A stretch of DNA of 64,000 bases from Roseovarius nanhaiticus (GTDB taxonomy: Bacteria; Pseudomonadota; Alphaproteobacteria; Rhodobacterales; Rhodobacteraceae), in the NCBI RefSeq assembly GCF_900156535.1, contig NZ_FTNV01000001.1:1488001-1552000 (forward strand). Reading direction: 5' to 3'. A program made the translations under genes and the position numbers. Shown in pieces: positions 1 to 64,000 of this stretch; the first letter of the stretch is position 1; every line of letters starts with the position of its first letter. A model generated the notes under the pieces. The model made no database searches. It was not told the origin of the DNA and was given only the letters and a program-made list of their open reading frames with translations.

Positions 1-366
1 GCCGCCGGTTCGGCGGGCCTCTTGTCGATGGTGATGGGCGACGTGACCGGGGGCGCCGCTGCCGTTTTCCTCGGCGAGCAGGTGCTGCAAGCCAGCTACA
101 CGCGCGAGGCCGAGACCGAGGCGGACCTCTTTGCCCTCGGCATGCTGGGCCGCGCCGGCGTCAGCAGCCAGGGCATGGCGGATTTCTTTGACGGGCTGGC
201 CGAGGAGGAGGGCGATATCGCGCTGCCCGGATACCTTTCGAGCCATCCGGTCAGCGCCGCGCGCGCCGATCGGGCGGCGGCCCATGCGGACGGGCAGTCG
301 GGCACGCAGCCCATACTGGACGCGGCTGCGTGGCAGGATCTGCAATCCATCTGCGATGGCGGCTGA
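1..366 (+). CDS. M48-family metallopeptidase, C-terminal part (cut by window edge)
   Basis: The first 121 codons are open from base 1 with no start, so the N-terminus lies outside the window. The visible part has an EAETEADLFAL segment, which matches the third zinc ligand region (ExxxD) of M48 peptidases, and a later SSHP motif typical of periplasmic BepA/YggG-like or HtpX-like enzymes. The HExxH motif must be upstream and cannot be checked. Family membership is inferred from these two motifs only. A 12-bp hairpin follows the stop codon. Confidence 0.75.
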   Translation, partial: AAGSAGLLSMVMGDVTGGAAAVFLGEQVLQASYTREAETEADLFALGMLGRAGVSSQGMADFFDGLAEEEGDIALPGYLSSHPVSAARADRAAAHADGQSGTQPILDAAAWQDLQSICDGG

Positions 367-388
367 GAGACACCTGCCGAAACGCATT

Positions 389-417
389 GCGCCCGCCGGA
401 TTCCCTCCGGCGGGCGC
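389..417. terminator. Convergent-gene hairpin, 12-bp perfect stem
   Basis: A perfect 12-bp GC-rich stem (389-400 with 406-417) with a 5-nt loop lies between two convergent genes. Neither strand shows a clear U-tract, so it may act as an mRNA 3'-end stabiliser or a factor-assisted bidirectional terminator. Confidence 0.55.
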
Positions 418-444
418 TATGGCAATGTCAGCGCGACGCGGAGA

Positions 445-798
445 TCATTCCAGCGTGTTGCCCTGCTTGATCACACCGGTGCCGGCGCTCTCGCCGTTCT
501 GGAACCACTCCAGCTGATCGCCGTCGATCTCGGCGGCATAGCAGCCGAAGTCGGTGCCGGGATAGCAGACGCCCTCATCGGTGATCTCGTAGGTGCCGCC
601 GCCGGTGGCGTCCTCGTAGGTGCCGTCTTCGGCGAAGTAGCTGGCATAGCCGCCCCCGCCCATATCGCCCATGAACGTATTGCCGACGAGCGCCGCGCGC
701 AGCTCATCCGCGCTGGACGCGGCGAGTGCACCGGTCGTCATGGCGCCCAGCGTGAGGGCCGCGGCCATTGCCGTGCGGGTCAGTGTGGATAGGGTCAT
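445..798 (-). CDS. Small secreted protein of unknown function
   Basis: This is a 117-residue protein starting at the ATG at 798, which has an AAGGAGA Shine-Dalgarno sequence 5 nt upstream; a longer open frame to 888 lacks this. Residues 1-26 form a typical Sec signal peptide ending in GALA, so the product should be periplasmic or secreted. The mature part is acidic and rich in Gly/Tyr, with two Cys (in a VCYPGTDFGCYA segment) that could form a disulfide. I do not recognise a named domain. It lies convergent to the M48 gene and downstream of the P450 gene on the same strand, 112 bp away. Confidence 0.75.
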   Translation of the reverse strand: MTLSTLTRTAMAAALTLGAMTTGALAASSADELRAALVGNTFMGDMGGGGYASYFAEDGTYEDATGGGTYEITDEGVCYPGTDFGCYAAEIDGDQLEWFQNGESAGTGVIKQGNTLE

Positions 799-910
799 TG
801 AACGTCTCCTTGTTGAAGTGCAGTTGTCGAAACTAGAGCGCGGGGCAGGCTGCATGGCAATCCCGCTTGGCGCTGGCCCTTGGGGCATGCGCGCTTATTC
901 GCCGCCGCCC

Positions 911-2278
911 TCACAGCGGCTCGGCCTGAAGCCAGACACCGCCCTCGGGCCGAAGGGTCAGGATCATCACCGGCTCAGGGGCCTTGCCTGTCACAGGCGT
1001 GAACCGGAACCGATTCAGCAGCGTGCCGAGGATGATCACCGCCTCCTGAAGCGCGAAACTGGCGCCGATGCAGATGCGCGGCCCGTCGCCGAAGGGCAGG
1101 TAGGCGTAGCGCTGAAGGTCCTTGCGCGTCTCGAACCGCTCGGGGCGAAAGGCGTCGGGCGCGTCCCACAGCTGATGGTGGCGGTGGAGCGCATATATCG
1201 GCACGATTACCGTGTCGCCGCGGCTGATCTTGCGCCCGCAAAGCGTATCGTCGGCCAAAGCACTGCGCGAGACCATGGCGGCGGGCGGATAAAGCCGCAG
1301 CGCCTCGTCCGCGATCATGCGGATATAGGGCAGATTGGCCACATCCGCGCCCGTCACCGGCCCGTCGCCGCAGACGCGGCGCAGCTCCTCGCGCGCCTTG
1401 TCCTGCACGCGCGCGTCAAAGGCGCATAGATAGAGCGACCAGGCCAGCGTCAGCGCCGTCGTCTCGTGCCCCGCGACGATGAAGGTCAGCAGATTGTCGC
1501 GCAGCTCGGCGGTGTTCATGCGGCGCTTGGTTTCGGGATCTTCACCCTCCAAGAGGAGATCGAGAAGGTCCGGCACGCCCTCGGGTCCGCGCTTGCGCCG
1601 GGCCTCGACGGCGTCATCGGCGACGCGTTTCATGTCGCGCATCGCGCCAGCGGATACCATGCGGCCCGGACGCGGCACCCAATCCGGCAAGCCCAGGATG
1701 TCAAAGAGCGAGATCTTGCCCGCCTCGGAAATGTAGGCGTCGATGGCCTGATGCACGCCGTCGGAATCGAAGCTGCCATCGCCGGAAAAGGTCACATCCG
1801 CGATGACGTCGAAGGTGGTGCGCACCATGTCCTCGGCCATGTCGACGGCGCGGTTTCCGGCGCCTGCGATCCGCTCGGCGCTGCGCTCGGCGGCGGCGGT
1901 CATGATCGGCGCGAGGTTCATAACATTGCGATGCGAAAAGACGGGCGCCGCCGCGCGCCGCTGCCAGCGCCACTCGGCGCCCTCGGCGATGAACATGCTT
2001 TCACCGATGGCAGGGCGCAGCAAGTTCTTGGTGACGATGGATTTGGGGTAATTGGCCTCATTCTCCAGCAGGACGCGGCGCAGCGCGCCGGGGTCCATCA
2101 CCATGTGCCACCGCTTGCCGGTGCGCCCCGACACCATCGGCTGGCGCGTGGCGATGTCGGGAATGATGCTCAGGACATTGCGGCGCGCGGCCTTCAAGCT
2201 GCCGAGGATGCCGACCGGTTCGGTGATCAGCGGCACGCGAACCGGAAGGGTTGGGGGAGGGGATGCCATGTCGTTCAT
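911..2278 (-). CDS. Cytochrome P450
   Basis: The 455-residue protein has the P450 hallmarks in order: an I-helix AGHETT oxygen-activation motif near residue 267, the K-helix EALR (ExxR) near 325, and the heme-binding PFGDGPRICIG loop from residue 395 with Cys403 as the axial thiolate. There is no N-terminal membrane anchor, so it should be a soluble monooxygenase that needs a separate ferredoxin/reductase, none of which is next to it. The substrate cannot be read from the sequence. The start at 2278 is MNDMASPP; a second ATG three codons in is possible. It is divergent from the lipoprotein gene, with a 127-bp shared spacer. Confidence 0.93.
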   Translation of the reverse strand: MNDMASPPPTLPVRVPLITEPVGILGSLKAARRNVLSIIPDIATRQPMVSGRTGKRWHMVMDPGALRRVLLENEANYPKSIVTKNLLRPAIGESMFIAEGAEWRWQRRAAAPVFSHRNVMNLAPIMTAAAERSAERIAGAGNRAVDMAEDMVRTTFDVIADVTFSGDGSFDSDGVHQAIDAYISEAGKISLFDILGLPDWVPRPGRMVSAGAMRDMKRVADDAVEARRKRGPEGVPDLLDLLLEGEDPETKRRMNTAELRDNLLTFIVAGHETTALTLAWSLYLCAFDARVQDKAREELRRVCGDGPVTGADVANLPYIRMIADEALRLYPPAAMVSRSALADDTLCGRKISRGDTVIVPIYALHRHHQLWDAPDAFRPERFETRKDLQRYAYLPFGDGPRICIGASFALQEAVIILGTLLNRFRFTPVTGKAPEPVMILTLRPEGGVWLQAEPL

Positions 2279-2405
2279 ACCCTCTTAAGTAGGGGCCGCC
2301 GCGCCCGCGGCAATCGCGCGCTGGGCGCATTTCGTTGCGAAGGGAGGCGGTCTGCGCTATCGCAGGCGCAGATTATCTTTGTAAACCACGTCAGGACCGC
2401 TGCCC

Positions 2406-3044
2406 ATGACCCGCATCTTCGCTCTTTTCTGCCTCGTGATTTCGGTGGCCGCCTGCACCAATCCCAACGATCTGGACGAGGCGCCGGCCCCCTTGGGCGA
2501 TTTCGCGCTGGGCCATAACGTTGTGGTCACGCCGAATATCACCAAGGGACCCGCCTCGCGCGACGCATCCGATGAAGAGTGGATTGCCGCGATGAAACAG
2601 GCCGTGGACGAGCGGTTCAGCCGCTACGACGGTGACAAGCTCTATCACCTTGGCATTTCCATCGAGGGCTATGTGCTGGCCGTGCCGGGTGTCCCGCTGG
2701 TCGCCTCGCCGAAATCGGCGCTGATCTTCAACGTCACCGCATGGGACGACGCCGCCGGCAAGAAGCTGAACGACAAGCCCGAGCAGATCACGGTGATCGA
2801 GTCCTTCTCGGGCGAAACGGTGCTGGGATCGGGCCTGACCCAGTCCAAGGAAGAGCAGATGCGCAATCTCAGCCGCAACGCGGCCAAATTGATCCAGAAC
2901 TGGCTGGTGCGTCAGAAATATCAAGAGGATTGGTTCGGCGGCACGGATGCAGACAAGGTCATGGCCGCGCGATCCAAAGCCGCCGCCAGGGCCGCCGCGC
3001 CGGCAGTCGCCGCGACGGAACCTGCCGGGGATGCAGAGAGCTGA
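2406..3044 (+). CDS. Predicted lipoprotein, unknown function
   Basis: This 212-residue protein begins with a short signal peptide ending in a lipobox (ISVAAC), with lipidation expected at Cys17. It should be anchored in the cell envelope facing the periplasm. The body alternates charged and beta-prone segments and ends in an Ala-rich low-complexity tail (about residues 185-205). No catalytic motif is visible. It is divergent from the P450 gene and 81 bp upstream of tRNA-Trp. Confidence 0.8.
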   Translation: MTRIFALFCLVISVAACTNPNDLDEAPAPLGDFALGHNVVVTPNITKGPASRDASDEEWIAAMKQAVDERFSRYDGDKLYHLGISIEGYVLAVPGVPLVASPKSALIFNVTAWDDAAGKKLNDKPEQITVIESFSGETVLGSGLTQSKEEQMRNLSRNAAKLIQNWLVRQKYQEDWFGGTDADKVMAARSKAAARAAAPAVAATEPAGDAES

Positions 3045-3084
3045 TTTTTGTGCGCAGCACGGCCAATTATCCGCGATTGACGGC

Positions 3085-3113
3085 TTGATTCCTGCGCGCC
3101 CGTCGCGTAATCG
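3085..3113 (+). promoter_or_regulatory. Promoter of tRNA-Trp
   Basis: TTGATT and TAATCG are separated by 17 bp. The -10 ends at 3113, 12 bp before the tRNA, so transcription would start only a few bases before the mature 5' end. Read by eye. Confidence 0.65.
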
Positions 3114-3125
3114 GTCCACCAACGT

Positions 3126-3201
3126 AGGGGTATAGCTCAGCTGGTAGAGCGACGGTCTCCAAAACCGTAGGTCCCGGGTTCGAGCCCTGGTGCCCCTGCC
3201 A
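3126..3201 (+). tRNA. tRNA-Trp (anticodon CCA)
   Basis: The 76-nt sequence folds into a standard cloverleaf. The acceptor stem AGGGGTA pairs with TGCCCCT, the D-arm contains AGCTCAGCTGGTAGAGC, the anticodon stem-loop reads CGGTCTCCAAAACCG with anticodon CCA, and the T-arm contains GGTTCGAGCC. The discriminator is G and CCA is genome-encoded. A tRNA-Trp close upstream of secE-nusG is a common bacterial arrangement; here one membrane-protein gene lies between. Confidence 0.97.
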
Positions 3202-3469
3202 TTTTCCAAAGACTAGATGCCAATCATCGCGCACCGGCAGCGACGTTGGCGTCCGTGTTTCATCTTAGCTCAAACACTCTCGCCGAAGGCGTTGCCGTCG
3301 TTGGCACATTGCGTGCCATGTCCCGGACTGCGCTAAAGATGAACGCAATTCCGCCACGCTTGCCACAATTTTGCCCGAATCGTGCCCTATACAAATCTCA
3401 TTCGGTGGACTGACGAGGAATCGTCGCATCGAATTCGCGTGGGGGCGCGATGTATAGGGTGATGCTGCA

Positions 3470-4231
3470 ATGGCATTTTCGGATGACCTGACGACGACAT
3501 ATGTGCCTGCGAATGCGTTGAGGCCCGGCTTGCGACTCAAGCCGTTGGAATCGCGCCGGGCCGAACTATCGGAAACCGAGATTGATGACGTGATCGCGCG
3601 GACATTGGCCGCAGAACGCCAAGCCGAGGCGCGCGCTGCCTTGCCTGCGATCGCCAGCCAGGAAGAGATAACCGGCACGGCTGGGCGGAGGTCCCGCCAC
3701 GCGGCGCGCGAGCGCAGCGCGGCCGAGGTGCGCATGGCCCGTCTTGACATCGAATACGGCGAAAAAGAGTCTCGCCGCACGGCGCAGCCGTCGGGTGCGC
3801 CGGTCGAGGATCTGAGGCCCAAATTCGGATGGGTTGCATCGCGCCTCGGCCGCTGGCCGCGCAGAATATTGCTGGGCACAACCGTCATTGCCGCTGCGTG
3901 GATTTGGCCTTGGCTTCTGCTGACGGTCTTGGGGACGGGGCTGCTGTTGACGCTTGCCGGTATTTTTGCGCTGGGCAGCGATGCGGTGTCGGGCGCGCTG
4001 ATCCGGCTTTATCATTGGCGTCATTCGCGCGATCCGGAGCGCGCCGAGCGCATGCGCATCCGGCTCGACGCGCTTGCGATGCGGATGGACAGTCTGCTGG
4101 ACTGGCTGCCCGAAGGCTGGACCACAGGGCTCTACATGGCTGACTTCAGCCGCGAGGCGCTGGACCCGCAAGGCATGTACGAGGCGCACGACCCCTTCGA
4201 TCGGCTCCGCGAGGAGGCGGCGCGCGGCTGA
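3470..4231 (+). CDS. Membrane protein of unknown function
   Basis: The 253-residue protein has a charged, Ala/Arg/Glu-rich cytoplasmic N-terminal half (about 1-125), then a hydrophobic block (about 137-175) that can form one long or two short membrane segments, then a basic C-terminal region with a conserved-looking WLPEGWTTGLYMADFSREAL stretch. I do not recognise a characterised family. The start has only a weak GGGTG-like ribosome site. It lies between tRNA-Trp and secE. Confidence 0.65.
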   Translation: MAFSDDLTTTYVPANALRPGLRLKPLESRRAELSETEIDDVIARTLAAERQAEARAALPAIASQEEITGTAGRRSRHAARERSAAEVRMARLDIEYGEKESRRTAQPSGAPVEDLRPKFGWVASRLGRWPRRILLGTTVIAAAWIWPWLLLTVLGTGLLLTLAGIFALGSDAVSGALIRLYHWRHSRDPERAERMRIRLDALAMRMDSLLDWLPEGWTTGLYMADFSREALDPQGMYEAHDPFDRLREEAARG

Positions 4232-4257
4232 CATGCGCACCGCGCCGCTTTGCGCAC

Positions 4258-4286
4258 TTGAATTCATGCGCCGCCTTGAGTATGCC
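4258..4286 (+). promoter_or_regulatory. Candidate secE-nusG promoter
   Basis: TTGAAT and TATGCC are separated by 17 bp, ending 59 bp before the secE start. It starts just after the end of the preceding gene and matches the layout of other promoters in this window. Confidence 0.5.
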
Positions 4287-4345
4287 CTGCGCCGAGTGGC
4301 CCGGTCAGTGACGGGCGGGCCGCGTTCAGCAAAAGAAGGCAGCGC

Positions 4346-4543
4346 ATGGCACGCACCAATCCGCTTCAATTCGTTCAGCAGGTCCGCGCAGAGGTGGCAA
4401 AGGTCGTTTGGCCGACGCGCCGCGAGGTTCTGTTGACCACGGTCATGGTGTTCATCATGGCCGCGCTGACAGCCGTCTTTTTTGCGCTGGTGGATCTGGG
4501 CATTCGCAGCGGTTTGCAGGGCATTTTCACCCTGGTCGGTTGA
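4346..4543 (+). CDS. secE: Preprotein translocase subunit SecE
   Basis: The 65-residue single-span protein has the short form of SecE. A cytoplasmic amphipathic part contains the conserved EVAKVVWPTRREV motif (residues 15-27), followed by one transmembrane helix (about 29-53). It clamps SecY, encoded at 39.8 kb, to form the protein-export channel in the inner membrane. An AAAGAAGG-type ribosome site precedes the ATG. nusG follows 226 bp downstream. Confidence 0.96.
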   Translation: MARTNPLQFVQQVRAEVAKVVWPTRREVLLTTVMVFIMAALTAVFFALVDLGIRSGLQGIFTLVG

Positions 4544-4769
4544 TCGCGGCGGGCTTTGGCCCGCATTCGGCGTGTCCGGTTGGCTTGCCCCCTTGAATCC
4601 ATGGGCGATGCCGGGTATCTGCCGGGGCAATTCTGCAAGCTGGCGCGCGGCGATTCGAGCCCCGCGCCGATTTTGTTTGAGAAACGTCCGTTGTATCGGC
4701 CTTTGGTCGCCGCGCGGACAGCAAGGTAATTCCGGCCCACGCGCCGGACGAGACGGAGACAGGCTCAGC

Positions 4770-5300
4770 ATGGCAAAGCGGTGGTATTCGGTGAGCGTTC
4801 TGTCGAATTTCGAAAAGAAAATCGCCGAGCAGATCAGGACATCGATCGTCGAGAACGGTCTCGAGGACGATATCGACGAGGTTCTGGTCCCGACCGAGGA
4901 AGTGATCGAAGTGCGCCGCGGCAAGAAGGTGACCGCCGAGCGCCGGTTCATGCCCGGCTACGTGCTGGTGCATATGGAGATGTCCGACAAGGGCTATCAC
5001 ATGATCAACTCGATCAACCGCGTCACCGGCTTTCTGGGCCCTCAGGGGCGCCCGATGCCGATGCGCGATGCCGAAGTGCAGGCCATCCTGGGCCGCGTCC
5101 AGGAAGGCGAGGACAGCCCGCGCACCCTGATCCATTTCGACATCGGTGAGAAGGTCAAGGTCAACGATGGCCCGTTCGAGGGCTTCGACGGATCGGTCGA
5201 AAATGTCGACGAAGAGCACCAGCGCCTCAAGGTGTCGGTCTCGATCTTTGGCCGGGAAACCCCGGTCGAGTTGGAATTCACGCAAGTCACCAAGCAATAG
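4770..5300 (+). CDS. nusG: Transcription termination/antitermination factor NusG
   Basis: The 176-residue protein has the N-terminal NGN domain starting MAKRWYSVSVLS, with the RFMPGYVLVHMEM core, and a C-terminal KOW domain (VKVNDGPFEGFDG, about residues 126-138). NusG binds RNA polymerase to increase processivity and links to Rho or ribosomal S10. I start it at the ATG at 4770, the normal family start, although the frame is open further upstream. Confidence 0.97.
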   Translation: MAKRWYSVSVLSNFEKKIAEQIRTSIVENGLEDDIDEVLVPTEEVIEVRRGKKVTAERRFMPGYVLVHMEMSDKGYHMINSINRVTGFLGPQGRPMPMRDAEVQAILGRVQEGEDSPRTLIHFDIGEKVKVNDGPFEGFDGSVENVDEEHQRLKVSVSIFGRETPVELEFTQVTKQ

Positions 5301-5313
5301 GGACTTGTGCGAT

Positions 5314-5386
5314 GCGGCGCCGTCATAGGCGCCGCTGCCCGGAGTGATCCGGGCGCTCATGTGGAAGGCGAGAGGGCCGCGGCCCT
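5314..5386 (+). other. nusG-rplK spacer with two palindromes
   Basis: A perfect 8-bp stem (5314-5321 with 5328-5335) is followed by the 14-nt palindrome AGGGCCGCGGCCCT at 5373-5386. There is no U-tract. Such structures could be RNase processing sites or part of an L1 autoregulatory leader upstream of rplK-rplA; L1 autoregulation is known in other bacteria, but its placement here is inference. Confidence 0.4.
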
Positions 5387-5458
5387 TGGACCGGACCACA
5401 CAACCTGAGTGGTTCGTGGGCGCGCCCCGAACCTGTTGGAAATGGAAGGAGAGGCCTC

Positions 5459-5884
5459 ATGGCCAAGAAACTCGCCGGGAAGATGAAGCTGCAGGTGAAA
5501 GCCGGGCAAGCCAACCCCAGCCCGCCCGTCGGCCCCGCACTGGGCCAGCGCGGCATCAACATCATGGAATTCTGCAAGGCGTTCAACGCCAAGACGCAGG
5601 ATATGGAGCCGGGCGCCCCGTGCCCGACCGTGATCACGTATTACCAGGACAAATCCTTCGAGATGGAAATCAAGACGCCGCCCGCGTCCTATTACATCAA
5701 GAAGGCCGCCAAGCTGTCCTCGGGCTCCAAGACGCCGGGCCGCGACACCGCGGGTTCCGTGACGGTCAAGCAGGTCCGCGAGATCGCCGAAGCCAAGTGG
5801 AAAGACTTGAACGCAAACGACGTCGAGGCCGCGATGAAGATCATCGTCGGCAGTGCGAAGTCCATGGGCATCGAGGTGAAGTAA
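5459..5884 (+). CDS. rplK: 50S ribosomal protein L11 (uL11)
   Basis: The 141-residue protein is of standard length. It has the N-terminal [21 protein letters not shown] region, which with 23S rRNA forms the GTPase-associated centre and the thiostrepton site, and the C-terminal rRNA-binding domain ending [19 protein letters not shown] ribosome site precedes the ATG. rplA begins 2 nt after the stop. Confidence 0.98.
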
Positions 5885-5885
5885 G

Positions 5886-6584
5886 ATGGCAAAGCTTGGA
5901 AAACGCGCCCGCGCAGCTCGCGAGGCATTCGCCGGCAAGTCCGACCTCAGCGTCGAGGACGCCGTCGCCCTGGTCAAGGGCAACGCCAAGGCGAAATTCG
6001 ATGAGACCATCGAGATCGCCGTCAACTTGGGTGTCGACCCGCGCCACGCCGACCAGATGGTCCGCGGTGTCGTCGGTCTGCCCAACGGAACAGGCAAGGA
6101 CGTTCGCGTCGCTGTCTTCGCGCGCGGCCCCAAGGCCGAAGAAGCGCAGGCAGCCGGAGCGGACATCGTCGGCGCCGAGGATCTGATGGAGATCGTCCAG
6201 GGCGGCAAGATCGACTTTGACCGCTGCATCGCCACACCCGACATGATGCCCGTCGTGGGCCGTCTGGGCAAAGTGCTTGGCCCGCGCAACCTGATGCCGA
6301 ACCCCAAGATCGGGACGGTGACGATGGATGTCGCGCAGGCTGTCAAGGACGCCAAGGGCGGTCAGGTCCAGTTCAAGGCCGAGAAGGCTGGTGTGGTTCA
6401 TGCCGGTGTCGGCAAGGCATCCTTCGATCAGGCCAAACTGGTCGAGAACGTGCGCGCCTTCATCAATGCCGTCGCCAAGGCCAAGCCAGCCGGCGCCAAG
6501 GGCTCCTACATGAAGCGCATCTCGCTGACCTCGACCATGGGTCCGGGCGTGACAATCGACGTGGCCGACGCCGCAACCGAGTGA
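5886..6584 (+). CDS. rplA: 50S ribosomal protein L1 (uL1)
   Basis: The 232-residue protein matches the usual L1 length. The signature [21 protein letters not shown] lies near residues 118-138. L1 forms the mobile stalk that handles E-site tRNA and in E. coli represses its own mRNA. It is followed by a strong intrinsic terminator, which separates it from the inserted LicD-like gene and from rplJ. Confidence 0.98.
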
Positions 6585-6615
6585 TCGCAGCGCTTGCGCA
6601 TTGAAAAATCGGTTA

Positions 6616-6645
6616 AAGCCCCGCCCAAAGTGGGGCTTTTTTCGT
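6616..6645 (+). terminator. Intrinsic terminator after rplA
   Basis: The AAGCCCC / GGGGCTT stem (6616-6622 with 6632-6638) is followed by a T-tract (TTTTTT). It should end the rplK-rplA transcript. Confidence 0.9.
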
Positions 6646-6719
6646 TTTCCGGTTGGCATATCGGGGGCTGCAGCAAGGTCCGCAGCGGCTGAGCTTTGCC
6701 GCATTGGAGTGTCGCATTT

Positions 6720-6749
6720 TTGCACATGAACATGAACATGAGCTGTGCA
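6720..6749. promoter_or_regulatory. Inverted repeat with ATGAAC direct repeats upstream of the licD-like gene
   Basis: TGCACA (6721-6726) and TGTGCA (6744-6749) form inverted arms around three tandem ATGAAC/ATGAGC units. It could be an operator for the downstream gene pair. No regulator is identified and no clear -35/-10 pair was found beside it. Confidence 0.35.
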
Positions 6750-6842
6750 CTGCAATCTATTGAAAACAGTTGATTGAACGGAAGGCTTGGCTGACCCTGA
6801 CCGCAAACATCGCCCGTCAGAGGCGAGTTATTGGAGCAGAAG

Positions 6843-7757
6843 ATGCAAGTGGTTCCGGCCGAGCCGCGCACCGATGGCGGGCGTATTTCACAGATTCATG
6901 CGATCGCAGCCGCGCAACTGGCGCATCCCGCCGAGAATTTCGACGTCTTTGCGCATCTGCGCGCGCTTGACGCTGTCGCCGAGGATCCGCGCAGCCTGAT
7001 CGAGCTCGAAGCGCGCATCATGCTGCAATTTGCCGGTCGCATCCGCCGGTCGCGTACCCGCATCTTCATGAACTCCTTGCGCAAGCTGCGCATCGCCGAG
7101 AGCAATCGCGCCGCGTTCGACGCATTCGAGGCGATGCTGAAGGGCGCCATGCAATCGGATACGCTGGCTGCGCATGATTTCTCGGCCCAGGGATTTGCCA
7201 GGCGGGACCACGCCGCGATCTGGGCTGAAACGCGTGCCCTGATCGATCAGGTGGCCATGCTGACGGATGGAGTCTTTCTGAATTCCGGCACGCTTCTGGG
7301 GGTGGTGCGCGACGGGCGCCTCATCGACCATGACGACGATATCGACCTCGGCGTACTCATCCCGCCCACGACCGAGCGGGAGGCGGGCCGCCTCTGGCGC
7401 GCCCTGACGCCCGCTCTGGCCGAGCTGGGCGAGGGGGGCGATCGGTCCTCCAGCCGCTCGCCGCAGGTGACGCTGCGCGCGCGGGGCGGTGTCAGTGTGG
7501 ATCTCTTTCCCGCCTGGATCTATCGCGGCGCGGCCTTCGTCTATCCGCATACCTATGGCGCATTGCCGGAAGCGGACGTCCTGCCGCTTGGCCGGTGCGC
7601 CGTGACCGGGCTGCACATCCCTGCCAATCCCGAGGCGATGCTGGCCGTCAATTATGGCGGTGAATGGCGCGAACCCGATCCCTATTTTATCTTTCCCTGG
7701 AAACGCCAGAAGCGTAAATTTGCCCGCTTCCTGCGTGCCAGCGGTCTTGAGGAGTGA
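6843..7757 (+). CDS. LicD-like phosphotransferase (nucleotidyltransferase fold)
   Basis: The 304-residue protein has the LicD/fukutin-type core. LNSGTLLGVVRDGRLIDHDDDIDLGV spans about residues 147-171, with Asp162, Asp164-166 and Asp168 as likely metal ligands, and a later YGGEWREPDP motif matches the LicD C-terminal signature. LicD proteins move phosphocholine or similar groups from CDP-linked donors to glycans. The N-terminal 130 residues are helical and not recognised. I start at the ATG at 6843, which has GGAG 6 nt upstream; an in-frame TTG at 6831 is less likely. The nucleotidyltransferase gene follows after 4 bp, suggesting a joint pathway. Confidence 0.8.
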   Translation: MQVVPAEPRTDGGRISQIHAIAAAQLAHPAENFDVFAHLRALDAVAEDPRSLIELEARIMLQFAGRIRRSRTRIFMNSLRKLRIAESNRAAFDAFEAMLKGAMQSDTLAAHDFSAQGFARRDHAAIWAETRALIDQVAMLTDGVFLNSGTLLGVVRDGRLIDHDDDIDLGVLIPPTTEREAGRLWRALTPALAELGEGGDRSSSRSPQVTLRARGGVSVDLFPAWIYRGAAFVYPHTYGALPEADVLPLGRCAVTGLHIPANPEAMLAVNYGGEWREPDPYFIFPWKRQKRKFARFLRASGLEE

Positions 7758-7761
7758 CGAC

Positions 7762-8232
7762 ATGACCACATCCGGCATCACGGTTTTGACCTACGGCACG
7801 TTCGATCTGTTTCACGCAGGGCATGTGCGGCTCCTGTCGCGACTGGCGGATCTGGGCAGCCGACTGATCGTCGGCTGCTCGACCGATGAATTCAACGCTA
7901 AGAAGGGCAAGCGCTGCATCATGCCCTTCGAGGCGCGCGCCGAAATCCTGCGCGCGTGCCGCTTCGTCGATCTGGTCATCCCCGAGACATGCTGGGATCA
8001 AAAGCGCCGCGATGTCGTGGCGCATCGGGCCGCCGTCTTTGCCATGGGCAGCGACTGGACCGGCAAATTCGACGATTTGTCCGACCTGCGCCGCGTTGTC
8101 TATCTGCCGCGCACGCGCAATATCTCGACGACCGAGATCAAGGCCCTGATGCAGCGCCGCGCCCTCGAGGCGCAGGAGGCAGGCGAGGGCGCGCAGATGG
8201 AAACCGCCGTGCCGCGGATGCGCCGCGCATGA
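7762..8232 (+). CDS. Glycerol-3-phosphate cytidylyltransferase-like nucleotidyltransferase (TagD family)
   Basis: The 156-residue protein has the cytidylyltransferase signatures GTFDLFHAGH (HxGH, His18 and His21), MGSDWTGKFDDL near 95-106, and RTRNISTTEIK (118-127). This family makes CDP-glycerol or other CDP-alcohols. A tail of about 25 residues extends beyond the usual TagD length of about 130. I start at the ATG at 7762, just after GGAG in the end of the LicD-like gene; the open frame extends upstream but inside that gene. It would supply a CDP-linked donor to the LicD-like transferase. The exact alcohol is unknown. Confidence 0.82.
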   Translation: MTTSGITVLTYGTFDLFHAGHVRLLSRLADLGSRLIVGCSTDEFNAKKGKRCIMPFEARAEILRACRFVDLVIPETCWDQKRRDVVAHRAAVFAMGSDWTGKFDDLSDLRRVVYLPRTRNISTTEIKALMQRRALEAQEAGEGAQMETAVPRMRRA

Positions 8233-8268
8233 ATTTTGCGCGATCGGGCCGAAACTCGCGGCAGGGGG

Positions 8269-8297
8269 TTGGCATTCCGGCGCTAGTCCTCTAAAGG
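8269..8297 (+). promoter_or_regulatory. Candidate rplJ-rplL promoter
   Basis: TTGGCA and TAAAGG are separated by 17 bp, just after the TagD-like gene. Transcription from about 8304 would give a leader of about 220 nt before rplJ. Confidence 0.5.
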
Positions 8298-8525
8298 CAC
8301 CCTTGCAGGTCAGGCACGGGATTCGTCTCATGCCTGTTTTGCGTTTCGTCCAAGACGGTGGGTGGGCCTTTGGCCCTTAATACCCTGCCCGAGGCGGGAA
8401 TTGAGATTATCAGCCTGGCTATGCCCGGATGCAGTATCGATGCCCCGTTTACAGGACCAAATGCCAGACACTTCTGTCTGGCTGAACTGAGCCGGGGGAT
8501 AGACCCCCAAATTTGGAGTGAAACT
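8298..8525 (+). promoter_or_regulatory. rplJ leader with two hairpins (possible L10 autoregulatory leader)
   Basis: The leader contains an 8-bp perfect stem with CTTC loop (8463-8470 with 8475-8482) and a second stem GGGGG/CCCCC (8494-8498 with 8504-8508) that ends just before the ribosome site GGAG. L10 or L10-L12 binding to the rplJ leader is established in other bacteria; assignment here rests on position and structure only. Confidence 0.5.
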
Positions 8526-9044
8526 GTGGATAGAGCCCAGAAAGAGAAAGTGGTCGACGAGCTCGGCCAGATCTTCGAAAGCTCTGGCGTCGTAGTGGTT
8601 GCCCACTACACCGGTCTGACAGTTGCGGAAATGCAGGATCTGAGGGCGCGCGCACGTGCGGCCGATGCATCCGTCCGCGTTGCAAAGAACAGGCTCGCCA
8701 AGATCGCCCTGGACGGCAAGCCCTGCGCATCAATCGCAGGCTACCTGACGGGCATGACCGTTCTGACCTATTCCGAAGACCCCGTGGCTGCGGCCAAGGT
8801 GTCCGAGGATTTCGCCAAGGATAACAAGAAGTACGAGATCCTTGGCGGGGCTATGGGTGAGAACGCTCTGGACCGTGCCGGCGTCGAAGCCGTGTCGAAA
8901 ATGCCCTCGCGCGACGAGCTTATCGCTCAGATCGCAAGCTGCATCGGCGCACCCGCTTCGAACATCGCTGGCGCGATTGGCGCGCCCGCTTCGAACATCG
9001 CAAGCATCCTTTCGACTATCGAGGAAAAAGCCGAAGCGGCCTGA
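8526..9044 (+). CDS. rplJ: 50S ribosomal protein L10 (uL10)
   Basis: The 172-residue protein uses a GTG start at 8526, with GGAG 7 nt upstream; the family begins [10 protein letters not shown] at this point. L10 anchors the L7/L12 stalk dimers. Its C-terminal helix has an 11-residue tandem repeat ([11 protein letters not shown] then [11 protein letters not shown], bases 8943-9008) that lies in the L12-dimer binding region. rplL follows 78 bp downstream. Confidence 0.97.
8943..9008 (+). repeat. 33-bp tandem repeat inside rplJ
   Basis: Two adjacent 33-bp units (8943-8975 and 8976-9008) share 'cccgcttcgaacatcgc' and encode an 11-residue repeat in the L10 C-terminal helix. Confidence 0.9.
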
Positions 9045-9122
9045 TCCTCGTTCAACTGGACTGTCCGGCAAGGGCATATCGCCCTGTCGTTGGAACACAT
9101 CTAATACGGAAAGCATGATAAA

Positions 9123-9500
9123 ATGGCTGATCTGAAGAAACTGGCAGAAGAGATCGTTGGTCTGACCCTGCTCGAAGCACAAGAACTGAAAACCATCCTC
9201 AAGGACGAGTACGGCATCGAGCCCGCAGCAGGCGGCGCAGTGATGATGGCTGGTCCCGCAGATGGCGGCGGCGCGGCTGCAGAAGAGCAGACCGAGTTTG
9301 ACGTCATCCTGAAGTCGGCTGGCGCCTCCAAGATCAACGTGATCAAGGAAGTCCGCGCAATCACCGGTCTTGGCCTGAAAGAAGCCAAAGAACTGGTCGA
9401 AGCCGGTGGCAAAGCCGTCAAGGAGCAGGTCTCCAAGGACGAAGCAGACGACATCAAGGGCAAGCTGGAAGCAGCTGGCGCCGAAGTCGAGCTGAAGTGA
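9123..9500 (+). CDS. rplL: 50S ribosomal protein L7/L12 (bL12)
   Basis: The 125-residue acidic protein has the N-terminal dimerisation domain (1-35), an Ala/Gly-rich hinge (about 36-55) and the C-terminal factor-binding domain with [23 protein letters not shown]. It forms the multimeric stalk that recruits EF-G and EF-Tu. It is followed by a long hairpin and 299 bp before rpoB. Confidence 0.98.
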
Positions 9501-9545
9501 TCGGCGTCCTTTGGGCGCTGGATGCCTGAAGGAACGCATGCATGT

Positions 9546-9574
9546 GGCTGGATCCGGATTTTCCGGGTCCAGCC
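9546..9574 (+). other. Long hairpin between rplL and rpoB
   Basis: A 13-bp stem (9546-9558 with 9562-9574, one T-G wobble) closes a TTT loop and has no U-tract after it. In E. coli the rplL-rpoB gap holds an attenuator and an RNase III site; this structure is in the same position and may do a similar job. Confidence 0.6.
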
Positions 9575-9799
9575 GAACCTGTCTTGGACAGGCCCCATTC
9601 GCGGCCAAGGCTCACAAAGCCGGCATCCGCGCTTGTGCCGAAGGGCAGGGGGCCTATCTCAGGCGAGGTTCGTGCGATCGGGAGGCCGTCATTGGGACGA
9701 CGGCCATGAATGGATCGCACCCCCGCTCTCTCTGATGGCCGTGCGGCTGTGGCCCGACAGCACGCAAGGTCCGTTGAGAAATGAAAGGTGACCAGACAC

Positions 9800-13935
<4,136 letters not shown>

Positions 13936-13936
<1 letters not shown>

Positions 13937-13982
13937 AAAATTCTCACGAATTTTCGCGCTCCGATTTTCTGGCGAAAATCGG
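13936..13982 (+). other. Two tandem hairpins between rpoB and rpoC
   Basis: Stem 1 is GAAAATTC/GAATTTTC (13936-13943 with 13948-13955), which overlaps the last base of the rpoB stop codon. Stem 2 is CCGATTTTC/GAAAATCGG (13961-13969 with 13974-13982). Both are perfect with 4-nt loops. Neither is followed by a strong U-tract, so processing or stability control seems more likely than termination. Confidence 0.6.
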
Positions 13983-14024
13983 GGCCGTTCCCTTTCCGAC
14001 CTACCCAATATTCGAGGTAACTAA

Positions 14025-18245
<4,221 letters not shown>

Positions 18246-18280
18246 TCCCGACGCGCATGTCTGGCTTTGACAGGAAAAGA

Positions 18281-18309
18281 GGGCCTCGCAGCAATGCGGG
18301 GCCCTTTTT
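18281..18309 (+). terminator. Intrinsic terminator after rpoC
   Basis: A 10-bp stem (GGGCCTCGCA / TGCGGGGCCC, one T-G wobble) with GCAA loop is followed by TTTTT. An A-rich run precedes it. Confidence 0.93.
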
Positions 18310-18423
18310 CGTGGAGTGCGCGTGGTGGCGATGCCGGGCGCCTTCGGCGAGAGTATTTGTGGAACGGTGAAAGTTGGGGCGTGGCATCTTGCGCTGGCGT
18401 GCTTTGCCTGCGCAGATGTCGCA

Positions 18424-19326
18424 ATGAAACTCTCGGATAACATGATCGGTGCAGCGCTCATGGTGGCCTCGATGGCCGCTTACACAGTGAACGACACGTT
18501 GATGAAGACACTGGCCGGGGCAGTCCCGCTCTTTCAGGTGATCTTCTTGCGCGGTGTACTGACGACGGCGGCTGTGGCCGTAATCGCCTGGCGCATGGGC
18601 GCGTTTTCCAAGCGCGTGTCGCGCCGCGACAGCGGCGCCATCGCCTTGCGCGTGATCGGAGAGGTCGCTGGCACCTACTTCTTTCTGACGGCGCTTTATC
18701 ACATGCCATTGGCGAATGTGACGGCGATCCTGCAATCGCTGCCTTTGGCGATCACGCTGGTTGCGGCGCTGGTCCTGCGCGAGCCGGTGGGATGGAAGCG
18801 GATCACGGCCGTTCTGGCCGGTTTCATCGGGATATTGATGATCGTGCGCCCCGGTGCCGAAGGCTTCAACATCTATGCGCTTTACGGGTTGGCGGCAGTG
18901 GGCTGCATCACGCTGCGTGATCTGGCGACGCGGCGACTGAGCCGCGAGACATCCTCGATGCTGGTGACCTTTGCGACCTCCGTGACAGTGATGACCGTTT
19001 TCGGCATCGCCAGTGCGACAGGGGAATGGGCCACGCTCACCGGCGCAGACTGGCTGACCATCGTTTGCGCGGCCATCCTGATCGTGGGGGGGTATCTGAC
19101 ATCAATCATGGTGGTGCGTGTGGGCGAGATCAGCTTTACGGCGCCCTTCCGCTATACCGCGATCCTTTGGGCGTTGCTGCTGGGTTGGCTGGTCTTCGGT
19201 GACTGGCCCGCGCCGATAGTCCTCGTTGGTGCTGGCATCGTCGTGGCGAGCGGAATCTTCACCCTTTACCGGGAGGCGCGTCTAGGGCGGCAAAAGCGTC
19301 CTGCACCCGTTCTTCGTCCACGTTGA
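18424..19326 (+). CDS. EamA/DMT-family transporter
   Basis: The 300-residue, very hydrophobic protein has about ten predicted membrane helices in two EamA repeats, with the typical YHMPLANVTAILQSLPLAITLVAAL segment in the first. The DMT superfamily exports metabolites or drugs; the substrate is unknown. I start at the ATG at 18424 (MKLSDNMIG), where the first helix begins; upstream in-frame codons lack a ribosome site. Its last 68 bases overlap the 3' end of the convergent minus-strand gene. Confidence 0.87.
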   Translation: MKLSDNMIGAALMVASMAAYTVNDTLMKTLAGAVPLFQVIFLRGVLTTAAVAVIAWRMGAFSKRVSRRDSGAIALRVIGEVAGTYFFLTALYHMPLANVTAILQSLPLAITLVAALVLREPVGWKRITAVLAGFIGILMIVRPGAEGFNIYALYGLAAVGCITLRDLATRRLSRETSSMLVTFATSVTVMTVFGIASATGEWATLTGADWLTIVCAAILIVGGYLTSIMVVRVGEISFTAPFRYTAILWALLLGWLVFGDWPAPIVLVGAGIVVASGIFTLYREARLGRQKRPAPVLRPR

Positions 19327-20083
19327 AGCGTGTCTGAAAGATCTGGCGCTGCGCGTCCGACAATGGCTTGAGCCGGCGGGGCCGGAACTTGGCCTCGCTG
19401 TCATTGTCGGTGTGTTTGGCGCGAATATACATCGGCGGGTGCGGGTGGATAATGGACGGCATCAGGTGGTGCAGCTTGTGATGGCCGAAATTCATGATCG
19501 TCTTGTCGTCGCCTTCGGCGAAATGCACCCCCAGCCCGCAGGCCCAGAACGAGCTGATGACATCCTCGGCGATTATGCCGTCCTTCGACAGCGTGGCCGA
19601 ATAGCCGGTGTTGAATTCGATCGCCGTGCGCCGCTCGCGCCGCCGCAGCCGTCCTGTGCGCCGCGCAACCGAGCGGGCAAGCTCGACAAAGTCGACGCCC
19701 ATCGCATCGTCGTCATCAAGGCGGAACTGGATGCTTTCGGGGCGTTCTTCGCCCAGCTCGTCCTGGATGGCCAGCTGCAGCGCAAGCCGGTGCTTGAGCG
19801 GGGCGCAGGGTACGATCTTGATCTGCGGCACCGGCGCGCAGAGCGCGTGGAGGCGGCCGAGCCACGGCTGGGGCATGTTCTGGCCGATCACGATGAGGAA
19901 GGTAAAGTCGGGATCCGTTTGCGCCGCCACCGAAGGCAGGGTCAGCGTCTCGAAATGAGCGAAGCGCAGCGCCATGCGGGCGGGGGCGTAGAGATACGCC
20001 TCGCGCTCGGCCACGCTGTCATGCATTCGCTTGAAGCCGCCGAGGGCCGGGTAGGAGAAGCGGCAGACACCGATGATGCGCAT
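19259..20083 (-). CDS. Putative rhamnosyltransferase-like glycosyltransferase (copy 2 of a tandem pair)
   Basis: The 274-residue protein starts MRIIGVCRFSYPALGGFK at 20083. It has QTDPDFTFLIVIGQNMP and the acidic FRLDDDDAMG motif (likely the DxD-type metal site), features I associate with the 'putative rhamnosyl transferase' family common in Rhodobacteraceae. It is cytoplasmic with no membrane segment. Its ATG lies 1 nt after the stop of the similar upstream gene, so the two are very likely cotranscribed and translationally coupled. The family name is predicted; the activity is unproven. Confidence 0.72.
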   Translation of the reverse strand: MRIIGVCRFSYPALGGFKRMHDSVAEREAYLYAPARMALRFAHFETLTLPSVAAQTDPDFTFLIVIGQNMPQPWLGRLHALCAPVPQIKIVPCAPLKHRLALQLAIQDELGEERPESIQFRLDDDDAMGVDFVELARSVARRTGRLRRRERRTAIEFNTGYSATLSKDGIIAEDVISSFWACGLGVHFAEGDDKTIMNFGHHKLHHLMPSIIHPHPPMYIRAKHTDNDSEAKFRPRRLKPLSDAQRQIFQTRFNVDEERVQDAFAALDAPPGKG

Positions 20084-20084
20084 C

Positions 20085-20912
20085 TCAGGCCCTTTCGCGG
20101 AAATGGGCGCGGACCGCGTCCGCGTCGATGTTATAGGCCCGGCGGAAATGATCTTCGCCGGCGGCATCCAGAAGGGGCAGGCGCACCGGCTTGATCCCAT
20201 CCTTTTGCCGCGAGTCGTTGAAGCCGTTATGGCCGCGCAGCATGAGATCCTCGCCCGGCAGGGTCAGCACCGGCATGATGCGGCCCAGCTTGGCATGGCT
20301 GAAATTCATGATCCCGCGCGAGGCGCCCGGCGCCACCGCCATGCCGAGCGCAGGGGTCCAGAGCGTCTCGACCGTGGGTTTGGCGTGGATCCCCTTGGGA
20401 GAGATGCGCGCGATATGGCCCTGATTGAAGTCTATGCCGATGTAGCGATGGCGTGCAAGCAAAGGCGCGATACCGTCCGCCGCCTCGCGCAGGCGCTGAA
20501 CGAAGGTGACGCCGACCGCGTCATCGTCATCCATGCGAAATTGAAGCGATGGCAGGCCGCTGTCCTCGCGCACATGATTGATGACCTCGGACATCACCTG
20601 TCGGTGCCGCCCGGGCGCGCGCGGCAGAACCACCGCCTGAGGCATGTCCTGCACCAGATCCAGCAGCCGCTCGACCAGTGGTGCGGGCATGGCATCACCG
20701 ATGACGATGGCGAGGGTGAAATCGGGATCGGTCTGGGCGCGCAGGGCGGGCAGGGTCATGGTCTGGAAGGTGGCGAAGCGCTCGTCCATGCGGACAGGGT
20801 CGTAGAGGAAGGCAGCGCGCGCCTCGGGCGTCTCATGCTCGATCTGGAAGCCGCCGAGTGCGGGATAGGAAAACCGGCAAAGGCCGATCACCTGCATCTT
20901 GGTTTTGCTCAT
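20085..20912 (-). CDS. Putative rhamnosyltransferase-like glycosyltransferase (copy 1 of a tandem pair)
   Basis: The 275-residue protein starts MSKTKMQVIGLCRFSYPALGGFQ. It shares with its downstream partner the RFSYPALGGF start, the AQTDPDFTLAIVIGDAMP motif, the FRMDDDDAVG acidic motif and a late MNFSHAKLGRIMP region. The two are clearly paralogues from a tandem duplication that has diverged widely. ATG at 20912 has AGGA 11 nt upstream; the ATG five codons later is an alternative. Likely role: transfer of a sugar to a surface polysaccharide. Confidence 0.72.
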   Translation of the reverse strand: MSKTKMQVIGLCRFSYPALGGFQIEHETPEARAAFLYDPVRMDERFATFQTMTLPALRAQTDPDFTLAIVIGDAMPAPLVERLLDLVQDMPQAVVLPRAPGRHRQVMSEVINHVREDSGLPSLQFRMDDDDAVGVTFVQRLREAADGIAPLLARHRYIGIDFNQGHIARISPKGIHAKPTVETLWTPALGMAVAPGASRGIMNFSHAKLGRIMPVLTLPGEDLMLRGHNGFNDSRQKDGIKPVRLPLLDAAGEDHFRRAYNIDADAVRAHFRERA

Positions 20913-21031
20913 CGTCCGTGCAATCCTGAAAGGCGTCCCGCTTGGTGTCATTGATGGCAGCGGATAGGGGCCAAGACAAGGCGAAGCCGTGGCGATTGGG
21001 CAGCGGCGAGCCGGCCGGGAGGATGGGCGTG

Positions 21032-21367
21032 ATGAAGCTGGAAATCGATTATGTCGAATTCTACGCCGCGGATCTGGAGGCCGAGCAGGCGTTTCAGGCC
21101 AAGGCATTCGGCTGGGACTTCATGGACTACGGCCCGGATTACCGTGACATCCAAGGCGCCGGCATCGGTGGCGGTATCGAGCGCGCGGCGCACGCGTCGC
21201 CGCTGATCGTGCTGTGCGCCGATGATCTGGATGCGGCCCTTGCCCGGGTGCGCGCGGCTGGCGCCGAGATCACGCGGGCGCCGTTCGATTTTCCCGGCGG
21301 GCGTCGGTTCGAGTTCCGCTCGCCCGGCGGCACGGCGATGGCCGTTTGGACAAAGGCGAACGGCTGA
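21032..21367 (+). CDS. VOC-family (glyoxalase/bleomycin-resistance-like) protein
   Basis: The 111-residue protein has a single glyoxalase-like fold pattern: MKLEIDYVEFYAADLEAEQAFQAKAFGW at the N-terminus and GGRRFEFRSPGGTAMAVW at the C-terminus. VOC proteins bind metals and include isomerases, dioxygenases and resistance proteins; nothing here fixes the substrate. The start at 21032 has GGGAGG 9 nt upstream. It reads toward rpsL but lies before the rpsL promoter. Confidence 0.8.
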   Translation: MKLEIDYVEFYAADLEAEQAFQAKAFGWDFMDYGPDYRDIQGAGIGGGIERAAHASPLIVLCADDLDAALARVRAAGAEITRAPFDFPGGRRFEFRSPGGTAMAVWTKANG

Positions 21368-21413
21368 TCAGCGCGTTGCCGTGCAAGGCTGTTCCGCAGC
21401 CGCCCTGGGCCTG

Positions 21414-21442
21414 TTGACACCCCCTCCGACTCCCTCTATACG
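21414..21442 (+). promoter_or_regulatory. Promoter of rpsL-rpsG-fusA
   Basis: TTGACA and TATACG are separated by 17 bp, the best match in the window to a housekeeping sigma promoter. Transcription from about 21449 would give a leader of about 210 nt before rpsL. Confidence 0.75.
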
Positions 21443-21661
21443 CCCCTCATCCGGCTTGGGGGTCGCCCCGTTTGCCGATATCAGAACTGAAGTGGTCAAG
21501 ATCCGGGCGCCCGCCGTCCCGATCCTCTGGAAACTCGCCGCGTCCGACCAGCAAGGGTAGGCTCGCGGCCCTTGCGTATTGCGGACGCGCGATGTGCATT
21601 TGATTAACCGCATGGATTTGCCCATGCAGACACATGTGTTGAGAGACGGGGAATTACCGGA

Positions 21662-22033
21662 ATGCCAACGATCCAACAGCTGATCCGCAAGCCGCGGCAG
21701 CCGAAAGTAAGAGCGCAGAAATCGCAGCATTTGCAGGGTTGCCCGCAAAAGCGCGGCGTCTGCACACGCGTTTACACCACCACACCCAAGAAGCCGAACT
21801 CGGCCATGCGTAAGGTCGCCAAGGTGCGCCTGACGAATGGCTTTGAGGTCATCAGCTATATCCCGGGTGAGAGCCACAACCTGCAGGAGCACTCGGTGGT
21901 CCTGATCCGCGGCGGCCGCGTCAAGGACCTTCCCGGCGTTCGCTATCACATCCTGCGCGGCGTTCTCGATACGCAAGGCGTCAAGGATCGTAAGCAGCGC
22001 CGTTCGAAATATGGCGCCAAGCGCCCGAAGTAA
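21662..22033 (+). CDS. rpsL: 30S ribosomal protein S12 (uS12)
   Basis: The 123-residue protein has the conserved [16 protein letters not shown] and [14 protein letters not shown] motifs of the decoding centre. Lys residues at the two main streptomycin-resistance sites are wild type. It heads the str unit with a long leader and a GGGGA-type ribosome site. Confidence 0.98.
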
Positions 22034-22045
22034 GAGGATTACCAG

Positions 22046-22516
22046 ATGTCCCGTCGTCACGCCGCCGAAAAGCGCGAAGTCCTGCCCGATGCCAAGTATG
22101 GTGACCGGGTTCTGACCAAATTCATGAACAACCTGATGATCGATGGCAAGAAATCTGCCGCCGAGCGTATCGTCTACAACGCGCTGACCCGCGTTGAGGA
22201 CAAGGCCAAGCGCGCGCCCATCGAGATCTTCCACGAGGCGCTTGATCTGATCAAGCCGTCCGTCGAGGTCCGCTCGCGCCGCGTTGGCGGTGCGACCTAC
22301 CAGGTCCCCGTCGAAGTGCGCCCCGAGCGCCGCGAGGCGCTGGCGATCCGCTGGCTGATCAATGCCAGCCGCGCGCGCAACGAGAACACCATGGAAGAGC
22401 GCCTTGCAGGCGAGCTTCTGGACGCCGTGAACAGCCGCGGCAGCGCCGTCAAAAAGCGCGAAGACACACACAAGATGGCCGACGCCAACAAAGCGTTCAG
22501 CCATTACCGTTGGTAA
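22046..22516 (+). CDS. rpsG: 30S ribosomal protein S7 (uS7)
   Basis: The 156-residue protein starts [15 protein letters not shown]. It has the [23 protein letters not shown] core that binds the 16S rRNA 3' major domain; S7 nucleates head assembly. It lies 12 bp after rpsL, with AGAGGA as its ribosome site, and 26 bp before fusA. Confidence 0.98.
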
Positions 22517-22542
22517 AACAGATACACTGAGGAAGCAGCCAC

Positions 22543-24666
22543 ATGGCACGCGATTATCCGCTCGAACGCTACCGCAACTTCGGCATCATGGCCCATATCG
22601 ATGCAGGCAAGACCACCTGCAGCGAACGGATCCTGTTCTATACAGGCAAGTCCCACAACCTCGGTGAGGTTCATGACGGCGCCGCCACGATGGACTGGAT
22701 GGAGCAGGAGCAGGAGCGTGGCATCACGATCACCTCGGCTGCGACCACCACCTTCTGGCAGTGGCAGGAAGACCCCACCAAGGATGGCACATCGGACACC
22801 AAGTTCCGCATGAACATCATCGACACGCCCGGCCACGTCGACTTCACGATCGAAGTCGAGCGTTCGCTGGCCGTGCTTGACGGTGCCGTTGCCGTTCTCG
22901 ATGCCAATGCGGGCGTCGAGCCCCAGACCGAGACCGTCTGGCGCCAGGCCGATCGCTACAAGGTGCCTCGGATCGTGTTCGTCAACAAGATGGACAAGAT
23001 CGGCGCGGACTTCTTCAACTGTGTCAAGATGATCAAGGACCGCACCGGTGCGATCCCGGCCCCGATCCAGATCCCGATCGGTGCCGAGAACGAGCTTGAG
23101 GGCATGATCGATCTCGTCACGATGGAAGAGTGGACTTGGAAAGGTGAGGATCTGGGCGCGTCCTGGACCCGTCAGCCCATCCGGGACGAGCTGAAGGAGC
23201 TGGCCGACGAGTGGCGCGCGCACCTGATCGAGACCGCCGTCGAAATGGACGATGCGGCGATGGAGGCGTATCTCGAAGGCGAAGAGCCTGACGTTCCTAC
23301 CCTGCGCAAGCTGATCCGCAAGGGTACGCTGTCGATGTCTTTCGTGCCGGTTCTGTGCGGCTCGGCGTTCAAGAACAAGGGCGTGCAGCCCCTGTTGAAC
23401 GCTGTGGTCGACTACCTGCCCAGCCCGCTGGACGTTGTTGATTACATGGGCTTCAGCCCCGATGACGAGACCGAGACACGCAACATCCCGCGCCGCGCGG
23501 ATGATAACATGGCGTTCTCGGGCCTTGCGTTCAAAATCATGAACGACCCGTTTGTCGGCTCGCTGACCTTCACGCGTATTTATTCGGGTGTCGTGAAGAA
23601 GGGCGATACCGTCCAGAACACGACCAAGGGCAAGAAAGAGCGCATCGGCCGTATGATGATGATGCACTCGATCAACCGCGAAGAGATCGAAGAGGCATTT
23701 GCCGGTGACATCATCGCGCTTGCGGGCCTCAAGGACACGACGACCGGCGACACACTGTCGGACGTCAAGGAGCAGGTCGTTCTGGAAACGATGACCTTCC
23801 CCGATCCCGTGATCGAGATCGCTGTCGAGCCGAAGACCAAGGGCGACCAGGAGAAGATGTCGGCAGGCCTTGCGCGCCTTGCCGCAGAAGATCCGTCGTT
23901 CCGCGTCGAGACCGACCTCGAGTCGGGCCAGACCATCATGAAGGGCATGGGCGAGCTTCACCTCGACATCCTGGTCGATCGTCTGCGCCGTGAATTCAAG
24001 GTCGACGCCAATATCGGTGCGCCCCAAGTGGCCTACCGTGAGACGATTGGCCACGAGGTCGAGCATACCTACACCCACAAGAAACAGTCGGGTGGTTCGG
24101 GTCAGTTCGCTGAGGTCAAGATGGTCATCTCGCCAACCGAGCCGGGCGAAGGTTTCTCGTTCGAGAGCAAGATTGTCGGTGGCTCGGTGCCCAAGGAATA
24201 CATTCCGGGCGTCGAGAAGGGCATCCGCTCTGTCATGGATAGCGGCCCGCTCGCGGGCTTCCCGGTCATCGACTTCAAGGTCGCGCTGATCGACGGTAAG
24301 TTCCACGACGTCGACTCGTCGGTCATGGCGTTCGAGATCGCGGCACGGATGGGCATGCGCGAAGGTCTGCGCAAGGCTGGTGCCAAGCTGCTCGAGCCGA
24401 TCATGAAGGTCGAGGTCATCACGCCCGAGGAGTATACGGGCGGGATCATCGGTGACCTGACGTCGCGCCGGGGCCAGATCTCGGGGCAGGAGCCGCGCGG
24501 CAACGCGATCGCTCTGAACTGTAAGGTGCCGCTGGCCAACATGTTTGGCTACATCAACACCCTGCGGTCCATGTCGTCGGGCCGGGCCCAGTTCACGATG
24601 CAATTCTCGCATTACGAGCCGGTGCCGTCGAACATCTCGGAAGAGATCCAGGCGAAATACGCTTAA
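22543..24666 (+). CDS. fusA: Elongation factor G
   Basis: The 707-residue GTPase catalyses translocation. GTP-binding motifs are visible: AHIDAGKTT (G1, about 17-25), RGITI (G2), DTPGHVDF (G3) and NKMD (G4). Domains III-V follow, including the GMGELHLDI and YVNTLR-like ([15 protein letters not shown]) regions. The sequence is full length with no unusual insertion. It is followed by palindromic spacer DNA and tuf. Confidence 0.99.
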
Positions 24667-24672
24667 CCGGGT

Positions 24673-24726
24673 GGCGGGGAGCATCCCCGCCCTACCCACC
24701 ACTGTAGGGTGGGCATGACGCCCACC
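24673..24726. repeat. Palindromic elements between fusA and tuf (REP-like)
   Basis: GGCGGGGA/TCCCCGCC (24673-24680 with 24684-24691) is followed by GGTGGGC/GCCCACC (24708-24714 with 24720-24726). A third, competing pairing (CCTACCCACC with GTAGGGTGGG) is also possible. The core resembles the palindromes at 25940 and 29622. Confidence 0.55.
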
Positions 24727-24756
24727 ACCTGACTTGATCAAAAGAGGAGCCACACC

Positions 24757-25932
<1,176 letters not shown>

Positions 25933-25939
25933 TTATCCC

Positions 25940-26001
25940 GGGCGGGCCGCAAGCCCGCCCCAAGGGTTCGAAGAGGGAGGCCGGGTGGTCCGGCCTCCCT
26001 C
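25940..26001 (+). other. Two strong hairpins between tuf and rpsJ
   Basis: Stem 1 is 8 bp (25940-25947 with 25953-25960); stem 2 is a perfect 12 bp (25973-25984 with 25990-26001) with loop GTGGT. No U-tract follows. They sit 33 bp before rpsJ and could control expression of the S10 unit or protect tuf mRNA. Stem 1 belongs to the REP-like family seen at 24673 and 29622. Confidence 0.6.
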
Positions 26002-26034
26002 CTATCAACTCCAATGCCGCGAAAGGCTAGACCA

Positions 26035-26343
26035 ATGCAAAGCCAGAACATTCGCATTCGGCTGAAGGCGTTCGATTACCGCGTACTGGATGCCAGCACG
26101 CAGGAAATCGTCAACACCGCGAAACGCACGGGCGCCGACGTCCGTGGACCGATTCCGCTGCCGAACAAGATTGAAAAATTCACCGTTCTGCGTGGACCCC
26201 ACGTGAACAAGAAATCCCGCGATCAATGGGAAATCCGCACGCACAAGCGCCTGCTGGATATCGTTGATCCGACGCCCCAGACCGTGGACGCGCTGATGAA
26301 GCTCGACCTGGCCGCCGGTGTCGACGTGCAGATTTCGGTTTAA
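26035..26343 (+). CDS. rpsJ: 30S ribosomal protein S10 (uS10, NusE)
   Basis: The 102-residue protein starts [19 protein letters not shown] at 26035; seven more upstream codons are open but not conserved in the family. It has the [25 protein letters not shown] motif. S10 works in the small-subunit head and also as NusE with NusG/NusB. It heads the S10 unit. Confidence 0.98.
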
Positions 26344-26357
26344 GGAGGGCACTGACT

Positions 26358-27242
26358 ATGTTGCGCTCTGGCGTTATCGCAAAGAAGGTGGGCATGACCC
26401 GTCTTTTCATGGAAGACGGCCGGCAGGTTCCTGTCACCGTTCTTCAACTGGACAAGCTTCAGGTCGTCGCTCAACGCACGGCCGACACGCATGGCTATTC
26501 CGCCGTTCAGCTGGGCGCAGGCTCGGCCAAGGCCAAGCGGACCTCACAGGCAATGCGCGGCCACTTCGCCGCCGCCAAGGTGGAGCCCAAGCGCAAAATC
26601 GCGGAATTCCGCGTGGCGCCTGAGGCCATGATCGCCGTGGGTGAGGAAATCACCGCCAACCATTACTTCGAAGGTCAGTTCGTGGATGTCTGCGGCACTT
26701 CGATCGGTAAAGGTTTCGCCGGTGCCATGAAGCGTCACAACTTCAAAGGTCTGGAAATGACCCACGGTGTCTCGATCTCGCACCGGTCGCACGGCTCGAC
26801 GGGCCAGTGCCAGGATCCGGGCAAGGTCTTCAAAGGCAAGAAGATGGCCGGTCACATGGGTGCCGCGCGTATCACCACGCAGAACCTGCAGGTGATCAAG
26901 ACCGATGCGGGCCGCGGCCTGATCATGGTCAAGGGCGCTGTTCCCGGCTCCAAGGGTGGCTGGGTCACGATCAAGGATGCGGTCAAAAAGCCGTTTCCCG
27001 AGAACGCGATTCTGCCCGCTGCACTGAAGTCCGCAGCCGAGGAAGCCGAGAAGGCCGCAGCCGAAGCCGCAGCAGCCGCCGCAGCTGAGGAAGAAGCAGC
27101 CGCCAAGGCCGCAGCCGAGGCACAGGCCGCTCAGGAAGCCGAAGCCGAGAAGGAGGCCGAGGCACAGATCGAGGCTGACAGCGAGGCCGCTGGCGACCAG
27201 AGCGAGACTCTGGACGAGACCAAGAAGGATGACGAAGCATGA
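26358..27242 (+). CDS. rplC: 50S ribosomal protein L3 (uL3) with long Ala/Glu tail
   Basis: The 294-residue protein has the L3 core in residues 1-215, including the [17 protein letters not shown] segment near 133-149 (Gln149 is the position methylated by PrmB in E. coli). The remaining 80 residues are an Ala/Glu/Lys tail that is predicted to be a charged helix or disordered. E. coli L3 is 209 residues, so the tail is a lineage addition. The stop overlaps the rplD start by 4 nt (ATGA). Confidence 0.97.
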
Positions 27243-27856
27243 AACTCGACATGATCAAACTGGACGGCAGCAAGGCCGGCTCGGTCGATCTGGGCGAAGA
27301 CATCTTCGACCTGGATCCGCGTGCCGATATCCTGCACCGCGTCGTCCGCTGGCAGCGCAACAAGGCGCAACAGGGCACGCACAAGGTCAAGACGCGCTCG
27401 GAAGTCAGCTACTCGACGAAGAAGATCTATCGCCAGAAGGGCACCGGTGGCGCACGCCACGGCGCGCGTTCGGCTCCGATCTTCCGCAAGGGTGGTATCT
27501 ACAAGGGCCCAACGCCGCGTAGCCATGCGCATGATCTGCCCAAGAAGGTTCGCGCGCTGGGTCTCAAGCATGCCCTGAGCGCCAAGGCGCGCGCAGGCGA
27601 GCTGGTGATCATCGAGGACATCTCGAACGTCACGAAGACCGGCACGCTGGCCAAGCAGATCAAGGATCTGGGCTGGAAGCGCGCGCTGGTGATCGACGGC
27701 GCCTCGGTGGATGAGGGCTTCGCCAAGGCCGCGCGCAACATCGAAGGTCTGGACGTTCTGCCGACCATCGGTGCGAACGTCTATGACATCCTCAAGCGTG
27801 ACACCCTGGTGATCACCAAGGCGGGTGTCGAAGCACTGGAGGCACGACTGAAATGA
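27239..27856 (+). CDS. rplD: 50S ribosomal protein L4 (uL4)
   Basis: The 205-residue protein has the [22 protein letters not shown] loop that reaches into the exit tunnel (about 59-80). In E. coli, L4 also represses the S10 operon; there is no sign here that this applies. It overlaps rplC by 4 nt and rplW by 4 nt, a sign of translational coupling. Confidence 0.98.
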
Positions 27857-28149
27857 GCGCGAAACCCGAACATTACGACGTGATCCGCAAGCCCGTCGTG
27901 ACCGAGAAGGCCACGATGGCGTCCGAGAACGGCGCCGTCGTCTTCGAAGTCTCGATCGACAGCAACAAGCCCCAGATCAAGGAGGCCGTCGAGGCGCTCT
28001 TTGGTGTGAAGGTGAAGGCCGTGAACACGACCATCACCAAGGGCAAGGCCAAGCGTTTCCGTGGCCGCCTGGGCAAGCGCGCAGACGTCAAGAAGGCGTA
28101 TGTCACGCTGGAAGAAGGCAACACGATCGACGTGACCACCGGTCTCTGA
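27853..28149 (+). CDS. rplW: 50S ribosomal protein L23 (uL23)
   Basis: The 98-residue protein starts [20 protein letters not shown] and has the [24 protein letters not shown] region. L23 lies at the tunnel exit and docks trigger factor and SRP. It is followed at once by a strong terminator, so rplB is not in the same simple transcript. Confidence 0.98.
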
Positions 28150-28175
28150 GGTCTGAGTTGGCTTGAAGAATTGAA

Positions 28176-28206
28176 AACCCCGGCTGTAGTGGCCGGGGTT
28201 TTTTCG
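28176..28206 (+). terminator. Intrinsic terminator after rplW
   Basis: AACCCCGGC / GCCGGGGTT (28176-28184 with 28192-28200) plus TTTT. It ends the rpsJ-rplC-rplD-rplW transcript inside what is usually one S10 operon. Confidence 0.92.
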
Positions 28207-28662
28207 TTCTCACGCTTTGGCGGTGCACGGGTGCTCGGTTATACGCCCAAACTCTGCGCACGTTTGCGCCCATGGAGCGTCGCAGTGCGGCAGGCTTTCG
28301 CTGATCGACCGTACGCTCCTCACCAACCAACTGGTGACAACGTCCTCTTTCGGGACAATCAGCAAAAATATGTGACGTAAAGTCATGAGGTTGCGATCCG
28401 CGGGCTCAGATGCTGGCTGAATCGCGCCATCTAGGGGCGCGGCGTATTGTCGCGATTTTTGGAAATGGGTACCACCTGTGACATGCCGTCGGGGCGTCGC
28501 GCCGCATCAAAGGGCATTGGGCCTAAGCGGTGCTGCCAAAGCCGCAAAGAGATGGCCAAGTCAGACGCCCAATTGTTGTTTCCGAGTAATGCGGGCGTTT
28601 CCGCGTCTATCCGAAAATCAGACTTCGCATCGACCAAATTTGAAACAAGGAGGACACATATA
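28207..28662 (+). other. 456-bp region without a supported gene
   Basis: This spacer holds a promoter-like element at 28217-28245 and the ribosome site AAGGAGG at 28648 for the next gene. Short open frames are present but none has a ribosome site or recognisable product. An untranslated leader or a small RNA from the promoter is possible. Confidence 0.5.
28217..28245 (+). promoter_or_regulatory. Promoter-like element after the rplW terminator
   Basis: TTGGCG and TATACG are separated by 17 bp, the same layout as the rpsL, rpmC and rplO promoters. The nearest gene starts 417 bp downstream. Confidence 0.5.
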
Positions 28663-29412
28663 ATGGATGTCACGCAATTGCTCGCATTGTTCGTTTCCGA
28701 CCCGGTGGTGACCATTCACACCGGCATGAGATTTTTTCATTTCATCGGGCTCGCCCTTGGATTGGGCGGGGCGATACTCCTCGACTTGATGATGTTGAGG
28801 TTTTTCCTGCGGGGCCGCATCATCAAAGAGACTTACGGCATTGTGGATTTCGCCTCCAAGGTCGTCAGCATGGGCCTGCTGTTGCTTTGGATCTCGGGGA
28901 TTGGTTTCCTGGTGTTTTACGCGCTGACCAAGCCCGAGCTTCTGACGAACCCCAAGGTCCACGCAAAACTGGTCATTGTGGCGATCCTGACGGTGAATGG
29001 CTATTTCATCCATTCAGTGATCCTGCCCGGCGTCAAATCCCAGATCGGAACGTCGCTTTTTGCGGGTATCAGTGCTGTCAAGCGCAGCATTTTTCTGATT
29101 TCCGGCGCCATTTCTGCGGTGTCATGGATATTCCCGGTCGCACTCGGGGCATTCCCGCAACTGAATTTCGCTGTTCCGGCCCTCGTCATCCTGTCTGCGT
29201 ATTTGCTTTTGATCTGTGCTGCGGCTCTGTCCATGCATGCGCTCATTCTGATGACGGCGCCCAAAACTCTCAAAGAGATTGGCGAGTCCGGTCCTGACGA
29301 CGTCCTGCTTCTGGGCGGGTTTCCGTGCGCCGGAACGCCAGAGGCGCCGCAGGCGATGCCGATTTACGCGGGCGCGCGGAGACGTCGATTGCTGATCGAA
29401 GGGCAAGGCTAG
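28663..29412 (+). CDS. Multi-span membrane protein of unknown function
   Basis: The 249-residue protein starts MDVTQLLALFVSDPVVTIHTG, with AAGGAGG 8 nt upstream. It has about five to six membrane helices and several His residues within or next to them (HTGMRFFHFIG near 19-29, PKVHAK, YFIHS). That pattern recalls small b-type-heme or copper-related membrane proteins, but I cannot assign a family. The last 40 residues are polar. It is inserted between rplW and rplB and bounded by terminators on both sides, so it is probably a separate unit. Confidence 0.7.
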   Translation: MDVTQLLALFVSDPVVTIHTGMRFFHFIGLALGLGGAILLDLMMLRFFLRGRIIKETYGIVDFASKVVSMGLLLLWISGIGFLVFYALTKPELLTNPKVHAKLVIVAILTVNGYFIHSVILPGVKSQIGTSLFAGISAVKRSIFLISGAISAVSWIFPVALGAFPQLNFAVPALVILSAYLLLICAAALSMHALILMTAPKTLKEIGESGPDDVLLLGGFPCAGTPEAPQAMPIYAGARRRRLLIEGQG

Positions 29413-29502
29413 GCGGTGGACGTGCATCACGTCCAAGAAATCTTGTCCCAGCAGGGGTAGGAGCGAGAGAGTAAGTCAGCGGCCGCCACCAGCATCCCCC
29501 AC

Positions 29503-29531
29503 TTGACCCCACCGCGCTTAGCCCCTAAACG
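29503..29531 (+). promoter_or_regulatory. Candidate rplB promoter
   Basis: TTGACC and TAAACG are separated by 17 bp. A hairpin with a TTCG loop begins 14 bp after the -10, so the predicted transcript would start almost directly with a stable stem. Confidence 0.5.
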
Positions 29532-29544
29532 AACCCATCACCGC

Positions 29545-29577
29545 AGCCCCGGATTCGTCCGGGGCTTCGTTTTCGTT
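29545..29577 (+). terminator. TTCG-loop hairpin with T-rich tail before rplB
   Basis: AGCCCCGGA / TCCGGGGCT (29545-29553 with 29558-29566) closes a TTCG loop and is followed by TCGTTTTCGTTCTT. It looks like the terminator of the upstream membrane-protein gene, but also lies just inside the predicted rplB transcript. Confidence 0.75.
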
Positions 29578-29621
29578 CTTCGGAACGATCTAGCCGGGCA
29601 CCTACGGGGGCCTATACCAAT

Positions 29622-29638
29622 GGCGGGCCAAGCCCGCC
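29622..29638. repeat. REP-like palindrome upstream of rplB
   Basis: GGCGGGC-caa-GCCCGCC, 7-bp stem. It is related in core sequence to the palindromes at 24673 and 25940. Confidence 0.45.
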
Positions 29639-29692
29639 CCACATAGGCAGGGACCACACACCCTGTCGTTTGCTAAACGGAAGACAGAAAGC

Positions 29693-30535
29693 ATGGCACT
29701 CAAGTCGTATAAGCCAACGACGCCGGGCCAGCGCGGGCTGGTGCTGATCGACCGTTCGGAGCTGTACAAAGGACGCCCCGTCAAGGCCCTCACCGAGGGT
29801 CTGACCAAGTCGGGCGGCCGGAACAACACCGGACGTATCACATCGCGTCGTCGCGGGGGTGGGGCCAAGCGCCTCTACCGGATCGTTGATTTCAAGCGTA
29901 ACAAATTCGATATGGCGGCAACCGTCGAGCGGATCGAATATGACCCGAACCGGACCGCATTCATCGCCCTCGTCAAGTATGACGATGGCGAGCAGACCTA
30001 CATCCTCGCGCCCCAGCGTCTTGCCATCGGCGACAAGATCTATTCGGGCGCCCGCGTCGACATCAAGCCCGGCAACTGCATGCCGTTCTCGGGCATGCCC
30101 ATCGGCACGATCGTCCACAACATCGAGCTGAAGCCCGGAAAGGGCGGCCAGATCGCACGCGCTGCGGGCACCTATGCCCAGTTCGTGGGCCGCGATGGTG
30201 GCTACGCGCAGATCCGCCTCAGCTCGGGCGAGCTTCGCCTGGTGCGGCAGGAGTGCAAGGCGACGGTTGGCGCGGTCTCGAACCCCGACAACTCGAACCA
30301 GAACTTCGGCAAGGCCGGCCGGATGCGCCATTACGGCGTGCGCCCGTCCGTTCGCGGTGTCGTCATGAATCCGATCGACCACCCCCATGGTGGTGGTGAG
30401 GGCCGGACTTCGGGTGGTCGCCACCCGGTGACGCCCTGGGGCAAGCCGACCAAGGGTGCGCGCACCCGCAACAAGAACAAGGCGTCGCAGAAGCTGATCA
30501 TCCGCTCGCGTCACGCCAAGAAGAAGGGCCGCTAA
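29693..30535 (+). CDS. rplB: 50S ribosomal protein L2 (uL2)
   Basis: The 280-residue protein is of normal length. The conserved [23 protein letters not shown] motif near residues 223-245 contains the His needed at the peptidyl-transferase centre. It starts a new unit with rpsS only 1 nt after its stop. Confidence 0.98.
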
Positions 30536-30536
30536 T

Positions 30537-30815
30537 ATGGCACGTTCCGTCTGGAAAGGCCCCTTCGTCGACGCCTACGTCCTGAAAAAGGCCGAAGCGT
30601 CGCGTGAGGGCGGCCGCAACGAAGTCATCAAGATATGGTCGCGTCGCTCGACGATCCTGCCCCAGTTCGTGGGCCTGACGTTTGGCGTCTACAACGGCAA
30701 GAAACATATCCCTGTCAACGTCAGCGAAGACATGATTGGTCAGAAGTTCGGTGAGTATTCGCCGACTCGCACCTATTACGGTCATGCCGCCGACAAAAAA
30801 GCGAAGCGGAAGTAA
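30537..30815 (+). CDS. rpsS: 30S ribosomal protein S19 (uS19)
   Basis: The 92-residue protein has the [18 protein letters not shown] start and the [28 protein letters not shown] core. It forms a complex with S13 in the subunit head. rplV follows after 3 nt. Confidence 0.98.
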
Positions 30816-30818
30816 GTC

Positions 30819-31199
30819 ATGGGCAAGGAAAAGAACCCCCGCCGCGTGGCCGATAACGAGGCCCGGAGCAAGCTCCGGATGCTTCGCACCAGCCCGCAGA
30901 AACTGAACCTTCTGGCACAGCTGATCCGTGGCAAGAAAGTGGACAAGGCCCTGACGGACCTCACCTTCTCGCAAAAGCGGATTGCCGAGGACGTGCGCAA
31001 GTGCCTCCAGTCGGCCATCGCCAATGCCGAGAACAACCACAATCTGGACGTCGATGAGCTTGTCGTGGCCGAGGCCTATGTCGGCAAGAACCTCGTGATG
31101 AAGCGCGGCCGTCCGCGTGCCCGTGGCCGGTTTGGCGCCCTGCGCAAGCCGTTCTCGGAAATCACGATCATCGTGCGTCAAGTCGAGGAGCAAGCCTGA
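30819..31199 (+). CDS. rplV: 50S ribosomal protein L22 (uL22)
   Basis: The 126-residue protein has the [18 protein letters not shown] helix and the tunnel-lining hairpin tip near [23 protein letters not shown]. It lines the exit tunnel with L4. Its last base overlaps the first base of the rpsC start. Confidence 0.98.
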
Positions 31200-31906
31200 T
31201 GGGTAACAAAGTCAATCCGATCGGCATGCGCCTCCAGGTCAACCGCACCTGGGACAGCCGCTGGTATGCCGACACCAAGGACTACGGCAATCTTCTGCTT
31301 GAGGACATCGCCATGCGCGAGTTCATCAAGAAAGAGTGCAAGCAGGCCGGCGTCAGCCGCGTGATCATCGAACGTCCGCACAAGAAGTGCCGAGTCACGG
31401 TGCACACGGCCCGCCCCGGCGTCATCATCGGCAAGAAAGGCGCGGATATCGAAACGCTGCGCAAGAAGCTGGCCGCGATGACCGACAGCGAGCTGCACCT
31501 CAACATCGTCGAAGTGCGCAAGCCCGAGCTGGATGCCGCGCTGGTGGGTGAGAGCATCGCCCAGCAGCTGGAGCGCCGGGTCAGCTTCCGCCGTGCGATG
31601 AAGCGCGCCGTGCAGAACGCCATGCGTATGGGTGCCTTGGGCATCCGTGTGAACCTCGCCGGCCGCCTTGGCGGCGCCGAGATCGCCCGGACCGAATGGT
31701 ACCGTGAGGGCCGCGTTCCGCTGCACACGCTGCGGGCCGATATCGATTACGCGCATGTCGAGGCGCTGACCGCCTACGGCATCATCGGGATCAAGACCTG
31801 GATCTTCAAAGGCGAGATCATGGATCACGACCCGTCCGCGCGTGACCGGAAGGCTCAGGAACTTCAGGACGGTCCGGCACCTCGCGGTGCTGGTGGCCGT
31901 CGCTAA
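31199..31906 (+). CDS. rpsC: 30S ribosomal protein S3 (uS3)
   Basis: The 235-residue protein starts [23 protein letters not shown]. It has the KH domain with [17 protein letters not shown] and the C-terminal domain. It is part of the mRNA entry channel. rplP follows 13 nt downstream. Confidence 0.98.
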
Positions 31907-31919
31907 GGGGGAATGACAG

Positions 31920-32333
31920 ATGCTACAACCAAAACGCACTAAATTCCGCAAGCAGTTCAAGGGCCGCATCAAGGGCGAAGCCAAGGGCGGGTCTGACCTG
32001 AACTTTGGCTCGTTCGGCCTGAAGGCGACACAGCCCGAGCGTGTGACAGCGCGTCAGATCGAAGCGGCCCGCCGCGCGATGACCCGCCACATGAAGCGTC
32101 AGGGCCGTGTCTGGATCCGGATCTTCCCGGATGTGCCGGTGACGTCCAAGCCGACCGAAGTCCGTATGGGTAAGGGTAAAGGCTCGGTCGATTACTGGGC
32201 TGCCCGCGTCAAGCCGGGCCGCGTCATGTTCGAGATCGACGGCGTCAGCGAAGAAATCGCGTTCGAGGCCCTGCGCCTTGCTGCGATGAAGCTGCCGATC
32301 AAGACCCGCGTCGTGGTCCGCGAAGACTGGTAA
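31920..32333 (+). CDS. rplP: 50S ribosomal protein L16 (uL16)
   Basis: The 137-residue protein starts [16 protein letters not shown] and has the [25 protein letters not shown] loop near 78-102. The Arg in this loop (equivalent to E. coli Arg81) is the residue hydroxylated by the YcfD oxygenase in E. coli. It is followed by a strong terminator instead of rpmC. Confidence 0.98.
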
Positions 32334-32422
32334 GGTCGAAAACGCGCAGCGTTTTCTGGCCGGTGCGATATAGCGAATTCCCATAGGAAAATCGCGGATC
32401 GCACCCCGGGTGAGAAAATTAA

Positions 32423-32456
32423 AACCCCCGCCGAGAGATCGGCGGGGGTTTTTTCT
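32423..32456 (+). terminator. Intrinsic terminator after rplP
   Basis: AACCCCCGCCGA / TCGGCGGGGGTT is a perfect 12-bp stem with GAGA loop, followed by TTTTC. It ends the rplB-rplP unit. Confidence 0.95.
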
Positions 32457-32521
32457 TGGACGGGTCATTTTTCAGATCGTTGTTGCGAGGCTTCGGTTCA
32501 CGATCCGCGTGGGGGCCGGAG

Positions 32522-33451
32522 TTAAGCGTCCCGATCGCCGTGCGCGCGTGTCATCGCCAGCGGCTCCTTGAATGTCAGCGTTCGATAGGGGAAGGGTATC
32601 TCGATCCCCGCATCATCCAAGGCGCGTTTGACCGCAGCAACCACCTGATCGCGGGATTGGCGCACGGCCAGGGGCGTGGACCCGGTCCACCATGTTACTT
32701 CGAAGTTGATCGAAGACGAAGCGAACTCCTGAGCAAAGATTTGCACCGGTTTATCGTCACTGATGACGGTGTCGCAGCCCTGAACGGCCTGCGAAATAAC
32801 GGAGCGCGCCGTATCGACATCGACGTCATAGGCCACGCCGCAGATGACCGTGACGCGGCGATGGTCCAAATGGGTTTTGATGGTTAAGGGGTTCTTGAAA
32901 AGGATCGAGTTCGGCACGATCACAAGCTGCCCGTCGGTTTGCCGAATATGGCTTTCTCGAATTGCGATGCGCGACACCTCGCCCTCGATATCCTCGCATT
33001 CCACGAAGTCGCCGATGCGCATTTCCTTTCGAAAGAGGATAATGATCCCGGCCAGGAAGTTCTCAAAGACATCCTTGAACGCAAAGCCGATGGCGACAGA
33101 TCCGATGCCGAGGCCGGCGAGAATGCTGGCCGGGGTGAGGCCGGGAAAGAGAATGACAGCGGCTGTCATGATGCCCAGAACCCAGACCGCGATCGAGGTA
33201 AGCAGGGCAAAAAGCTCTTGCAAGCTTTTGCGCAGCCGGGTCCGTTCCAGCATGCGCGAGAGCAGGCTCGCCGTTATTTTGCTGACCAGCCAAGTCAAAA
33301 GGATCACCACAAGGGCGACAGCCAGGCTGGGTAAAACTTCTATCGAATTTCGCGCGATGCCGCGCAACTGGTCCAAGAGGATGTTGACAGGTTCCAGGGC
33401 ACGTCTCCTTGCTGCGATGCACAATAACGCGGAAGGATCGAGATGGTTCAA
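32522..33451 (-). CDS. Small-conductance mechanosensitive channel (MscS family)
   Basis: The 309-residue frame contains three N-terminal membrane helices, the pore-lining TM3 motif GLGIGSVAIGFAFKDVFENFLAGIIILF (about 134-161), then the MscS beta-domain (MRIGDFVECEDIEGEVSRI) and the vestibule alpha/beta domain. It should release osmolytes under low-osmolarity stress. The start is uncertain: the frame begins with TTG at 33451, but the best ribosome site (AAGGAG) lies 7 nt before an in-frame CTG at 33397. It reads against the ribosomal genes. Confidence 0.9.
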   Translation of the reverse strand: MNHLDPSALLCIAARRRALEPVNILLDQLRGIARNSIEVLPSLAVALVVILLTWLVSKITASLLSRMLERTRLRKSLQELFALLTSIAVWVLGIMTAAVILFPGLTPASILAGLGIGSVAIGFAFKDVFENFLAGIIILFRKEMRIGDFVECEDIEGEVSRIAIRESHIRQTDGQLVIVPNSILFKNPLTIKTHLDHRRVTVICGVAYDVDVDTARSVISQAVQGCDTVISDDKPVQIFAQEFASSSINFEVTWWTGSTPLAVRQSRDQVVAAVKRALDDAGIEIPFPYRTLTFKEPLAMTRAHGDRDA

Positions 33452-33472
33452 TATGGGCAGATTCGGACGGGC

Positions 33473-34093
33473 CTATCCCCAAGCGTAGTTGAAGCTCACG
33501 CTGATCCGGTCGTCCTCGCTCATATTCACCGGCACCTCGTGACGCAGCCACGACTCCCACAGCAGAACCTCGCCCGCCTCGGGCGCCTCATAGCGAAAGG
33601 CGCGCAACTCCTCGCGCGCATCTTTGCGGCGGGGTGGGGCGGCCATCATGCGGGCCAGGCGCGGATCTTCGAGTTTGAGCGCGCTGGTCCCTTCGGGCAT
33701 GGTCACATAGGTCGTGCCGGAGATCACAGAATGTGGATGGATATGCGACGAATGGGTGCCACCTTCGGGTAGGATATTGATCCAAAGGCTGTCGAGTTTC
33801 AGCTTTTTACCGCCCAGATCAAATTCCAGATCCTCGGCAAACGCCGCGACATGCTTGTCCAGCACCTTCTCCAGATCGCGGAAAATCGGGAAGCGGTAGG
33901 GCAGATCGTCGAGCGAGGCATAGGATGTATAGCCCGGATAGCCGTTCTCTTCGCACCATTCCTGGCCCGCCTCGTCATCCTCGGCGATGGACCAGCAAGA
34001 GGCCTCCAGCTCGGAGGCGTCGATGGGTTTGCCCAGCTCGCTCAGCTGGGCGCGGTATAGACGGGTTACGAAGAGGGATGTTATATGTGCCAT
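33473..34093 (-). CDS. Putative 2-oxoglutarate/Fe(II)-dependent oxygenase (TIGR02466-like)
   Basis: The 206-residue protein has HSSHIHPHSVISGTTYV near residues 114-130, with His117/His119 as likely iron ligands, and LLWESWLRHEVPVN, where His185 is the distal ligand; Arg196 in DDRISVSFN may bind 2-oxoglutarate. This matches the pattern of the TIGR02466 family of uncharacterised 2OG oxygenases. The substrate is unknown. It is the upstream member of a minus-strand pair with mscS (21-75 bp apart, depending on the mscS start), placed between rplP and rpmC. Confidence 0.82.
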   Translation of the reverse strand: MAHITSLFVTRLYRAQLSELGKPIDASELEASCWSIAEDDEAGQEWCEENGYPGYTSYASLDDLPYRFPIFRDLEKVLDKHVAAFAEDLEFDLGGKKLKLDSLWINILPEGGTHSSHIHPHSVISGTTYVTMPEGTSALKLEDPRLARMMAAPPRRKDAREELRAFRYEAPEAGEVLLWESWLRHEVPVNMSEDDRISVSFNYAWG

Positions 34094-34149
34094 GCCTCGC
34101 GTCTTAGCGCAGGGCGGCGCCCATGGCGAGACCCGTTTGAACTATGGGG

Positions 34150-34178
34150 TTGCGCCGGACGTGGTGGCCCTCTATACG
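34150..34178 (+). promoter_or_regulatory. Candidate promoter of the rpmC-rpsQ-rplN unit
   Basis: TTGCGC and TATACG are separated by 17 bp, followed by CGCCC as at the rplO site. It lies 100 bp before rpmC and next to the divergent 2OG-oxygenase start. Confidence 0.6.
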
Positions 34179-34278
34179 CGCCCAATCACGAATGATCTCC
34201 ACCGGAATCAGGGTGACCAACTGCATCGCGACCATGATGCATGTCGGGCCCTCCAGTGATGTTGAAAGGAACAAGGCG

Positions 34279-34482
34279 ATGGACGCCAAGGAACTACGCG
34301 AAAAGACACCGGATCAGCTGCGCGAAGAGCTGTCGAACCTGAAGAAGGCACAGTTCAACCTGCGCTTTCAGGCTGCGACCGGCCAGCTGGAGAATGCTGC
34401 GCAGATGCGCACCGCGCGCCGCAATGCCGCGCGTGTATTGACCATTCTCAATGAGAAAGCCGCTGCTGCGGCAGCAGAATAA
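34279..34482 (+). CDS. rpmC: 50S ribosomal protein L29 (uL29)
   Basis: The 67-residue helical protein starts [24 protein letters not shown], with AAAGGA upstream, and ends in an Ala-rich tail. It sits near the tunnel exit with L23. It opens a new spc unit behind its own promoter. Confidence 0.97.
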
Positions 34483-34494
34483 GGAGCCTGCAAG

Positions 34495-34725
34495 ATGCCC
34501 AAACGTATCCTCTCTGGCACCGTGACCAGCGACGCCAACGCTCAGACCGTTTCCGTTTCGGTCGAGCGCCGCTTCAAGCACCCGGTTCTGCAAAAGACGA
34601 TCCGGAAGTCCAAGAAATACCGCGCCCATGACGAGAACAACACGTTCAAAGTGGGTGACAAGGTGCGCATCATCGAATGCCCGCCCCGGTCCAAGACCAA
34701 ACGCTGGGAGGTTCTGGAGGGCTGA
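34495..34725 (+). CDS. rpsQ: 30S ribosomal protein S17 (uS17)
   Basis: The 76-residue OB-fold protein starts [19 protein letters not shown], with the [25 protein letters not shown] core. It lies 12 nt after rpmC. Confidence 0.97.
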
Positions 34726-34803
34726 GCCCACCAAAACCTGCCACATTAATCGAAACCCCGGGGCAAGGGCCGCATCGCCCCCCGGTAGGTCGGGAGAAAC
34801 CAA

Positions 34804-35172
34804 ATGATCCAGATGCAGACAAACCTGGATGTTGCTGACAATAGCGGCGCGCGCCGCGTTCAGTGCATCAAGGTCCTGGGTGGTTCCAAGCGTCGTTACG
34901 CGAGTGTCGGTGACATTATCGTCGTTTCGGTCAAGGAAGCCATCCCCCGGGGCCGTGTGAAGAAGGGTGACGTGCGCAAGGCCGTCGTCGTTCGCACCGC
35001 CAAGGAAGTGCGCCGCGAAGACGGCACCGCAATCCGTTTTGACCGCAACGCCGCCGTGATCCTGAACAACGCAGGTGAGCCGGTCGGTACGCGTATCTTC
35101 GGCCCGGTGGTCCGCGAGCTGCGCGCCAAGAAATTCATGAAAATCATCTCGCTCGCCCCGGAGGTGCTGTGA
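34804..35172 (+). CDS. rplN: 50S ribosomal protein L14 (uL14)
   Basis: The 122-residue protein starts [24 protein letters not shown], exactly as in other bacteria. It binds 23S rRNA and L19 and forms an intersubunit bridge. The 78-bp gap upstream has no promoter I can support. Confidence 0.98.
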
Positions 35173-35173
35173 C

Positions 35174-35485
35174 ATGGCTGCCAAACTGAAGAAAGGCGAC
35201 AAGGTCGTCGTCCTCGCCGGTAAGGACAAGGGCAAGGAAGGCACCATCGCCTCCGTTGACCCGAAGGCCGGCAAGGCTGTTGTTGACGGCGTCAACATGG
35301 CCATCCGCCACACCCGCCAGAGCCAGACCGCACAGGGCGGCCGCCTGCCCAAGGCAATGCCGATCGACCTGAGCAACATTGCGCTGCTGGATGCCAAGGG
35401 CAAGCCGACGCGCGTTGGCTTTGACATCAAGGACGGCAAAAAAGTGCGCGTCGCCAAGACCACGGGGGATGTGATCGATGCTTGA
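35174..35485 (+). CDS. rplX: 50S ribosomal protein L24 (uL24)
   Basis: The 103-residue KOW-domain protein has [20 protein letters not shown] at the N-terminus. It initiates large-subunit assembly. It starts 1 nt after the rplN stop and overlaps rplE by 8 nt. Confidence 0.98.
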
Positions 35486-36041
35486 TACTGCAAACTACAC
35501 CCCGCGCCTGCAGACGCAGTTCCGCGACGAGATCAAGGCCAAGCTGAAAGAAGAGTTTGGCTACACCAACGACATGATGATCCCTCGTCTGGACAAGATC
35601 GTGCTGAACATCGGTTGCGGTGCAGAGGCCGTGCGCGACAGCAAGAAGGCCAAGTCGGCTCAGGATGATCTGAGCACGATCGCTGGTCAGAAGGCCGTCG
35701 TGACCAAGGCAAAGAATTCGATCGCGGGCTTCCGCGTTCGTGAGGACATGCCCCTCGGCACCAAGGTCACCCTGCGCGGTGCCCGCATGTACGACTTCCT
35801 CGACCGTCTCATCACGGTCGCGATGCCCCGGATCCGCGACTTCCGCGGTGTTTCGGGCAAGTCCTTCGATGGCCGTGGCAACTATGCCTTCGGCATCAAG
35901 GAACACATCGTCTTCCCCGAGATCAACTTCGACAAGATCGACGAGTCTTGGGGCATGGATGTCATCATCGCAACCACGGCGAAGACCGATGCCGAAGCAA
36001 AGGCGCTGTTGAAGCACTTCAACATGCCTTTCAACAGCTGA
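35478..36041 (+). CDS. rplE: 50S ribosomal protein L5 (uL5)
   Basis: The 187-residue protein binds 5S rRNA. The core [19 protein letters not shown] and [17 protein letters not shown] motifs are intact. Its first 8 bases lie inside the end of rplX, which suggests coupled translation. Confidence 0.98.
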
Positions 36042-36059
36042 TCGGCGGAAGAGAGAGTT

Positions 36060-36365
36060 ATGGCTAAGAAAGCAATGATCGAGCGCGAGAAGAAGCGCCA
36101 GAAACTGGTCGAGAAGTACGCCGCCAAGCGCGCCGCACTCAAAGAGATCATCAATGACGAGAGCAAGCCGATGGAAGAGCGTTTCCGCGCGACCCTGAAG
36201 CTGGCCGACCTGCCGCGCAACAGCAGTGCAACCCGTTTGCACAACCGCTGCCAGCTGACGGGTCGTCCGCATGCGTATTATCGCAAGCTCAAAGTGTCGC
36301 GTATCGCGCTGCGGGAACTGGGCCAGTCTGGCCTTGCTCCGGGCCTCGTGAAATCCAGCTGGTAA
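36060..36365 (+). CDS. rpsN: 30S ribosomal protein S14 (uS14), zinc-free type
   Basis: The 101-residue protein is the long form without the zinc-binding cysteines (Cys is replaced around [22 protein letters not shown]). It ends [19 protein letters not shown] precedes the ATG. Confidence 0.98.
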
Positions 36366-36377
36366 GGGAGATTTGAA

Positions 36378-36770
36378 ATGAATGATCCTATCGGCGATAT
36401 GCTCACGCGGATCCGCAACGCCTCGATGCGCGGCAAGTCCACGGTGATGACCCCGGCCTCCAAAATGCGCGAGCGTGTGCTCGGTGTTCTGGCGGACGAA
36501 GGCTATATCCGCGGTTTTGAAGCGACGACTGGCAAAGATGGCCACCCGGCCATCGAGATCAGCCTGAAGTACTTCGATGGCGCCCCCGTCATTCGCGAAA
36601 TGAAGCGGGTCTCCAAGCCCGGTCGTCGCGTCTATCTGGGCGTCAAGGACATCCCTTCGGTCCGTCAGGGCCTCGGTGTGTCGATTGTCTCCACCCCCAA
36701 GGGTGTGATGTCGGATGCAAGCGCGCGCAGCCACAATGTTGGCGGCGAAGTGCTCTGCACGATATTCTAA
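36378..36770 (+). CDS. rpsH: 30S ribosomal protein S8 (uS8)
   Basis: The 130-residue protein starts [21 protein letters not shown] and ends GGEVLCTIF. In E. coli S8 represses the spc operon at the rplE region; no such site was identified here. Confidence 0.98.
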
Positions 36771-36782
36771 GGAGGCCTGAAT

Positions 36783-37316
36783 ATGTCTCGTATCGGCAAA
36801 TTGCCCGTCTCGCTCCCCGATGGTGTCACTGCGTCCCTCAGCGGTCAGCAGCTTGAGATCAAGGGGCCCAAGGACGCCAAGGTGTTCACGTTCACGGATG
36901 ACGTCACGATCGCTATCGAAGATAGCAAGATCACCGTCACCCCGCGTGGCAAGTCCAAGCGCGCCCGCCAGCAGTGGGGCATGACCCGCACTGTGGTGGC
37001 CAATATGGTCCACGGCGCCAAGGAGACGTTCAAGAAAGAGCTGGAAATCCGCGGCGTGGGTTACCGGGCTCAGCTTCAGGGCAATGTCCTGAAACTGAAC
37101 CTCGGCCTGTCGCACGACGTTGATTTTCAAATTCCGGAAGGTGTGACTGTTACCGTCCCCAAGCCCACCGAAATGGTGGTCGAAGGTACGGACAAGCAGC
37201 TCGTCGGTCAGGTCGCGGCAAATATCCGCGATTGGCGTCGTCCCGAGCCCTATAAGGGCAAAGGCATTCGCTACAAAGACGAGTATATCTTCCAGAAAGA
37301 AGGCAAGAAGAAGTAA
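36783..37316 (+). CDS. rplF: 50S ribosomal protein L6 (uL6)
   Basis: The 177-residue protein has two related domains, and the C-terminal signature [23 protein letters not shown]. It lies near the sarcin-ricin loop. AAGGAGG precedes the ATG. Confidence 0.98.
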
Positions 37317-37327
37317 GGAACGGGTAG

Positions 37328-37687
37328 ATGGCAAACAGCAAAAGAAAACTGTTTCTGAAACGCCGCCTGCGCGTTCGGAACAAACTTCGTCAGGTCAATG
37401 CAGGGCGCATGCGCCTCAGCGTTCACCGCAGCAACAAGAACATCAGCGCTCAGCTGATCGACGATGCGAACGGCGTGACGCTCGCATCGGCCTCGACCCT
37501 CGAGAAGGATCTGGGCATGGTCGGCAAATGCAACGTCGAGGCGGCCATCAAGGTCGGCACGGCGATTGCCGAGCGCGCCAAGAAGGCCGGGGTGAGCGAA
37601 GCTTACTTCGACCGTGGCGGCTTCCTCTTCCACGGCAAGGTGAAGGCTCTGGCCGACGCCGCGCGTGAAGGTGGTCTGAAGATCTGA
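37328..37687 (+). CDS. rplR: 50S ribosomal protein L18 (uL18)
   Basis: The 119-residue 5S-rRNA-binding protein starts [21 protein letters not shown] and ends GRV-like [19 protein letters not shown]. It lies 11 nt after rplF and is followed by a 10-bp hairpin. Confidence 0.98.
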
Positions 37688-37696
37688 TTTCAGCGT

Positions 37697-37722
37697 AGGC
37701 GGCCCCCAATTCGGGGCCGCCT
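37697..37722 (+). other. Hairpin between rplR and rpsE
   Basis: AGGCGGCCCC / GGGGCCGCCT is a perfect 10-bp stem (37697-37706 with 37713-37722) without a U-tract. It could be a processing or attenuation site within the spc unit. Confidence 0.55.
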
Positions 37723-37807
37723 CGATGATCCGGGGGCGCTTTTGCCCACCTGGATTGAGACATTACAGGCGCCAAGCGTTGCGCCGCCAAGATAAAGGAT
37801 TTGCCAC

Positions 37808-38395
37808 ATGGCAAGAGATGACAACCGTGGCGGTGGCCGCCGCAACCAGCGTGAAGAGGCCCCCGAATTTGCAGACCGTCTGGTCGCGATCAACCGCGTT
37901 TCCAAAACCGTCAAAGGCGGCAAGCGCTTTGGCTTTGCGGCGCTCGTCGTCGTAGGTGACCAGAAGGGCCGTGTCGGCTTTGGCAAGGGTAAGGCCAAGG
38001 AGGTCCCCGAGGCCATCCGCAAGGCGACCGAAGCTGCCAAGCGTGGCATGATCCGCGTTCCGCTGCGCGAGGGCCGCACTCTGCACCACGACATGGAAGG
38101 TCGCCATGGCGCCGGCAAGATCGTGATGCGGACCGCCCCCCAGGGTACCGGCATCATCGCCGGTGGTCCGATGCGCGCCGTGTTCGAAATGCTGGGCGTT
38201 CAGGACGTCGTTGCGAAATCCAACGGCAGCCAGAACCCCTACAACATGATACGCGCCACCATGAACGGCCTGACCAAAGAGTCGAGCCCGCGTCAGGTGG
38301 CACAGCGCCGCGGCAAGAAAGTCGCCGACATCATGGCGACATCCGACGCGCCCGCCATCAAGGGCGAGCAAGCGCCCGTCGCTCAGGAGGGTTAA
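37808..38395 (+). CDS. rpsE: 30S ribosomal protein S5 (uS5)
   Basis: The 195-residue protein has the double-stranded-RNA-like N-domain ([23 protein letters not shown]) and the [20 protein letters not shown] motif. A polar C-terminal extension makes it about 28 residues longer than in E. coli. It is followed 3 nt later by rpmD. Confidence 0.98.
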
Positions 38396-38398
38396 GAC

Positions 38399-38587
38399 AT
38401 GGCCAAGACTATCGTGATCAAGCAGGTGGGCAGCCCCATCCGCCGCCCCGGCGACCAGCGCGCAACGCTGATCGGCCTCGGCCTGAACAAGATGCACCGC
38501 GTGCGCGAGCTGGAGGACACGCCCAGTGTTCGCGGCATGATCAACAAGATCCCGCACATGGTCGAGATCTTGGAAGAGAAGGGCTGA
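38399..38587 (+). CDS. rpmD: 50S ribosomal protein L30 (uL30)
   Basis: The 62-residue protein starts [34 protein letters not shown]. It is of usual length. It is followed by a 14-bp stem terminator that splits the spc unit before rplO. Confidence 0.98.
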
Positions 38588-38611
38588 GGTTTACGCTTCG
38601 CCCGCGAGATA

Positions 38612-38645
38612 AAAGCGCCCCGGCCTGCGATGGCCGGGGCGCTTT
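38612..38645 (+). terminator. Terminator hairpin after rpmD
   Basis: A perfect 14-bp stem (38612-38625 with 38632-38645), AAAGCGCCCCGGCC / GGCCGGGGCGCTTT, with a 6-nt loop. The T-tract is short (3 T). Confidence 0.8.
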
Positions 38646-38671
38646 GCGTTCAGCCCACGGAGAATTCTGCC

Positions 38672-39047
38672 ATGTTCGTCAAAACCTTGTCCGACACCCT
38701 TGGCACCGCCGATCACGTAACCGGTGATGCGTTTGAAAGTCGCCGCGTCTTGCTGGCCCGCGACGGCCTTGGCTATTCGTTTCACGATACGCTGATAAAG
38801 GCCGGCAGCACGCAGCACCTTGAATACAAGAACCATGTCGAGGCAAATTATTGCATCGCGGGCGAAGGCGAGGTCGAGGAGGTTGCCACTGGCCGCACCT
38901 GGCCGCTGACCCCCGGCACGATGGGATAACTATGACGCCCACATCATACGGGCACGAACCGACATGCGCCTGCTTTGCGTTTTTACCCCTGCGCTGGCCG
39001 GAACGGAAACGCATGACGCGGATGGCAGCTACAATCTGCCCGAGTAG
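38672..39047 (+). pseudogene. ectC: Ectoine synthase gene ectC, frameshifted
   Basis: Frame 1 (38672-38929) reads MFVKTLSDTLGTADHVTG..., with the ectoine synthase signature [19 protein letters not shown] and WPLTPGTM, then hits TAA at 38927. From 38934 a second frame continues as [25 protein letters not shown] and ends [12 protein letters not shown] at TAG 39045-39047, matching the EctC C-terminus. Only 10 nt separate the two parts where EctC normally has about 18, consistent with an 8-bp deletion that removed the Tyr-x-Leu-Asp segment. EctC cyclises N-acetyl-diaminobutyrate to ectoine. No ectA or ectB is nearby. A sequencing error cannot be fully excluded. Confidence 0.88.
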
Positions 39048-39068
39048 GCCGCCGGCATCAGGCCGCCC

Positions 39069-39097
39069 TTGCGCGCCGCCGCTGCCCCCGCTATACG
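39069..39097 (+). promoter_or_regulatory. Candidate rplO-secY-adk promoter
   Basis: TTGCGC and TATACG are separated by 17 bp and followed by CGCCC, as at the rpmC promoter. It begins 22 bp after the ectC remnant and 99 bp before rplO. Confidence 0.6.
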
Positions 39098-39195
39098 CGC
39101 CCGAGGTCGGCCGGATTGCCGACTCACAACCCAAGCAAAGCCGCGTTCGGCCGCTCCCGTCGCTGGGGGCCGCATCCGGCACAAGGAGAAGCGAC

Positions 39196-39669
39196 ATGAA
39201 ATTGCATGAACTGCGCGATAATGACGGCGCAACGAAAAAGAAAAAGCGCATCGGCCGTGGTCCCGGCTCGGGCATGGGCAAGACCGGTGGCCGCGGTATC
39301 AAGGGTCAGAAGTCCCGCTCGGGTGTGGCCATCAAGGGCTTTGAGGGCGGCCAGATGCCGCTCTACCAGCGTCTGCCCAAGCGCGGCTTTACCAAGCCGA
39401 ACCGCAAGGAATACTCCGTCGTCAATCTGGGCCTGATCCAGAAATTCATCGACGCGGACAAGCTGGACGCGGGCAAGACCATCACAGAGGACGCGCTGAT
39501 CGAAGCGGGCCTCGTGCGCCGCAAGCTTGATGGGGTGCGTGTCCTGTGCAAGGGTGATGTAACGTCCAAGCTGACCATCGAAGTCACCGGCGCGTCGAAA
39601 TCGGCGGTCGAGGCAGTCGAGAAGGCGGGTGGCAAGCTGACAGTCACAAGCGCCGAGAAGCCTGAATAG
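39196..39669 (+). CDS. rplO: 50S ribosomal protein L15 (uL15)
   Basis: The 157-residue protein starts [22 protein letters not shown], with AAGGAG 9 nt upstream. It has the [16 protein letters not shown] and [14 protein letters not shown] motifs. The frame is open further upstream but crosses the promoter, so the downstream ATG is preferred. Confidence 0.98.
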
Positions 39670-39694
39670 TCTGGCGGCCGAATAAGAGGTTGTG

Positions 39695-39712
39695 AGCGGC
39701 GGGCCCGCCGCT
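39695..39712. repeat. 18-nt perfect palindrome between rplO and secY
   Basis: AGCGGCGGGCCCGCCGCT. It could cruciform or form a short RNA hairpin; no U-tract follows directly. Confidence 0.5.
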
Positions 39713-39798
39713 TACACACTCCGTAGTTTTTCAAAACACGCCGCCGGGCCGCTGGAAAACAGCACCCTGGCGGCGTTGTCATTTCGAGAGAGAGCCGA

Positions 39799-41166
<1,368 letters not shown>

Positions 41167-41814
41167 ATGAACATCATTCTTCTCGGACCGCCGGGCGCGG
41201 GCAAGGGCACCCAGGCACAGCATCTGGTCAAGACGCGGGACATGATCCAGCTCAGCACCGGCGACATGCTGCGCGAGGCCAAGGCCTCCGGCACCGAGAT
41301 GGGCAAGAAGGTTGCCGAAGTGATGGCGCGTGGCGATCTGGTGACGGACGAGATCGTGATCGGCCTGATCCGCGAGAAGCTGGAAGGCGAGAAGGGGGGC
41401 GGCTTCATTTTCGACGGCTTCCCGCGCACCCTGCCGCAGGCCGATGCACTTGGAAAATTGCTCAAGGAAGAGGGCGAGAGCCTGGACGCCGTGATCGAGA
41501 TGCAGGTGGATGACGAGGCGCTTGTGGACCGCATCACGGCCCGTTCCACCTGCGGCGGATGCGGCGCGGTCTATAACGACAATACCAAGCCGATCCCGGA
41601 AGATGGCGTTTGCACCAATTGCGGCAAGAAGGACGATTTTGTCCGCCGTGCCGACGACAACGAGGAGGCGCTGCGCAATCGCCTTATGGAATACTACAAA
41701 AAGACGTCGCCGCTGATTGGTTATTATTACGCCAAGAATATGCTGAGTACCGTCAATGGCCTCGGGTCGATGGAAGAAGTGACGGCCTCGATCGCGGGCA
41801 TTCTCGACGCGTAA
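41167..41814 (+). CDS. adk: Adenylate kinase
   Basis: The 215-residue enzyme converts ATP + AMP to 2 ADP. The P-loop [10 protein letters not shown] is at 7-16, the NMP site contains [13 protein letters not shown], and the LID carries a Cys4 zinc site (CGGC...CTNC), so it is the long, zinc-binding type. It starts at 41167 with no gap after secY. Confidence 0.98.
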
Positions 41815-41870
41815 ACGCACGGGTTCGCCGCAGCCCGGTAGGGTAGGCGCACAAGATTTGCGCGCTGCCC

Positions 41871-41899
41871 TTGACGCCCCCGGCAAATCCCCCTAACCA
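41871..41899 (+). promoter_or_regulatory. Candidate promoter of the alpha unit (rpsM-rpsK-rpoA-rplQ)
   Basis: TTGACG and TAACCA are separated by 17 bp, 150 bp before rpsM. The -10 is weak. Confidence 0.45.
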
Positions 41900-42051
41900 G
41901 CACCATCCCGCAAGGGACGCTGATTCATATGGGGTTTGCCCATACCGAATCGATCACCTGAATTCAGCTACGGCCCAGGGCGACCGCCTCGGGCCTGCGT
42001 TGTGAAAAAAGGGCCCGGAATTACGGGCTCGCAACGAAAAGGAATATGCAC

Positions 42052-42420
42052 GTGGCACGTATCGCCGGCGTCAACATCCCGACGCATAAACGGGTTCCCA
42101 TCGCCCTCACCTATGTCACCGGTATCGGCCATTCGACGGCCAAGACCATCTGCGACGCGGTCGGCATCGACCATTCGCGCCGCGTCAACGAGCTGAGCGA
42201 CACCGAAGCCGTCCAGCTGCGCGAGTATATCGACGCGAACCTGACCGTCGAAGGCGACCTGCGCCGTGAGACGCAGATGAACATCAAGCGTCTGATGGAC
42301 CTTGGCTGCTATCGCGGTCTGCGCCACCGCCGGAACCTGCCGGTTCGCGGCCAGCGTACCCATACCAATGCTCGCACCCGCAAAGGCCCCGCAAAGGCCA
42401 TTGCCGGCAAGAAGAAATAA
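42052..42420 (+). CDS. rpsM: 30S ribosomal protein S13 (uS13)
   Basis: The 122-residue protein is read from GTG at 42052 ([14 protein letters not shown]), the family's usual start, with AAGG 9 nt upstream. An ATG two codons earlier at 42046 is in frame but too close to the ribosome site. It has the [25 protein letters not shown] tail and forms bridges to the large subunit. Confidence 0.96.
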
Positions 42421-42435
42421 GGGAGGGCTCACGAC

Positions 42436-42825
42436 ATGGCACGCGATACCCGCCGCACGAAAAAGAAGGTTTCCAAGAACATCGCCACTGGCGTTGCGCA
42501 TGTGAACTCTTCGTTCAACAACACCAAGATCCTGATCTCCGACGTTCAGGGCAATGCGATTGCATGGTCCTCGGCCGGCAGCTGTGGCTTCAAGGGCTCG
42601 CGCAAGTCGACGCCCTACGCCGCCCAGCTGGCCGCAGAAGATGCCGGCAAGAAGGCGCAAGAGCACGGCATGCGCACGCTGGAAGTCGAAGTGCAGGGCC
42701 CCGGTTCGGGCCGCGAGAGCGCGCTGCGCGCTCTGGCTGCCGTCGGCTTCAACATCACGTCCATCCGCGACGTGACGCCGATGGCGCATAACGGCTGCCG
42801 TCCGCCGAAGCGCCGCCGCGTCTGA
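42436..42825 (+). CDS. rpsK: 30S ribosomal protein S11 (uS11)
   Basis: The 129-residue protein has the [21 protein letters not shown] and [13 protein letters not shown] motifs and ends [12 protein letters not shown]. It lines the platform at the mRNA exit. Confidence 0.98.
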
Positions 42826-42938
42826 GGCCACTATTTCAAGTGGGGCTGCGCATGTCCGCGCGGCCCCATTTACGTCATTTAGAAACCTCGGGCGTCTCGG
42901 CCGTCGGACATGCGGGCGGGACTGGTATGGAGGGACAC

Positions 42939-43955
42939 ATGATCCACAAAAATTGGGCTGAATTGATCAAGCCGACCCAGCTTGACGTCAAGCCGGGCAA
43001 TGACCCGCTGCGTCACGCCACGGTCGTCGCCGAGCCGCTGGAACGCGGCTTTGGTCTGACCCTTGGCAACGCGCTGCGCCGCGTTCTGATGTCGTCGCTG
43101 CAAGGCGCGGCCATCACCGCCGTTCAGATCGACAACGTGCTGCACGAGTTTTCGTCGGTCGCGGGTGTCCGCGAGGATGTCACCGACATCATCCTGAACC
43201 TCAAGGGCGTTGCGCTCCGCATGGAAGTCGAAGGGCCCAAGCGCCTGTCGATCAGTGCCAAGGGCCCCGGCATCGTCACCGCTGGCGATATCTCGGACAG
43301 CTCGGGCATCGAGGTTCTGAACCGCGATCACGTGATCTGCCACCTCGACGAGGGCGCGGATCTCTTCATGGAGCTGACCGTCAACACCGGCAAAGGTTAC
43401 GTCGCGGCTGACAAGAACAAGCCCGAGGATGCGCCGATCGGCATGATCCCCGTCGACGCGATCTACAGCCCCGTCCGCCGTGTCAGCTATGACGTGCAGC
43501 CCACCCGCGAGGGCCAGGTGCTGGATTATGACAAGCTGACGATGAAGATCGAAACCGATGGCTCGATCAGCCCCGATGATGCCGTGGCCTATGCCGCGCG
43601 CATTCTGCAGGACCAGCTGAGCATCTTCGTCAACTTCGACGAGCCCGAGTCCGCTGGCCGCCAAGACGACGAGGACGGTCTTGAGTTTAACCCGCTTCTG
43701 CTCAAGAAGGTGGACGAGCTGGAACTGTCGGTGCGTTCGGCCAACTGCCTCAAGAACGACAACATCGTCTATATCGGCGATCTGATCCAGAAGACCGAAG
43801 CCGAGATGCTGCGCACGCCGAACTTCGGCCGCAAGTCCTTGAACGAGATCAAGGAAGTGCTGTCGGGCATGGGCCTGCACCTTGGCATGGATGTCGAGGA
43901 TTGGCCGCCCGACAATATCGAGGATCTGGCGAAGAAATTCGAAGACGCCTTTTGA
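42939..43955 (+). CDS. rpoA: DNA-directed RNA polymerase subunit alpha
   Basis: The 338-residue protein starts [21 protein letters not shown], with GGAGGG upstream. The N-terminal domain drives dimerisation and beta/beta' assembly ([21 protein letters not shown]). The C-terminal domain (about 255-325) binds UP elements and activators ([16 protein letters not shown]..., [16 protein letters not shown]). Confidence 0.99.
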
Positions 43956-44090
43956 TGAATTCGCAGGTCGGGCCCTATGGTCCGGCCTGCAAATACCCGG
44001 GCACATGCCCCAAGGAGAGCGGCGCGGCACGCACCCCGCCGCCAGACAAAGCAAAACGGCCCGTAGAGGGCAAATCTAGGAGTATTACAC

Positions 44091-44516
44091 ATGCGTCACG
44101 CAAGAGGTTACCGCCGCCTGAACCGCACCCACGAGCACCGCAAGGCGCTGTGGGCGAACATGGCCGGCTCGCTCATCGAACATGAGCAGATCAAGACGAC
44201 ACTGCCGAAAGCCAAGGAACTGCGCCGCATCATCGAAAAGATGATCACGCTGGGCAAGCGCGGCGATCTGCACGCCCGCCGCCAGGCTGCCGCACAGCTG
44301 AAGCAGGACCAGTATGTCGAGAAGCTGTTCGCGGTTCTGGGCCCGCGCTACAAGGACCGTCAGGGTGGCTATGTCCGCGTTCTGAAGGCCGGCTTCCGCT
44401 ATGGCGACATGGCCCCGATGGCGATCATCGAATTCGTCGACCGCGATCCGGCCGCCAAGGGCAAGGCCGACAAAGAGCGTGTCGCTGCCGAAATGGCGGA
44501 TCTGGACGAAGAATAA
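44091..44516 (+). CDS. rplQ: 50S ribosomal protein L17 (bL17)
   Basis: The 141-residue protein starts [24 protein letters not shown] and has the [25 protein letters not shown] core. A charged C-terminal tail makes it slightly longer than in E. coli. It ends the ribosomal supercluster. Confidence 0.98.
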
Positions 44517-44543
44517 GCGCCGCCCGAAAGGGCAGGTGACGAG

Positions 44544-44579
44544 GGCCCTCGCCGGGATCGGCGGGGGCCTTTTGCTTTT
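44544..44579 (+). terminator. Intrinsic terminator after rplQ
   Basis: An 11-bp stem (44544-44554 with 44559-44569, one T-G wobble) with GGAT loop is followed by TTTTGCTTTT. It closes the alpha unit. Confidence 0.88.
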
Positions 44580-44658
44580 CTGTCCAGGTGCGCGGAAACT
44601 TGCAATCGCGCGCTACGGGGCGCATATCGCGTGGGCAGACCTGCTTTCGGAGGCGCTC

Positions 44659-46038
44659 ATGCTGAAACCCCTCGCCATCGCGCTTATTGCTTTTGCTGTG
44701 CCCGCCGCGGCGCAAATGACAGTCCCGCAAAGCAGTGCCCAGATCCAGATGGGCTTCGTGCCGGTGGTCAAGTCCGTGACCCCCGCCGTCGTCAACATCT
44801 ACGCGCGCCGCGTGATCGAGGGGCGGGCCAGCCCCTTCGCCGACGATCCATTCTTTGGCCAGCTTTTCCAGAATTTCGGCGGGCAGCGCCCGCGCGTGGA
44901 AAACTCGCTCGGCTCCGGTGTCATCCTTGGCAGTGACGGTATCGTGGTGTCCAATTATCATGTCGTGGGGCAGGCGACCGATATTCGCGTCGTTCTGAAT
45001 GACCGCCGCGAATTCGATGCAACGGTCCTTCTGGCCGACGAGGAAAGCGATCTGGCGATCCTGAAACTCGAGGACGGTGCCGACCTGCCCGCGCTCGCGC
45101 TGCGCGACAGCGACAGCGTCGAGGTGGGCGAGCTGGTGCTGGCCGTGGGCAACCCCTTTGGCGTGGGCCAGACCGTCAGCAGCGGCATCGTCTCGGGCCT
45201 TGCGCGGTCGGGGACCGCCACGGGCAATGCGCGCGGCTATTTCATCCAGACGGACGCGCCGATCAATCCGGGCAATTCGGGCGGCGCGCTGGTGGATGTG
45301 AACGGCGCGCTCATCGGGATCAACACGTCGATCCTCAGCCGCTCGGGCGGCTCGAACGGGATCGGCTTTGCCATTCCCGCCGCGCTGGTGCGCCAATTCG
45401 TCGATCAGGCCCGCGCGGGAGAGACGCGGTTTCAGCGGCCATGGGCGGGCGTCAGCGGACAGCCGGTCAGCTATGACATGGCCGAGGGGCTGGGCCTGCC
45501 GCGTGCCAGCGGCATCATCCTGTCGGACATGCATCCGGCCAGCCCCTTCGCCGCCGCGGGTCTGCGGACGGGGGACGTGATCCTGACGGTGGACGGGCAG
45601 GAGGTGAACGGCCCGGCCGAGATGATCTACCGTATGAGCGTCGCGGGGCTAGGCGCAGATGTGACGCTGGATGTGGTGCAGCGGGGCGAGACCCGGCAGG
45701 TCAGCGTACCCATGCTGCGCGCGCCGGATGAGCCGCCCCGCGCGACGCTGACCACCGGCGCGCGCGCGGCTGTGCCGGGCGTGACGCTCAGCACCGTGAA
45801 CCCTGCCGTGATGGCCGAGTATGACCTGCCGCTGACCGCTCAGGGCGCACTGGTCGAGAACCCGGGCGAAGTGGGCGCGCGGGCGGGCTTGCGCGCGGGT
45901 GATGTGATCCTCAGCATAAACGGCGCCGCTGTCACCGATAGCGCCACCGCAGAGGCCGCGCTGGAGGCCGCCGAGCGGCGCCTCGCGCTGGATATTCAGC
46001 GCGGGCAGCGGCGGCTGACCATGCGCTTCCGGCTCTAG
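44659..46038 (+). CDS. Periplasmic DegP/DegQ-type serine protease (two PDZ domains)
   Basis: The 459-residue protein has a signal peptide (1-18, ending AAA) and a trypsin-like domain with His101 (SNYHVVG), Asp131 (ESDLAIL) and Ser207 (NPGNSGGALVD). Two PDZ-like domains follow (about 280-360 and 370-455). It should degrade or refold envelope proteins. I start at the ATG at 44659, which has GGAGG upstream and leads the signal peptide. The gene ends 3 nt before rarA. Confidence 0.94.
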   Translation: MLKPLAIALIAFAVPAAAQMTVPQSSAQIQMGFVPVVKSVTPAVVNIYARRVIEGRASPFADDPFFGQLFQNFGGQRPRVENSLGSGVILGSDGIVVSNYHVVGQATDIRVVLNDRREFDATVLLADEESDLAILKLEDGADLPALALRDSDSVEVGELVLAVGNPFGVGQTVSSGIVSGLARSGTATGNARGYFIQTDAPINPGNSGGALVDVNGALIGINTSILSRSGGSNGIGFAIPAALVRQFVDQARAGETRFQRPWAGVSGQPVSYDMAEGLGLPRASGIILSDMHPASPFAAAGLRTGDVILTVDGQEVNGPAEMIYRMSVAGLGADVTLDVVQRGETRQVSVPMLRAPDEPPRATLTTGARAAVPGVTLSTVNPAVMAEYDLPLTAQGALVENPGEVGARAGLRAGDVILSINGAAVTDSATAEAALEAAERRLALDIQRGQRRLTMRFRL

Positions 46039-46041
46039 GTC

Positions 46042-47352
46042 ATGGCGGATCTCTTTGATACCGGCGAGGCGCCGATCGGCCAGCCGCAGGGGCATCGCCC
46101 GCTGGCGGATCGTCTGCGCCCCAAGGCCTTGGGTGAGGTGATTGGGCAGGAGCAGGTGCTGGGCGATGAGGCGCCGCTCGGTGTCATGCTGGCCGCCGGC
46201 AGCCTTGGCAGCCTGATTTTCTGGGGTCCGCCCGGCGTGGGCAAGACGACCATCGCGCGCCTTTTGGCGGATGTGACGGATCTGCATTTCATCCAGATCA
46301 GCGCTATCTTTTCGGGCGTGGCGGACCTCAAGAAGGTCTTTCAGGAGGCCAAGCACCGTGCCGCGAACGGGCAGGGGACGCTGCTCTTCGTGGACGAGAT
46401 CCACCGTTTCAACAAGGCGCAGCAGGACGGCTTCCTGCCCTATATGGAGGATGGCACGATCCTTCTGGTCGGCGCCACCACCGAGAACCCGAGTTTCGAG
46501 TTGAACGCCGCCCTTCTCAGCCGCTCTCAGGTCTTGATACTGACCCGCCTGACCCTCGCGGACCTTGAGCGCCTTGCCCAGCGGGCCGAGCGAGAACTGG
46601 ACCGTGCGCTGCCGCTGGATGGCCCGGCGCGCGAGGCTCTGCTGGAGATGGCCGACGGCGACGGGCGCGCGCTGCTCAATCTGATCGAGCAGATCATGGC
46701 CTGGAAGATCGAGGGCAAGCTGGACACCGAAGGACTGGCCAGCCGCCTGATGCGCCGCGCCGCGAAATACGACAAATCGGGCGACGAGCATTACAATCTC
46801 ATCTCGGCCCTGCACAAATCCGTGCGCGGATCCGATCCCGATGCCGCTGCCTACTGGCTGGCGCGCATGCTGACCGGGGGCGAGGATCCGCGCTATCTCG
46901 CGCGGCGCATCACGCGCATGGCGGTCGAGGATATCGGCCTTGCCGACACGCATGCGCACCGCGTCTGCCTGGACGCCTGGGAGACCTATGAGAGGCTGGG
47001 CTCGCCCGAGGGGGAATTGGCCTTGGGGCAGGCGGTGATCTATCTCGCCCTCGCGCCGAAATCGAATGCCGGATATGCCGCATTCAAGGCGGCGATGCGC
47101 GAGGCCAAGAAAACCGGATCCGAGCCGCCGCCCAAACATATTCTGAACGCGCCGACCAAGCTGATGAAAGAGCAGGGCTTTGGCGCGGGCTACGCTTATG
47201 ATCACGACGCAGAAGACGCGTTTTCGGGCCAGAACTACTTCCCCGAGACAATGAAGCGCCCGGTCCTCTATCAGCCGGTCGAGCGGGGATTCGAGCGCGA
47301 GTTGAAAAAACGCGTGGATTACTTCGCCAAGCTGCGGATGAAGCGGGATTAG
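46042..47352 (+). CDS. rarA: Replication-associated recombination protein A (RarA/MgsA)
   Basis: The 436-residue AAA+ ATPase has Walker A GPPGVGKTT (near 63-71), Walker B LLFVDEIHRFNK (near 115-126) and sensor ATTENPSFELNAALLSR. The C-terminal tetramerisation region ends RFERELKKRV-like. It acts at stalled forks with SSB. It lies 3 nt after the protease gene, so the two are probably cotranscribed. Confidence 0.96.
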   Translation: MADLFDTGEAPIGQPQGHRPLADRLRPKALGEVIGQEQVLGDEAPLGVMLAAGSLGSLIFWGPPGVGKTTIARLLADVTDLHFIQISAIFSGVADLKKVFQEAKHRAANGQGTLLFVDEIHRFNKAQQDGFLPYMEDGTILLVGATTENPSFELNAALLSRSQVLILTRLTLADLERLAQRAERELDRALPLDGPAREALLEMADGDGRALLNLIEQIMAWKIEGKLDTEGLASRLMRRAAKYDKSGDEHYNLISALHKSVRGSDPDAAAYWLARMLTGGEDPRYLARRITRMAVEDIGLADTHAHRVCLDAWETYERLGSPEGELALGQAVIYLALAPKSNAGYAAFKAAMREAKKTGSEPPPKHILNAPTKLMKEQGFGAGYAYDHDAEDAFSGQNYFPETMKRPVLYQPVERGFERELKKRVDYFAKLRMKRD

Positions 47353-47715
47353 ATCTCGTCGGCACAACCCCAGCGGGAAAGTGGCCTGTTTGCGACATTT
47401 CGGGCGGCCGAATTTGGGCGTGACGCCACGTAATCTGACGGTGGTGACCTCCCTTTTTTATAGGGCATTAGATCACGAACACTGCGGGTCAAGCCATAAA
47501 AACAAGGGATTGTGCGGTATTCTTACTGGCGGTGCGCGCTGTGACGTGTTGTAATCCGCACATGTCGCAATCAGTCTATTGCTTTGCAGTGCTGAACCAA
47601 CGCCGCGCCGTCCCGGCTTTCACCGGGGTTGGGTGCCATGGGGGGCGCTGACATTTGCATGCCCAAGCCTGACTGATTGTACGATCAAACGATCCACCAC
47701 AGACGGAGGTTTTCT
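47353..47715. other. 363-bp spacer upstream of the ABC importer
   Basis: It contains a T6 run near 47454, which may end the rarA transcript, and a small CCCGG/CCGGG hairpin (47612-47627). I see no convincing -35/-10 pair and no gene. Confidence 0.5.
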
Positions 47716-49326
47716 ATGACCAATACGAAAAACAGCGACCTGATGACGCGCCTCGGGGATGCCGCAAAATCCGGTACCATTTCGCGCCGCTCATTCATGA
47801 ATTACTCGATGGCCGCCGGCGTCGGCGCCAGCGCGGCCACGGGCCTGTGGACGACCAAGGCGAACGCGGCTCCTCAAAAGGGTGGCTTGTTCCGCTTTGG
47901 TGTCCATGACGGCAACTCGTCGGACACCCATGATCCCGGTACGTATGTCAGCCGCCAGCAGATCTATCTGGCGCACCAGTATCGTTCCTATCTGACGATG
48001 ATCAATCCCGACGGCAGCCTCGGCAATGACCTTGCCACCGGCTGGGAGCCGAATGACGATGCGTCGGTCTGGACCTTCGAGATCAACCAGAATGCCAGCT
48101 TCCACTCGGGCAAGCCGGTCACGTCCGAGGATGTCGTCGACTCGCTAAATTTCCACCGGGGCGAGGCATCGACATCGGCGGCGAAATCGCTTCTGTCGGG
48201 TGTGAAGGATATCCGCGCGGATGGCGAGCATACCGTCGTGGTCGAATTGACGGGCGGCAATGCCGATGTTCCGTGGCTCATGACGGATTATCACTTCGCG
48301 ATCTGCCCCAGCAATGGCGATGGCACGATTGATTGGCAGTCCGGCGACGGCTCTGGCCCCTACAAGATCGATAATGCCGAATGGGGTGTCCAATTCCGGC
48401 TGTCACGCCACGATGGCTGGCACCTTGAAGGCGCCTATTTCGATGAGCTCCTGATGCTGGTTCTCAACGATCCGAACGCGCGCCAGACGGCGCTTGTAAC
48501 GGGCGATGTGGACGCCGTGTCGCTGGTCGATCTCAAGACCAAGTCCCTGCTGGAGCGCGATCCGTCGATCGAGATCCTGTCGGTGCCCTCGGCGGCGGCC
48601 ATCACGATGCCGATGTTCTGCGACACGGCGCCGTTCGACGATGTGAATGTGCGCAACGCGCTGAAATTGTCGATGGACCGTGACGAGATCATCCAGAAGA
48701 TCGCCTTTGGCGAAGCGACGATGGGCAATGACTTCCATCACAGCCCTGCGATGCCCTACTTCCCCGAGGGGATCGAGCAGCGCACATACGATCCCGATCA
48801 GGCCAAGTCGCTGCTCAAGAAGGCAGGGGCAGAAAATCTCGAGGTCAGCCTCAGCACCGCGGATTCGGTGTTCTCCGGCGCGGTCGACATGTGCGTGCTT
48901 TACGCCGAGCAAGCCGCCGCAGCGGGCATCAAGGTGAACGTCGTTCGTGAGCCGAACGATGGTTACTATTCGGATGTCTGGCTGAAAAAGCCCTTCACTG
49001 CCGTCAGCTGGGGCGCACGCCCCACGCCCGACGTCATGTATTCGCTGGCCTATCAGTCGGATGCCGCCTGGAACGAGTCGCGCTGGCAGAACGAGAAGTT
49101 CAACGAGCTGCTGCAAAAGGCCAAGGCCGAGCTCAACGATGAACGTCGTTCCGAGATGTACCGCGAAATGGCGCTTCTGGCCCGGAATGACGGGGGGACG
49201 ATCATCCCGTTCTTCAACAACTTCGTCTATGCGGTGCGTGACAACGTGCAGACTGGCGAAAATCTGGCCCCCAGCTGGGAGCTGGACGGTGCCCGCGGCC
49301 CAAGCCGCTGGTGGTTCGCAAGCTGA
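47716..49326 (+). CDS. ABC transporter substrate-binding protein, family 5 (copy 1)
   Basis: The 536-residue protein carries a Tat signal (ISRRSFMNYSMAAG, residues 22-35), so it is exported folded to the periplasm. The mature part has the family 5 (DppA/OppA/NikA-type) pattern, including NGDGTIDWQSGDGSGPY and the long HDGNSSDTHDPGTY start. Such proteins bind peptides, nickel complexes or opines; the ligand is unknown. GGAGG lies 6 nt before the ATG at 47716. A second, very similar binding protein of equal length follows. Confidence 0.9.
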   Translation: MTNTKNSDLMTRLGDAAKSGTISRRSFMNYSMAAGVGASAATGLWTTKANAAPQKGGLFRFGVHDGNSSDTHDPGTYVSRQQIYLAHQYRSYLTMINPDGSLGNDLATGWEPNDDASVWTFEINQNASFHSGKPVTSEDVVDSLNFHRGEASTSAAKSLLSGVKDIRADGEHTVVVELTGGNADVPWLMTDYHFAICPSNGDGTIDWQSGDGSGPYKIDNAEWGVQFRLSRHDGWHLEGAYFDELLMLVLNDPNARQTALVTGDVDAVSLVDLKTKSLLERDPSIEILSVPSAAAITMPMFCDTAPFDDVNVRNALKLSMDRDEIIQKIAFGEATMGNDFHHSPAMPYFPEGIEQRTYDPDQAKSLLKKAGAENLEVSLSTADSVFSGAVDMCVLYAEQAAAAGIKVNVVREPNDGYYSDVWLKKPFTAVSWGARPTPDVMYSLAYQSDAAWNESRWQNEKFNELLQKAKAELNDERRSEMYREMALLARNDGGTIIPFFNNFVYAVRDNVQTGENLAPSWELDGARGPSRWWFAS

Positions 49327-49629
49327 TAGATCGAACGCATCAAGGGTCCGGCGCAGACGCGCCGGACCCGTCCATATGCGGCATGATTTCAGGCGACCTT
49401 ACACAAAAGATTTCGGCTATCCTTTGCGCAAAAAAAGTTGAACGGCAGGAAAATGCGATCCAAATCATCAACTTGGTATAAAGTTGTGGATGAAGGGTCC
49501 CATTCGTGTTTTGCTGTTGAAGGGTCGGTTTTGGACCTATTGCAGCGCGGCGATGCGCCGACACTGACAAGGCTCCGGACGGATCGCCCGGTGGCCCAAC
49601 AAAAATTATAAGACTCTCAGGGAGAAGAT
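49327..49629 (+). other. 303-bp spacer between the two binding-protein genes
   Basis: It holds the 11-bp hairpin at 49344-49369 and a TATAAA at 49477-49482 without a good -35. No gene is seen. A GGGAG ribosome site lies before the second copy. Confidence 0.5.
49344..49369 (+). other. mRNA-stabilising hairpin after binding-protein gene 1
   Basis: GGGTCCGGCGC / GCGCCGGACCC is a perfect 11-bp stem with AGAC loop and no U-tract, 17 bp after the stop codon. Confidence 0.65.
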
Positions 49630-51240
49630 ATGAAAAACCCAATAAACCAGCAGATGCTGGACCGACTGGCAGACGCTGCCCGCGAGGGGCGCATTTCGCG
49701 TCGTTCGTTCATGAATTATTCAATGGCGGCAGGCGTGACCGCAAGCGCCGCAACCGGCCTCTGGGGCACCGCAGCCCGCGCCGAGCCCAAGCGCGGCGGC
49801 ACGTTCCGGATCGCTCAGCATGACGGCAACTCGGGCGACACGCATGATCCCGGCATTTACGAATCCAATGCCGAGATCCTTTTGGCGCACACGTTCCGCG
49901 CCTTCCTGACGCAGATCAACACCGATGGCACATTGGGTGCGGACGTCGCAACCGAATGGTCCGCGACGCCCGATGCGTCCGAATGGACGTTCAAGCTGAA
50001 CCCGAATGCCAAGTTCCATTCGGGCGGCAAGGTCACGGCAGAGGATGTCGTCGCGTCGATGAATTTCCACCGCGGCGAAGAATCCACGTCGGCCGCCAAG
50101 TCCCTTCTGGGCTCGGTCACCGAGATCGTTGCCGATGACGAGGAAACCGTCACGTTCAAGCTGGATGCAGGCAACGCCGACCTGCCGTGGCTGATGACGG
50201 ACTACCACCTGGTCATCCTGCCCCGTAACGAGGACGGCACCGCAAACTGGCAGTCCGGCGATGGCTGCGGCCCCTACGTGCTGAATAAATGGGAGCCGGG
50301 CGTGAATGCATCTCTGACCCGGTTCGAGGATTGGCATGGTGAGGGCGCCTATTTCGATGCGATCGAAGTCACCTTCATCAACGATCCCAACGCACGCCAG
50401 ACCGCGCTGGTCACCGGCGACGCGGATGCCACGAGCCTTCTTGAAAACAAGACGATGTCCCTGCTCGAGCGGTCGCCCGACGTTCAGGTCATCAATATCC
50501 CGTCGGCACAGGCGATCACGATGCCGATGTTCTGCGACGTCGCGCCCTTCGACAATGTCGATGTGCGCAAGGCGCTGAAGCTGTCGATGAACCGCGACGA
50601 GCTGGTCGAGAAGATTTCCTTCGGCGCGGCAACTGTCGGCAACGACTTCCACCATTCGCCGGCGATGCCCTACTATCCCGAAGGGATCGAGCAGACACCC
50701 TATGACCCGGATCAGGCCAAATCCCTGCTGAAAAAGGCGGGCATGGAAAACCTGTCGGTCGATTTCAGTGTTGCGGATTCGATCACTGCGGGCGCCGTGG
50801 ACCTAGCTATTCTCTACAAGGAGCAGGCGAATGCGTCGGGTATCAACATCAATGTCACGCGGGAGCCGAGCGATGGATACTATTCCGACGTCTGGCTGAA
50901 AAAGCCGTGGTGCATGGTCGTCTGGGGCGCGCGCCCTACGCCCGACGTGATGTATTCGCTGGCCTACAAGGACGATGCCGCCTGGAACGAGAGCCATTGG
51001 CAGAACGAGCGCTTCAACGAGCTGCTGTTGCAAGCGAAGGCCGAGCTTGACGACAGCCTGCGCGCCGAGATGTACCGCGAGATGGCGATCCTGGCCAAGG
51101 ACGACGGCGGCACGATCATCCCGTTCTTCCCGAACTTCGTCTATGGCATCCGCAGCAATGTGGGCACCACAGGCGAGTATGCGGCCAGCTGGCATATGGA
51201 CGGCTACCGCGCCGCCAGCCGCTGGTGGTTCAAGGACTGA
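49630..51240 (+). CDS. ABC transporter substrate-binding protein, family 5 (copy 2)
   Basis: This second 536-residue protein has the same Tat motif at the same residues (ISRRSFMNYSMAAG) and long shared stretches with copy 1 (for example STSAAKSLL and YYSDVWLKKP), so the pair is a tandem duplication. Differences spread over the ligand-binding lobes suggest distinct ligands or affinities. It is followed by a very strong hairpin and then the permease genes. Confidence 0.9.
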   Translation: MKNPINQQMLDRLADAAREGRISRRSFMNYSMAAGVTASAATGLWGTAARAEPKRGGTFRIAQHDGNSGDTHDPGIYESNAEILLAHTFRAFLTQINTDGTLGADVATEWSATPDASEWTFKLNPNAKFHSGGKVTAEDVVASMNFHRGEESTSAAKSLLGSVTEIVADDEETVTFKLDAGNADLPWLMTDYHLVILPRNEDGTANWQSGDGCGPYVLNKWEPGVNASLTRFEDWHGEGAYFDAIEVTFINDPNARQTALVTGDADATSLLENKTMSLLERSPDVQVINIPSAQAITMPMFCDVAPFDNVDVRKALKLSMNRDELVEKISFGAATVGNDFHHSPAMPYYPEGIEQTPYDPDQAKSLLKKAGMENLSVDFSVADSITAGAVDLAILYKEQANASGININVTREPSDGYYSDVWLKKPWCMVVWGARPTPDVMYSLAYKDDAAWNESHWQNERFNELLLQAKAELDDSLRAEMYREMAILAKDDGGTIIPFFPNFVYGIRSNVGTTGEYAASWHMDGYRAASRWWFKD

Positions 51241-51251
51241 TCAGTTGCACT

Positions 51252-51279
51252 GCGGCCCGGCGCGAACGCGCCGGGCCGC
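51252..51279 (+). other. mRNA-stabilising hairpin after binding-protein gene 2
   Basis: GCGGCCCGGCGCG / CGCGCCGGGCCGC is a perfect 13-bp stem (51252-51264 with 51267-51279) with no U-tract, 11 bp after the stop codon. Confidence 0.68.
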
Positions 51280-51436
51280 TATCGCGGCCTCATCGCAGGC
51301 TGCAACGACATATATACGGGCGCGTTCCGCGCAGTGCGCGACGCCGGCGCACCACACCGCCGCAGCCCGATTGAGTTAAGAACGATCCGCGCCGTCACAC
51401 CGGCGCCACCAAGGTTAAAAACCGCAGGAGGGACAA

Positions 51437-52393
51437 ATGGGAGACATTCTGGGGCTCGTTGCAAAACGGCTCGGACTGGGGCTGCTCATACTACTCGTGA
51501 TTTCAGTCATCATCTTCTTCATGGTCGAACTGCTGCCCGGCGACATCGCCGAGGCGGTTCTGGGCCAGGGGGCGACCGAAGAGAACGTCAGAAACCTGCG
51601 CGAGCAGATGGGACTGAACGATCCGGCCCTCGTGCGCTATTTCGAGTGGCTGAAAGGGGCGGTTTTCCTCGATTTCGGGCGTTCGATTGTGACGCAGGAA
51701 CCCGTGATGAGCGTGATCGGCGAGCGTTTCCGCAACACGCTTTTCTTGGCCACGTATGCAGCGGTGATCGCCGTTCCCTTTGCCATCATCCTCGGCGTGA
51801 TCGTCGCGCTCTTGCGCAATTCGATCTTCGACCGCGTGGCAAACGTGCTGACGCTGACCTCGATCTCCAGCCCGGAATTCTTCCTCGGCTACATTCTGAT
51901 CCTCTACTTCTCGGTCAAGTGGGGCATGTTCCCCGCCATCGCCAGCCTCAATGATGGCATGAACTTCTGGGATCTACTTCAGCGCACATTCCTGCCGGCG
52001 CTGACCCTGGTCCTTGTCGTTACGGCCCACATGATGCGCATGACGCGCGCGGCGATCATCAACCTGCTTGCCTCTCCCTATATCGAGATGGCCAAGCTGA
52101 AGGGCACGCCGCCCTGGAAGGTGATCGTGCGGCACGCGCTGCCCAATGCCTGGGCACCCATCATCAACGTCGTCGCGCTGAACCTGGCCTACCTCATCAC
52201 GGGCGTCGTCCTAGTCGAGGTGGTCTTCGTCTACCCCGGCATTGGACAGGCACTCGTCGATGCGGTTTCCAAGCGTGATTTCCCGGTGGTGCAGGCCTGC
52301 TGCCTGATCTTTGCCGCCACCTTCATTCTGCTGAACCTTGCGGCAGATGTCGGCGCAATCCTCACCAACCCGCGCCTGCGGCATCCGAAGTAA
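51437..52393 (+). CDS. ABC transporter permease, DppB type
   Basis: The 318-residue protein has six predicted membrane helices and the EAA-type loop EMAKLKGTPPWKVIVRHALPN (about 215-235) that contacts the ATPase. It starts MGDILGLVAKRLGLG, with AGGAGG upstream. It pairs with the next gene to form the channel of the importer. Confidence 0.93.
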   Translation: MGDILGLVAKRLGLGLLILLVISVIIFFMVELLPGDIAEAVLGQGATEENVRNLREQMGLNDPALVRYFEWLKGAVFLDFGRSIVTQEPVMSVIGERFRNTLFLATYAAVIAVPFAIILGVIVALLRNSIFDRVANVLTLTSISSPEFFLGYILILYFSVKWGMFPAIASLNDGMNFWDLLQRTFLPALTLVLVVTAHMMRMTRAAIINLLASPYIEMAKLKGTPPWKVIVRHALPNAWAPIINVVALNLAYLITGVVLVEVVFVYPGIGQALVDAVSKRDFPVVQACCLIFAATFILLNLAADVGAILTNPRLRHPK

Positions 52394-52405
52394 GGGAGAG
52401 AGACC

Positions 52406-53506
52406 ATGGAAGATATTTCGACCCTATTGTACTTCGGCATGTCGCCCAGCTTGTTCGCGGTGGTCTACTACGCGATCCTGCTGATCGCGTCCTGTGCCTT
52501 CGCCTACTACAATCAGCGCTCGCCGTTCCTGCTGGTGTTCTCGCTGACCTTGCTGTCGATCATCGTCGGCATCGTGGGCGGGGCCAGCGCGCTCTCGATG
52601 ATTGCCGTCACGGCTTTTGTCATCGCGATGGCGGCGATGATGTCCTATGCGTTCCGCGAATTCCTGATCCTGATCGTCTCGACCGAGATGGCCAAGGAAC
52701 TCAGGACCGCGCCGCTGACCGCCGCCTTCGGCATGTTCATCATCTTCATCTATGCGATCGCGGGCATTTTCGCGCCCTGGATCGCGCCCCACGGTGAGGC
52801 CGAGGTTATCAGCAGCGCGTTTGCGCCAGCCGATGAAAACATGCTGCTGGGCGCCGACCAGCTGGGCCGCGACCTTTTTAGCCGGCTCATCTATGGCACG
52901 CGCAACTCGGTCGGCCTGGCGCTGACCGCGACGATGCTGGCCTTCCTCGCGGGTGCGTTTCTCGGCCTTCTGGCCGCCGTCAAAGGTGGCTGGCTCGACA
53001 ACCTCTTGGGCCGGGTCGCGGATGTGATCATGTCGATCCCGTCGCTGATCTTTGCCCTGCTGATGCTGTCGATCTTCGGCCCGTCCATGCCGGTCATCAT
53101 CGGTGCGGTCGCCATCATCTACGCGCCGCGCGTCTTCCGCCTGACGCGGGCCGTGGCGGGCGACGTTGTCGTCATGGACTATATCGAGGCCGCAAAGCTG
53201 CGTGGCGAGGGCACCGGATATCTCATCCGGCGCGAGATCCTGCCGAACTCGACCGCGCCACTGGTGGCGGAATTCGGGCTGGAATTTTGCTTCGTGTTCC
53301 TCTTGGTCGCGGGCCTGTCGTTCCTGGGTCTGGGTATCCAGCCGCCCACGGCCGACTGGGGCTCGATGGTGCGCGAGAACGCGACGCTAATCTCGTTCGG
53401 AGAAATCACACCGCTTATCCCGGCCGCCGCCATTGCGCTGTTGACCGTCGGCGTCAACTTCGTGGTGGACTGGATGCTGCACCGGTCCTCGGGACTGAAG
53501 GAGTAA
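52406..53506 (+). CDS. ABC transporter permease, DppC type, with extra N-terminal membrane helices
   Basis: The 366-residue protein has the usual DppC core from about residue 98 (ELRTAPLTAAFGMFII) with the EAAKLRGEGTGYLIRREILPN coupling loop. Before it lie about 95 residues with three or four hydrophobic segments not found in standard DppC proteins of about 300 residues. It lies 12 nt after the DppB-like gene and its stop abuts the ATPase gene. Confidence 0.92.
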   Translation: MEDISTLLYFGMSPSLFAVVYYAILLIASCAFAYYNQRSPFLLVFSLTLLSIIVGIVGGASALSMIAVTAFVIAMAAMMSYAFREFLILIVSTEMAKELRTAPLTAAFGMFIIFIYAIAGIFAPWIAPHGEAEVISSAFAPADENMLLGADQLGRDLFSRLIYGTRNSVGLALTATMLAFLAGAFLGLLAAVKGGWLDNLLGRVADVIMSIPSLIFALLMLSIFGPSMPVIIGAVAIIYAPRVFRLTRAVAGDVVVMDYIEAAKLRGEGTGYLIRREILPNSTAPLVAEFGLEFCFVFLLVAGLSFLGLGIQPPTADWGSMVRENATLISFGEITPLIPAAAIALLTVGVNFVVDWMLHRSSGLKE

Positions 53507-53512
53507 ATGACG

Positions 53513-55210
53513 ATGAACGATAAAAAGAAAAAAGAAGTCCTGCTCAAGATCCGAAACCTCAAGATCGAGGGCTACACGGACGAGACGTGGGTGCCCATCA
53601 TCAAGGGCGTGGATCTGACCCTGCATCGCGGTGAGGTCATGGGCCTCATCGGCGAGAGCGGCGCAGGCAAATCCACCATCGGCGCTGCCGCCATGGGCTA
53701 TGCCCGTGACGGCACGCGGATCACGCCGGACAGCTCGATCGAGTTCGACGGGATGGAGCTGACGACCGCCACCGAAGGCGAGCGGCGCGGCCTGCGGGGC
53801 GCGCGCATCGCCTATGTCGCGCAATCGGCGGCAGCCTCGTTCAACCCGGCGCACAAGATCATCGACCAGCACACCGAGGCGCCGCTGCACTACCGCCTGC
53901 AAAAGCGGATGGCGGCGCAGGAGGACGCGATCGAGCTTTACAACAAGCTGCGCCTGCCCAACCCGGACGAAATCGGCTTTCGCTATCCGCACCAGGTGTC
54001 GGGTGGTCAGCTTCAGCGCGCGATGACCGCGATGGCCATGTCCTGCCGGCCCGATCTGATCATCTTCGACGAGCCGACGACGGCGCTCGACGTGACAACG
54101 CAGATCGAGGTTCTGGCCGCGATCCGCGATATCGTGGACGAGTTCAACACCGCCGCGCTCTACATCACGCATGATCTGGCCGTGGTTGCCCAGATGGCCG
54201 ACACGATCAAGGTCCTGCTCAAGGGCGAAGAGGTCGAAGAGGCGCCGACCAAGCAGATGCTGGACAACCCCAAGGAGGATTACACCAAATCCCTCTGGGC
54301 CGTCCGCAGCTTCGAATCCCCGCAGCGCAAGCGGGAGGGCCGCGAGCCGCTGATCGAGGTCAAGAACGTCGATGCGTCCTACGCCTCGGGCCCCAAGATC
54401 CTCGATGATGTCAGCTTTGACATCTACGAGGGGATGACTGTTGCCGTGGTGGGCGAGTCCGGTTCGGGTAAATCGACCACTGCGCGCGTGATCACAGGCC
54501 TTTTGCCGCCGGAAAAGGGCGAGGTTCTCTTCAAGGGGCAGCCCTTCCCGGCGGATTACAAACAGCGCAACAAGGAACAGCTGCGCCAATGCCAGATGAT
54601 CTATCAGATGGCCGACACCGCGCTGAATCCCAAGGTCAAGATCAGCGAGATCATCGGGCGCCCTGCGAAATTCTACTCGGGTCTTTCGGGTGCCGCGCTG
54701 AAAAACCGTGTGGATGAGCTTCTCGATCTGATCGAGCTGGAGCCGTCGCAATACTACAACCGCTACCCACCCGAGCTATCGGGCGGTCAGAAGCAGCGGA
54801 TCGGTATTGCGCGCGCCCTCGCGGCCGAGCCCAGTTTCATCGTCTGCGACGAGGTGACGTCCGCGCTCGATCAGCTGGTGGCCGAGGGAATTTTGCGCCT
54901 GCTGGACCGTCTGCAGGACGAGTTGAACCTCGCCTATATGTTCATCACACATGATCTTGCCACAGTCCGGTCGATCGCGGATGAGGTCGTCGTGATGCAG
55001 CATGGCAAGGTGGTGGAGCAGGGGCCGAAGGACAAGATGTTCACGCCGCCGCATCACCCCTATACCGATCTGCTGCTGAGCTCGGTGCCCGAGATGGACC
55101 CCGAGTGGCTGACCACCCTCCTCGAAGAGCGGGGTCTGGAAAATCTGGGAGAAGCCGCGTCGGACAAGATCGATCCGGAAGACAAGAAGGTCGCCGCGAC
55201 CAAGGCCTGA
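53513..55210 (+). CDS. Fused ABC ATPase (DppD-DppF type, two nucleotide-binding domains)
   Basis: The 565-residue protein contains two complete ATPase domains in one chain. Domain 1 has GESGAGKST, SGGQLQRA and LIIFDEPTTALD; domain 2 has GESGSGKST, SGGQKQRIGIARAL and FIVCDEVTSALD. It powers the importer encoded just upstream. ATG at 53513 has AAGGAG 9 nt upstream; the ATG at 53507 is only 3 nt from it, so the later start is preferred. The C-terminal 25 residues are charged. Confidence 0.92.
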   Translation: MNDKKKKEVLLKIRNLKIEGYTDETWVPIIKGVDLTLHRGEVMGLIGESGAGKSTIGAAAMGYARDGTRITPDSSIEFDGMELTTATEGERRGLRGARIAYVAQSAAASFNPAHKIIDQHTEAPLHYRLQKRMAAQEDAIELYNKLRLPNPDEIGFRYPHQVSGGQLQRAMTAMAMSCRPDLIIFDEPTTALDVTTQIEVLAAIRDIVDEFNTAALYITHDLAVVAQMADTIKVLLKGEEVEEAPTKQMLDNPKEDYTKSLWAVRSFESPQRKREGREPLIEVKNVDASYASGPKILDDVSFDIYEGMTVAVVGESGSGKSTTARVITGLLPPEKGEVLFKGQPFPADYKQRNKEQLRQCQMIYQMADTALNPKVKISEIIGRPAKFYSGLSGAALKNRVDELLDLIELEPSQYYNRYPPELSGGQKQRIGIARALAAEPSFIVCDEVTSALDQLVAEGILRLLDRLQDELNLAYMFITHDLATVRSIADEVVVMQHGKVVEQGPKDKMFTPPHHPYTDLLLSSVPEMDPEWLTTLLEERGLENLGEAASDKIDPEDKKVAATKA

Positions 55211-55265
55211 AGCAGGACGGGGCAGGGGCGCTAGAGCCCCTGTCTGAAAGGGCCGAACGGACATG

Positions 55266-55300
55266 AAAAAGCGGCGGATGGGGGACCATCCGCCGCTTTG
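55266..55300 (-). terminator. Bidirectional terminator between the ATPase gene and small-peptide genes
   Basis: A perfect 14-bp stem (55268-55281 with 55286-55299) has a T5 run on the minus strand and only T3 on the plus strand. It is best as the terminator of the minus-strand small peptide. Confidence 0.85.
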
Positions 55301-55327
55301 ACTTGAATACTGTTTGTCGAGCGGTCC

Positions 55328-55447
55328 TCAGACCATTGCCATCCCGGTCAGGATCATCGTCCCCAGAATGACGGCATAGACGATGAGGACAGCGGGCCAT
55401 GAGGCGCTGTGCATGCGCAGTTCGCGGTTCAGTTGGTCTCTGGTCAT
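55328..55447 (-). CDS. 39-residue membrane peptide (copy 2)
   Basis: The peptide reads MTRDQLNRELRMHSASWPAV then a hydrophobic stretch LIVYAVILGTMILTGMAMV. A basic/polar N-terminus (1-17) and one membrane helix (18-37) are clear. It is nearly identical to the copy at 55592-55711, which has a consensus ribosome site. Its own ribosome site is weak. Two upstream ATGs are in frame, but the homology starts here. A strong terminator follows. I do not recognise the family. Confidence 0.75.
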   Translation of the reverse strand: MTRDQLNRELRMHSASWPAVLIVYAVILGTMILTGMAMV

Positions 55448-55547
55448 GGGCATAATCGCTTCTGTCGCTACCGGTGTGCTCCGTTTCACCGGCAGAAATG
55501 GGTATTGGCGCATGGGTGTTTCCCATCCGCCGCTGCGCTCGCTGAAC

Positions 55548-55577
55548 TTTTCGAAAAGCCGGACCGTGAGGTCCGGC
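55548..55577 (-). terminator. Terminator between the two small-peptide genes
   Basis: GCCGGACC / GGTCCGGC stem (55558-55565 with 55570-55577), followed on the minus strand by TTTTCG. It would limit readthrough from copy 1 into copy 2. Confidence 0.75.
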
Positions 55578-55591
55578 GTAGGCCATGGATG

Positions 55592-55711
55592 TCAGGTCAT
55601 CGACATCGCGGACAGGACCATGGTCCCGACAATAAGGCCATAGACGATCAGCACAGCGGGCCAAGTCGCACTATGCATGCGAAGTTCGCGGTTCAGTTGA
55701 TCCCGGGTCAT
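55592..55711 (-). CDS. 39-residue membrane peptide (copy 1)
   Basis: The peptide reads MTRDQLNRELRMHSATWPAV then LIVYGLIVGTMVLSAMSMT. A perfect AAAGGAGG ribosome site lies 6 nt before the ATG at 55711, strong evidence for translation. It has a polar N-terminal half with conserved RELRMHS and a single C-terminal membrane helix. It differs from copy 2 at only about eight positions. An FNR-like palindrome lies 172 bp upstream. Function unknown; a small accessory subunit of a respiratory or transport complex is one possibility. Confidence 0.82.
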   Translation of the reverse strand: MTRDQLNRELRMHSATWPAVLIVYGLIVGTMVLSAMSMT

Positions 55712-56037
55712 GGGTGCCCTCCTTTGATCTGCGCTTCCGTCTCTTAGGGCGTTTCCGTTTGCCCTGACCCGCATCTACCCATTTTATTTGCCTTTGCAAT
55801 GGGCAAATGAATAAAATTACATGCACACTGCGCATAGCTGCTGAGCCGGGTGTGCATGAGTTGCTTTTATCGCTTTAAATGCTTGATTTAAATCACAAAA
55901 AAACCGAAGGATCACCCGCGAAATATTATTGCGGGCAAGGCGCTGTCGATTTTGTCACATCTTGTGATCGAATGGCGCCCTTGATGGCGGGTATCTGTTC
56001 ATGACCGCCGAACCAACGCTGCGGCCTGAGAGGCGTC
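55712..56037 (-). other. 326-bp AT-richer regulatory region upstream of the small peptides
   Basis: It contains the FNR-like site at 55883-55896, a 9-bp inverted repeat CATGCACAC/GTGTGCATG (55820-55828 with 55850-55858) and an imperfect AT-rich inverted repeat near 55780-55817. It also holds the 3' end region of the carB transcript. No other gene is seen. Confidence 0.6.
55883..55896. promoter_or_regulatory. FNR/FnrL-like binding site
   Basis: TTGATTTAAATCAC matches the FNR consensus TTGAT-N4-ATCAA at 9 of 10 fixed positions. The inner 12 bp are a perfect palindrome. It lies upstream of the small-peptide genes on the minus strand and suggests oxygen control. Confidence 0.65.
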
Positions 56038-59000
56038 TCAGGCCGCGCTGGGGCCCTGTAGGGGCATAACAGTCAGATCGCCCTCATTACGCGCCCGCAT
56101 CGCCTGTGCGGCCGCCAAAGAGGCCGCGGCGGTCGTGAAGTAGGGGATCTTGTCATAAAGCGCGACCGAGCGGATCTCGCGGCTGTCCTCGACCGACAGC
56201 GCGCCTTCAGTCGTGTTCATCACAACGGCGATTTCGTTGTTCTTCAGCATGTCGACGATATTGGGCCGCCCCTCGTAGACCTTGTTGACGGTGGTGCAGG
56301 CGATCCCCTCTGCCTTGAGGAAGGCCGCGGTACCGCGCGTCGCCACGATGGTGAAGCCCATGTCGACCATGATCTGCGCCGCCTCGGTGATCTGAGCTGT
56401 CTTGTCGGCCTCCTTGACCGAAAAGAAGACCTGCCCTTCGGTCGGCAGAACCACGCCCGCGCCCATCTGCGCCTTGAGGAAGGCGCGGGCAAAGCTGACA
56501 TCCCAGCCCATGACTTCGCCGGTCGAGCGCATTTCCGGCCCCAGGATCGTGTCCACACCGGGGAAGCGGGCGAAGGGCATCACGGCCTCTTTGACCGAGA
56601 ACCACGGCATCGCGTAGTCGGCCAGCGTCATCTGGTCCGCCATCGGCAGGCTGCCGGGGGTGGCATCCGCCGGGTAGGCGCCGCGATGGGGGAAGTTCGA
56701 CAGCGGCTCGCCCGCCATGAGGCGCGCTGCGATGGAGGCGATGGCGCTATCGGTGGCCTTGGCGACAAAAGGCACGGTGCGGCTGGCGCGGGGGTTCACC
56801 TCGATCAGGTAGATCTCGCCATCCTTGACCGCGAATTGCACGTTCATCAGGCCGACGACCTTCAGCGCGCGGGCAAGCGCGATGGTCTGGCGCTCGATCT
56901 CGGCGATGACATCGGCCCCCAGCGTATAGGGCGGGATCGAGCAGGCGCTGTCGCCGGAATGCACGCCCGCCTCCTCGATATGCTGCATGATGCCGGCGAC
57001 ATGCACATTCTCGCCGTCACACAGCGCATCCACATCGCATTCGATCGCACCCGACAGATAGCTGTCCAGCAGCACGGGCGACTTGCCCGACACGACGACC
57101 GCCTCGGCGATGTAGCGCTCGAGATGCGGCATGTCGCGCACGATCTCCATCGCCCGTCCGCCCAGCACGTAGGAGGGGCGGATCACCAGCGGAAAGCCGA
57201 TCCCCTCGGCAATCGCGAAGGCTTGGGCGTCGGTTGATGCGATGCCGTTATGCGGCTGCTTCAGATCCAGCCGGTTGACCAGATCCTGGAACCGCTCACG
57301 ATCCTCCGCCAGGTCGATAGCGTCGGGCGAGGTGCCGAGGATCGGGATACCTTCGGCCTCCAGCGCATTGGCCAGCTTCAGCGGCGTCTGCCCGCCGAAT
57401 TGCACGATCACACCGTGCAGCGTGCCGTTCTGCTGCTCGACGCGCAGGATTTCCATCACATGCTCGAACGTGAGCGGCTCGAAATAGAGGCGATCCGAGG
57501 TGTCGTAATCGGTGCTGACCGTCTCGGGATTGCAGTTGATCATGATCGTCTCGTAGCCCGCATCCGACAGCGCATAGCAGGCATGGCAGCAGCAATAATC
57601 GAACTCGATCCCTTGCCCGATCCGGTTGGGGCCGCCGCCGAGGATGACGACCTTTTTCGCCGCGCTGGGACGCGCCTCGCATTCCACGTCGCCCATCATC
57701 GGGGCCTCGTAGGTGGAATACATGTAGGGCGTCTGAGCTTCGAATTCGGCGGCGCAGGTGTCGATCCGCTTGAAGACGGCGGTGACGCCGGCGGCGCGGC
57801 GCGCGGCGCGCACGGCCTCCTCGGTCATGCCGGTCAGCATCGCGAGGCGCGCATCGGTGAAGCCCATCATCTTGAGGTGACGTAGCCCCGCCTCGCCGCT
57901 GGGCAGGCCTGCGCTGCGCACCTCTTCCTCGGCCTCGACGATCTCGCGGATCCGGGCCAGGAACCATGGGTCATACATGGTCACCGCATGGATATCGTCA
58001 TCGCTCAGCCCATGGCGCATCGCCTGCGCGATCACGCGGATGCGGTCCGGCGTCTGCTTGGCCAGTGCGCGCGTGATGGCGGGCATTTCGGGTGCGCCCT
58101 CAATCTCGATCTCGTCGAAACCGCTCAGCCCCGTCTCCATAGAGGCCAGCGCCTTTTGGAGCGACTCGTGGATGGTCCGGCCAATCGCCATCGCCTCGCC
58201 CACCGATTTCATCGCCGTCGTCAGATGCGGCTCGCTGCCGGCGAACTTCTCAAAGGCGAAACGCGGGATCTTGGTCACGACGTAATCAATCGTCGGTTCG
58301 AAGCTGGCCGGGGTGACTTGCGTGATGTCATTGTCCAGCTCATCCAGCGTATAGCCCACGGCAAGCTTGGCCGCGATCTTGGCAATCGGAAAACCCGTGG
58401 CCTTCGACGCCAGCGCCGAGGACCGGCTGACGCGCGGGTTCATCTCGATCACCACCATGCGACCATCCACCGGGTTGATCGCCCATTGCACGTTCGAGCC
58501 GCCCGTTTCGACCCCGATCTCGCGCAGCACGGCGATGCTCTGGTTGCGCATCACCTGATATTCCTTGTCCGTAAGCGTCAGGGCAGGGGCCACGGTGATG
58601 CTGTCGCCGGTATGTACGCCCATCGGATCGACGTTTTCGATGGCGCAGACGATGATGGCATTATCGGCACGGTCGCGCACGACCTCCATCTCGAACTCTT
58701 TCCAGCCCAGCAGCGACTCGTCGATCAGGATCTGACCGACAGGCGAGGCATCAAGGCCCGTCTTGCAGTAATGCTCGTAATCGTCGCGGTTATAGGCCAC
58801 GCCGCCGCCAGTACCGCCCAGCGTATAGGCGGGGCGGATGATTGCAGGAAGGCCAACGTAATCAATGGCATCCATGCATTCCTGCATGGTGTTGGCGATG
58901 GTCGCCTTGGGGTTCTCGATGCCCAGGCGGTCCATCGCCTCGCGAAAGAGCTTGCGGTCCTCGGCCATCTCGATCGCGGCGCGGTTGGCACCGATCAGCT

Positions 59001-59340
59001 CGACGCCGAACTTCTCCAGCACGCCCATATCCGCGACAGCCAGCGCGGTGTTAAGGCCGGTCTGCCCGCCCATCGTGGGCAAAAGGGCGTCGGGGCGCTC
59101 TTTCTCGATGATCTTGGTAACGATTTCGGGCGTGATCGGCTCGATATAGGTGGCATCGGCAAGGCCCGGATCCGTCATGATCGTCGCGGGGTTCGAATTG
59201 ACCAGGATGACGCGGTAACCTTCTTCCCGCAGTGCCTTGCAGGCCTGGGCGCCCGAATAGTCGAACTCGCAAGCCTGTCCGATGATGATGGGCCCGGCCC
59301 CGATGATCATGATGGATTTGATATCGTCGCGCTTTGGCAT
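56038..59340 (-). CDS. carB: Carbamoyl-phosphate synthase large subunit
   Basis: The 1100-residue protein starts [30 protein letters not shown]. It has two ATP-grasp halves, which phosphorylate bicarbonate and carbamate, an oligomerisation domain between them, and a C-terminal MGS-like regulatory domain (about 960-1090). The second half repeats the [17 protein letters not shown] signature. It feeds arginine and pyrimidine synthesis. The frame is open 73 codons further upstream, but the family start is at 59340. carA is not in the window. Confidence 0.98.
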
Positions 59341-59443
59341 GGCGGTCCCCATTTGGCAGCTGTGATCGCGCGAGGCCCGCCAGGGCGCATCGAGAGCTTG
59401 GGTCGGCGCAAGGGTGCGAGCGGCGGGCGCGCAAATTGTTGGC

Positions 59444-59471
59444 GTTATATCCATGCATCCGCGCGGCGCAA
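59444..59471 (-). promoter_or_regulatory. Candidate carB promoter
   Basis: On the minus strand TTGCGC and TATAAC are separated by 16 bp, about 103 bp before the carB start. Confidence 0.5.
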
Positions 59472-59575
59472 GGGAATAGGGCTGCGCTCCGCGTGGACGA
59501 TTGTGGATTGGCCCTGTTTTTTGTGGCGCGACCGTTCTAGGTAGCGCGGCAAAGGGCACAAGGCAGGAGGGGCGG

Positions 59576-60685
59576 TTGGAGATTCGTTTCGATCAGGGGC
59601 CGGATGGCACCGGGGCCGCACGCTTTGCGGCGCCATCGCGCATCATCGAAGCGCGTGATCCCGCCGACGTTCAGGACGCGCTGGCAGCGCTGGACGCCGC
59701 GCGTGCGGGCGGCGCGTGGCTTGCCGGATATGCCAGCTATGAGCTCGGCTATGCGCTCGAGCCGCGGCTGGCGCCCTTGATGCCGCCGCGCCGCCGCCTG
59801 CCTTTGCTGAGAATAGGCGTCTATGACGCGCCCGAGGCTGCGCCCGAACTTGCCGCCGGGCCTGCCAGCCTGTCGGATCTCTCGCCCGCTTGGGATGCCG
59901 CGCGCTATGGCGAGGCATTTCGCACCGTGCATGATTTCATCGGCGCGGGCGACATCTACCAGGCAAACCTGACCTTCCCGCTCAGCGCAACGGCCACCGG
60001 CGATCCCGGCGCGCTCTATGCTGCGCTCAGCGCGGTGCAGCCGCTGCGCTACGGCGCCCTGGTCCTGCAAGAGGATGGTCCCGCGATCCTGTCGCGCTCT
60101 CCCGAGCTCTTCTTCCGCACCGATGCCGAAGGCCGGATCGAGACGCGCCCGATGAAGGGCACGCAGCCGCGCAGCCCGGACGCCGCCGAGGACGCACGCC
60201 GCCGCATTTTCCTGTCAGCCGATGACAAGAACCGCGCCGAGAACCTGATGATCGTCGATCTCTTGCGCAATGATCTCAGCCGCGTCTGCGCCCCCGGCAG
60301 CGTCACCGTGCCCGAGCTTTTCACCGTCGAGAGCTACAGCACCGTCCATCAGATGACCTCGCTCATCGCGGGGCAGATGATGGCGGGCACCGGGCTCGGC
60401 GATGTTCTCGCCGCGCTCTTTCCCTGCGGCTCGATCACCGGCGCGCCAAAATTGCGCGCGATGCAGGTGCTGGCCGATCTGGAAGAGACCCCGCGCGAAA
60501 TTTATTGCGGCACCATTGGCTGGGCCGCGCCGGATGGCAGGGCCGAATTCAACGTCGCCATCCGCACGCTCATGGTCGAGGACGGTAACGCCGTTCTGAA
60601 TGTCGGCGGCGGCGTCGTCCATGACAGCACCGCCGAGGCCGAATACGAGGAGGCGCTGTGGAAAACACGCTTCGCCAGGATTTGA
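59576..60685 (+). CDS. pabB: Aminodeoxychorismate synthase component I
   Basis: The 369-residue protein has the chorismate-binding fold. PMKGTQPR (near 205-212) carries the Lys that marks PabB rather than anthranilate synthase, and [15 protein letters not shown] is near 284-298. It makes 4-amino-4-deoxychorismate for folate synthesis. The start is a TTG at 59576 with GGAGG 5 nt upstream. It lacks a fused PabA and PabC; no pabA is nearby. The next gene begins inside its last 28 bases. Confidence 0.93.
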
Positions 60686-61320
60686 ACACGCCGTTGGGGC
60701 ACGATTTCGCCCTGATCGAGACGATGCTGTGGACTCCCGAGGACGGCGTCCAGCACCGCGCGCGCCACATGGCGCGGCTTACCCGCTCGGCCCGGCATTT
60801 CGGGATTGCGCCGCAGGGCTTGGATGCGGCGCTGGACGCCGTTACCGGCACCAGCCCGCTGCGCCTGCGCCTGACCGTCAGCGCGGATGGCGCAGCCCGC
60901 ATCACCTCGGCCCCGTTCACGCCCCTCGCACCCGGCGCCCGCTGGCGCATCGCCATCCACTCCGAACGCCTCGATGCCGCCGACCCGTGGCTGGCGCACA
61001 AGACGACCCGCCGCGCGCTTTACGATGCCGCGCGCGCCGCGCTGCCCGAGGGCATTGACGAATACATCTTCCTCAACCGCGGCGGCGCCCTCTGCGAAGG
61101 CGCGATCACCAATATCTATGTCGATCCCGGCGATGGCATCCTGCGCACCCCGCCCCGCGCCTGCGGTTGCCTGCCCGGCATCGGGCGCGAGGCGCTGATC
61201 GCCGCCCGCCGCGCGCGCCCCCAGCGCCTCACACCGGATGATCTGCGGGCCGCCCAGGCAATCTTCGTCGGCAACGCGCTGCGCGGCCTCATCCCTGCAA
61301 CACTCGTTTCTTCTTGCTGA
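60658..61320 (+). CDS. Class IV aminotransferase, probable aminodeoxychorismate lyase
   Basis: The 220-residue PLP enzyme has the likely Schiff-base Lys in HKTTRRALYD (near 119) and the class IV motif GALCEGAITNIYV (near 143-155). Overlap with pabB and the GTG start at 60658 argue that it is the 4-amino-4-deoxychorismate lyase (PabC), releasing p-aminobenzoate. D-amino-acid or branched-chain transaminases share the fold. Confidence 0.85.
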   Translation: MENTLRQDLNTPLGHDFALIETMLWTPEDGVQHRARHMARLTRSARHFGIAPQGLDAALDAVTGTSPLRLRLTVSADGAARITSAPFTPLAPGARWRIAIHSERLDAADPWLAHKTTRRALYDAARAALPEGIDEYIFLNRGGALCEGAITNIYVDPGDGILRTPPRACGCLPGIGREALIAARRARPQRLTPDDLRAAQAIFVGNALRGLIPATLVSSC

Positions 61321-61431
61321 AAATATCCCCGCCGGAGGCTCCGACCCCGGCCAAAGGGCGCGCCCCTTGACTTTGGCGGCGCAGCCATGTGTATCGGCGG
61401 CACGCCAGACCCGCCAAAGAGGATGACCCGC

Positions 61432-63210
61432 ATGCACGCCTATCGCAGCCATACCTGCGCCGACCTGACCAAGCAAAACGTGGGCGATACCGTGCGCCTC
61501 TCGGGCTGGGTCCACCGCATCCGCGACCATGGCGGCGTGCTCTTCGTCGATCTGCGCGACCATTACGGCATGACCCAGCTCATTTGCGATCCCGACAGCG
61601 CGGCCTTCGCCGCCGTGGATGCCGTGCGCAGCGAGTGGTGCATCCGCATCGATGGCGAGGTCAAGGCGCGCGACGCATCGCTGGTGAATCCCAAGCTGCC
61701 GACCGGTGAGATCGAGGTGTTCATCCGCGACATCGAGGTACTGGGCGCCGCCAAGGAGCTGCCGCTGATGGTCTTCGGCGATCAAGACTACCCCGAGGAG
61801 ACGCGGCTCAAGCACCGCTATCTGGACCTGCGCCGCGAGGCGATGCAGCGCAACATGACCCTGCGCAGCGATGTCGTGGCCTCGATGCGCCGCCGCATGT
61901 GGGACCAGAAATTCCGCGAATATCAGACGCCGATCATCACCGCCTCGTCCCCCGAGGGCGCGCGCGACTTCCTGGTGCCCTCGCGCCTGCACCCGGGCAA
62001 ATTCTACGCGCTTCCCCAGGCGCCGCAGCTTTTCAAGCAGCTCATCATGGTCTCGGGCTTCGACAAGTATTTCCAGATTGCGCCCTGCTTCCGCGACGAG
62101 GACCCGCGTGCCGACCGCTCGCCCACCGATTTCTACCAGCTCGATCTCGAAATGAGCTTTGTCGAGCAGCAGGACGTGTTCGACACGATCCAGCCTGTCA
62201 TTCAGGGCATCTTTGAGGAATTCGGCGGCGGGCGCAAAGTCGATACCACCTGGGAGCAGATCAGCTACGCCGACGCCGCGCTCTGGTACGGCACCGACAA
62301 GCCCGACCTGCGCAACCCGATCAAGATGCAGGTTGTCTCGGATCATTTCCGCGGCTCGGGATTTGCCATCTTCGCCAAGCTTCTGGAGCAGGACGGCACC
62401 GAGATCCGCGCCATCCCCGCCCCCGGTGGCGGCAGCCGCAAATTCTGCGACCGCATGAACGCCTTTGCCCAGAGAGAGGGCCTGCCGGGGATGGGCTATA
62501 TCTTCTGGCGTGCGGGCGATGACGGCATGGAAGCCGCAGGCCCCTTGGCCAAGAATATCGGACCCGAGCGCACCGAGGCGATCCGCCAGCAACTGGGTCT
62601 GGGCGAGGGCGACGCCGCCTTCTTCCTAGGCGGCAAGCCCGCCAGCTTCGAGCGTGTCGCGGGCAAGGCCCGCACCGAGATCGGCAATGAACTGGCCCTC
62701 ACGGATGAAAACCGCTTCGCCTTTGCCTGGATCGTCGATTTTCCGATGTACGAGGCCGACGAGGAGACGGGCAAGATCGACTTCTCGCACAACCCCTTCT
62801 CGATGCCGCAGGGCGGGCTTGAGGCGCTGCAAGGCGATCCGCTCAAAGTGCTGGGATATCAGTATGATCTGGCGTGCAATGGATACGAGCTTGTCTCCGG
62901 CGCGATCCGGAACCATCGCCTCGACGTAATGATCGCCGCGTTCGAAAAGGCAGGATATGACGAAGCCGAGGTGCATAGCCGTTTTGGCGGACTGGTGCAG
63001 GCGTTCCAATATGGCGCTCCGCCCCATGGTGGCTGCGCGGCGGGTATCGACCGCATCGTGATGCTGCTGGCGGATGAGGCGAATATCCGCGAGGTCATCA
63101 TGTTCCCGATGAACCAGCGCGCCGAGGATCTGATGATGAACGCTCCCAGCGCGCCGTCGTCGGATCAGCTAATGGAGCTTGGCCTGCGGGTGATCCCGCA
63201 GGACAAGTAA
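61432..63210 (+). CDS. aspS: Aspartyl-tRNA synthetase
   Basis: The 592-residue class IIb enzyme has the N-terminal anticodon-binding OB domain ([24 protein letters not shown]), motif 2 ([25 protein letters not shown]) and motif 3 ([19 protein letters not shown]), with the bacterial GAD insertion (about 310-420). The ATG at 61432 has AGAGG 10 nt upstream. Whether it is discriminating or also charges tRNA-Asn cannot be told by eye. Confidence 0.97.
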
Positions 63211-63225
63211 CGCCGAAAAGCGGGG

Positions 63226-63702
63226 TCAGTCTTCCAGACTGTCCTCGCGCTTTTCCTCGATCAGCCCCATCTCCTCTTCCTTGCGCTTGGCGAACCGCTC
63301 GCCATAGCCTTTGATTTCGTCCTCGGGAATGACCTCGCGGGCGCGCGCAAAGACTTCGTTCTCTTCTTCGTCGATGTGATGTTCGTAATCGTGGCGCAGC
63401 TTCTTGAACTTCTCCAACCACGCGCCTTCGGACATATCCATCTCGCGCAGCTCTTCCATCAGATCGTCGATCTGCTGATGCTCATGCACCGAATGGCGGG
63501 CCGAATCCTGGCCCCATGTCTTGGAAATCAGCTTGGAGTAGAACGTCTCTTCCTCGGCGGCGCCGTGCGACTTGACGTCTGAGTAGAATTCTTCCCACGC
63601 CTTCTTGCGGTCTTCGGACGCGCCTGACGTGTCCGAGATCTTCTCCAAAAGCTCGCGGTGGTGGTCGTGGTCGGCTTTGATTGCGGAATAAATGTCACTC
63701 AT
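63226..63702 (-). CDS. Hemerythrin HHE-domain protein
   Basis: The 158-residue helical protein has the His/Glu pattern of hemerythrin-like diiron proteins: IKADHDHHRELL near 8-19, EEETFY, HSVHEHQQIDD and HDYEHHIDEEENEVF. Roles in this family include oxygen or iron sensing and nitric-oxide defence. The ATG at 63702 has AAGGA 8 nt upstream. Convergent with aspS, 15 bp away. Confidence 0.92.
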   Translation of the reverse strand: MSDIYSAIKADHDHHRELLEKISDTSGASEDRKKAWEEFYSDVKSHGAAEEETFYSKLISKTWGQDSARHSVHEHQQIDDLMEELREMDMSEGAWLEKFKKLRHDYEHHIDEEENEVFARAREVIPEDEIKGYGERFAKRKEEEMGLIEEKREDSLED

Positions 63703-63765
63703 GGCTACGGTCCTTTTCGCTGAGAGTTAGCGAATGAACGCAATGATGGCCCGGCGGTTCCGAGT

Positions 63766-64000
63766 TTAGCGCCGCAGGGCAGGATCGCTGGCCACCCGCA
63801 CCAGCCGTGTCAGATCGCTCAGGGACGAGCGCTGGCGGTCCTGCGCGTCGAAATTCGAAGGATCGAGCCAAAGGCGAAACGCCTCGTCCAGAGCGGGCCA
63901 TTCGGCGTCGATGGCGGCAAACCACGCGGTATCGCGGTTGCGCCCCTTGACCACCGTCGCCTGCCGGAAAACGCCCTCATAGCTGAAGCCCAGCCGCTCG
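63766..64000 (-). CDS. GNAT-family acetyltransferase, C-terminal part (cut by window edge)
   Basis: On the minus strand the frame is open from the window edge. The visible 77 residues read ERLGFSYEGVFRQATVVKGRNRDTAWF, the RimJ/RimL-type GNAT end motif (LGF-EGV-R), followed by AAIDAEWPALDEAFRLWL. Such enzymes acetylate amino groups on proteins or small molecules. The start and acetyl-CoA site are outside the window. Confidence 0.78.
   Translation of the reverse strand, partial: ERLGFSYEGVFRQATVVKGRNRDTAWFAAIDAEWPALDEAFRLWLDPSNFDAQDRQRSSLSDLTRLVRVASDPALRR

Follow-up and report, generated by a model that had tools for sequence, protein, structure and literature searches.

A conserved tandem pair of 39-residue peptides, probably accessory to the neighbouring Dpp/Opp-type ABC importer of Roseovarius nanhaiticus

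Two small tandem genes of Roseovarius nanhaiticus encode peptides with a single predicted membrane helix, which we propose to be separately expressed accessory or regulatory subunits of the Dpp/Opp-type importer encoded next to them, presumably binding it in a manner similar to AcrZ. We assign this reading a probability of about 0.6. The genes evolve as coding sequence and are conserved as a family, they are linked to and co-occur with the importer, and they possess a conserved promoter of their own and a family-wide leader stem-loop. Since the peptide accompanies the importer even in distant bacteria in which the genes lie far apart, it probably serves the pump as an accessory part, rather than being the oxygen-controlled respiratory protein that a sequence-only reading had suggested. 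The window, to which positions refer unless a locus is named, is the whole stretch of 64,000 nucleotides that was analysed, and its relevant genes are the following:

47716 to 49326, plus strand: family-5 solute-binding protein 1 (Pfam PF00496; the query began one codon earlier)
49630 to 51240, plus strand: family-5 solute-binding protein 2 (Pfam PF00496)
51437 to 52393, plus strand: DppB/OppB-type permease (Pfam, NCBIfam)
52406 to 53506, plus strand: DppC/OppC-type permease, extended N-terminally by about 95 residues (Pfam, NCBIfam, structure model)
53507 to 55210, plus strand: fused double ATPase of the importer, transcribed towards the small genes (Pfam, NCBIfam)
55328 to 55447, minus strand: small membrane protein, copy 2 (39 aa), less strongly conserved (open reading frame, profile matches)
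55592 to 55711, minus strand: small membrane protein, copy 1 (39 aa), more strongly conserved (open reading frame, profile matches, pN/pS)

Both small genes are real and evolve as coding sequence. The two tandem minus-strand open reading frames of 39 codons are present where they had been claimed; they are 77% identical to each other and lie between carB, on the same strand, and the convergent ATPase gene of the ABC importer. A search of the same genome to E 10 found no third copy, the two window copies being the sole matches. In 1304 pairs drawn from 99 sequences, pN/pS was 0.27 in frame versus 1.16 and 2.31 in the two shifted frames; although the pairs are not independent, comparing one frame with another remains a fair control. 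Differences among the peptide genes fell mostly on the third codon position (20837), followed by the first (9708) and the second (4804). A literature search found no paper combining Roseovarius and ribosome profiling.

Aligned members of the peptide family are 39-42 aa long. Residues R8, R11, P18 and Y24 are conserved in an alignment of 13 members, and an alignment of 69 members shows R3 and Y24 to be invariant and D4, R8 and E9 to occur in at least 90%. The predicted model (mean pLDDT 95.1) consists of a helix at residues 3-13, a break, and a helix at residues 17-38. One helix face is conserved (Y24, A/G25, G/A29, T30, S/T34, A35) and appears to suit packing against other helices. The positive-inside rule governs the orientation of membrane proteins, and by this rule the head of the peptide should face the cytoplasm. 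At E up to 10, neither window peptide had a match in Pfam or NCBIfam; the 69 members, searched at E up to 1, gave scattered matches of 1-3 members to unrelated families and no credible family. The lowest E (4e-4) belonged to an adenovirus core protein model that matched 2/69 members only and was rejected as a family. A profile search of the PDB with the peptide gave nothing below E 1.4, a plasmid search gave one Streptomyces match at E = 10, and Rfam gave four matches, all far under the gathering score. Because the Pfam, NCBIfam and PDB searches name no family, the peptide family is absent from these libraries; within Pfam, NCBIfam, the PDB and the literature searched, it is undescribed.

The neighbouring genes encode an ABC importer of the Dpp/Opp/Nik type, with family-5 binding protein, two BPD permeases and an ATPase pair with oligo_HPY, and contain the Pfam domains PF00496, PF00528, PF19300, PF00005 (twice) and PF08352 (oligo_HPY). 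Importers of the Dpp/Opp type are common bacterial uptake systems. The binding proteins and permeases reached no NCBIfam cut-off, the NCBIfam relatives of the extended permease being nickel, dipeptide and oligopeptide permeases, all under their cut-offs. The ATPase scored above the cut-offs of NikD and NikE, among 25 NCBIfam families listed; these are half-ATPase models, and consequently no substrate is fixed by their match. The model of the extended permease (mean pLDDT 65) can serve only as an indication; it places helices at 14-34 and 38-90, before residue 95. Three further observations concern the importer genes. Both consecutive binding proteins (47716-51240), placed ahead of one importer, start with the twin-arginine-like SRRSFMNY. 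A stretch like TTTCGTGTTTTG...GTCG(C/G)TTT, at about 49530-49630 in the window, lies upstream of the binding-protein gene adjoining permease 1 in at least 8 of the 16 sequences listed. Finally, the match to the ATPase (53507-55210) stops near residue 551 in many of the 80 loci described below, the remainder being 82-94% identical, which indicates a variable C-terminal tail.

Linkage was examined in a named collection that, when searched with the ATPase, yielded at least 579 relatives, of which the nearest 80 to that of the window, many of them Roseovarius, were kept. The peptide is encoded convergently downstream, in one or two copies, in 74 of these nearest 80 ATPase loci (of at least 579). 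Note that this count includes two imperfect cases, L062 (no gene model) and L101 (degenerate), that one plus-strand match in L066 was left out beforehand, and that the 6/80 without the peptide include a locus (L083) whose contig ends 170 bases past the ATPase. Among ten regions fetched around peptide matches, the importer was convergent in nine and carB was found in one (G278). Linkage to carB was considered and rejected: carB occurs in 37/73 peptide loci of the named set (some incomplete), but near the peptide in only two (G000, G278) of the 13 positives of the wider family sample.

This sample comprised 394 genomes of the same bacterial family, drawn without regard to the importer, and the peptide profile identified 13 real positives. 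The first pass scored 19 candidates per genome. Fourteen genomes reached the cut-off and one was left out (G060; E 0.005, 22 residues inside a 432-codon frame); seven weak matches of an early search (E 0.02-0.1) were also left out, and two genomes with E 0.003 were kept. Taken together with the pN/pS values and the 74 linked loci, these homologues back the earlier claim of a real, conserved small membrane-protein system. The extended permease is present in 33/394 genomes and in 13/13 of those with the peptide (hypergeometric 8e-16, a value that ignores phylogeny). The peptide lies directly beside the ATPase in 11 of the 13, 2 kb off behind another gene in G007, and on another contig in G267. 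The intervening gene of G007 is a sulfatase-like open reading frame (choline-sulfatase-like by eye; L025 6602-8149), a possible hint to the importer substrate. A draw of 292 genomes across the order yielded 13 real positives, each of them in the same family (G528 and G537 were left out), and the two regions newly fetched from it both have the peptide beside the ATPase. The peptide was not detected in 20/33 family genomes with a permease match (some weak); the downstream regions of 17 of these contain no peptide, although in 3 of the 17 the contig stops no more than 300 bases from the ATPase.

A draw of 385 genomes across the class added three peptide positives in other families (G628 was left out), and the three other orders concerned contain the peptide in 2/43, 6/36 and 1/1 genomes (G984 was left out; 17 residues, E 3e-4). 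The importer is absent from the regions fetched around all nine of these peptides, seven of which reach about 7 kb either side; those of G1007 and G1008 end at contig ends, with the downstream (ATPase) side free for 6.3 and 1.9 kb. The extended permease is nevertheless encoded elsewhere in 9/9 of these genomes (E 7e-34 to 3e-39), with permease 1 and the ATPase adjoining. Among seven chosen peptide-negative relatives, two (G1018, G1019) have the extended permease, four have weaker partial matches and one has none. The four partial matches begin at residue 70-97, and thus the extension is largely or wholly missing or unlike in them, although the open frame of G964 is still long (419 codons). Two of the orders were searched with both queries. 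The permease occurs there in 2/43 and 8/36 genomes, that is, in 8/8 peptide-positive genomes versus 2/71 others (Fisher 1.7e-9, which ignores shared descent). Within one genus (g499), G949 and G962 have peptide and permease, and G678, G961, G963 and G964 have neither. Overall, the importer is present in all 22 peptide-positive genomes tested, 13 from the family and 9 from other orders. The repeated unlinked pattern in other orders is a stronger argument than the statistics. The 20/33 family genomes with permease and without peptide, together with G1018 and G1019, indicate either that this permease class can do without the peptide or that the peptide escaped detection.

Where the peptide is unlinked, catabolic genes are found near it, and it must therefore be considered that peptide and importer belong to one pathway and do not touch. 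The peptide would then share the physiology of the importer (e.g., uptake and breakdown of one nutrient class) and bind another membrane protein. In G267 the unlinked peptide (L027 7690-7806) is beside a FAD-linked oxidase (D-lactate/glycolate-type by eye), oxidases 50-54% identical to this enzyme lie 1.3-2.4 kb from the peptide in four genomes of another order (L190, L218, L219, L220), and a FAD oxidoreductase is directly upstream of the peptide in G949 and G962. However, these catabolic neighbours differ between lineages, whereas the importer was found in every one of the peptide-positive genomes tested, and we consider a shared pathway a minor possibility.

A tree of the ATPase (FastTree, 110 rows; 38/100 inner branches weak) requires at least 6 changes to explain presence and absence of the peptide and at least 5 to explain one versus two copies. 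The history would fit presence of the peptide over most of one large clade, with losses. Loci with two copies cluster in one clade that includes the window, with a separate origin in two Aliiruegeria loci. In these two loci (L088, L091) the copies are 2.2 kb apart. Over 24 two-copy genomes, mean identity was 0.74 between first copies versus 0.60 between second copies.

The regions flanking the small genes contain the following features:

55268 to 55299, no strand assigned: long hairpin in the gap that separates copy 2 from the convergent ATPase gene (minus-strand z -6.80)
55558 to 55577, minus strand: hairpin followed by a T-run, after copy 1 (z -3.16)
55718 to 55725, minus strand: ribosome-binding site AAAGGAGG of copy 1 (read from the sequence)
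55747 to 55764, minus strand: stem-loop (GGGC..GCCC) near the expected 5' end of the transcript (leader folding across 74 sequences)
55772 to 55799, minus strand: conserved promoter, TTGCAA (55794-55799), 16 nt, TAGATG (55772-55777) (alignment and matrix score)
55810 to 55836, minus strand: upstream element, loosely TGCA-N4/5-TGCAT-N2-ATTTT (alignment of upstream regions)
55883 to 55896, plus strand: FNR-like 9/10 box TTGATTTAAATCAC, judged a chance match (motif scan)

The ribosome site claimed for copy 1 is indeed there, 6 nt ahead of its ATG, and GGAGG precedes copy 1 in 23/23 two-copy relatives listed; copy 2 has no clear ribosome site in the window. Promoters were compared in 74 upstream regions, taken from the window, from G278 and from 72 of the 80 loci. 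They share TTGC/A.., a spacer of 16-17 nt (73/74) and TA..TG(C/G)G, with the -10 element about 45-90 nt before the first ATG. A matrix score of at least 11 was reached by 72/74 upstream regions versus 5/370 shuffles and 1/74 neighbouring blocks, scores that are optimistic because the matrix was fitted on the same 74 sequences. The strict form of the upstream element occurs in 20/74 upstream regions and 0.0 times in simple shuffles, and the element may be an operator or UP-like. A promoter element common to the peptide and the importer operon was sought and rejected, the peptide promoter patterns and the upstream element occurring in 0/74 regions upstream of the binding-protein gene. Downstream of the promoter, the first 30 nt fold better than shuffles (mean z -1.33, 42/74 below -1), and the last 30 nt of the leader fold no better than shuffles (mean z 0.05, 7/74 below -1); the fold of the window leader taken alone is not significant (z -0.67). 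The claim that each copy has its own terminator holds in the window, in which a strong hairpin and T-run follow each copy, and fails as a general rule among relatives, since a terminator was recognized by pattern between the copies in 1/23 two-copy relatives and after the last copy in 27/73 loci. A simple terminator scan listed neither of the two window hairpins, and that at 55268-55299 could serve both strands.

Some of these features are also those of the type I toxin of a toxin-antitoxin pair: small size, a hydrophobic helix, a strong ribosome site, a leader stem-loop throughout the family and tandem copies. The place of the genes beside one importer, a co-occurrence that persists when they are unlinked, and purifying selection make such a toxin very unlikely. 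The leader stem-loop and the conserved promoter could likewise belong to a conserved leader or small RNA in which the open reading frame matters little, an explanation that the low in-frame pN/pS, against the values in shifted frames, and the excess of third-position differences render highly improbable.

A 9/10 match to the FNR/FnrL box is present upstream as had been claimed, and we judge it to have arisen by chance. Two FNR-like boxes with at most 1 mismatch were found in the 64,000-nt window versus 1.28 expected, and 41/100 shuffles reach 2. When nine upstream regions were aligned, the 8 relatives compared with the window all lacked the full box at the corresponding place; a likeness to its right half, ATCA(A), is kept at that place in L041, L042, L044, L045 and G278, and to its left half in none. 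No perfect box occurs in the 74 upstream regions, and boxes with one mismatch number 3, against a mean of 1.00 and a maximum of 4 in shuffles. Two of these 3 start exactly on the -10 element, so that only the window has a box elsewhere. Allowing up to two mismatches gives 13 boxes versus 9.5 in shuffles (max 15). The box extends from -185 to -172 relative to the ATG, with the -10 at -66, and therefore lies about 110-112 bp upstream of the conserved -10, its distance to the transcription start resting on the predicted promoter. An extract of a study of FnrL/Dnr in Dinoroseobacter considers distances of 39.5 and 41.5 bp between site and transcription start almost optimal and mentions one site 96.5 bp from the translation start (PMC5398030). 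Membership in the FNR/FnrL regulon was consequently rejected, the box being at chance level, unconserved and far from -41.5, and the proposed oxygen control by FNR was not borne out. Small subunits of oxidases are known, among them CydX, CcoQ and subunit IV of the aa3 type. No oxidase-subunit family appears among the Pfam and NCBIfam families listed for the window peptides and the 69 members. An FNR-controlled subunit or regulator of a respiratory oxidase, the role once suggested from the 9/10 box, is thus barely credible, no evidence having been found for it and the conserved neighbour and co-occurring partner being the Dpp/Opp-type importer.

We return to the peptide as an accessory or regulatory subunit of this importer; membrane insertion, orientation, physical binding, direction of effect and substrate are what we infer in the following account. 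The charged head (residues 3-13) would lie along the membrane and, after a short break, the one helix (17-38) would cross it. The peptide would be made from its own promoter, apart from the importer operon. Its membrane helix probably packs against the membrane part of the importer, whose DppC-type permease has the extra N-terminal helices, and the peptide may tune how active or stable the importer is or which substrate it prefers, in an AcrZ- or MgtS-like manner. Speaking against a subunit, peptide and importer are not in one operon. Furthermore, other genomes have the importer and lack the peptide, which points to a modulator more than to an indispensable part.

A bolder reading, which we regard as unlikely, views the peptide as a free-standing counterpart of the elbow helix and first membrane helix of the DppC-type permease, docking on the extra N-terminal helices as a detachable gate or lock. 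The segment AKELRTAP of the permease, located before its first DppC-type helix, and NRELRMHS of the peptide resemble each other weakly in a single profile comparison (14 columns, p 0.003-0.006, hhalign probability 6.5-9.5%), and the models of the permease (pLDDT 65) and of the peptide have an equal helix-break-helix architecture. If true, the importer would be a Dpp/Opp system controlled by a small protein. If the peptide is an accessory subunit as preferred here, nutrient uptake would have an extra layer of control, exerted by a small protein whose occurrence tracks that of one importer class in several alphaproteobacterial orders, even where the genes are unlinked, and the undescribed family would gain a direct, testable partner.

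How do these proteins compare with known systems? The best structure matches of the extended-permease model are chains of E. coli DppBCDF (8z1x_B and others), which have about 280-290 residues versus 366 here and leave the N-terminal extension of about 95 residues unmatched. With at most about 50 aa and one (predicted) helix, and with a gene linked to or co-occurring with a transporter, the peptide has two of the properties of the AcrZ-like class. AcrZ, as described in excerpts of two papers, has 49 aa and one membrane helix, binds AcrB of AcrAB-TolC and alters its specificity (PMC10710835, PMC7267776). The peptide is proposed to act similarly, as a one-helix small protein on the membrane part of a transporter, but the target of AcrZ is an RND pump and that of the peptide would be a Dpp/Opp-type ABC importer. 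No AcrZ entry was among the NCBIfam and Pfam families listed for the 69 members at E up to 1, a negative that reaches as far as the models of these libraries. The excerpt of one of these papers also presents MgtS, MgtR, MgtU, MntS and WatS1 as small regulators of transporters, some acting via transporter stability (PMC10710835). These differ in acting on other transporter classes, and their families were not listed in the Pfam and NCBIfam scans of the 69 members. The same excerpt assigns its small-protein regulators to transporters of other classes, with a single proposed case in ABC uptake. This is LucB, a small, conserved transmembrane protein of a mycobacterial lipid-uptake ABC system and a proposed regulator (PMC10710835). 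LucB was found by structure, in a lipid uptake system and not a Dpp/Opp importer; like the peptide described here, it is a conserved small transmembrane protein that accompanies an ABC importer.
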